From positions 1 through 34,699 of the forward strand of contig JAUHYL010000043.1 in the NCBI GenBank assembly GCA_030426545.1: a stretch of 34,699 bases of DNA, given 5' to 3'. The translations under genes were made by a program, and so were the position numbers. The DNA is from Gammaproteobacteria bacterium. Lineage in GTDB: Bacteria; Pseudomonadota; Gammaproteobacteria; Pseudomonadales; Halieaceae. The notes beneath the pieces were generated by a model. That model made no database searches. It was not told the origin of the DNA and saw only the letters and a list, made by a program, of their open reading frames with translations. Shown piece after piece: positions 1 to 34,699 of this stretch (within the stretch, counting starts at the first letter, position 1; each line of letters opens with the position of its first letter).

Positions 1-222
1 ATATGGGGTATGACACAAAAAGAAGCGGTCAAAAAACGAGCAAAACAAGCCGGTATCGACTGCCACAAAGGGGTTTCTCAGCCAATCAGCGCCGCAGGGG
101 GGCAATAGCCATCTCCGGGCAGCATGCAGCGGGGCCTGTCTCACTCAAGTGGACTCATCCTGAACGACCTGAAAAACAGCAACCAGAACAATAAGGCCAA
201 GCGCCAGCACACCGGAGACAAC
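1..222. other. nrdA upstream region
   Basis: This is leader sequence before nrdA. It holds one open frame with arginine- and glutamine-rich composition (3-194, 63 codons) that looks like chance: it has no ribosome-binding site and no recognisable motif. The nrdA frame itself is open upstream to an ATG at 124, but the residues there are low in complexity and the better-supported start lies at 223. The nrdA promoter, and any NrdR boxes, are probably partly or wholly outside the window. I see no complete NrdR palindrome in these bases. Confidence 0.5.
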
Positions 223-3096
<2,874 letters not shown>

Positions 3097-3168
3097 TTAT
3101 CAGGTGCTCGATAAGAACCAGTCGCAATGGTTAGCTGATAGAAATTAGAGAACAAGGGGAAGATGTAG

Positions 3169-4455
3169 ATGTTGAGTTGGGATGATTACAACAAAGAAGA
3201 AACAGCGCCCGTAGGAGTAGCAACTCTGGCAGAGGTGGCGGAGCCGCAAACCGCCGCCATCAGCGCAGAACCCGCCCCGGCCAGCCAGCCTCAGGTGCCG
3301 CCGACACCAGCCCCGGTAGTGTCTGAGGTGTCATCAACGGTTGATCCGGCAGAGGCCTCCGACAACCTGGCACAGGCCGCTGAAGCCCTCGAGAACCTGG
3401 ACGTGGCGCCCGGACTGGAGGAGCTGGAGATGGGCGCCGCGCGGGTCAACGTCGACGAGAAGGCGATGATCAACTGCCGCGCCGACCTCAACCAGCTCGT
3501 GCCCTTCAAGTACGACTGGGCATGGCAGAAGTATATTGACGGCTGCGCCAACCACTGGATGCCGCAGGAAATCAATATGACGGCCGACGTGGCGCTATGG
3601 AAGAACCCTGAAGGATTGACAGACGACGAGCGCCGCATCGTCATGCGCAACCTCGGTTATTTCTCCACCGCCGATTCGCTGGTAGCAAACAACCTGGTAC
3701 TGGCTATCTACCGTCTGATCACCAACCCGGAATGTCGTCAGTACCTGCTGCGTCAGGCCTTTGAAGAGGCCATTCACACGCACGCCTACCAGTATTGCAT
3801 CGAATCGCTGGGTATGGATGAAGGCGAGGTATTCAACATGTACCGCGAGATTCCCTCGGTGGCGAAAAAGGCCGCCTGGAGTCTCAGCCATACCCACTCA
3901 CTGTCAGACCCGACATTCCGTACCGGCACCCTGGAGACAGACCAGGAACTGTTGCGCAATCTAATCGGGTTCTACGCGGTAACCGAGGGCATCTTTTTCT
4001 ACTGCGGTTTCAGCCAGATTCTGTCCATGGGTCGCCGCAACAAGATGACTGGCGTGGCAGAGCAGTTCCAGTACATTCTGCGCGATGAATCCATGCACCT
4101 TAATTTCGGTATAGATGTAATCAACCAGATCAAACTGGAAAATCCGCAGCTGTGGACAGAAGAATTTCAGCAGGAGTCCATCCAGATGATTCTGGAAGGT
4201 ACCCAGCTCGAAATCGAGTACGCGCGCGACACCATGCCTCGTGGCGTACTGGGCATGAACGCAAGCATGATGGAGGAGTATCTGCACTTCATCGCGAATC
4301 GCCGTCTGTCGCAACTGGGCCTGCCGGAGCAATTTCCCGGCGCGCAAAACCCCTTCCCCTGGATGAGTGAAATCATGGACCTGCGCAAGGAGAAGAATTT
4401 CTTCGAGACGCGGGTGATCGAGTACCAGACGGGTGGCGCACTGAGCTGGGATTAA
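3169..4455 (+). CDS. nrdB: Class Ia ribonucleoside-diphosphate reductase, beta subunit
   Basis: This is the diiron-tyrosyl radical subunit that generates and delivers the radical to NrdA. The core carries the complete metal site: D140, E200, H203, E273, E307 and H310. The radical tyrosine is Y207 in EAIHTHAY, spaced from E200 and H203 as in E. coli Y122. The 428-residue length exceeds the E. coli subunit (about 375). The extra length is an Ala/Pro/Glu-rich, probably disordered N-terminal tail of roughly 90 residues. The extreme N-terminus (MLSWDDY) and C-terminus (GALSWD) share the LSWD tetrapeptide. In this family the C-terminal tail docks into NrdA. AAGGGGAAG at 3154-3162 is a good ribosome-binding site for ATG 3169. 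Identity is secure; the role of the N-terminal tail is unknown. Confidence 0.97.
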
Positions 4456-4605
4456 CACCGGCGAGTATTGCCTCCCGGACGGCGCCTGGCCGTGTTCCAG
4501 GGGAATGGCGGTACACGTGTCATACAACGGGCCTGGCCGGCGGCACACAGCTAAACGGCGGCCCGCCATGAACAACAAGAAGCGGTTGTTACCGAGGAAG
4601 CCAAA

Positions 4606-4836
4606 ATGGCGGACAACGACAGAAACCCCTCTGAAACCGAGACGATCATGATGGCCCTTGATCAGATCAGCCAGACCATTGAAGTTATGACCAGTGTCGT
4701 CGGTCGCCTGCGCACCTATGTGCAGGAGCGAGACGCCAAGGCCGTCCACCAGAACGGAGAAAGCAAGGGCCAGGAAAACGGCAGTAAAAGCGGTGAGACC
4801 ACTGCAGAGATTCAGTCGGACCGTATTTTGCACTAA
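4606..4836 (+). CDS. Small hypothetical protein, helical/coiled-coil N-half
   Basis: I do not recognise this 76-residue protein. It begins with an acidic stretch, then has an amphipathic helical segment (about residues 14-45, with hydrophobics spaced through IMMALDQISQTIEVM and VVGRLRTYV) that could form a coiled coil. It ends in a polar, Lys/Glu/Asn-rich, probably disordered tail. There is no signal peptide or membrane segment. GAGGAAG at 4594-4600 lies five bases before ATG 4606, which supports real translation. It sits 150 bases after nrdB on the same strand and before another small gene. A link to nucleotide reduction is only positional. Annotated relatives, if any, would probably be small conserved hypotheticals. 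Confidence 0.6.
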   Translation: MADNDRNPSETETIMMALDQISQTIEVMTSVVGRLRTYVQERDAKAVHQNGESKGQENGSKSGETTAEIQSDRILH

Positions 4837-4850
4837 ACGGTTTGGCGGAA

Positions 4851-4867
4851 TCGGGGTTGCGCCCCGA
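4851..4867 (+). other. Short GC-rich hairpin between the two small genes
   Basis: TCGGGG and CCCCGA form a perfect six-base stem around the loop TTGCG, fifteen bases after the stop of the 4606-4836 gene. No T-run follows, so it is not an obvious intrinsic terminator. It could modulate read-through or mRNA processing into the next small gene. Confidence 0.4.
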
Positions 4868-4948
4868 CTCGCAGACGCAAGATGGCGAGTGAAACGCTAT
4901 GGGCGACTCCGGTCGTCAATGCTCCCCACCACAGCGGTAGGAGTCAGG

Positions 4949-5131
4949 ATGAAGAAGAAGAAAAACAGGCCGCAACAGGCCAAGCACCCGAAAAGAAGAC
5001 ACGATGACGGTGTGTTGCCAGGACTGATGCGCTGGATCATGCACAGAGCTCGCCGCTTGAAGGGCGACGTTAGCGGCGATGAATCGTGTCAGGGATTTTC
5101 ACCGGATCTGATTCTCCAGCGAGAATTCTAA
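4949..5131 (+). CDS. Small basic hypothetical protein
   Basis: This is a 60-residue protein starting MKKKKNRPQQ and rich in Lys, Arg and His in its first half (KHPKRRHDD), with a short amphipathic stretch around GLMRWIMHRARRL. I do not recognise a family. The frame is open further upstream (an ATG at 4694 would overlap the preceding gene out of frame). However, TAGGAG at 4938-4943 sits five bases before ATG 4949, making this the best start. A highly basic small protein could bind nucleic acid or acidic lipids; that is speculation. It is the last gene on this strand before a 146-base gap to the lipoprotein gene at 5278. Confidence 0.5.
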   Translation: MKKKKNRPQQAKHPKRRHDDGVLPGLMRWIMHRARRLKGDVSGDESCQGFSPDLILQREF

Positions 5132-5277
5132 CCGCGCGATAAATCCTGGCCAGGTCTGGCGACAGAACCCATCGCCGCACAGCCCTGACCCTGCCCGCGG
5201 CTCTTTGGGGCTGCGGTAGAGAGTTTCGCTCTCTCCATATTCAGCGATAGCCCCGCACAGATTCCGGATAAGACAGC

Positions 5278-6042
5278 ATGGTGAATTTTGGCAAGCTCCT
5301 GATCCTGCTCGCGGTGGCCCTGCTTACTGCCTGCTCTGGCGCCCCGGATAACAGCCAGCGCGGCCAACCCGCACCGACACTCGCCGAAACCCCACCCCGA
5401 CCACAACACATACTGGTGATTGGTGGTACCAGCGGTATAGGCCTGAAAACCGTGGAACTGGCCGCGCAGAGGGGCCATCACGTTACCGCGCTGGCCAGAC
5501 GCCCCGAGAGGATGCCGCTGCGGCATGCGCGCCTGCAAACAGTGGGTGGTGATATTCTTAACCAGGAGGGTATAGCCAACGCCGTACGTGGCAAGGATGC
5601 CGTCGTGATCGCAATTGGCATGGGCCCGACCCGCGACGACGTGACCCTGTTTTCCGAGGGTACGGCGAACGTGCTCGGCGCCATGCAGGGCAGCGGCGTT
5701 AGCCGACTGATTGCCGTGACAGGCATAGGCGCAGGAGATTCCCGCGGCCACGGCGGCTTTTTCTATGACAGCCTGCTCTTCCCCCTGGCGCTGAAAACAA
5801 TCTACACGGACAAGGATCGCATGGAGACGCTTATCCAGTCGTCGACAGACCGCGGTATCGTATGGACGATAGTGCGACCGGGCTTTCTTGTCGATGAACC
5901 TGCGAACCACCGCTACCGCGTGATCGACGATCTACAGGATGTGACGGCCGGCGATATCACCCGCGCTGACGTTGCGCACTTCATCCTTGCCGCTATTGAG
6001 CTTGGCGATTACGTCGGCGTCAGTCCACTGATAAGCGAGTGA
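5278..6042 (+). CDS. Lipoprotein with NAD(P)-binding Rossmann domain (atypical SDR/NmrA-like)
   Basis: The 254-residue product starts with a hydrophobic signal and a lipobox (LLTAC, lipidated Cys19). A Pro-rich linker follows, then an NAD(P)-binding domain of the atypical SDR/NmrA type from about residue 43. The dinucleotide motif is VIGGTSGIG, with strands and acidic turns such as GGDIL further on, and a VRPGFL segment as seen in NAD(P)H-binding SDRs. The family acts on NAD(P)H-linked substrates or senses dinucleotides. An exported, lipid-anchored version is odd because dinucleotides are scarce in the periplasm. No alternative ATG lies between the first codon and the glycine motif, so a cytosolic short form would need a rare start. 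The stop overlaps the start of the beta-helix gene (TGATG), indicating translational coupling. Substrate unknown. Confidence 0.8.
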   Translation: MVNFGKLLILLAVALLTACSGAPDNSQRGQPAPTLAETPPRPQHILVIGGTSGIGLKTVELAAQRGHHVTALARRPERMPLRHARLQTVGGDILNQEGIANAVRGKDAVVIAIGMGPTRDDVTLFSEGTANVLGAMQGSGVSRLIAVTGIGAGDSRGHGGFFYDSLLFPLALKTIYTDKDRMETLIQSSTDRGIVWTIVRPGFLVDEPANHRYRVIDDLQDVTAGDITRADVAHFILAAIELGDYVGVSPLISE

Positions 6043-7223
6043 TGCGACGGGTACCACATCTGCTGACGGCGCTGGCCCTGCTGTTCTGTGCCGTAGCAAC
6101 CGCCGACAACGCACAACCGGAAGAAACCGGGCCACGCGTCTGGCAGGTAGGCCCCGAACGCGAGATAAAAGTTCCCAGCGCGGCGGCCAAACTTGCGCGC
6201 AACGGCGACACCGTGGAAATAGACGCAGCGCGCTACTACAACGACTACGCCCACTGGCCCCAGGACAAGCTCACACTGCGTGGCGTGGGCGGTATGGCGC
6301 ACATGGACTCAGATCATCTGATCCCCAATGGCAAGGCAATCTGGATCATCACCGGCGACGGCGTAACCATCGAAAACGTGGAATTTTCCGGGGCGCGTGT
6401 ACACAGCACCAACGGGGCCGGCATTCGCCACAACGGTGGCGACATGCGCCTGCACAACACCTTCTTCCATCACAACGAATTTTCCGTAATGACCGGGCCC
6501 AGCGACAGCGGCAAGATTCATATCAGCAGTTCGCGCTTCTGGTTCCAGCACCGCAATGCGCGCTGGAGCCACGGCATCTACATCGGCAACGTGAAACGCT
6601 TCAGCATCACCGGTAGTCACATTATGGGTACCGACCTTGGCCACCAGATAAAAAGCCGCGCGCGCGAAAATCACATCCTGTACAACCGCATTGAAGATCT
6701 GGCGTACGGCAACGCCAGCCGCCTGGTCGATCTGCCCAACTGCGGCCTGAGCATCGTCATGGGCAACGAAATGCAGCAGGGCAGGCTTACGGACAACACG
6801 GACATCATCGGTTACGGTGCAGAGGGCTGTGAGGACCGCGACGAATCAATGAAACGTCTCTTCGTCTGGCACAACACACTGATCAACGAGGCGGTTGCCG
6901 CGACGCTGGTGCGCAATCACACCAACGCAGAGGCGTTTGTTGCGAACAATCTCGTTTATGGTCGGGCGACCTTTCTGGCAGGCAATGGCAGGCAGGAAAA
7001 CAATCTGCGTTTGGGTCTTCCGCGGAATGATCACCGCCGTTGGCTGCCACCGGCCGGGTCCGGAGCTATCGACGCAGCAAAATTCATCACGGCACCGCCG
7101 TACGCATCACTTCCCTCAAGGGAGTTCCAGCCGCCGCTGGGTATGCGCGAACGCGCGCGAGTGGGCAAACCGGATATCGGCGCGCGCGAAGCGCCTGAAA
7201 ACCTGCAGAAGTCACGCCACTGA
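6042..7223 (+). CDS. Secreted right-handed parallel beta-helix protein
   Basis: This 393-residue protein has a Sec signal peptide (MRRVPHLLTALALLF..., likely cut after ATA before DNA). Its body is made of short repeated coils rich in N, G, I and V (for example GDGVTIENVEFSG, HNTFFHHNEF, HILYNRIEDL). That is typical of right-handed beta-helix folds (pectate-lyase-like and related carbohydrate-active proteins). The C-terminus has the GSGAIDA and PDIGARE phrases often seen at the end of such helices. No specific lyase catalytic set could be assigned. I prefer ATG 6042, overlapping the TGA of the lipoprotein gene as TGATG; a GTG directly before it (6039) would also be in frame. Probably periplasmic or extracellular, and possibly polysaccharide-related. 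Confidence 0.8.
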   Translation: MRRVPHLLTALALLFCAVATADNAQPEETGPRVWQVGPEREIKVPSAAAKLARNGDTVEIDAARYYNDYAHWPQDKLTLRGVGGMAHMDSDHLIPNGKAIWIITGDGVTIENVEFSGARVHSTNGAGIRHNGGDMRLHNTFFHHNEFSVMTGPSDSGKIHISSSRFWFQHRNARWSHGIYIGNVKRFSITGSHIMGTDLGHQIKSRARENHILYNRIEDLAYGNASRLVDLPNCGLSIVMGNEMQQGRLTDNTDIIGYGAEGCEDRDESMKRLFVWHNTLINEAVAATLVRNHTNAEAFVANNLVYGRATFLAGNGRQENNLRLGLPRNDHRRWLPPAGSGAIDAAKFITAPPYASLPSREFQPPLGMRERARVGKPDIGAREAPENLQKSRH

Positions 7224-7264
7224 CGCGCCGCCGTGCACTACTGAACGAGCCTCGCGGCATCCTG

Positions 7265-8164
7265 CTAGCCAGCGGCGATATTACCGTGACAGCTCAACTG
7301 GCGGTCTATCGCAAACCACGGTAGACCCAGCTCCTGCAACCAGCCCAGCGCCTCTTCAGCCGGCTTGAGCATGGCGATCGTTGCGGAGCTACCTGCCACC
7401 AGGCACTGCGGCGCCAGAATACTCACCGCAATAAGGCCGCGCACCGGCCAGCCGGTGTGCGGATGCAGGATATGACCATAACGCTCTCCCTCAATCAGCA
7501 TGCAGCGTTCGTAGTCGCCACTGCTGGCCAGCCCGCCGCCAGATAAAGAGACGTTGGCGATAGCCTGTTCACGCTCCAGCGGGTGACGAATGCCGATGGG
7601 CCAACCGGCCTGTCCTGCCGGCGCGCCGGTGGCTGCCATATCACCCGCCAGATCCACCAGCGCGCAAGCGGCGCCGTGTTCCCGCAATTTTGCTGCAGCG
7701 CTGTCCGCCGCGTATTCCTTCACGCAACCGCCGAAATCAATCTCCATCCCCTCGCGCGCAAGGCTTACCGCACCTTCCTGCCAACGCACCAGTGACCAGT
7801 CGACCAGCGGCAGCAGTGCATTCAAAGCGTCGGCATGAGGCAGGCAACCGGATTTGAAATCCCATGCACGGCGCAGCACGCCCGACGTGAGATCGAACAG
7901 GCCGGCGCTTTCGCGCCAGGCGGTGTCGGCATAGTTCAGGAGGGCGACGGTTTCAGCGTCTACGGGAATCGGCTCGCCGCTGCCGGCGGCGCGATTAATC
8001 CGCGCAGTAAGGGAATCTTCCCGGTAGCGACTGAATTTGCTTTCCAGCCGTTCGACTTCCGCAACGGCGGCAGAGATGGCAGACCGGGCCATGGATTCGT
8101 CCTCGGCATCCAGCCGAATCCGACAGGGTCCGCCCATGGCTTTGAAGCTGTGCTCTACGCGCAT
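7265..8164 (-). CDS. ApbE-family FAD:protein FMN transferase (divergent)
   Basis: ApbE proteins transfer FMN from FAD to Ser/Thr of periplasmic redox proteins. This 299-residue protein shows the family order: an N-terminal MGGPCRI near residue 10, DLTSG near 91, DFGGCVKEYAAD (143-154, variant of the usual GGxxKGY), SGDYER (215-220), HILHPHTGWP (231-240) and a C-terminal VAGSSAT. In classical ApbE the last motif reads AD..AT and its Asp binds Mg2+; here G258 stands in that place while T262 remains. There is no signal peptide or lipobox, unlike many ApbE enzymes, so it may be cytosolic. The tracked frame begins at TTG 8170, but ATG 8164 gives the natural N-terminus. It is the last gene of the minus-strand cluster, 33 bases after the DUF3570 gene. 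No FMN-acceptor domain was seen in the window. Confidence 0.88.
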   Translation of the reverse strand: MRVEHSFKAMGGPCRIRLDAEDESMARSAISAAVAEVERLESKFSRYREDSLTARINRAAGSGEPIPVDAETVALLNYADTAWRESAGLFDLTSGVLRRAWDFKSGCLPHADALNALLPLVDWSLVRWQEGAVSLAREGMEIDFGGCVKEYAADSAAAKLREHGAACALVDLAGDMAATGAPAGQAGWPIGIRHPLEREQAIANVSLSGGGLASSGDYERCMLIEGERYGHILHPHTGWPVRGLIAVSILAPQCLVAGSSATIAMLKPAEEALGWLQELGLPWFAIDRQLSCHGNIAAG

Positions 8165-8197
8165 CGCCAAAGCCTGGCAGCAGGGCGGGTGGCGCGC

Positions 8198-9376
8198 CTA
8201 CTTGAAGACGTAGTTAACGCCGACGCTGTAACGCCAGAAATCCACCAGCCCGGGTGCGTCATCGCCACTGTACAGTCCGTAGGCCTCATCGCTCTTGTAG
8301 CGCTCCGCCGTGGCGTTCAATGTCCAATTGCCAATCGTTTTATTGCCGCGCAGGCCATAGGTAAAAGCGCCGAAAGTGGACAGTCGATAATCATCGGCAT
8401 AGTACTCCTGGCTGGTATCGGCCACCACGTCGAAAAACTCCGCCGCGTCCTGCGTGTAGTACCGGGCAAACGGCACCAGCTGAATATCGTTCGACAGGTT
8501 CTGGTACCAGGCCACGTCCAGCGTATGCGAAGTGACATCCCAATCGTCGTCGAAGTAACGGTAGTCGACATGCAGGGCCGCGTCGTGATCTTCAAAGAAG
8601 CGCCGGTAACCCGCCCCCAGTGTCCACTCCTCGCGTTCGTCCGGCCGATTGTCGCGCGACTTGTAGGGATCGGTGAGGAAACCTTCGCGATAGGTATAGC
8701 TGAGCCCAAAGCGTACGATGGCGCGTTTGCTGATAATTTGTGACACACCCACCCACGCCGAGCGAATGTCTTTGCTGTCTTTCAGCGTATTGGTAGGCAC
8801 AGATCCCTGAGTAGGCTCGATCTGGTCATCTGAAGCGCTGATAGCAGCGCTGTAGGTACGCATGCCATCGGCACTGTTGAACGAGCCGTCGAGACTGAAG
8901 GCGTCGGAATCGTAATCGTCTTCCTCGGAATTGGTGTAATTGAAGCCCGCGTTGCCGCGATCAAAATAGTAGCGCGTGGTAACACTGACCTCGGTGCGCG
9001 AGTCTTCAATACTCGCCCCGCTCATAATGACCTTCGGGTCGCCGTTGGGGCTCTCGCCGACAAACCAGGGCGAGGCTCCACTCATGTCTTCCCACTGCAC
9101 ATCCAGCGCCACCGACCAGCTATCGGCGACCGGAGCCAGCAGGTGGAACTGTGCCACATCAATGTCGTAGCGCTCACTCCCGCCGCCGAAGGCGCGGCGC
9201 CCCGGAATATCATCTTCTGCGTACTTGCTATACCGTATGCCCAGTTCCGTGTATTCCGGTGGGGCGTCCGCCTGTGCGGCCTGGTAAGCCGGAAGCAACA
9301 ATGCACTGGAAGTCAGCGCAAGTAGCGTGGCATTGCGCTCGTCCTGTTTCTTACCGGTTTTGTCGTAAGCAGCCAT
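8198..9376 (-). CDS. DUF3570 outer-membrane beta-barrel protein
   Basis: This 392-residue protein has a long polar N-region followed by a hydrophobic signal (LLALTSSALLLPAY) cut near AQA/DAP. The remainder is alternating, Tyr/Asp-rich amphipathic strands ending in YSVGVNYVFK, typical of outer-membrane barrels. I recognise it as DUF3570, a family of unknown function that tends to be encoded beside DUF4266, ApbE and thioredoxin-like proteins; this is recalled and not checked. Its ATG overlaps the TGA of the DUF4266 gene (TGATG on the minus strand), so the two are translationally coupled. Likely roles are a pore or scaffold for the lipoprotein partners. No transport substrate can be read from the sequence. 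Confidence 0.85.
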   Translation of the reverse strand: MAAYDKTGKKQDERNATLLALTSSALLLPAYQAAQADAPPEYTELGIRYSKYAEDDIPGRRAFGGGSERYDIDVAQFHLLAPVADSWSVALDVQWEDMSGASPWFVGESPNGDPKVIMSGASIEDSRTEVSVTTRYYFDRGNAGFNYTNSEEDDYDSDAFSLDGSFNSADGMRTYSAAISASDDQIEPTQGSVPTNTLKDSKDIRSAWVGVSQIISKRAIVRFGLSYTYREGFLTDPYKSRDNRPDEREEWTLGAGYRRFFEDHDAALHVDYRYFDDDWDVTSHTLDVAWYQNLSNDIQLVPFARYYTQDAAEFFDVVADTSQEYYADDYRLSTFGAFTYGLRGNKTIGNWTLNATAERYKSDEAYGLYSGDDAPGLVDFWRYSVGVNYVFK

Positions 9377-9582
9377 CAGTTACACCCGCAGCCGCCGCCA
9401 GCGGCGCCTGTGCCGCCTGAGGAGGCCTCCTTACTGGCATGGATCTGGGCGCGCATGACCCCTTCCATGGTATCGGGTTGCCACTGCATTTCAGCTTTAG
9501 CAAGGGTGCCGCGCTCCCAGGGTTGCACTGTTTCGCAACCGCAAAGCGCGGCGACCAACAACAGGCCGGTAATATACTTCAC
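9376..9582 (-). CDS. DUF4266 small lipoprotein with C-terminal GGGCGCN
   Basis: This 68-residue protein has a lipoprotein signal (LLLVAALCGC, lipidated Cys16), then the QPWERGTLAKAEM block and HASKEA. It ends in a glycine-rich tail GGGCGCN with C65 and C67. I recognise DUF4266, a short lipoprotein family paired with DUF3570. The start is GTG at 9582, preceded by AGGAG about nine bases upstream; TlpA stops only four bases before it. The C-terminal Cys-Gly-Cys is a good candidate for metal binding, a disulfide or a covalent modification. The neighbouring thioredoxin could reduce it. Function is unknown. Confidence 0.85.
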   Translation of the reverse strand: MKYITGLLLVAALCGCETVQPWERGTLAKAEMQWQPDTMEGVMRAQIHASKEASSGGTGAAGGGCGCN

Positions 9583-9586
9583 TTTA

Positions 9587-10120
9587 TTATTCTCCTAGCA
9601 GTTCAAGCACGGCGGCGCGCAACTTCTCGCCGTCGCTCTTTTTGTACCCCTGGTGGATATGACGCACTACGCCGGCTCTGTCCAACAGGTAACCGGTAGG
9701 CATGCCGAGAACACCGAATGCCTGGGGCGTTACGCCATTGCCGTCGCGTACTATCGGGTATGTGACGGGGGATTCCGCCAGAAATTCCAGCGCATCGTCA
9801 GCGTCTTCATCGACATTCACCGCAAGCACTTCAAAGCCGCGCTCACCCAGTTCCTGTCGGATCGCCTCGAGTTGCGGAAAAGACACGCGGCAGGGCCCAC
9901 ACCAGGAAGCCCAGAAGTCCACGTACACCACGTTGCCGCGCAGGGACTCGAGTGACACAGATTCACCGCCGGGCAAGGCCGGCAGCACAAGCTCAGGAGC
10001 GGGCTGACCAACCACTGCACCGCCAGCCCGGGCTTCGGGGGATAGCACTGGCGCGAAAACCAAAGACAGCGACAGTACGAGGGCCAATACAGGCCCTCGC
10101 ATCACTTTAACGTTCAACAT
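9587..10120 (-). CDS. TlpA/ResA-like thioredoxin-fold thiol oxidoreductase
   Basis: This is a 177-residue exported thioredoxin-fold protein. A signal peptide (hydrophobic core about residues 9-26, cut near ARA/GG) precedes a TlpA-like domain. The domain has VDFWASWCGPC (C74, C77), the VNVDED segment and a cis-proline loop GMPTGYLLD. Such proteins reduce disulfides in the periplasm, often on apocytochromes c or copper proteins. That fits its position directly after a gene encoding a haem-c and copper protein. The ATG at 10120 lies inside the end of that upstream gene (14-base overlap); a second in-frame ATG at 10102 would remove the overlap and also leave a complete signal peptide. Only four bases separate it from the DUF4266 gene. 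Confidence 0.9.
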   Translation of the reverse strand: MLNVKVMRGPVLALVLSLSLVFAPVLSPEARAGGAVVGQPAPELVLPALPGGESVSLESLRGNVVYVDFWASWCGPCRVSFPQLEAIRQELGERGFEVLAVNVDEDADDALEFLAESPVTYPIVRDGNGVTPQAFGVLGMPTGYLLDRAGVVRHIHQGYKKSDGEKLRAAVLELLGE

Positions 10121-12656
10121 CGAGCTTCAGCAGGGTCCACGTGTTGTAGCCGTGATTGTGCAGGTGATACTCCACCACGCTACCGGCTGGCGCATCGAAA
10201 TCCACAGGAATGCGCAGATCGAAAATTTCTGCATCGCTGGGTATGTCGACATTGGCCTGCCACACCACGTTGCCATCCACCGTGATAGCAGCGTGGGCAC
10301 TCGCTGGCCGATTGAACGCCAGGTTGCCGTGCCACAGCACGAGGTGCAGCGTGTCGCCCGCGCTGATGGGTGCCAGGCTTGGCTGCGCGACAGAAAGGTA
10401 ATTGCAGAAGCCGGTCTCCACTTCCAGCGCACCGTCTTCGTTATACCAGCTGTTGTCGGGACACTCGACTGTGCCCGGGCGGTGAGCCGCGAGGCTGTCA
10501 TCGGCAGCGCTCTGATACTGCCAGCTGTTCACATCAATCAACGCGTCGGCGTCCACCTGTTCGCTGTCAACGACTTCGATGTCCACAGAGTGCTCAATGC
10601 CCAGTGCGTGGTGATCGTTACCCCGCAGGCTGACGCGCAGGTTGTGCATTCCCGGCGCAAGGTCCTCCGGCAACTGGAAATAGTACTTCGCATCCCAGGC
10701 CGTGAGGTGCTCCGCGTTGTCGTCGTCGGTATCCAGATAGACATGGTAGTGGCCGGCGTAAACACCCGAGTGATCATCACCCTCGCCGCCATGCCCCATG
10801 CTGTCATCGTGCGCCGCATCGGCGTCGTGATCGTGCTCGGCGTCGTGATCGTGGTCGCCGTCGTCATCATGATCCACGTGCGACCCCGGCTCCATCAGGG
10901 TGAAGTTTGTAAACAGCAACTCCAGCGGCACGAGATCCCCGGCCCTGAACTTCTGCCGGTATGACGGTGTGTCGATGTGCACGCTGGCCTGGTAACTGTA
11001 ATCGTAGCCCTCGGCCGGTACCGTCATGAGGATATTCATCAGGCACATCTCATCGCCGGTGCCGTCGCCCCATTCCACATCGCGCGCTTTCTGTTGCACG
11101 CCATTGAGGATGACCTGATTGGCATCGGTATTGTCCCAGGTGCACTCCAGCCGGATCATGTCGTTGGGCTTCACCAGCAACTCACGCTCCAGCAGGTAGG
11201 TGCTCTGCCAGTTGAAATCCCAGTCGCGGATATCGAGGATCACCTGTTCGGTGCCGTTCTCGCGTATCAGCGTGGTGCGGCCTGTCGTCGCCAGGTTGTG
11301 CATATGCAGGAAGCCGGTGTGCATCGCCCAGGTGTCCTGCTCCTCCACACCGGCGGGGCCACCAAACAAACGCGCCAGGACAAAGGCTGGCACCTGGAAA
11401 GAATGGTGCACATTCGGCTCGCCGGCGGGAATCGGCATACCGCCAGAGCGCAACCAGAACGGATTGGTAAACAGGAACCCGCTGGAGGGGCGCTCTACCT
11501 CGTCCTGGGTGGCAATCAGAATCTGTGACTGATCCGGCGTTGGTTCGGCAACCAGCGTGTTGTAGTGCATCTGCACAACCAGCAGGGAGCCGGGTTCAAT
11601 ACCGATGCCGGTACCTTCAGGCGCCTGGCCACCCGGTGCACCGGGCACCCAGCCGCCGATCTGCCGCGGCAGGGGCGCACCCTCGATACCACCCGAGAGC
11701 AGACACGGCCAGCCCGGGTTACCGTCGCGACCGCTTGCCCCGGCGTAGTAATGCACGTCTTCAGGATCAATGATGTTGACGATGACATGGTGCACTTCTT
11801 CCACCTGGTCCGGAATCACATCAACCGCTTTCACATAAGCCACATAGTCCAGTGGCCAGTCGATGGCAAAGCAGCGGTGATCGTCCGGCTGCAGGGTGGG
11901 TGTGTAAGGTTCGGGCAGCGCCACCTTGATGTTGTACTCAGGCGGGTCGCGCAAATCCTCGTCAGGCCCGGGCGGCTGGTACTCGGCGGGATCACCCTCG
12001 GCCATTGCGCCCGACAACCAGTTGACCAGCTTGTACTCCTGCTCGGGCGCCATCACGCGCGAGTGCAGGAAGCGGCTGTAGCCCGGCGTGGGAGGCCAGG
12101 GGGGCATGGTGCCGTTTTCCACCGCGAAAGCCGCGGCGGCGGCGACATCTCTCACTTTCTGGTAACTGTCCAGCGGGAACGGTGCCACGCCACCCTCGAC
12201 GTGGCAGCCAACGCAGTACTCTTCGATAATCGCGCGCGTATCGCCGTGGTAGGTAAAGCCTTCATCGGCGCCATAGGGTGCCTGGGACGGATCGCCCAGC
12301 GGGGCACCCTCGGCAATCCACTGCCGCAGCAGCGCGGACTCGCTGTCGCTAAGATCGGCAAAGCCCTGTGGCGGCATCGTGCCGCTCTGCAGAACAAAGT
12401 CGATAGCGGACCGTTTGGCGTGCACCTCGTCGTAGGTGTCCAGCGGGAAGGGTGCGAGGGGGCTGCCATCGGTGTGGCACGACGTACAGTAACGGTCCAC
12501 CAGGGGCTCGGCGGCGCTGTACCAAGATATCTCCGGGGGACCTTCGCTCTGCACCCCCACCTGGGCTCCACCACCAGAGGACGAACCTCCACCACAACCT
12601 GCGACAGCCACAGCGGCAGACACTGAGACCATTTTTAGCAATGTATTTATATTCAT
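10107..12656 (-). CDS. Lipoprotein fusing two haem-c motifs to a PHM-like dicopper monooxygenase core
   Basis: The predicted lipoprotein has 849 residues (lipobox VAGC, Cys21, then a Gly/Ser linker). Two cytochrome-c-like modules follow: C57-TS-C60-H61 and C148-VG-C151-H152, each with a downstream GTMPP that may supply an axial Met (M94, M184). Residues about 240-560 match copper type II ascorbate-dependent monooxygenases (Pfam Cu2_monooxygen and Cu2_monoox_C; eukaryotic PHM and dopamine beta-hydroxylase). The ligands align as H289-H290 and H364 for CuH, and H451-x-H453 and M537 (DEMC) for CuM. An Asp/His-rich stretch spans about 593-630, then a GHYHVYLD domain and a C-terminal beta domain (about 738-849). 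Family members hydroxylate C-H bonds with O2. The haems could feed electrons internally. I chose ATG 12656 over TTG 12701 because it gives a clean lipoprotein signal. It leads a five-gene cluster. Substrate unknown. Confidence 0.88.
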   Translation of the reverse strand: MNINTLLKMVSVSAAVAVAGCGGGSSSGGGAQVGVQSEGPPEISWYSAAEPLVDRYCTSCHTDGSPLAPFPLDTYDEVHAKRSAIDFVLQSGTMPPQGFADLSDSESALLRQWIAEGAPLGDPSQAPYGADEGFTYHGDTRAIIEEYCVGCHVEGGVAPFPLDSYQKVRDVAAAAAFAVENGTMPPWPPTPGYSRFLHSRVMAPEQEYKLVNWLSGAMAEGDPAEYQPPGPDEDLRDPPEYNIKVALPEPYTPTLQPDDHRCFAIDWPLDYVAYVKAVDVIPDQVEEVHHVIVNIIDPEDVHYYAGASGRDGNPGWPCLLSGGIEGAPLPRQIGGWVPGAPGGQAPEGTGIGIEPGSLLVVQMHYNTLVAEPTPDQSQILIATQDEVERPSSGFLFTNPFWLRSGGMPIPAGEPNVHHSFQVPAFVLARLFGGPAGVEEQDTWAMHTGFLHMHNLATTGRTTLIRENGTEQVILDIRDWDFNWQSTYLLERELLVKPNDMIRLECTWDNTDANQVILNGVQQKARDVEWGDGTGDEMCLMNILMTVPAEGYDYSYQASVHIDTPSYRQKFRAGDLVPLELLFTNFTLMEPGSHVDHDDDGDHDHDAEHDHDADAAHDDSMGHGGEGDDHSGVYAGHYHVYLDTDDDNAEHLTAWDAKYYFQLPEDLAPGMHNLRVSLRGNDHHALGIEHSVDIEVVDSEQVDADALIDVNSWQYQSAADDSLAAHRPGTVECPDNSWYNEDGALEVETGFCNYLSVAQPSLAPISAGDTLHLVLWHGNLAFNRPASAHAAITVDGNVVWQANVDIPSDAEIFDLRIPVDFDAPAGSVVEYHLHNHGYNTWTLLKLDVER

Positions 12657-12753
12657 AGCGAGAAAACTAGCACATTTTGACTGCACGGTCAGCCCCGGCA
12701 AAAAAATTTCACAGACCGCAGCCCGCGCGGCCGAAATCGCTCTAAGCCATTGA

Positions 12754-13077
12754 TTATTCTACAGACAATAGCGAGTCCACCGTCTCCAGCGCGACCACCA
12801 GCTCAGTACAGGCAAGTCCGCTGCCGCGAAAGTACTCCTCGGCCATGGGCGCTATCCCGCACCGTCTGGGCAACTCGGACTCTGCTTCCAGCAGGCTGTA
12901 CATCCGGGGCAGGAAGACAAACTGCAGCCACTGCGGCAAGGTCAGGGTATCGATACAAAAAGGTTGCGTGGAGGCCAGCGCCGCCGCCGGGGGTGGGCTG
13001 TGATCCCATTGATCGAGTTGACGCAGTTGCGCCTCGATGTCGATCAGGGTGGCGGCGATATCCGTTTGCAGGCTCAT
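12754..13077 (-). CDS. yqcC: YqcC family protein (DUF446)
   Basis: This 107-residue protein matches E. coli YqcC in its central block: STQPFCIDTL, then WLQFVFLPRMYSLLE, then ELPRRCGIAPMAEEYF. The N-terminal 30 residues form a helix with regularly spaced Ile/Leu. The function of the family is not established; in enterobacteria the gene sits beside a tRNA pseudouridine synthase gene, but that partner is absent here. It starts only five bases after the sulfatase stop, so the two are probably co-transcribed. A 97-base gap separates it from the dicopper-haem lipoprotein gene. It appears complete and cytosolic. Confidence 0.85.
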   Translation of the reverse strand: MSLQTDIAATLIDIEAQLRQLDQWDHSPPPAAALASTQPFCIDTLTLPQWLQFVFLPRMYSLLEAESELPRRCGIAPMAEEYFRGSGLACTELVVALETVDSLLSVE

Positions 13078-13082
13078 TCGTT

Positions 13083-14465
13083 TTACTGCTGCGGCGCGCC
13101 GGGCGCTAACGGTGAGGACGCCGCTTCAGGTCGAAAGTCAAAGTCGCCGGTGGAGCGCCGCCACTCACGCAGTTGCGCAGCCATCTCGCGGCGCACCGGC
13201 GCATACGTGGCGTCGTCGGCGAGATTGCGAAAATCAACACCGTCATCACTGACGGCAAACAACTCCACAGCGGGTCGCTCATCGGCGAAACAGGCTTCCT
13301 GTGTTTCGGTCAGCCGCCCTTCCCTGTGTGCCTTTACCAGCGCCTTGTGCACAATCGTGCTGCCGAAGGGCGTGTCTCTGCAATCGCCGCCCCGGGGATA
13401 CTGATTTTCCTTGTACAGGAAGTTTAGCGATCGCACGGCTCTCTCGTGTGCTGGCTCCACATGCCAGTTGCGCTCGGCAAAGACGTAATCCCTGAGCTTG
13501 CGCTGCGGCTCAGCAAACACCCGGGCAAACGAGCTGCCCTCTATATCCGCCGGGACAGATGCGCCCGCCAACTCCAACAGCGTAGGTGCGACGTCGACCG
13601 CACTCAATAAAAAAGGGTAGTCGGTGGGGACGGTAACACCCTTGGGCCAATGCACAATGAAAGGCGTCTTGATGCCAGCGTCATACAGCGACAGCTTTCC
13701 CCGGGGAAAGGGGCGGCCGTTGTCCGACATGATCAGCACCAACGTATCATCCAAAATACCCTGCTGCGCCAGTTCTTCGCGAACAAGGCCAACATCGCGA
13801 TCAAAGCTCGAAACTTCAAGGTAGTAGGCAAGCAGCTCCCTGCGCAATCCCTTGCCATCCACGTAGCCGGCGGGAAGCTCAAAGGAACGGTGATCGTAGT
13901 ACCGGGCGAACGCCTCGCCGCGATCATGTGGCCGGTGCGGATCGTGCGCCGCCAGCCACAGGAAAAAGGGCTTGTTTTTCGGCCTGTCACGCAGGAGCTC
14001 CAGCCAGTCGGAACTCACGTCATCGTATGTAACATCCCGCACTACGTCGAACTGGCCTTTTACCAACCCTCCGATGTGCCACTTGCCGGCGGCACCGGTG
14101 AAATACCCCGCCGCTCCCAGAAGCTGGCCCAGGGTGGCTTCAGATGCTGGCAGCTTCTGGTGCAGATTTACCAGTCCATTGGAATGGGGATACTTCCCCG
14201 TAAGGATGCTTGCGCGACTGGCACTGCAGGAGCTGGTGGTGAGGAAGGCACTCGTAAAGCGCATTCCGCGATCGGCAAGTTCATCTATGTTCGGCGTGTA
14301 GACATCGTTGTTGCCGTAGGCGCCTATGTCATTCCAACTCAGATCATCAGCGACGATGACAATGAAGTTCGGGCGGGACTGCTGCACAGAGATCGCATCA
14401 ATCGTCAACAGCACTGCAGCAACCAGCAGCAAGACAATGGGCAACACCATGCGCAAACGATTCAA
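13083..14465 (-). CDS. Sulfatase (type I, formylglycine-dependent), membrane-anchored or secreted
   Basis: Type I sulfatases hydrolyse sulfate esters using a formylglycine made from Cys or Ser. Numbered from TTG 14465, the protein has 460 residues: a hydrophobic N-terminal segment (about residues 6-23), then PNFIVIVADDLSW with metal ligands D40 and D41. The modification motif is C80-S-A-S-R84 (Ala in place of the commoner Pro), followed by LTGKYPHSNG, and GKWHIG with K128 and H130. Further on are MSDNG and an AGIKTPFIVHWPKG segment. The frame opens at GTG 14516. ATG 14450 lies inside the hydrophobic region, and TTG 14465 has GGAGA five bases upstream, so I prefer it. No formylglycine-generating enzyme gene is in the window. 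The CSASR form resembles heparan-sulfamidase-like branches, so a sulfated polysaccharide is a plausible but unproven substrate. Confidence 0.88.
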   Translation of the reverse strand: MNRLRMVLPIVLLLVAAVLLTIDAISVQQSRPNFIVIVADDLSWNDIGAYGNNDVYTPNIDELADRGMRFTSAFLTTSSCSASRASILTGKYPHSNGLVNLHQKLPASEATLGQLLGAAGYFTGAAGKWHIGGLVKGQFDVVRDVTYDDVSSDWLELLRDRPKNKPFFLWLAAHDPHRPHDRGEAFARYYDHRSFELPAGYVDGKGLRRELLAYYLEVSSFDRDVGLVREELAQQGILDDTLVLIMSDNGRPFPRGKLSLYDAGIKTPFIVHWPKGVTVPTDYPFLLSAVDVAPTLLELAGASVPADIEGSSFARVFAEPQRKLRDYVFAERNWHVEPAHERAVRSLNFLYKENQYPRGGDCRDTPFGSTIVHKALVKAHREGRLTETQEACFADERPAVELFAVSDDGVDFRNLADDATYAPVRREMAAQLREWRRSTGDFDFRPEAASSPLAPGAPQQ

Positions 14466-14627
14466 TACTGTCTCCGTGCTGCGCGCCGCTTCTTCTGTCC
14501 TGTCAGAACGACCCACTACAGCTATGCAGGTTCCGTCAGGCGGCCTTTTGACCGATCAGAACCCAGTCGCTATTCTGAACTTCTCATCGCGGCCAAGTAA
14601 AGCGGAACGTTCAAGGCCAATTGTGCT

Positions 14628-14701
14628 GCGGGTGTAGTTCAATGGTAGAACTGGAGCTTCCCAAGCTTCAAACGTGGGTTCGATTCCCATCACCCGCTCC
14701 A
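14628..14701 (+). tRNA. tRNA-Gly (anticodon CCC)
   Basis: The 74-base cloverleaf folds completely: a 7-bp acceptor stem GCGGGTG/CACCCGC, a D arm GTTC/GAAC with loop AATGGTA, an anticodon stem GGAGC/GCTTC with loop TTCCCAA, a variable region AAAC, and a T arm GTGGG/CCCAT around TTCGATT. Discriminator T and an encoded CCA close it. The anticodon CCC (14660-14662) reads GGG glycine codons. It lies alone between the divergently placed sulfatase and the convergent dinG. I see no strong promoter hexamers directly upstream and no clear intrinsic terminator after it. Confidence 0.96.
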
Positions 14702-14757
14702 AAAAAATCGCGACCGGCAGAGCACTCTCCGGGCAATTACTTAACGTTGAACCCACA

Positions 14758-16884
14758 TCAACCCAGCACCCGCTTGAACGGTGGCAGAGAATCCAGAATT
14801 GCCCTGCCGTAGCGCTTGGTCAGGACGCGCTTGTCTAACAGTGTTACCCGGCCGGTATCCTGCTCCGTGCGCAGCAACCGGCCGCTGGCCTGGACCAGAC
14901 GCAATGCGGCATCGGGTACGCTGATCTCCATGAACGCATTGCGCCCCTGTGCCTCCACCCACTCCGCCAGAGCTGCCTCCAACGGACTGTCCGGTACGGC
15001 GAAAGGAATTTTGGCGATGACCACGTGGCGGCAGTAGTCACCGGGCAGATCGACTCCCTCTGCAAAGCTGGCCAGGCCAAAAATGACGCTGCCCTGGTTG
15101 TTGTCGATGGCCTCGCGGTGGCGACGCAGGATTTCCTGCTTGCTGTAATCGCCCTGCATCAAAATACCGCCGGCAAATTCTCCACTCAGGCCGTTGTACA
15201 CATCCAGCATCTGCCGACGCGAAGAGAACAGCACGAGGCTGCCCTCGTCGCGGCCAAGTATCTGTGGCAACTGGGTAATGATCGCCGCTGTGTGCGCCTC
15301 CGCGTCGCCGGGCTCACAATCCATGGGCGGCACAATGAACTGTGCATTGGCGTAATTGAAGGGGCTGGCAACCACCTTGTAGTTGCCCTCACGCGGCGCA
15401 CCGGAGTGCAGGATGAAACGTTCGAAGGAACCCAGCGCGGTAATCGTGGCAGAGGTTACTATCACGCCCGCTGCCCGCGACCACAGGCAGTCCTGCAAAA
15501 TGTCTGACGCGATCACGGGGCTGCAGCGCAGATCAAAACCATATTGCCCGCCGCTGTTGAGCAGGGTAATCCAGCGCGCCTGTGGCGGCACTTCGCCCTC
15601 CCCCGTTACCGCATAGGCGCGCCACAACGCGAGCGCGCCCTCGGCGCGGCCCAGCATGCCACCGATATTAATATGCCAGGTTTCCAGCGCCGATTTGTCG
15701 ATGCCGGCAAAGTCGTCTTCCAGTGCGTCTTCCAGCAGTGATTCAAGACGGGAAAGCCCAGCGCTTAATTTCTCAAATTGCTGTGCCAGCCCCACTGCGA
15801 TAGGTATCAGGCCCTTGGGCACGAGGCCGTGCGCAAAGCGCAACTGCTGATCGTCTCGACGCTCGTCAACATCCTCCGGGTTGAACAGGGTCGCAACATG
15901 TTGCTCGGCGACCTGCAGTGCTGCGGCAATGTCGTCCATCTCGCCCGGAAGATTTTTCAGGTGTCGCTCAATGCCGCTGATGCCCGCCAGTACCGGTGCC
16001 GCCTGCGCCAGAGACTTCTTGCTGTCCTGCAGCCAGGCTACCGTTGTGTGCAGGCGACAGAAACTGGCGAAGTGCGACAGCGCCTTGTCCGGAAGGTGGT
16101 GGCCCTCGTCAAAGATGTAGATGCTGTCTTCCGGCGCAGACAGGATCGCGCCGCCGCCCAGGGCCAGGTCCGACAGCACCAGATCGTGATTGGTGACGAT
16201 GATGTCCGCCGACTGCAATTCGTCGCGCGCGCGGAAAAAACTGCACTGGCTGATGTTGGGGCAGCGCCGCCCGGAGCACTGGCTGTGATCGGTGGTAACG
16301 CCGTACCAGACCTGCTCGGGCACACTTTCGGGCCAGTTGTCGCGGTCACCATCCCACTCGCCACGACCAAGGGCGTCCAGCATGGCGTGGTAAACCGGCG
16401 TCGCCTCTTCATCCGCAGGCGTGCCCACATCCTCGGGGTAAAGTGACAGCAGGCCCGCCTCCCCTTCTCCGTCGGCCATCATGCGATCCAGTTTGGACAG
16501 GCAGACATAGCGGCGACGGCCCTTGGCCAATGCGTAGGTGAAATTCAGCCCGCTGTTCTGGCGAATGTCGGGCAGGTCCTTGTTGATGAACTGTTCCTGC
16601 AACGCCACCGTTGCCGTGGCCACGACCAGGCGGCGGTTCAACTCCAGCGCCATGGGGATAGCGGCCACGGCGTACGCGATGGTTTTACCCGTGCCGGTAC
16701 CCGCCTCGATCACGCACACTGCCGGCTCGTCGGCATCGCCGGCGCCTGCCGGCGGAATACGCGCCAGGGTGTTGGCAATTTCCGCAATCATCTGCCGCTG
16801 GCCCCAGCGCGGCGACAGCGACTTGCTCTCAACAATGGCGGTGTACGCCGTGCGGATAGCTTCTTTCAGTTCTTCGGCGAGCAA
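14758..16884 (-). CDS. dinG: ATP-dependent DNA helicase DinG (iron-sulfur, XPD-like)
   Basis: DinG is a 5'-3' superfamily 2 helicase that unwinds R-loops and D-loops during replication-transcription conflict and the damage response. The 708-residue protein matches the usual length (about 700-720). Motifs: Walker A AGTGTGKT (61-68); an Fe-S cluster set C128, C203, C208 and C214 with E. coli-like spacing; IVTNHDLVLSD (229-239); and the DEGH box (259-262). The C-terminal helicase motifs include VLFSSRRQ, a GLASFAEGVDLPG segment and QASGRLLRTE. It starts at TTG 16884, two bases after the acyltransferase stop, with no clear ribosome-binding site, suggesting translational coupling. The N-terminus aligns with E. 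coli DinG around QRQMIAEIANTLA, so no large part is missing. A LexA box was not seen. Confidence 0.94.
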   Translation of the reverse strand: MLAEELKEAIRTAYTAIVESKSLSPRWGQRQMIAEIANTLARIPPAGAGDADEPAVCVIEAGTGTGKTIAYAVAAIPMALELNRRLVVATATVALQEQFINKDLPDIRQNSGLNFTYALAKGRRRYVCLSKLDRMMADGEGEAGLLSLYPEDVGTPADEEATPVYHAMLDALGRGEWDGDRDNWPESVPEQVWYGVTTDHSQCSGRRCPNISQCSFFRARDELQSADIIVTNHDLVLSDLALGGGAILSAPEDSIYIFDEGHHLPDKALSHFASFCRLHTTVAWLQDSKKSLAQAAPVLAGISGIERHLKNLPGEMDDIAAALQVAEQHVATLFNPEDVDERRDDQQLRFAHGLVPKGLIPIAVGLAQQFEKLSAGLSRLESLLEDALEDDFAGIDKSALETWHINIGGMLGRAEGALALWRAYAVTGEGEVPPQARWITLLNSGGQYGFDLRCSPVIASDILQDCLWSRAAGVIVTSATITALGSFERFILHSGAPREGNYKVVASPFNYANAQFIVPPMDCEPGDAEAHTAAIITQLPQILGRDEGSLVLFSSRRQMLDVYNGLSGEFAGGILMQGDYSKQEILRRHREAIDNNQGSVIFGLASFAEGVDLPGDYCRHVVIAKIPFAVPDSPLEAALAEWVEAQGRNAFMEISVPDAALRLVQASGRLLRTEQDTGRVTLLDKRVLTKRYGRAILDSLPPFKRVLG

Positions 16885-16886
16885 AG

Positions 16887-18023
16887 CTAAGCTAGTTTGC
16901 TGACAACAGCGTTGGCATAGATACCCAGCGCATAGGGCCGGTGGCCCTCAGGCATTGCCTCGATGCGCGCATCAAACTCAGCCTCGGTACAGGCGCCGGA
17001 TTCGCGAAAGAGATTGTCGGGAAGGGGAGCATCGTCGCCGTGCAGGCGCTTGAAGGCAAACAGGTTCGTGGGGTGGAGGCAGAAATCACGAATAATCTGG
17101 CGGTCTATCTCTGCGGCGACAGCCTCGGGAGACTCCAGACCGGCGGGCAGGGGCGTACCGAACGAGACATGCACGTGACCCTTGTTCCCGGCGATGCCCT
17201 GGGCAATGGAGGCAACATCCTCCTGCGCGGCTTTTTCGTATGCCCCCTCGCTGGCAAGTTGATGCAGCTCTCTGGCTTTCAGCGCATCGCACGGGTCGAG
17301 CTCATAGGAAATGGCAACCGGTACAATGCGCAGCCCTGCAATATGCTCGGAGAAGCTCTGCTGCTTTTTATCACGACTCATCGACAGCATCTTGATGATC
17401 ACCGGCTCTGTGCGATCGACGCCGTCTTTTGCACGCCCCTCACGTTGTGCCAGCCATACGGGAGCGTTTTCCTCGCAAACGGAAAACTGAATATACTGGG
17501 ATAACTGCTTCGAAGCCGCCAGCAACTCGCGCGGGCCGCTGACCGAGCGGCGCACGATAAAACTCTTGTTCAGGCGCATCAGATCTGACACCCAGGGCTT
17601 GGTGAGCAGGTTGTCGCCGATCGCGATGCGCACCGTGTTGCGCCCACTCTGGTGCAGGGCGTAGTTGGTAAACGCCGGGTCCATCGCGATATCGCGGTGA
17701 TTGCTGATATACAGGTAGCCCTTGGCAGGATCGAGCTTGTCCAGGCCAGAGACGCTGAAACCGCCAGTGGAGCGCTCGATCATCCTGTCCATGTACAGTT
17801 TGATAACCTGCTGCATGCTGGCCACGTCCACCACACCGCGCACCTCGCGCGCCAGCAGGCGCCGCACCACGGGCCGCACCAGCCAGGGCATTGCCGAGGC
17901 TAGTTTGCCGAGGCGATAGGCGCCCAGTACATCGAGAAACTCAGGCGTTTCAAGCAGCCGCGCCAGTACCGGGCTTACCTCTTCATCCCGATAGGGGCGA
18001 ATGTCTGCAAACGGATCACTCAC
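16887..18023 (-). CDS. PlsC-like 1-acyl-glycerol-3-phosphate acyltransferase family protein
   Basis: This 378-residue protein belongs to the glycerolipid acyltransferase (PlsC, Pfam PF01553) superfamily. The catalytic region reads YLYISNHRDIAMDPAF, in which His is followed by Asp after five residues. The textbook motif is NHx4D, so this is a spacing variant or the Asp right after NHR takes part. A second conserved block, QREGRAKDG, matches the substrate-binding EGxxxxG-type motif. The hydrophobic region around IVPVAISYEL is the usual motif IV zone. Family members acylate lysophosphatidate or similar lipids at the membrane. The start is GTG 18023 with GGGAAA upstream. It lies directly before dinG with a two-base gap. 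Substrate and exact enzyme are not determined. Confidence 0.85.
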   Translation of the reverse strand: MSDPFADIRPYRDEEVSPVLARLLETPEFLDVLGAYRLGKLASAMPWLVRPVVRRLLAREVRGVVDVASMQQVIKLYMDRMIERSTGGFSVSGLDKLDPAKGYLYISNHRDIAMDPAFTNYALHQSGRNTVRIAIGDNLLTKPWVSDLMRLNKSFIVRRSVSGPRELLAASKQLSQYIQFSVCEENAPVWLAQREGRAKDGVDRTEPVIIKMLSMSRDKKQQSFSEHIAGLRIVPVAISYELDPCDALKARELHQLASEGAYEKAAQEDVASIAQGIAGNKGHVHVSFGTPLPAGLESPEAVAAEIDRQIIRDFCLHPTNLFAFKRLHGDDAPLPDNLFRESGACTEAEFDARIEAMPEGHRPYALGIYANAVVSKLA

Positions 18024-18183
18024 GAAGAATTTCCCGGGGGGCGAAAGCGGCTCACCATACCCAAATTCAGGACATCAGTCATCCGGCAGATGTGTGCGCC
18101 TGTGATTTGCGCGGCGCTGACTTGCCCGGTGCTTTCTGCTAATCTTGCGCCCCGTTGATTTGAGCACATTCTGCGGAGGACAC

Positions 18184-18408
18184 ATGGACGCGATATCAGC
18201 AACCCTGATTACTTTTGGCGCGGCGGCGTTACTGGCCAGCTGGGTCATGCTTCTGATCGTGTCATGGAAGGAAGACTACACCTGGGGACTGTGCACCCTG
18301 TTTCTTCCTCCGCTGTCCTACCTGTACAGCCTTGCGCGTTTTGACAAGGCGAGCGACGCGCTGTGGTTGGCCGTTGCCGGCTGGGTGCTGATTCTCCTCG
18401 CACTCTGA
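18184..18408 (+). CDS. Small integral membrane protein
   Basis: This 74-residue protein is dominated by hydrophobic segments: about residues 6-27 (an Ala/Leu-rich span ending MLLIVSW), a central span around GLCTLFLPPLSYLYSL, and a C-terminal span WLAVAGWVLILLAL. A short charged loop RFDKASD lies between the last two. It probably crosses the inner membrane two or three times. GGAGGA at 18175-18180 precedes ATG 18184, which fixes the start even though the frame is open 39 bases further upstream. It is divergent from the acyltransferase gene. I do not recognise a named family. Confidence 0.7.
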   Translation: MDAISATLITFGAAALLASWVMLLIVSWKEDYTWGLCTLFLPPLSYLYSLARFDKASDALWLAVAGWVLILLAL

Positions 18409-18465
18409 CACATGCGGAGCCCGCGCAGCAGAGAGTGGCTACGCCGTATTAATTTTTTGTAATTC

Positions 18466-18492
18466 GCACGCCCACAGGCCGAGTGGGCGTGC
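18466..18492. repeat. Perfect 10-bp inverted repeat (strong hairpin)
   Basis: GCACGCCCAC and GTGGGCGTGC form a perfect ten-base stem with a seven-base loop, AGGCCGA. On the plus strand it is preceded by a T-run and followed by AAAAA, so on neither strand does a T-run follow the stem. That argues against a standard intrinsic terminator. It lies in the 260-base gap between two small genes and could be a processing or stability element, or a REP-like repeat. Confidence 0.6.
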
Positions 18493-18569
18493 AAAAACGC
18501 CCGGTTAATCAGACAGTTAACGGATTACCCCAAACCTCGGGCGTCATCGGCGAAGAGTTGGGCCCAGGC

Positions 18570-18598
18570 CACCTGTAGTGCGATCAGGGCCGTATAAT
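18570..18598 (+). promoter_or_regulatory. Possible promoter of the small periplasmic protein gene
   Basis: A perfect -10 hexamer TATAAT lies at 18593-18598, about 70 bases before ATG 18669. The -35 region at the expected distance (CACCTG, 18570-18575) is a poor match, so an activator or another sigma factor may be needed. Confidence 0.4.
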
Positions 18599-18668
18599 GC
18601 GCCACGCGAACGGCACCACCTGGCCGCTCCAACCACTATCCATAGCAACCTTTCCCAGGGGGAACCAG

Positions 18669-18935
18669 ATGATCATTCGGACTATTGCAGCCTGTGCTGC
18701 AATCCTGTTTTTTTCGGCCGGCAGTTACGCCGCGAAGCCTACCAGCATTGCCTTCGTGGCGAACGGGCAGACGGACGAGGGCACGCCCTTTGCCACCTAC
18801 ACCGTCAAATGTTCCAACGGCCAGCAAGCGGAACTCACCGCGTGGAACAAGCGGCGCAAATGGTGTGTTGGCGATGCGGTGAGCGAGCAATGCGAAAAGA
18901 AGCAGATCAAGGCGGCCAAGACCGCTTGCAAGTAG
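18669..18935 (+). CDS. Small periplasmic cysteine-containing hypothetical protein
   Basis: This 88-residue protein has a clear Sec signal peptide (MIIRTIAACAAILFFSAGSYA, cut before AKP). The mature domain of about 67 residues carries four cysteines, in KCSNG, WCVGD, QCEKK and the final ACK, consistent with two disulfides. The C-terminal part is basic (KKQIKAAKTACK). The family is not recognised. AGGGGGA at 18656-18662 precedes ATG 18669; the frame is open upstream to an earlier start at 18597, but without a ribosome-binding site. An intrinsic terminator follows at 18980. Confidence 0.7.
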   Translation: MIIRTIAACAAILFFSAGSYAAKPTSIAFVANGQTDEGTPFATYTVKCSNGQQAELTAWNKRRKWCVGDAVSEQCEKKQIKAAKTACK

Positions 18936-18979
18936 GACTGTGCGCCTGACCGATTAGCACGCACGCATTCTGACCAGTG

Positions 18980-19004
18980 AGCCGCGCATCGACGCGGCTT
19001 TTTT
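18980..19004 (+). terminator. Rho-independent terminator
   Basis: The stem AGCCGCG/CGCGGCT (7 bp) encloses the loop CATCGA and is followed directly by six T residues. It lies 45 bases after the stop of the small periplasmic protein gene and ends before the convergent phosphatase gene. Confidence 0.85.
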
Positions 19005-19032
19005 GCGCGCGACGCTCGCGCACCCAGGCTAT

Positions 19033-20034
19033 TCAATCATTCTCGAGGTAACGCCGGCGCAATTCTTCCCGCTCTCGTGGGCCCACGCCCAGCGCCTCGC
19101 GCAGATAGTCATCCACACTGGGGTAGTTTCGATCAATGCTGGCCAGGGCCTCCGCCAGATAGTCGGGGTGCACTTCCAGCATGGGCAGCACAGCCTCGGC
19201 CTGCAAATGTTCCATCTGGTACTTCCGCTGCAGGCGCGCCACCTGCTCATGGGGATCGTAGAAACGCTGCGTCAGCAGGTAATCCGCCATAATCACATCT
19301 CGCGGTACACCCAGGGCAAGCAATACCATGGCGACGGCAAAGCCTGTGCGGTCCTTGCCCGCCGCACAATGCACCAGGAAACGCGCATCATCGCGCTCCA
19401 GAATCTCGCGGAACATGCGGCTGTAGGTTGCAGTCTGGGCGTGCGCAAAATCGCGGTTAATTTCCAACATGAAGTCGAACATCGCCTGGCGATCGCCGAC
19501 ATGCCCTTCCGCTTCTTCGAAAAAACGTGAGTTACTGCCCGGCACAATGGGCAGGCTGGTAATTCGGGGTGGATTTTCAACAGGCAGGCGCGACGGCTCA
19601 CTTTGCTGCTCCTCCTCCCGGCGAAAATCGAAAATCAGGTTGAGCTGTAGCGAGCCCAGCAACGCCACATCCTCGGCACTGAGATCGGCAAGCTGCCCCG
19701 AGCGATACAGGTAGCCCCATTTCACACGACGCCCATCACTGCCGCGATAGCCACCGAAATCACGGAAGTTAGGTGTGCCACGCATGGCCAGCCTGCGCTC
19801 GGCGGCCAGCACTGCATTACCGAACTCGTCACGCACATGGAACTGGTGGCGCTGTTGCGGCGGCAGGCCGGAAATCTTCGCCAGGCTGCGCGCGTAATCG
19901 TAAGCTGCTTTCGCGTTCACATCATCGGCAACCGCTTCCACAGTCACCTCTACCCCCTTCTCGGAGGTTTGCCACTCCACGTGGTAGTCGCCATTTTCTT
20001 CGCGCCACACGTGCACGGCGTCGGGGATCAACAT
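19033..20034 (-). CDS. Tyrosine-protein phosphatase (MptpB/Y_phosphatase3 type)
   Basis: The protein is a cysteine phosphatase of the Y_phosphatase3 family, which includes mycobacterial MptpB and can act on phosphoproteins or phosphoinositides. The 333-residue product starts with a beta-rich N-terminal domain (about 1-80). It then has NFRDFGGY (89-96), LYRSGQLADL (109-118), FDFRREEE and the signature HC223-AAGKD-R229-TGFA, the CX5R P-loop with the Lys-Asp typical of this branch. There is no signal peptide. I chose ATG 20034; the frame extends to TTG 20136 but that would overlap the tetR gene. It lies 70 bases downstream of tetR on the same strand and may share its transcript. Physiological substrate unknown. 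Confidence 0.88.
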   Translation of the reverse strand: MLIPDAVHVWREENGDYHVEWQTSEKGVEVTVEAVADDVNAKAAYDYARSLAKISGLPPQQRHQFHVRDEFGNAVLAAERRLAMRGTPNFRDFGGYRGSDGRRVKWGYLYRSGQLADLSAEDVALLGSLQLNLIFDFRREEEQQSEPSRLPVENPPRITSLPIVPGSNSRFFEEAEGHVGDRQAMFDFMLEINRDFAHAQTATYSRMFREILERDDARFLVHCAAGKDRTGFAVAMVLLALGVPRDVIMADYLLTQRFYDPHEQVARLQRKYQMEHLQAEAVLPMLEVHPDYLAEALASIDRNYPSVDDYLREALGVGPREREELRRRYLEND

Positions 20035-20104
20035 TCCAGGTCTCTTCTCTCGCTTTTTACTCTGTGCGGATAACCGGGTGAGTTTACCCGGTACATTTGC
20101 GTGG

Positions 20105-20746
20105 CTATCCGCCGGGCGGGGCGCCCTTGTATTCAAACACCGCTTGCAGCAGTGTCTTGATGAGGTTCAACTGCTTTTCGAGTGCCTCTTCACTGAACGG
20201 GTCCTGTCCCAGCAGATCGCGGTACATGGGCGCCATCGTGACGTAGGACATCACCAGATTGTTAAAGGCCATCACCGCCCAGGGCTGCAAGCCGGTGCTC
20301 TCCAGCAGGGAAATGTCGCCTTCCTCGATCACGGCGCCGGGCTGGAACATGGGACTGAACAGGCGGTCGATCAGTTCATTCGTGTGGGGGCCACCTGAGA
20401 GTGCCGCGTGTTGCAGGAGGCGCGCCAGGTTCGGATTGGCGTGGTGCTGGCGAACAATAGTTTCCAGCCACTCAAATACGCGCTCCTTGTTGACCGGGCC
20501 TTTTTCCAGCTCCGCCAGGGGCGCCGAAAAGTCCTCCAGCAGCCGTTCCAGCACAGCCTGGTACAAGGCTTCCTTGTTCTTGAAGTGGTTGTAGAGACTG
20601 GGAGAACGGATGCCCACGCGGTCCGCCACCTCGCCCAGCGACGTCGCGCTGTAGCCCTTCTCTGCAAACAGGTCTTCGGCCGCTTCGAGGATACGCTCTG
20701 CGGTGCTGGTCTGCTCGCTGGTGACTGCCTGGTTTTCCATGCCCAT
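20105..20746 (-). CDS. TetR/AcrR family transcriptional regulator
   Basis: This 213-residue regulator has the TetR DNA-binding domain at about residues 16-62 (ERILEAAEDLFAEKGYSATS, then VADRVGIRSPSLYNHFKNKEAL). An all-helical ligand-binding domain follows, with several hydrophobic stretches (for example NNLVMSYVTMAPMY) suited to a lipophilic effector. ATG 20746 and ATG 20740 are both possible; neither has a strong ribosome-binding site. A perfect 16-bp palindrome lies 33 bases upstream and probably mediates autoregulation. Members often control fatty-acid, sterol or drug-efflux genes. The downstream phosphatase is the nearest candidate target; the effector is unknown. Confidence 0.92.
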   Translation of the reverse strand: MGMENQAVTSEQTSTAERILEAAEDLFAEKGYSATSLGEVADRVGIRSPSLYNHFKNKEALYQAVLERLLEDFSAPLAELEKGPVNKERVFEWLETIVRQHHANPNLARLLQHAALSGGPHTNELIDRLFSPMFQPGAVIEEGDISLLESTGLQPWAVMAFNNLVMSYVTMAPMYRDLLGQDPFSEEALEKQLNLIKTLLQAVFEYKGAPPGG

Positions 20747-20778
20747 CGCGCGACTGCGCTGTTTTCCAATAACGACTA

Positions 20779-20794
20779 ACTAATAGCTATTAGT
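20779..20794. promoter_or_regulatory. Operator-like perfect 16-bp palindrome upstream of tetR
   Basis: ACTAATAGCTATTAGT is a perfect 16-bp palindrome, 33 bases upstream of the tetR start and within the tetR-rpsT intergenic region. It overlaps a TATACT hexamer on the minus strand that could be the tetR -10 box. Size and symmetry fit a TetR-family operator. Confidence 0.7.
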
Positions 20795-20833
20795 ATACCC
20801 CAGCCCACGGACCCCGAGCCAGCGGCGGCGCGG

Positions 20834-20862
20834 TTGACAAGGAAGTGGCCAATGTGAATAAT
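20834..20862 (+). promoter_or_regulatory. Sigma-70 promoter of rpsT
   Basis: The -35 hexamer is a perfect TTGACA (20834-20839), followed by a 17-base spacer and AATAAT (20857-20862), with TGTG just before the -10. The predicted start point near 20869 leaves a leader of about 30 bases. A strong promoter is expected for a ribosomal protein. Confidence 0.85.
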
Positions 20863-20900
20863 CGCGCATCCTGAAATTACCCCTCCGAGGTATCGACAAC

Positions 20901-21167
20901 GTGGCTAACTCAGCACAGGCCAGAAAACGCGCCCGCCAGGCGGTCAAACGCCGCGCCCATAACGCCAGCCAACGTTCGCTGGTACGCACCGTGATAAAGC
21001 AGGTCAATGCCGCGGTAGATAAAGGCGACGCAGAAGCGGCCCAATCGGCCTACACCAATGCCGTTCCGGTCATCGATCGCATGGCCGACAAGGGCATCAT
21101 CCACAAGAACAAGGCAGCCCGTCACAAGAGCCGCCTGAACGCCCAGGTCAGGGCACTCTCAGCCTGA
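20901..21167 (+). CDS. rpsT: 30S ribosomal protein S20
   Basis: S20 binds 16S rRNA in the body of the small subunit. The 88-residue, Ala/Lys/Arg-rich helical protein begins [13 protein letters not shown] and contains [16 protein letters not shown] and the conserved [13 protein letters not shown] segment; the length is typical. The start codon is GTG at 20901. The nearest purine-rich site is GAGG at 20887-20890, ten bases away, a long spacing. E. coli rpsT also uses a non-ATG start (UUG) and is autoregulated at translation, so the weak start here may be functional. It is monocistronic, with its own promoter and terminator. Confidence 0.97.
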
Positions 21168-21215
21168 TCAGACCTGGCCTGCCCTTCCTCCCCATGGGCA
21201 GCTAGCAGACTCCGA

Positions 21216-21241
21216 AAGCCGGCAGCCAAGCCGGCTTTTTT
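21216..21241 (+). terminator. Rho-independent terminator of rpsT
   Basis: AAGCCGGC and GCCGGCTT form an eight-base stem around a short AGCCA-type loop, running into six T residues. It lies 48 bases after the rpsT stop. Confidence 0.9.
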
Positions 21242-21318
21242 GTGCCTGTCGCGGTCACACCCACAGGCCAAAGAAGCGCCCTGGCCCCACCAGCTTCAGC
21301 CAGCGGAACATCGGCGAC

Positions 21319-21365
21319 AAAAAAAGGGCCCGATCTTTATCCCTTGAAGAGACTGGATCGGACCC
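21319..21365 (-). terminator. Rho-independent terminator of the diiron oxygenase gene
   Basis: Read on the minus strand, GGGTCCGATC pairs with GATCGGGCCC (one G-T wobble) around a 20-base loop and is followed by seven T residues. It begins 51 bases beyond the stop of the ferritin-like gene at 21417 and faces the rpsT terminator. Confidence 0.8.
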
Positions 21366-21416
21366 CGGCTGTCACTATCACTCCCCTGGCAGCGCGCTGG
21401 CAGCTGCCGCGGGGTA

Positions 21417-22607
21417 TCAGGCGGCTGAGCTGGTCTGCCCCGCTTCATGCTCGGCATGCTTCTTGGCAAACTCTTCCAACATGGTCTGCTCATACGCCTG
21501 TGCCTCGTCGGTATCCAACGGGCGCTCCAGTGAGGACCAGTCGATATCGCCATCGGTGGCCAGGTTTTCGAACTCAAGAATGCCGAGTTCCTCGAACTTC
21601 GGACGCACGCGATCGGTGAGCAGGCCAATGCGATTGAGGTTGGGGATAACGCGCTGGAACAGCAGGTTGCGGAAGGTAGACATGACAAAGCCCTCAAGCA
21701 CCTTCTGTCTCGCCTCCTCAACATCCCACCCAAAGTGGCGGAAGACATCGGTGGCCACCAGGCGCTCGCGGCTGATAGCACAGGCCTCATAGGCGAACTG
21801 TGCGCGCTCTTCGCGCTCCTCATCGGTCAGCGTTTTGACAAATTCCTCGAGGTAGTTCACGCCAAAGGTGACATGGCGCGCCTCATCGCGGGTTACGAGG
21901 TACACCACATCCTTGAGTATCGGATCGGGTGTGGTTTCGCGCGTGGTGGCGAAGGCGGAAAGCGCCAGACCCTCAATCACGATCTGCATGCCGATAAACT
22001 TCATATCCCAACGCGCGTCCGTAAGGATCTTGTCGATGATGCTCTTAAGGTGCGTGTTGATCGGGTACATCATGCCGATACGCTTTTGCAGATACTTGTT
22101 GAACACCTCCACGTGACGCGCCTCGTCAAACGTTTGCGAGCCGGCGTAGAGCTTGGCGTTCAGTGTGGGCGCGCAGGAGCAGAGCTGGGATGCCACCAAC
22201 AGGGCGCCCTGCTCGCCGTGCAGAAACTGTGACAGGCTCCAGGCGTTCATGTGCAGCCAGAACTCGTCCTGGGTTTTCTCGTCCATCGCCAGGTAGGGCT
22301 CGTAGTCATGCAGGTTCATCATCTCCGGCGAGCGCATTTCCTCCGGCCAGGGACGATCCCAGTCAATATCGATCTCCGGATCCCAGTTGAGTTGCTTGCC
22401 GAGGTCGTAGAGCTTCTTGATGCGGTCGTCCTGGATTTTGTAGTCCCAGTTGTAGGCACCGGTGAGCGGCGTCTGGAAAATCTCGGCAATGTAATCGACA
22501 TCGGCGCTGGTCAGCCTCTCGTCCAGGTCTGGGCCGTCTTTGGGATAGTCGGCGCCGGCAAAGGTCTGGATCTTGCGCGGGGTCTCGTTCTTCCATTCAA
22601 CTTTCAT
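21417..22607 (-). CDS. Ferritin-like diiron oxygenase-type protein
   Basis: This 396-residue protein carries a complete carboxylate-bridged diiron pattern in a four-helix bundle: E132, E162-A-R-H165 (in TFDEARHVEVF), E212 (in VIEGLALSAF) and E242-A-R-H245 (in TRDEARHVTFG). The two identical DEARHV boxes mark a ferritin-like fold. Length and spacing suit an oxygenase, desaturase or N-oxygenase more than an iron-storage ferritin. The first 100 residues are rich in Trp, Asp and Pro (NWDPEIDIDWDRPWP) and may cap the active site. It is cytosolic, without a signal. The ATG at 22607 has GGAG about seven bases upstream. It is divergently transcribed from an AraC regulator, the probable controller. 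Substrate unknown; long-chain acyl or aromatic compounds are possibilities only. Confidence 0.85.
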   Translation of the reverse strand: MKVEWKNETPRKIQTFAGADYPKDGPDLDERLTSADVDYIAEIFQTPLTGAYNWDYKIQDDRIKKLYDLGKQLNWDPEIDIDWDRPWPEEMRSPEMMNLHDYEPYLAMDEKTQDEFWLHMNAWSLSQFLHGEQGALLVASQLCSCAPTLNAKLYAGSQTFDEARHVEVFNKYLQKRIGMMYPINTHLKSIIDKILTDARWDMKFIGMQIVIEGLALSAFATTRETTPDPILKDVVYLVTRDEARHVTFGVNYLEEFVKTLTDEEREERAQFAYEACAISRERLVATDVFRHFGWDVEEARQKVLEGFVMSTFRNLLFQRVIPNLNRIGLLTDRVRPKFEELGILEFENLATDGDIDWSSLERPLDTDEAQAYEQTMLEEFAKKHAEHEAGQTSSAA

Positions 22608-22681
22608 GAGTACCACTCCGAAATTAGTGACGTCGAAGGACTATGCGGCAGCCCCACAAGCCCGACAAGGTAATCTCTTGT

Positions 22682-22708
22682 CAAATGTTGGTCATTTGTG
22701 GCCAAATG
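22682..22708. promoter_or_regulatory. Three phased CAAATG/CATTTG half-sites between divergent genes
   Basis: CAAATG (22682-22687), CATTTG (22693-22698) and CAAATG (22703-22708) alternate in orientation with centres 11 and 10 bases apart, one helical turn each. They lie between the diiron oxygenase start (22607) and the araC start (22714). This is a plausible binding array for the adjacent AraC-type regulator. The last site ends five bases before the araC start codon, so binding there could repress it. Confidence 0.5.
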
Positions 22709-22713
22709 GCGTG

Positions 22714-23709
22714 ATGCCGCATCCGACCACACCAGCCCAGTACATCCTCATCCTGCTCGACATGATGGAAGAGCGCGGCTATGCGCGCGAGCAACTGCTG
22801 GCCAACACCTCGTTGCTGCAGACGGGGATAGACAACATTGGCGCGCGCGTGGGCGACGCAGATTTTCGCCAGCTTGTGGGCAACGCGATGGACCTTTCGA
22901 GTGATTCGGCACTGGGCCTGAAACTGGGCCTGCGCCTGCACCTCAGCGCTCACGCAGTGCTGGGCCAGGCATTCATGACCTGCCGCGACCTGGGCGAAGT
23001 GCTGGACCTGCTCATGGCGTACTACCACCTGCTATCGCCGGGCCTGCACCTGGAATACGACGTCGTCGACGAACACTGCGTACTCACCATCATGACGACA
23101 CCGGGTGATATCTACATCCAGTTTGGTTACGAGTTGCTATACGGGGCGTTCATCAACACGCTGCGCGGCATACTCAACGACCCGGATCTTGTTATCCGCA
23201 TGGAGCTACCGTACCCCGAACCCCTCCACAGCGCGCTGTACTATGAGGTGCTGGGGAAGGACACGCACTTCGACCACCCCCAGGGACGCATCCTGTTCGA
23301 CCGCACACTGTTGAGGATTCCGCTGCCCTCCTCCAACCCCGCTTTACGCAAGCTTTACGAGGCAGAATGTGCGCGCCTGCTGGCCGATATCGCGGGCGAG
23401 GCATCCGTCGCCGAACGCACCCTGAAGCTGCTGCGCAAACTGGAGGGGCAGTATCCGCAGATGCCGCAGATAGCGAACATGCTTAATCTCAGTCCACGCA
23501 CCTACCGCCGCCGTCTGGATGAAGAGGGGCAGTCCTTCCAGCGGCTGCTGGACCAGGTGCGCTCGGAACATGCCACCCGGTACCTGCAGAATACGCGGCT
23601 GCCGTTGTCCAGCATTGCCTACATGGTTGGCTTCAGCGACGCTTCAAATTTTCGGCGCGCGTATCTCAAGTGGACCGGAAAATCCCCCAGCCAGGTGCGC
23701 AGTGGCTAA
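22714..23709 (+). CDS. AraC family transcriptional regulator (Arabinose_bd-like N-domain)
   Basis: This 331-residue regulator has a large N-terminal domain (about 1-190) of the type found in Pseudomonas-like AraC regulators (PF12625 group), with phrases such as LGLKLGLRLHLSAHAVLG and YHLLSPGLHL. The C-terminal double helix-turn-helix (about 230-331) is AraC-type: MLNLSPRTYRRRLDEEG, FQRLLDQVRSEHATRYL, IAYMVGFSDASNFRRAYLKW and the final GKSPSQVR. The frame extends upstream to 22573, but that would overlap the divergent gene's start. ATG 22714 fits the usual N-terminus but has no clear ribosome-binding site; a GTG directly before it is also possible. Its stop overlaps the patatin gene by eight bases, so regulator and hydrolase are co-translated. 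It likely controls the divergent diiron gene. Confidence 0.92.
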   Translation: MPHPTTPAQYILILLDMMEERGYAREQLLANTSLLQTGIDNIGARVGDADFRQLVGNAMDLSSDSALGLKLGLRLHLSAHAVLGQAFMTCRDLGEVLDLLMAYYHLLSPGLHLEYDVVDEHCVLTIMTTPGDIYIQFGYELLYGAFINTLRGILNDPDLVIRMELPYPEPLHSALYYEVLGKDTHFDHPQGRILFDRTLLRIPLPSSNPALRKLYEAECARLLADIAGEASVAERTLKLLRKLEGQYPQMPQIANMLNLSPRTYRRRLDEEGQSFQRLLDQVRSEHATRYLQNTRLPLSSIAYMVGFSDASNFRRAYLKWTGKSPSQVRSG

Positions 23710-24769
23710 AGCGCTGGCGGTATATCTCGGCCGCGATGCGGCGCGGCGAATCGGCGACGAGGGCTGGTCGCCGGATTTGTTTGATCTGCTGATCGGCGCC
23801 TCCGGCGGCGCCAAGTGGCTTATCCTGGGGCACCTGGATCGCATTCTGTTCGGCGATTTTCTACCGCGAGGTACGCGCTCACTGAGTGCGCTGGGCTCTT
23901 CAATAGGTTCCTGGCGCCACGCCTGCCTGGTGCAGCCAGACCCGGTCGCTGCGATTGAACGACTGGAACACGCCTACCTGACACAGACCTACAGCAGCGG
24001 CCGGCCCGCGGTAACTGAAATCAGCGACGTCAGCCGCGCGATGCTGGAGCAGCTGCTGGGGCCGGAAGGCGTTCGCCACCTGGTCAACCATCCGCGCATC
24101 CGCTCCCACATCGTCACGGCGCGTGGCCGTGGCCCGGCCGGATCTACCTCCAACACCTTGCTTGCCACCGCTATGGGTACTGCGGCGCTGGGCAACAGTA
24201 TCAGCCGGCAGTTGCTGCAAACGCATTTTCAACGCGTGGTTTTTCACAGCGGGGAACGCGCCGATTCGCATCTTCACTTCAGTGATTTCCAGACCCGCTA
24301 CTGCCCATTGCGCGAAGAAAACACCCGCGAAGCACTGCGCGCCAGTGGTTCAATTCCCTTCGTGCTGACCGGCGAACGCGATATTGCCGGGGCGCCGCCC
24401 GGCCACTACTGGGACGGGGGCATCATCGACTACCACTTTGATCTCAGCCAGTATGAAAGTGATGGCCTGCTGTTGTATCCACACTTCAGTGCGAATGTAG
24501 TACCAGGCTGGTTCGACAAATTTCTACCCTGGCGCAAAACCGCTATCGCCGAGATAGACAAGCTGGTGCTGCTGTGCCCCACGCCGGCATTCATCGCCGA
24601 CCTGCCCCATGGCAAGATACCGGATCGCTCGGATTTCAGGCGCATGGCACCAGAACAGCGCGTGCACTACTGGCAGGAATGCATCCAGCGCAGCCGCGCG
24701 CTGGCGGAAGAATTTGCCGAGCTGTTGCAGGGAAGCAACCCGTTGCGGGGCGCGGAACTACTCAGCTGA
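23702..24769 (+). CDS. Patatin-like phospholipase family protein
   Basis: Patatin-like proteins are serine lipid-acyl hydrolases using a Ser-Asp dyad. This 355-residue protein has the nucleophile elbow G-A-S34-G-G (in DLLIGASGGAKW) and the Asp motif D238-G-G (in YWDGGIIDY). Both are in the right order and spacing. The usual N-terminal DGGGxRG oxyanion loop is not evident, so this belongs to a divergent subgroup. There is no signal peptide. The start is GTG 23702, inside the last codons of araC (eight-base overlap). Further upstream starts in the frame would lie deep in araC. Context suggests it acts with the AraC-controlled oxygenase on an ester or lipid substrate; this is inference. Confidence 0.82.
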   Translation: MAKALAVYLGRDAARRIGDEGWSPDLFDLLIGASGGAKWLILGHLDRILFGDFLPRGTRSLSALGSSIGSWRHACLVQPDPVAAIERLEHAYLTQTYSSGRPAVTEISDVSRAMLEQLLGPEGVRHLVNHPRIRSHIVTARGRGPAGSTSNTLLATAMGTAALGNSISRQLLQTHFQRVVFHSGERADSHLHFSDFQTRYCPLREENTREALRASGSIPFVLTGERDIAGAPPGHYWDGGIIDYHFDLSQYESDGLLLYPHFSANVVPGWFDKFLPWRKTAIAEIDKLVLLCPTPAFIADLPHGKIPDRSDFRRMAPEQRVHYWQECIQRSRALAEEFAELLQGSNPLRGAELLS

Positions 24770-24791
24770 GCAGCGCTTTAAGCAGACAGCG

Positions 24792-26285
24792 TCAGGCGAA
24801 GCGACCCGCGCCGAGTTGATAGGTTTTTCCGCAGCATTCCTCGGATGTCATAACCGCCATCAACTTCGCGTCTTCACTGTAAGCCACCGTGCGCCGTCCG
24901 TCCGGCAGTTCGAACACCGCGACGGCTCGCCACGGTTCCATGCCCTGGTACAAGACCGTATAACCCGCTACGACGCCTTCGCCCTGCCAGTCTGACACCA
25001 CTTCACGAATGTCGGTGGCGGCACGCACCTCCTCGGTAACATCGGCAAAAGACCAACCCTTTGCGGGTGGTTGCGTGGACCAGAGTGCACAGGCCTGCTT
25101 GGTGAGAACACCGCTGACGGTGGTCACGAGCCCCCGATCTCCCGGGTGCTCGCGCAGGCGTTGCGCCATCCTGACAGTTGCCTGAAAGACAAAATTATTC
25201 AGCGGCCCACCGGCGAATGTCATGCCGCCCGTCACGCTGAGATCGCCGCTTCCGGACAGGCCGAACTCCTCGCTCTGCACGCGCACGGCAAACGGAAAGC
25301 AGGAGTAGAGTTCTTTGTGGGCCACGTCGTTGAAGTCCACGCCGGCCAGTTCCATCGCCCTGCGGCCGGCGCACCGAAAACCTTCGCTGGCGCCGAGGTT
25401 GCCACGGCTGGACACCACCGCCATGAAATTTGCCTCGGTGGAAACCTGCGGAAAAACCCATTGCTCGCGCGGTACCGCCAGCGCTTCTGCGGTTGCGGCA
25501 CAACAGAGAATCAGGCCGGCAGCCTGGTCCACCGTCCATTGACTGTTGTGCAACTTGGTATACGGAAACGCGAGCATTCGATTCTTCGCAGAGTGCTCGC
25601 GGATATGGCCGGCCGCGACCGGCGTGTCGTACCAGGCATCAGGATTTGCCGCGGCAATCTCGCTGAAGCGCGCGTACATCGCAGCCATCTGGTCGCGATG
25701 CTCATCGACACTCAGCCCCTGTTGATAACGCAGGGCGCTGTCCATGATCGCGTAATAGCCTACCGGCATACCCAGCCCGGCAGCGGCTTCGACCTCAGAC
25801 ATCATCTCTGCCGCGGGCTGCAACAGTACGTCGGGGGCCACACCCTCCTGCACAGTAACCGGTGCCTGGGCATTCGCCCGGGCCGCGCACTGGTCGCGGT
25901 AGCGCGCTTCACCACCGGCTATCAGAAGGATATCGGCATCGCCACTGACAATGCGCTGACAGGCACGATCAATCAGACTCTGCTGCAGGATGCCGAAATC
26001 GGCGAGCAGTGTGGTCGCCCCCGCCGCACCCAACTTCTGTGCCAGGATGCGACCGGGATCGCTGTAATCCCAAAGACTATTGGGCACCATGATCTCGTCG
26101 GCCTGCACCAGCAGAGCATCGCTGCCGGCATCTGCAGCAGCGCGGCGCAGTGCTTCCTCCATAAGCGCAACCGGCTCCAGCGCAGCGCTGTAATCGTCGA
26201 CCTTTTGCTGCACCGCGCCCACACCCACCAACACCGGCGTGTTCGCGGGCACATCGCCTGTTGTATTTGCCACCGCGTCAACCAT
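24792..26285 (-). CDS. Thiolase-like protein type 1 (TLP1-like, with extra C-terminal domain)
   Basis: This 497-residue protein has the thiolase fold pattern (VLVGVGAVQQ at the start, IAGGEARYRD, VPREQWVFP, GNLGASEGF) followed by an added C-terminal domain (about 420-497: GYTVLYQGMEPWRAVAVFEL...). I recognise this as the arrangement of thiolase-like protein type 1 from mycobacteria. The classical catalytic residues look altered: no CxS nucleophile loop is seen in the N-terminal part (the region reads FGILQQSLIDRACQ), and the usual GGHPxG segment reads GGMTFAGGPLNN. It may therefore bind acyl-CoA without Claisen chemistry. ATG 26285 overlaps the oxidoreductase stop by eight bases; earlier starts (26303, 26363) would lie deep in that gene. 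Probably co-transcribed with the luciferase-like gene. Confidence 0.82.
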   Translation of the reverse strand: MVDAVANTTGDVPANTPVLVGVGAVQQKVDDYSAALEPVALMEEALRRAAADAGSDALLVQADEIMVPNSLWDYSDPGRILAQKLGAAGATTLLADFGILQQSLIDRACQRIVSGDADILLIAGGEARYRDQCAARANAQAPVTVQEGVAPDVLLQPAAEMMSEVEAAAGLGMPVGYYAIMDSALRYQQGLSVDEHRDQMAAMYARFSEIAAANPDAWYDTPVAAGHIREHSAKNRMLAFPYTKLHNSQWTVDQAAGLILCCAATAEALAVPREQWVFPQVSTEANFMAVVSSRGNLGASEGFRCAGRRAMELAGVDFNDVAHKELYSCFPFAVRVQSEEFGLSGSGDLSVTGGMTFAGGPLNNFVFQATVRMAQRLREHPGDRGLVTTVSGVLTKQACALWSTQPPAKGWSFADVTEEVRAATDIREVVSDWQGEGVVAGYTVLYQGMEPWRAVAVFELPDGRRTVAYSEDAKLMAVMTSEECCGKTYQLGAGRFA

Positions 26286-27144
26286 TGATGAATTCACCGG
26301 CATACCACTGCAGTTGTTGAATTTTTTCTTCCAGCGAAACGTCCGGCTCCATGGCATAAACATTCCTGAAGCCGATAACTACGCTGGTCACTCCGATGTT
26401 CTCCAGCTCTTCGATGCCCTCTTTGCTGAAAGCATTCTGGCCAGTGGTAAAAATCTGGAACGGTTTGTCGGCGGTGCCAAACTCTTCGCGCAACTGCTGC
26501 AGGCGCTTGATGTAGGCCGCAAGCTCCTCCATTTCGGCACCCGCGCACATCCAGCCATCGCCCACCCTTGCAGCACGCTTTAGCGCGACTTCGGTGTGGC
26601 CACCGATCAACAGCGGCGTAGGTGCGGCAGGGGCGGGATTCATCTTGTTTGCGGGCATGCTGTGCAGCTCACCGTCGAAGCCGAAGAACTCGCCGCTCTC
26701 CAGGCCGCGCAGAATCGCGATCTGTTCATCAAACCGCTTCCCGCGTTTTTCCCAGGGTACACCGCAGACCGCGAAATCCTCCTCCCAGGGACTGATGCCA
26801 ATCCCCAGGTCCAGCCGGCCACCGGACAACGCCTGAATGCTCTGTACCTGTTTTGCCACCACCGGCGCCTGACGCACCGCGAGCTTGTACACAAACGTCG
26901 CAAAGCGAATGCGCTCGGTAACGGCGGTCATCGCCGTTATTGCGATCAACGACTCGATAAAGGGAATCGACTCCAGGAATTCCCGGCTGCCGTCCTCGTT
27001 GTAGGGATATTTGGAGCTGGCCTCCTGTGGATAACAGATACTGTCGGGCACCGTGATCCCGTCGAAGCCGGCTGCCTCGGCGGCCTGCGCCAGCGGCAGG
27101 TAGTGGTCTGGATCACACATGCCAACCTGGAAGCTGAATTTCAT
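26278..27144 (-). CDS. Luciferase-like monooxygenase (LLM class F420-type oxidoreductase, TIGR03619-like)
   Basis: This 288-residue TIM-barrel protein belongs to the bacterial luciferase-like superfamily. Signs are the N-terminal FSFQVGMCDPDHYLPLA, GFDGITVPDS, the conserved SGGRLDLGIGISPWEEDF block, GKRFDEQIAILRGL and LIGGHTEVALKRAARVGDGW. It most resembles F420-dependent members. Most gammaproteobacteria do not make F420, so FMN or an imported pathway must be considered. ATG 27144 is chosen because AAGGA lies eight bases upstream; ATG 27153 would leave no spacing. It heads the two-gene unit with the thiolase-like protein and is divergent from hslO. Substrate unknown. Confidence 0.87.
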   Translation of the reverse strand: MKFSFQVGMCDPDHYLPLAQAAEAAGFDGITVPDSICYPQEASSKYPYNEDGSREFLESIPFIESLIAITAMTAVTERIRFATFVYKLAVRQAPVVAKQVQSIQALSGGRLDLGIGISPWEEDFAVCGVPWEKRGKRFDEQIAILRGLESGEFFGFDGELHSMPANKMNPAPAAPTPLLIGGHTEVALKRAARVGDGWMCAGAEMEELAAYIKRLQQLREEFGTADKPFQIFTTGQNAFSKEGIEELENIGVTSVVIGFRNVYAMEPDVSLEEKIQQLQWYAGEFING

Positions 27145-27362
27145 AGTATTCATCCTTTGATACGTCTGCTTCGTCGGTAGTGACGCAGCAAGCAGCCTGA
27201 AGTGGGTAGAGGCGTAATGTAGCGACTTATGGCCGTGCGGTCGTGGCAGGCGCTGAATTATCTGCGGCTGGCCTCAAATAGTGAACCCAGTCCTTGAGCG
27301 CGCTCGAACATTGCGGACAGGCAGCCTGCGACACAAACCTGATCGTTGGTACACTATGCAGT

Positions 27363-28268
27363 ATGCTCGAATCTGAACCCGCAGACGCCAACCTTCAGCA
27401 TGGCACCGACAGTTCACGCCGCTTCCTGTTCGATGATGCAGATATTCGCGGTGAAATTGTGGCGCTGGATCGCAGCTATCGCGACATTCTCGCGATCCAC
27501 CAGTACGCGCCTGGCGTGGGGCGCCTGCTCGGCGAGTTTCTGGCGGCGAGCGTGCTGCTCAGCACAACGCTGAAGTTCGAAGGAAAGCTCATCTTACAGG
27601 TGCGCTCCAGCGGGCAAATTCCACTGCTGATGGCAGAATGTAATCATGAGCTTCACATTCGCGGTATCGCCCGCGGGGCCCAGGAAGCCACTGCGCTGAA
27701 CAACGATCAGCTTCTCACGGATGGACAGCTGGCGATAACCATTGACCCAACGCAGGGACAGCGCTATCAGGGCATCGTGCCGCTGGAAAGCGATTGCCTT
27801 GCACACAGCCTGGATGCCTACTTTCAACAGTCAGAGCAGCTGGGCACACGTTTCTGGCTGGCAGCCGATGGCCGGCACGCCCGCGGCCTCCTGCTGCAGC
27901 AGTTACCGGCGGACGTCACCCCGGATGCGGCACAGCGCGATGAACAGTGGAATCACGCCTGTGCGCTGGCGTCTACGGTCAGCGACGAAGAGCTGCTGCA
28001 GGTAGATCTGGTCAGCCTTCTCCACCGTCTGTACCACCAGGACAGCGTACGTCTGTTCGACCCACGCGATGTCGCCTTCCGCTGCAACTGCTCACGCCAA
28101 CGCACACGCAACGCGCTGGCCACTTTGGACCCGGCTGAAGTGGGCGAACTATTGCAGGAACTGGGCGTGATCGCCATGGATTGCGAGTTCTGCAATCAGC
28201 AGTACCGCTTCGACGAAAGCGACCTCGCGGACGTTCTCGGGGACGCCGGGTCCAAAACGTTACACTGA
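27363..28268 (+). CDS. hslO: Redox-regulated molecular chaperone Hsp33
   Basis: Hsp33 is a cytosolic holdase activated by oxidative stress when its zinc-bound cysteines form disulfides. The 301-residue protein has the N-terminal domain (RRFLFDDADIRGE, YAPGVGRLLGEFLAASVLL, QLPADVTPD) and the zinc switch C241-N-C243 with C274-EF-C277, all four cysteines present. The frame is open upstream to 27294, but ATG 27363 matches the usual N-terminus; no strong ribosome-binding site is evident. It lies before pckA on the same strand, an adjacency also known from enterobacteria (hslO near pck). Confidence 0.95.
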   Translation: MLESEPADANLQHGTDSSRRFLFDDADIRGEIVALDRSYRDILAIHQYAPGVGRLLGEFLAASVLLSTTLKFEGKLILQVRSSGQIPLLMAECNHELHIRGIARGAQEATALNNDQLLTDGQLAITIDPTQGQRYQGIVPLESDCLAHSLDAYFQQSEQLGTRFWLAADGRHARGLLLQQLPADVTPDAAQRDEQWNHACALASTVSDEELLQVDLVSLLHRLYHQDSVRLFDPRDVAFRCNCSRQRTRNALATLDPAEVGELLQELGVIAMDCEFCNQQYRFDESDLADVLGDAGSKTLH

Positions 28269-28317
28269 TCACAGCTTGCGCCTTTTCACCGGGCCGATTC
28301 GTCCAAATTATGATCAA

Positions 28318-28323
28318 TATAAT
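28318..28323 (+). promoter_or_regulatory. Possible -10 element of pckA
   Basis: A perfect TATAAT lies in an AT-rich patch 115 bases before the pckA start and 50 bases after hslO. The -35 region at normal distance (CGATTC area) is a weak match, so pckA may need an activator or another sigma factor. Confidence 0.4.
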
Positions 28324-28438
28324 TCACACAGCGGGGGAAACCCTGCCATAATGCCACCCCCCTGAAAATCCATAGAAACGCTACCCATAACGCCCGTTTA
28401 GCGGAGCCCGGGTCGCACAATTACAGACAGGAAACAGC

Positions 28439-29998
28439 ATGACCGTAGACATCCAGACTGCCCAGGAATATACGGACCTGGCGCCCTCGCGACTCGTGGA
28501 GGAGGCCCTGAAGCGCAATGAAGGCATCCTCTCTGATACCGGCGCCCTGCTGGTTACCACTGGAGCACGCACCGGGCGCTCGCCCGCTGACCGCTTCACC
28601 GTCAGAGAGCCCAGCACCGAAGACAGTATCGACTGGGGCGGCGTCAATCGTCCTTTTGACGGGGACAAGTTCGACGCACTGTGGGACCGCGTTGAAGCCT
28701 ACAGCGCCACCCGCGACCGCTTCGTCTCCCATCTGCATGTAGGCGCCCACAGCGATCACTACATTCCCGTCAAGGTCACCACCGAAACCGCCTGGCAAAA
28801 CCTCTTCGGGCAGAACATGTTCATCAGGCCCGACAACTACAACTCCGGCCGCAAGGAAGAGTGGAATATTCTCAACGTGGCCAGCTTCGTCTGCGACCCG
28901 GAGCGGGACGGTACCAACTCGGACGGCGTCGTCATCGTTAATTTCGCGCAGCGCAAGGTGCTGTTGGCTGGCATGCGCTACGCCGGTGAAATGAAGAAAT
29001 CCATGTTTGCCGTGCAGAACTTTCTGCTGCCGGAAAAAGATGTGATGCCCATGCACTGCTCGGCCAATGTCAGCGAAGCCGGTGATACGACCTTGTTCTT
29101 CGGGCTGTCTGGCACAGGCAAAACCACCCTTTCCGCCGATCCGGATATGTACCTGATCGGCGACGACGAGCACGGCTGGGCCAAGGGCTCGGTATTCAAC
29201 CTCGAGGGCGGCTGCTACGCAAAAACCATCGACCTGTCGCAGAAGAACGAGCCCATTATCTGGGACGCCATTCGCTTCGGCGCCATTATCGAAAACGTGG
29301 TGCTGGATGAAAATCGCCACGCAGACTACTGCGACACCAGCCTCACTGAGAACGGGCGCTGCTGCTACCCGCTGGAACACGTCGAAAAGCGCACAGAAGA
29401 TAACGCCGGTGGCGAACCCAAGTGCGTCATCTTTCTGACTTGCGATGTATCCGGTGTGTTGCCGCCGGTGTCCATCCTGTCCAAGGAGGCCGCGGCCTAC
29501 CACTTCCTTTCCGGCTACACGGCGCGGGTTGGTTCTACCGAAGTCGGCGCGGCGGCGGGCATCAATCCCACGTTCTCCACCTGCTTTGGCGCGCCTTTCA
29601 TGCCCCGCCCCGCGAGTGATTACGCGGAGCTGCTAATGAGGCGTGTTGAGGAATTCGATTCGCAGGTGTACCTGGTTAACACCGGCTGGGCCGGTGGCTC
29701 CGGCGCTCCAGGCGGGGCCGGTTCGCGCTTCCCCATTCCTGTCACGCGCGCGGTTGTGCACGCCTGCCAGAGCGGTGCCCTGTTAAACGTGCCCACCAAA
29801 CACCTCGACATTCTGAATCTTGATTTCCCCACTGAAATCCCCGGTGTCGACAGCAAGTACGTGGATCCAAAAGCCGGCTGGGGTGATGACGCGGGCTACG
29901 ACGAACAGGCGCGCAAGCTGGCGTCCCTGTTCGCGGACAACATCAAAAACTTCGAAGTCTCGGACGCTATCGTCGCGGCAGGCCCCAAGGGGGACTGA
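28439..29998 (+). CDS. pckA: Phosphoenolpyruvate carboxykinase (ATP)
   Basis: The enzyme converts oxaloacetate and ATP to phosphoenolpyruvate, CO2 and ADP, the entry step of gluconeogenesis from organic acids and fats. The 519-residue protein has [13 protein letters not shown] near the N-terminus, the P-loop GLSGTGKTT (222-230, K228) and the metal-binding GDDEHGW (D242, D243). Further on are RVGSTEVGA and the [10 protein letters not shown] region. It is complete and of usual length for the ATP-dependent family. AGGAAAC lies a few bases before ATG 28439. A terminator follows at 30026. The presence of gluconeogenesis fits a heterotroph growing on fatty or organic acids. Confidence 0.97.
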
Positions 29999-30025
29999 GC
30001 CACGGCGCGCCAGATCAGAACCGAG

Positions 30026-30051
30026 AAAAGCCTGCGAAAGCGGGCTTTTTT
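30026..30051 (+). terminator. Rho-independent terminator of pckA
   Basis: AAGCCTGC and GCGGGCTT (one G-T wobble) form an eight-base stem around the stable GAAA tetraloop, followed by six T residues, about 30 bases after the pckA stop. The convergent RND gene ends 50 bases further on. Confidence 0.88.
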
Positions 30052-30100
30052 GTTACCCGATCACCAGGGCCATACCACTGCTGCCCCTCCCGGGGCCTGC

Positions 30101-33100
30101 CTAGGTCTGATCGATGATGTCAGGCGCCCGACGAAAGCGCCGGGGTAGCCTTGCCGCCAATTGTTCACCCAGCAGGTAAAGCGCCGGCACCAGCACCAGG
30201 GTCACCCCGGTCGCGAACAGTACACCGAACGCCAGCGAAATCACCATGGGAATCATAAACTGCGCCTGTACGCTGGTTTCGAACATAATCGGCAGCAGCC
30301 CGACAAACGTCGTCAGCGATGTGAGAATAATCGGTCGGAAACGATCTTCACCACCGCGCAGCAGCGCTTCGCGCACACCGTGGCCAGAGGCGCGCAACTG
30401 GTTGATACGATCGATCAACACGAGATTGTCATTCACCACCACCCCGGCCGCAGCGATAACACCCATCAGCGAGAACATACTGATCTGCCAGCTCAACAGC
30501 GCGTGGCCGAAGATCGCGCCCATAATGCCGAAGGGCACCGCCGTCAGCACCAGCAGCGGCTGGAAGTAGGAACGGAAGGGAATCGCCATCAGGGCATAGA
30601 CAATTAACATCGACAAACCCATGTACTGCAGCAGTGCACGCAGGAATTCGCTCTCCTCCTGCAATTCGCCGTCAAGGTCCAGCGTGAGGCCCGGATAACG
30701 CTGCTGCAAATCCGGTATGTGGTTGCTGATAATATCTTCAACCACGGCCCTGGGATCGGCCACACCGCGCACTACATCTGCGGTTACTTCCAGGGTGCGC
30801 TTACGATTCAGACGCTCTATTACCAGGTAACCCGGCTGGAAACTGACTTCTGCCACTGTATCAAAGGGCACCTCGTCGCCGCCGGATGTGCGCACACGCA
30901 TGTCGCTGAGGTTGTCGACCGATACGCGCTCCCGCTCGGGGTAACGCACCATCACGCGCACATCCTCGCGAGGCCGGGGTATGCGCTGCGCCTCTGCGCC
31001 ATAAAAGGCCTCGCGCACCTGGCGCGCCAGATCAGACAGGTTAACCGACAGGTTTTCCGCGGCGGGCTTGAGGCCAAGTTCAATTTCCTCGCGCGGCGCC
31101 TGCAGAGTATCGTTGATGTTGTACACGCCGGGATAAAGACCCAGTTTTTGACGCAACTCGGCCGAGACCGCGCGCAGATCCTCGACAGAATGTGAGGCCA
31201 GCACCAACGTGATCGGGCTTCCCATGTCATTCAGCGTGTAGTCCATGCGGTAACTTTCTACCGGGCCGATCTCGCCGATCAGTTCGCGCCACTCCTGCGC
31301 CAGTTGCTTCACATCAACTTCCCTAGACTCGGCCTGTAACCAGGCGCGCACGCGATTTTCATACGCCACGGTAAACAGGTTGCCCAGCGCCAACGTGTCA
31401 CCCGCGGTGTAACGCGGGTCCGCGTTGTACTGCGCCTGTAACTGGCCTGCGCCGGCTTCAACCTTTTCCAGAACGCGCTGTGTATCGCTGAACGGGCCGC
31501 CCTCCGGCAGTTGAATCTTCAGCTCCACAAAATCCGCGCGCACATCGGGGAAGAAACCGGACTCCAGCCAATTGCCCGCATACAGCGCCAGGCTGAACAT
31601 CAGGGCTACCGAGAAAATCGCAACGACGATGACATTGGCACGCAGGCACCGCGCCAGAAAGGGCCGGTAAACATTGTGCGCAAGATCCGTCATGCCGGTG
31701 GCGCAGCGCTGTCGTATTCGCTCCAGCCGCCGCACGAATTCGAAACGGCTGGGACGCGCCGGGCGCATGTGCGCGAGATGGGGCGGCAGTATCAACATAC
31801 ACTCAACCAGTGAAAAGCTGAGCGCGAGAATGACTACTATCGGTAGAGGGATTCCGACTTTTGCCATATCGCCCGGCAACATCAACATCGGCGCCACGAA
31901 AATCATCGTTGAGATCACCGCGTACATCACCGGCTTGGTCACTGACCGGGTGCCCTGTATTGCACCCTTGGCTCCCGCCTCCCCGGCCACCTGGTGTGAG
32001 TGAACGGACTCACCCACGATGATGGCGTCGTCCACCACGATGCCCAGCACCATCAGAAACGCCAGTAGTGAAATCATGTTCAGGCTGACGCCCGTATAGG
32101 GCAGCAGAAAAAAAGTGCCCATAAAGGCCACGACAATGCCCGCGCAAACCCACATCGCCAGCAGCGGGCGCAAAAACAGCATCAGCACCAGGAACACCAG
32201 CAGCAGGCCACCGAAACCATTCTTGATGAGCATGCCGGTTCGGTCGCGAAACGGTTCCGCCTCGTCCAGCCAGACTTCCAGTACCACGCCCGCTGGCAGG
32301 GTCTTGCGCGTCTCCTCTATCCACTCGTGCACCGAGGCACTGGTTTTCAGGGTATCGGGGTTGGATGTGACAAAGACGTGCATATTGTGTGCCGGCATGT
32401 CGTTGAGCCGCACATCAACCTCGACGTCTTCGAAGCCATCGCGCACCACAGCGATATCACCCAGCAGCAACTGCGTGCCGTCGCGCTTGCTCAGCAAAGG
32501 AATACGCTCGAAATCCAGCCGGTCGTAAGCCTGACCGCGGGTCTGCAACTGGATATCCCCTTCCTCGGACTTGATCGACCCGGCAGGTAAAGAAAGCGAC
32601 GAACCGCGAATAGCCGCCACCACATCAGAGAGGTTCAGACCGTACTGGCGCAGCGTCAGCTCTGAAACCTCCACCGACACTTCGTAGGGCCGCACATTGG
32701 TAAGATCGACCACCGACACGTGTGGCTGCGCGGACAGGTCATCGCGCAGACGCTCTGACAGTTCTTTCATCTCACGCTCATCGATATTGCCAGCCAGCGT
32801 AACCAGCATCATGCGGTGACGGTGTGCGAGTTCCGTAACAACCGGCCTTTCGGCGTCGACGGGGAGCGTGGAGATGGCGTCGACACGGGTTTTGACTTCG
32901 GCGGTAAGGCGTTGAATATCGTAATCCTGCTCCGCCTCAATTCGTACAGTGCCCATACCCTGCCGCGCGATGGAGCGTATCTCCTTGACGCCATTCAAAT
33001 CATGCACCGCCTCTTCGATGCGTTTGCAGATTTGCTGCTCCACCTCGCTCGGACCGGCACCCCGATAGGGAACGGAAACACTCACTGTATTCAGCTCGAA

Positions 33101-33220
33101 ATCCGGGAAGTACTTCTTATCCAGCGAGGGAATCGCCAACACGCCCCCGATGATCAGAAAAATCATCAGCAGGTTTGCGGCGATAGGGTTGTGCACAAAC
33201 CAGCGAATCGGTCCGCCCAT
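30101..33220 (-). CDS. RND efflux transporter permease subunit (AcrB/MexB-like)
   Basis: This 1039-residue inner-membrane antiporter has the RND plan: TM1 near residues 11-30, a large periplasmic loop, TM2-6 at about 335-500 with LGIVVDDAII (D397, D398, matching the AcrB proton-relay Asp pair), a second periplasmic domain, and a C-terminal TM cluster. In AcrB the partner Lys940 lies in AKN of TM10; here the corresponding segment reads VVVNDNLVLIDR (N930-D931-N932), so the Lys is absent. That points to a different branch of the RND family. ATG 33220 is one base after the adaptor stop (TGATATG), so the two are coupled; the frame upstream of it is probably not translated. No outer-membrane channel gene is in the window. 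Exported compounds unknown. Confidence 0.92.
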   Translation of the reverse strand: MGGPIRWFVHNPIAANLLMIFLIIGGVLAIPSLDKKYFPDFELNTVSVSVPYRGAGPSEVEQQICKRIEEAVHDLNGVKEIRSIARQGMGTVRIEAEQDYDIQRLTAEVKTRVDAISTLPVDAERPVVTELAHRHRMMLVTLAGNIDEREMKELSERLRDDLSAQPHVSVVDLTNVRPYEVSVEVSELTLRQYGLNLSDVVAAIRGSSLSLPAGSIKSEEGDIQLQTRGQAYDRLDFERIPLLSKRDGTQLLLGDIAVVRDGFEDVEVDVRLNDMPAHNMHVFVTSNPDTLKTSASVHEWIEETRKTLPAGVVLEVWLDEAEPFRDRTGMLIKNGFGGLLLVFLVLMLFLRPLLAMWVCAGIVVAFMGTFFLLPYTGVSLNMISLLAFLMVLGIVVDDAIIVGESVHSHQVAGEAGAKGAIQGTRSVTKPVMYAVISTMIFVAPMLMLPGDMAKVGIPLPIVVILALSFSLVECMLILPPHLAHMRPARPSRFEFVRRLERIRQRCATGMTDLAHNVYRPFLARCLRANVIVVAIFSVALMFSLALYAGNWLESGFFPDVRADFVELKIQLPEGGPFSDTQRVLEKVEAGAGQLQAQYNADPRYTAGDTLALGNLFTVAYENRVRAWLQAESREVDVKQLAQEWRELIGEIGPVESYRMDYTLNDMGSPITLVLASHSVEDLRAVSAELRQKLGLYPGVYNINDTLQAPREEIELGLKPAAENLSVNLSDLARQVREAFYGAEAQRIPRPREDVRVMVRYPERERVSVDNLSDMRVRTSGGDEVPFDTVAEVSFQPGYLVIERLNRKRTLEVTADVVRGVADPRAVVEDIISNHIPDLQQRYPGLTLDLDGELQEESEFLRALLQYMGLSMLIVYALMAIPFRSYFQPLLVLTAVPFGIMGAIFGHALLSWQISMFSLMGVIAAAGVVVNDNLVLIDRINQLRASGHGVREALLRGGEDRFRPIILTSLTTFVGLLPIMFETSVQAQFMIPMVISLAFGVLFATGVTLVLVPALYLLGEQLAARLPRRFRRAPDIIDQT

Positions 33221-33221
33221 A

Positions 33222-34454
33222 TCAGGATTCCCCGGTGGCCAGCTCCGCGCTGGCATCGCTGCGGGTATTGCTGGCGGCACTATCGGTGGCGCTGATAGTG
33301 ACGGGCATGCCGACCACGAGATTCTGTGGACGGCGCAGGATCACACGCTGTTCCGGCTGTAAGCCCTGCAACCACACACGGCCCTTGTCGCTGCCCAGCA
33401 CGCGCACGGCCTGTGATTGCACGCGTTGCTCACTATCCACAACCAGCACGGCACCGTCATTACCCAGTACGCTGCGCGGCAGCTCACTGACAGCGTCGAG
33501 TTCGCGCCCCGCGATGGTGGCGTTGACGAACAGGCCGGGCGACAGCGGCGGTCGCTCGCTACCCTCTTCACGCGCAAAAGGTCGCTCGACTTCCGCGACG
33601 GCATACAGCACGCGACTACTCTCATCGATGCTGGCATCTGTGCGCACGACTCGTCCCTGCCAGTTCCACTGTCTGTTGGCAAAGGTGGCGCTGAGTAGCA
33701 CGCGCGCGCCCGCATAACTACCGTCGCGGTTTTCATCAAAGGTCAGTGGCAGGTCCAGCAGCGCTACCTGACGACCCGTCAGTGGTAACCGGACTTCAAC
33801 AGCGTCCGTCGCATAAACCGTGGCAACGTGGGTGCCGGGGGCGACAAACTGGCCGATATCGACCAGCTTTTCACTGATACGCCCATTGAAAGGTACCGCG
33901 ATACGGGTACGCTCCAGGTCGAGTTGTGCCGCTTTCAGGTCGGCCTCGGCCGCCGCGAGCGACGCCTCGGCCGCGGCAATCTGGGGCTTGCGCAGGAACA
34001 GGGCGTTGGCTTCACTGGTGCCAAGATCACGCCATTCGCGCCTGGCCTGCAGTGCACGGCCTTTTTCTTCGGCCAGTGTTTGCTTCGCAGCGGCCACTCG
34101 GGACTCCGCGCGGGCGATCTGCAGTTGATAATCGACATCCTCGATCTTGACCAACACCTCATCGGCAGCAAAAAAGCCGCCCTGGGCGAAATAGGGCGAT
34201 ACCTGTTCCACCCTGCCGCCCACCTGGCTCATAAGCCTGATCTGACGCAGCGGACGCACGGTGCCCTGCGTTTCAACCTCGAGCGCGCGGCGGGCGGGTT
34301 GTGCAGTGACGATTTCTACCGCTGTAGGGGCTATTTCCGGCGGCGGCGCCGGCGCAGGGCCGGGCTTTCCCACCAGCACGCCATAGGCCAGGGCACCGCC
34401 CAGTACAAATATCGTCAACGCTATGAGGCTGCTGCGTTTACGCATCGATGTCAT
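33222..34454 (-). CDS. RND efflux periplasmic adaptor subunit (membrane-fusion protein)
   Basis: This 410-residue membrane-fusion protein links the RND permease to an outer-membrane channel. It has an N-terminal membrane anchor (about residues 10-29, SLIALTIFVLGGALAYGVLV, no lipobox Cys), then a beta-barrel/lipoyl half (EVETQGTVRPLRQIRL, GGRVEQVSPYFAQGG). A coiled-coil hairpin rich in Ala/Glu/Gln follows (about 115-185: VAAAKQTLAEEKGRALQ... and AAEADLKAAQLDLERTRI). Then come VPFNGRISEKLVDIGQFV and the distal beta domains. AGGGAT lies about seven bases before ATG 34454. It is the first gene of the pump operon, and its stop is one base before the permease start. Confidence 0.92.
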   Translation of the reverse strand: MTSMRKRSSLIALTIFVLGGALAYGVLVGKPGPAPAPPPEIAPTAVEIVTAQPARRALEVETQGTVRPLRQIRLMSQVGGRVEQVSPYFAQGGFFAADEVLVKIEDVDYQLQIARAESRVAAAKQTLAEEKGRALQARREWRDLGTSEANALFLRKPQIAAAEASLAAAEADLKAAQLDLERTRIAVPFNGRISEKLVDIGQFVAPGTHVATVYATDAVEVRLPLTGRQVALLDLPLTFDENRDGSYAGARVLLSATFANRQWNWQGRVVRTDASIDESSRVLYAVAEVERPFAREEGSERPPLSPGLFVNATIAGRELDAVSELPRSVLGNDGAVLVVDSEQRVQSQAVRVLGSDKGRVWLQGLQPEQRVILRRPQNLVVGMPVTISATDSAASNTRSDASAELATGES

Positions 34455-34699
34455 CTGTGAATCCCTGAACCATCGGGGCGGAACAGTCTATCCCGCGCGG
34501 GCGGCTCAGTCTAAATATTCCGGGGTTTACTAACGCTTCCGGGAGTTACTGACCACACCCGGCAGGCGACGTTCCGCCAGGAACGGCCGAGGTCAAAATA
34601 TGAACAAAAATACCGGTGTCGCTAGTATGTTTATTCTAATTTTTTGGCCTAATCTGCGTCCCAGTTGGTGGAGACCATTGAGTTTCCACACGCTTTAAC
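34455..34699. other. Region upstream of the RND operon
   Basis: I see no gene here. The first part is GC-rich. The stretch about 34600-34660 is AT-rich (for example TTTATTCTAATTTTTTGG) and could hold promoters for the pump operon or a gene beyond the window. A 32-codon open frame from 34599 has no ribosome-binding site and looks like chance. Possible regulators of the pump lie outside the window. Confidence 0.4.

Follow-up and report, generated by a model that had tools for sequence, protein, structure and literature searches.

How might a bacterial PHM-type copper enzyme be supplied with electrons? PHM-type copper sites use O2 and require an electron supply, which in animal PHM comes from ascorbate. 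The question is raised by five minus-strand genes in the window, that is, the whole 34,699-nucleotide stretch of Halieaceae DNA analysed here. From position 12656 to 7265 they encode, in order, a PHM-like dihaem lipoprotein, TlpA, a DUF4266 lipoprotein, a DUF3570 protein and ApbE, in open reading frames at 10107-12701, 9587-10120, 9376-9582, 8198-9376 and 7265-8170. The features are as follows.

12710..12727, minus strand: terminator-like hairpin and T run between the DUF446 gene and the copper gene; weak, as such sites occur at chance level
10107..12656, minus strand: 849-residue dihaem PHM-like lipoprotein (ORF, Pfam, alignment, predicted structure)
12474..12488, minus strand: haem motif 1, CTSCH, residues 57-61 (C57, C60 and H61 invariant in the alignment)
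12201..12215, minus strand: haem motif 2, CVGCH, residues 148-152 (C148, C151 and H152 invariant in the alignment)
11787..11792, minus strand: HH, residues 289-290, equivalent by alignment to the CuH pair of PHM
11565..11567, minus strand: H364, third CuH ligand by alignment
11298..11306, minus strand: HMH (H451, H453), CuM ligands by alignment
11046..11048, minus strand: M537 in GDEMC, CuM methionine by alignment
9587..10120, minus strand: TlpA/ResA-like thioredoxin with WASWCGPC (ORF; Pfam Redoxin, 91.3 bits)
9376..9582, minus strand: DUF4266 lipoprotein, 68 residues, lipobox LCGC read by eye (Pfam DUF4266, 73.6 bits)
9379..9399, minus strand: C-terminal GGGCGCN (CxC) of DUF4266 (ORF translation)
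8198..9376, minus strand: DUF3570 outer-membrane beta-barrel, predicted ApbE substrate (Pfam DUF3570, 190.9 bits; structure model)
9071..9082, minus strand: candidate flavinylation motif 1, SGAS, DUF3570 residues 99-102 (motif as defined in PMC8238504)
9011..9022, minus strand: candidate flavinylation motif 2, SGAS, DUF3570 residues 119-122 (motif as defined in PMC8238504)
7265..8164, minus strand: ApbE flavin transferase (Pfam ApbE, 225 bits)

The copper-gene frame (10107-12701) yields the 849-residue protein from the ATG at 12656. The PHM-like and TlpA genes overlap by 14 bases, TlpA and DUF4266 are 4 bases apart, DUF4266 and DUF3570 overlap by one base (TGATG), and the gap before ApbE is 27 bases to a TTG start or 33 to an ATG start. 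The ORF list, the Pfam matches and this recount agree with the five closely spaced genes of the preliminary description, and they likely form one operon read as a single transcript. Terminator-like sites over 6500-13500 showed no excess over chance (7 against 5.5 expected, s.d. 2.6). Since the site at 12727-12710 separates the upstream DUF446 gene from the copper gene, the latter may be the putative first gene of the transcript.

The lipoprotein begins with a lipobox (Cys21) and a Gly-rich tether, both read by eye, followed by two CxxCH haem domains (residues about 45-125 and 134-225), a PHM-like dicopper monooxygenase core (about 245-546), a His-rich domain III (about 556-696) and a domain IV (about 705-846). 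Pfam search gave matches to Cu2_monoox_C (35.7 bits, cut-off 23) and, over two stretches, to Cytochrome_CBB3 (34.5 bits, cut-off 27), and none to the N-terminal PHM domain PF01082. Among 13 aligned sequences including that of the window, the two CxxCH motifs are invariant, and so are all PHM ligand positions (HH, H, HxH and M), M94 P95 and M184 P185; the invariant CxxCH motifs and M/P pairs together mark two predicted c-type haem domains. Foldseek comparison of the predicted model returned PHM structures as the best matches (E 7e-15), and the copper ligands align with those of rat PHM and human DBH. The window protein thus shares with PHM and DBH (PF03712/PF01082) the predicted fold and every copper-ligand position, but differs from them in being a bacterial lipoprotein fused to two haem and two extra domains. 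In alignments read by eye, R240, N316 and Y318 of PHM, which we take to be its peptide-carboxylate residues, correspond to F449, L539 and N541, and the window protein is therefore probably not a peptidylglycine enzyme.

What is new at this locus is the copper gene; the four-gene set is already known as the flavin-transfer module described in Méheust et al. 2021 (PMC8238504). As described there, the published clusters share with the window the four families together, two SGA-type sites in DUF3570 and the CxC end of DUF4266, and in the DUF3570 protein of another member ApbE flavinylates two SGA-type sites. In contrast, the window set is headed by a dihaem PHM lipoprotein and its DUF3570 protein is modelled as a barrel. 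The main text of PMC8238504 contains neither "copper" nor "monooxygenase", and "outer membrane" once, in a different context. A literature search, which took in a minority of subscription papers, found DUF4266 and DUF3570 together in one paper only and the pairing with the copper gene in none. The recurrence of the four genes in proteobacteria, stated in the preliminary description, is borne out by the clusters of PMC8238504 and by the occurrence of DUF4266 in 141 of 390 genomes of the order.

Within the module, the top NCBIfam match of TlpA is ResA, at 92.6 bits and under the cut-off of 170. A pattern search found the GCGCN ending of DUF4266 at all 15 divergent family loci and all 40 sampled order loci. 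The structure model of DUF3570 is weak (pLDDT 65, low across the SGAS loop). Its two SGAS sites recur at 12/12 loci linked to the copper gene, whereas the DUF3570 proteins of the divergent clusters have a single SGA-type site (15/15); the window protein is a putative carrier of covalent FMN at two predicted sites. DUF4266 was considered as a further ApbE substrate and dropped, as its motif-like tail (TGAA in the window) varies at this place (SGAA, AGAS, QGAA, GGAA). The longest ApbE frame in the window leaves no space for a signal peptide, as at 11 of the 12 linked loci, which fits poorly with simple periplasmic flavinylation. The window cluster holds no DsbD gene; the genome encodes a complete DsbD, its sole match lying on a different contig (G000:C109). 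According to PMC8238504, DsbD is part of only some published clusters, 316 such clusters being without it.

Of 140 family genomes, 12, from four genera, carry a close orthologue of the copper gene (59-73% identity), which in every case lies directly upstream of the four-gene module; the link in G063 is inferred over a contig break, where the module contig begins with the 27 C-terminal residues of the copper protein, and part of the copper gene is lost at contig ends in G054, G055, G056 and G064. Because the order is kept in these 12 genomes, the arrangement is more than chance, and the five genes stand as the conserved unit proposed for them. Moreover, remnants of the copper gene lie upstream of the module in two further genomes, with 29 residues in G004 (E 1e-8) and 53 in G045 (E 2e-10), the E-values referring to 34 short stretches searched. 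Both are C-terminal, and they were found among 22 upstream stretches without the copper gene. Four other candidates (L056, L058, L060 and L062; E 7e-5 to 0.08) were dropped, their match being limited to 39 residues at the start of the over-long L066 frame, ahead of the copper-gene start, as were L175 and L178 (E above 0.5). In a module tree of 35 rows, made by a quick method from the 38 window-like family loci without L183, L185 and L187, a single clade of 23 rows (SH-aLRT 98) takes in both remnant loci and all 12 linked ones, and the fewest-change count is four. The PHM tree is only partly congruent with it, disagreeing on G044. At 23 of the 38 loci, the module is accompanied by no copper gene, no remnant of one and no DUF1588-type protein. 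The arrangement is old in this one family, Halieaceae, and the copper gene was lost repeatedly; since several such lineages keep the other four genes, these four function without it. DUF4266 is carried more often by family genomes with the copper protein or related haem lipoproteins (23/26, two of the 26, G058 and G059, resting on weak matches, against 37/114; Fisher p 1.6e-7, with shared ancestry still included).

The preliminary description also named recurrence across distant genera as support for the pairing, and here it did not hold. None of the seven family relatives at 42-47% identity adjoins the module, nor does any of 61 other fetched PHM-haem homologue loci (six of those seven among them) within the DNA around each. 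A widespread pairing was rejected on the basis of these 61 loci and of full-length matches in 2 of 390 order genomes, at most two candidates being scored per genome. Most of the loci L108-L152, from Myxococcota, Chloroflexota and other groups, encode single-haem PHM proteins (25-40% identical) with one CxxCH domain and then the PHM core, without the second haem domain and mostly without domains III and IV in the same ORF, and the DNA examined around them lacks the flavin module. A CxxC-motif scan found no thioredoxin near the distant PHM homologues at 63 loci (L103-L165). In the planctomycete locus L155, a redoxin domain is carried on the haem-PHM protein itself.

The module has other haem partners. 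A hydrazine-synthase-alpha-like (HzsA-like) dihaem protein lies beside it in all 15 divergent family clusters and at 22 of the 40 order loci; a DUF1588-type dihaem protein does so at four loci (three of the 40 and G070), and 15 of the 40 have no upstream haem partner. The control for these counts is not clean, since two CxxCH motifs were likewise present in 5 of 44 other long ORFs at these loci. In G366 the module adjoins a haem lipoprotein that has domain IV and the haem domain in common with the window protein; this is so in one of the four order genomes with that lipoprotein. L167, L169 and L170 were considered as a second copper enzyme family and rejected, as Pfam gave no copper domain; comparison of their central part with the PHM core, using shallow profiles, gave 0.5% probability. 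They contain HH, H, HTH and DEM motifs, and we claim only a haem domain, a domain III and a domain IV in common with the window lipoprotein. The four genes seem to be a general module pairing with various haem enzymes, the copper enzyme being its Halieaceae version. Tentatively, the DUF3570 barrel module might be a general outer-membrane flavin electron socket for exchangeable dihaem enzymes (the PHM-type copper oxygenase, the HzsA-like protein and the DUF1588-type protein), here taking the place of ascorbate as the electron donor of a copper monooxygenase at the cell surface.

We propose, with a probability of about 0.5, that the operon is an electron-delivery line running from thiol through flavin and haem to copper, which feeds an outer-membrane dihaem copper monooxygenase. 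DsbD, encoded elsewhere in the genome, would reduce TlpA, which in turn would reduce the CGC cysteine pair at the end of the DUF4266 lipoprotein; electrons would then reach two FMN groups put by ApbE on the DUF3570 barrel, which would pass them to both haem domains of the lipoprotein and on to CuH and CuM, for O2 activation and hydroxylation of a substrate. We infer the electron direction, the contact between barrel and haem protein, the surface location and the O2 chemistry, and with them the terms "cell-surface" and "complete oxidation system". The five-gene operon suggests an electron source for a copper oxygenase at the cell envelope and, if the proposal is true, would explain how a bacterial PHM-type enzyme gets electrons without ascorbate. 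The copper enzyme of the 12 close orthologues and the two recurrent dihaem neighbours provide concrete, testable clients.

Other explanations read the same genes differently. TlpA/ResA-type proteins act elsewhere in cytochrome and copper-site assembly, and TlpA and DUF4266 could here keep haem-binding or copper-site cysteines reduced, or deliver copper, while the lipoprotein is assembled, with the barrel serving otherwise. The below-cut-off ResA match and the Cys-rich GGGCGCN tail agree with such a maturation cassette; however, it leaves unexplained why ApbE and two SGAS sites share the operon and why the module persists without the copper gene, and the 42-47% class of dihaem copper proteins does without an adjoining module (0/7), so that we regard it as unlikely. 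That persistence, together with the unlinked distant homologues, would suit a copper gene merely co-transcribed with the module in one family, the products not interacting. This appears rather improbable, as every close orthologue found lies beside the module and the module adjoins other dihaem proteins, including the domain-sharing lipoprotein of G366.

Electrons might also flow inward, the haem-copper lipoprotein oxidising an extracellular substrate and discharging through haem and flavin. c-type haems are frequent electron exits, but a PHM-type site consumes O2; because a monooxygenase requires an electron supply, the module more likely feeds the copper enzyme than drains it. In PMC8238504, reversed flow is allowed in principle, whereas the model given there has DsbD/thioredoxin-like proteins send electrons outward. 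We consider inward flow the least probable of these readings.

If electron delivery through the module is true, a covalent flavin on a barrel would join the known routes for electrons across the outer membrane. In MtrCAB-type porin-cytochrome conduits, an outer-membrane barrel joins periplasmic electrons to a haem lipoprotein, a similar working principle; the window barrel would carry covalent flavins, whereas the Mtr barrel houses a multihaem cytochrome. In the DUF3570 structure comparison the Mtr barrel ranked 45 among many barrels, and the relation that we claim is that of the general barrel fold.

Five minus-strand genes make up the cluster, whose position, strand and order are as in the preliminary description, with Pfam agreeing for all five.

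12656-10107, minus strand: PHM-like lipoprotein (ORF call and Pfam)
10120-9587, minus strand: TlpA (ORF call and Pfam)
9582-9376, minus strand: DUF4266 (ORF call and Pfam)
9376-8198, minus strand: DUF3570 (ORF call and Pfam)
8164-7265, minus strand: ApbE (ORF call and Pfam; frame 7265-8170 with an alternative start)

The described spacing is also confirmed, namely a 14-base overlap between the PHM-like and TlpA genes, a four-base gap between TlpA and DUF4266 and a TGATG junction of DUF4266 and DUF3570; the gap between DUF3570 and ApbE is 27 or 33 bases, set by the choice of the ApbE start codon. Intrinsic-terminator-like sites show no excess in the cluster region (7, against 5.5 in shuffled sequences, sd 2.6), one of them falls between the copper gene and DUF446 upstream of it, and the G+C content is 0.56-0.64 throughout the window. 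We infer that the five genes form one transcript.

The copper protein, a lipoprotein with a lipobox cysteine recognized by eye (Cys21), contains a pair of CxxCH domains, then a PHM core and two more domains. Both CxxCH motifs, HH289-290, H364, H451, H453 and M537 are invariant in 13 aligned sequences, that of the window among them. A profile of 30 sequences matched DBH from human at E 5e-12 and PHM from rat at E about 1.5e-9, in both cases with the copper ligands aligned. Moreover, Foldseek search with the predicted structure (mean pLDDT 81) gave PHM as the best match, with an E-value of 7e-15. The copper protein differs from PHM at R240, N316 and Y318, the PHM residues that bind the peptide carboxylate. 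As these residues are replaced by F, L and N, a peptidylglycine is an unlikely substrate.

The remaining genes, TlpA, DUF4266, DUF3570 and ApbE, had been described as a recurrent set, and they indeed correspond to a known module published by Méheust et al. 2021 (PMC8238504). That paper describes the module as DUF3570, DUF4266 with a CxC end, a thioredoxin-like protein and ApbE, shows flavinylation of DUF3570 at two [S/T]GA[S/T] sites, and counts 316 module clusters without DsbD. A complete DsbD is encoded in the genome of the window, on another contig. Both flavinylation sites are present in the DUF3570 of the window (SGAS at 99 and 119). Its model is a β-barrel (mean pLDDT 65, pTM 0.64) that matched outer-membrane barrels in Foldseek, and the two sites would lie in an outer-side loop (residues 97-126) of this weak model, of low confidence there, the side being assigned by counting strands back from the C-terminus. 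The DUF3570 leader (window 9281-9319, ALTSSALLLPAYQ) is near-invariant in an alignment of eight, a degree of conservation unusual for a signal peptide.

In 11 of the 12 loci where the copper gene adjoins the module (linked loci), the longest ApbE frame leaves no room for a signal peptide, as judged from the frames themselves; FMN may therefore be added before export, which would be odd for a barrel. These ApbE proteins would thus lack a leader though their substrate is an outer-membrane barrel.

Among 140 genomes of the family, presumably Halieaceae, copper-protein homologues at E 1e-40 or better fall into two classes. The close class (59-73%) occurs in 12 genomes of four genera, in 11 of which the copper gene, or its contig-cut C-terminal part, lies directly upstream of TlpA-DUF4266 on the same contig. 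In the twelfth, G063, the assembly breaks at the junction, and the module contig begins with 27 C-terminal residues of the copper protein. None of the seven far-class genomes (42-47%) is linked; G010 and G015, both 74% complete, have no DUF4266 match at all, and in G005 the downstream side of the gene lies beyond the contig end, with the sole DUF4266 of the genome on another contig. A wider search with two peptide patterns against 84,980 genomes yielded 71 fetched loci, ten of which hold close-class pieces (seven linked, three cut by contig ends). No DUF3570, DUF4266 or ApbE was found at the other 61 with Halieaceae-built profiles, over flanks of up to 7 kb, many of them shorter. The proposed conservation of the neighbourhood thus holds for the close class, by inference for G063, but was not seen for the far class or, within the flanks covered, at these 61 loci. 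Among 390 genomes drawn evenly from the order, full-length copper-protein matches occurred in two, with at most two candidates scored per genome, and DUF4266 in 141.

DUF4266 occurs at 71 places in the family; the surroundings of 53 of these were examined, comprising 38 window-like and 15 divergent loci; the other 18 all belong to genus g22. The window-like loci include 12 with the copper gene, two with remnants, one with a DUF1588-type partner (G070) and 23 with none of these. The remnants are decayed C-terminal pieces of the copper protein upstream of TlpA, one of 29 residues in G004 (E 1e-8) and one of 53 residues in G045 (E 2e-10), in the place that the copper gene occupies in linked loci; the gene has been lost there. 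A tree of joined TlpA, DUF3570 and ApbE proteins from 35 of the 38 window-like loci, built by a quick method with g22 as our chosen outgroup, puts the 12 linked loci, as well as the two remnants, inside one 23-row clade (SH-aLRT 98), with four changes of copper-gene state. The simplest reading is one gain of the copper gene beside the module and three losses. The copper-protein tree recovers most of the same pairs, but groups G044 with g13 rather than g1.

The module also has other partners. The genome of the window carries a second, divergent DUF3570 cluster (L003, G000:C87:18000-34000), which encodes a dihaem HzsA-like lipoprotein, an SH3-barrel protein, an OMP barrel, TlpA, DUF4266 and DUF3570, with ApbE on the opposite strand. 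Its dihaem lipoprotein matches the hydrazine synthase alpha middle domain at 46.8 bits (cut-off 26.6). All 15 divergent family clusters examined have the HzsA-like gene (once only a 50-residue end at a contig edge), the SH3-barrel gene, the DUF4266 tail, DUF3570 and ApbE, and an OMP barrel was called in 13. Their DUF3570 has a single SGA-type site, not two, in 15/15, and a hydrophobic ApbE leader is seen by eye in 13/15, leaving two over-long frames.

Across 40 loci from the order, one per genus, none from Halieaceae and mostly the best of the matches listed, 22 have an HzsA-like gene, three have a DUF1588-type dihaem gene and then a Tat-type gene, and in 15 no haem partner was seen upstream. 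As a control, five of 44 other ORFs of at least 600 residues in the same loci also contain two CxxCH motifs. The fourth DUF1588-type partner is that of G070, in Halieaceae; for two of the four, the DUF1588 match is under the Pfam cut-off, and the Tat-type neighbour is DUF1501 in all three scanned, that of L228 being judged by eye. These gene pairs lie just upstream of TlpA-DUF4266-DUF3570 in L223, L224, L228 and L179, from four families; TlpA was not called in L228, and ApbE was not called in L223 and is past the contig end in L179.

Altogether, we propose that the module acts as an outward electron line that runs from thiol through flavin to haem and serves exchangeable haem enzymes, the copper monooxygenase being the putative client in the putative operon of the window. 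A copper monooxygenase needs two electrons per O2. The gene anatomy, the motifs, the predicted fold, the linkage and the gene loss are shown by the analysis; the electron direction, the contact between the proteins, their location and the substrate are all putative here. In the literature searched, we found neither a dihaem-copper enzyme as the fixed first gene of the module in one family nor the wider pattern of dihaem partners.

Parts of the copper protein recur elsewhere. In G366, a genome of another family, the module adjoins a haem lipoprotein sharing the haem domain and the C-terminal domain IV with the copper protein; in three other genomes of the order, a lipoprotein of this type is not adjacent to the module. 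In addition, the genome of the window encodes a 951-residue lipoprotein (L167, G000:C6:39578-42400) in which the haem domain, domain III and domain IV of the copper protein recur in a different order around a central part. This central part has HH, H, HTH and DEM motifs, and gave no match to PHM in profile comparison. A planctomycete haem-PHM homologue (L155:6356-8308) carries a redoxin domain.
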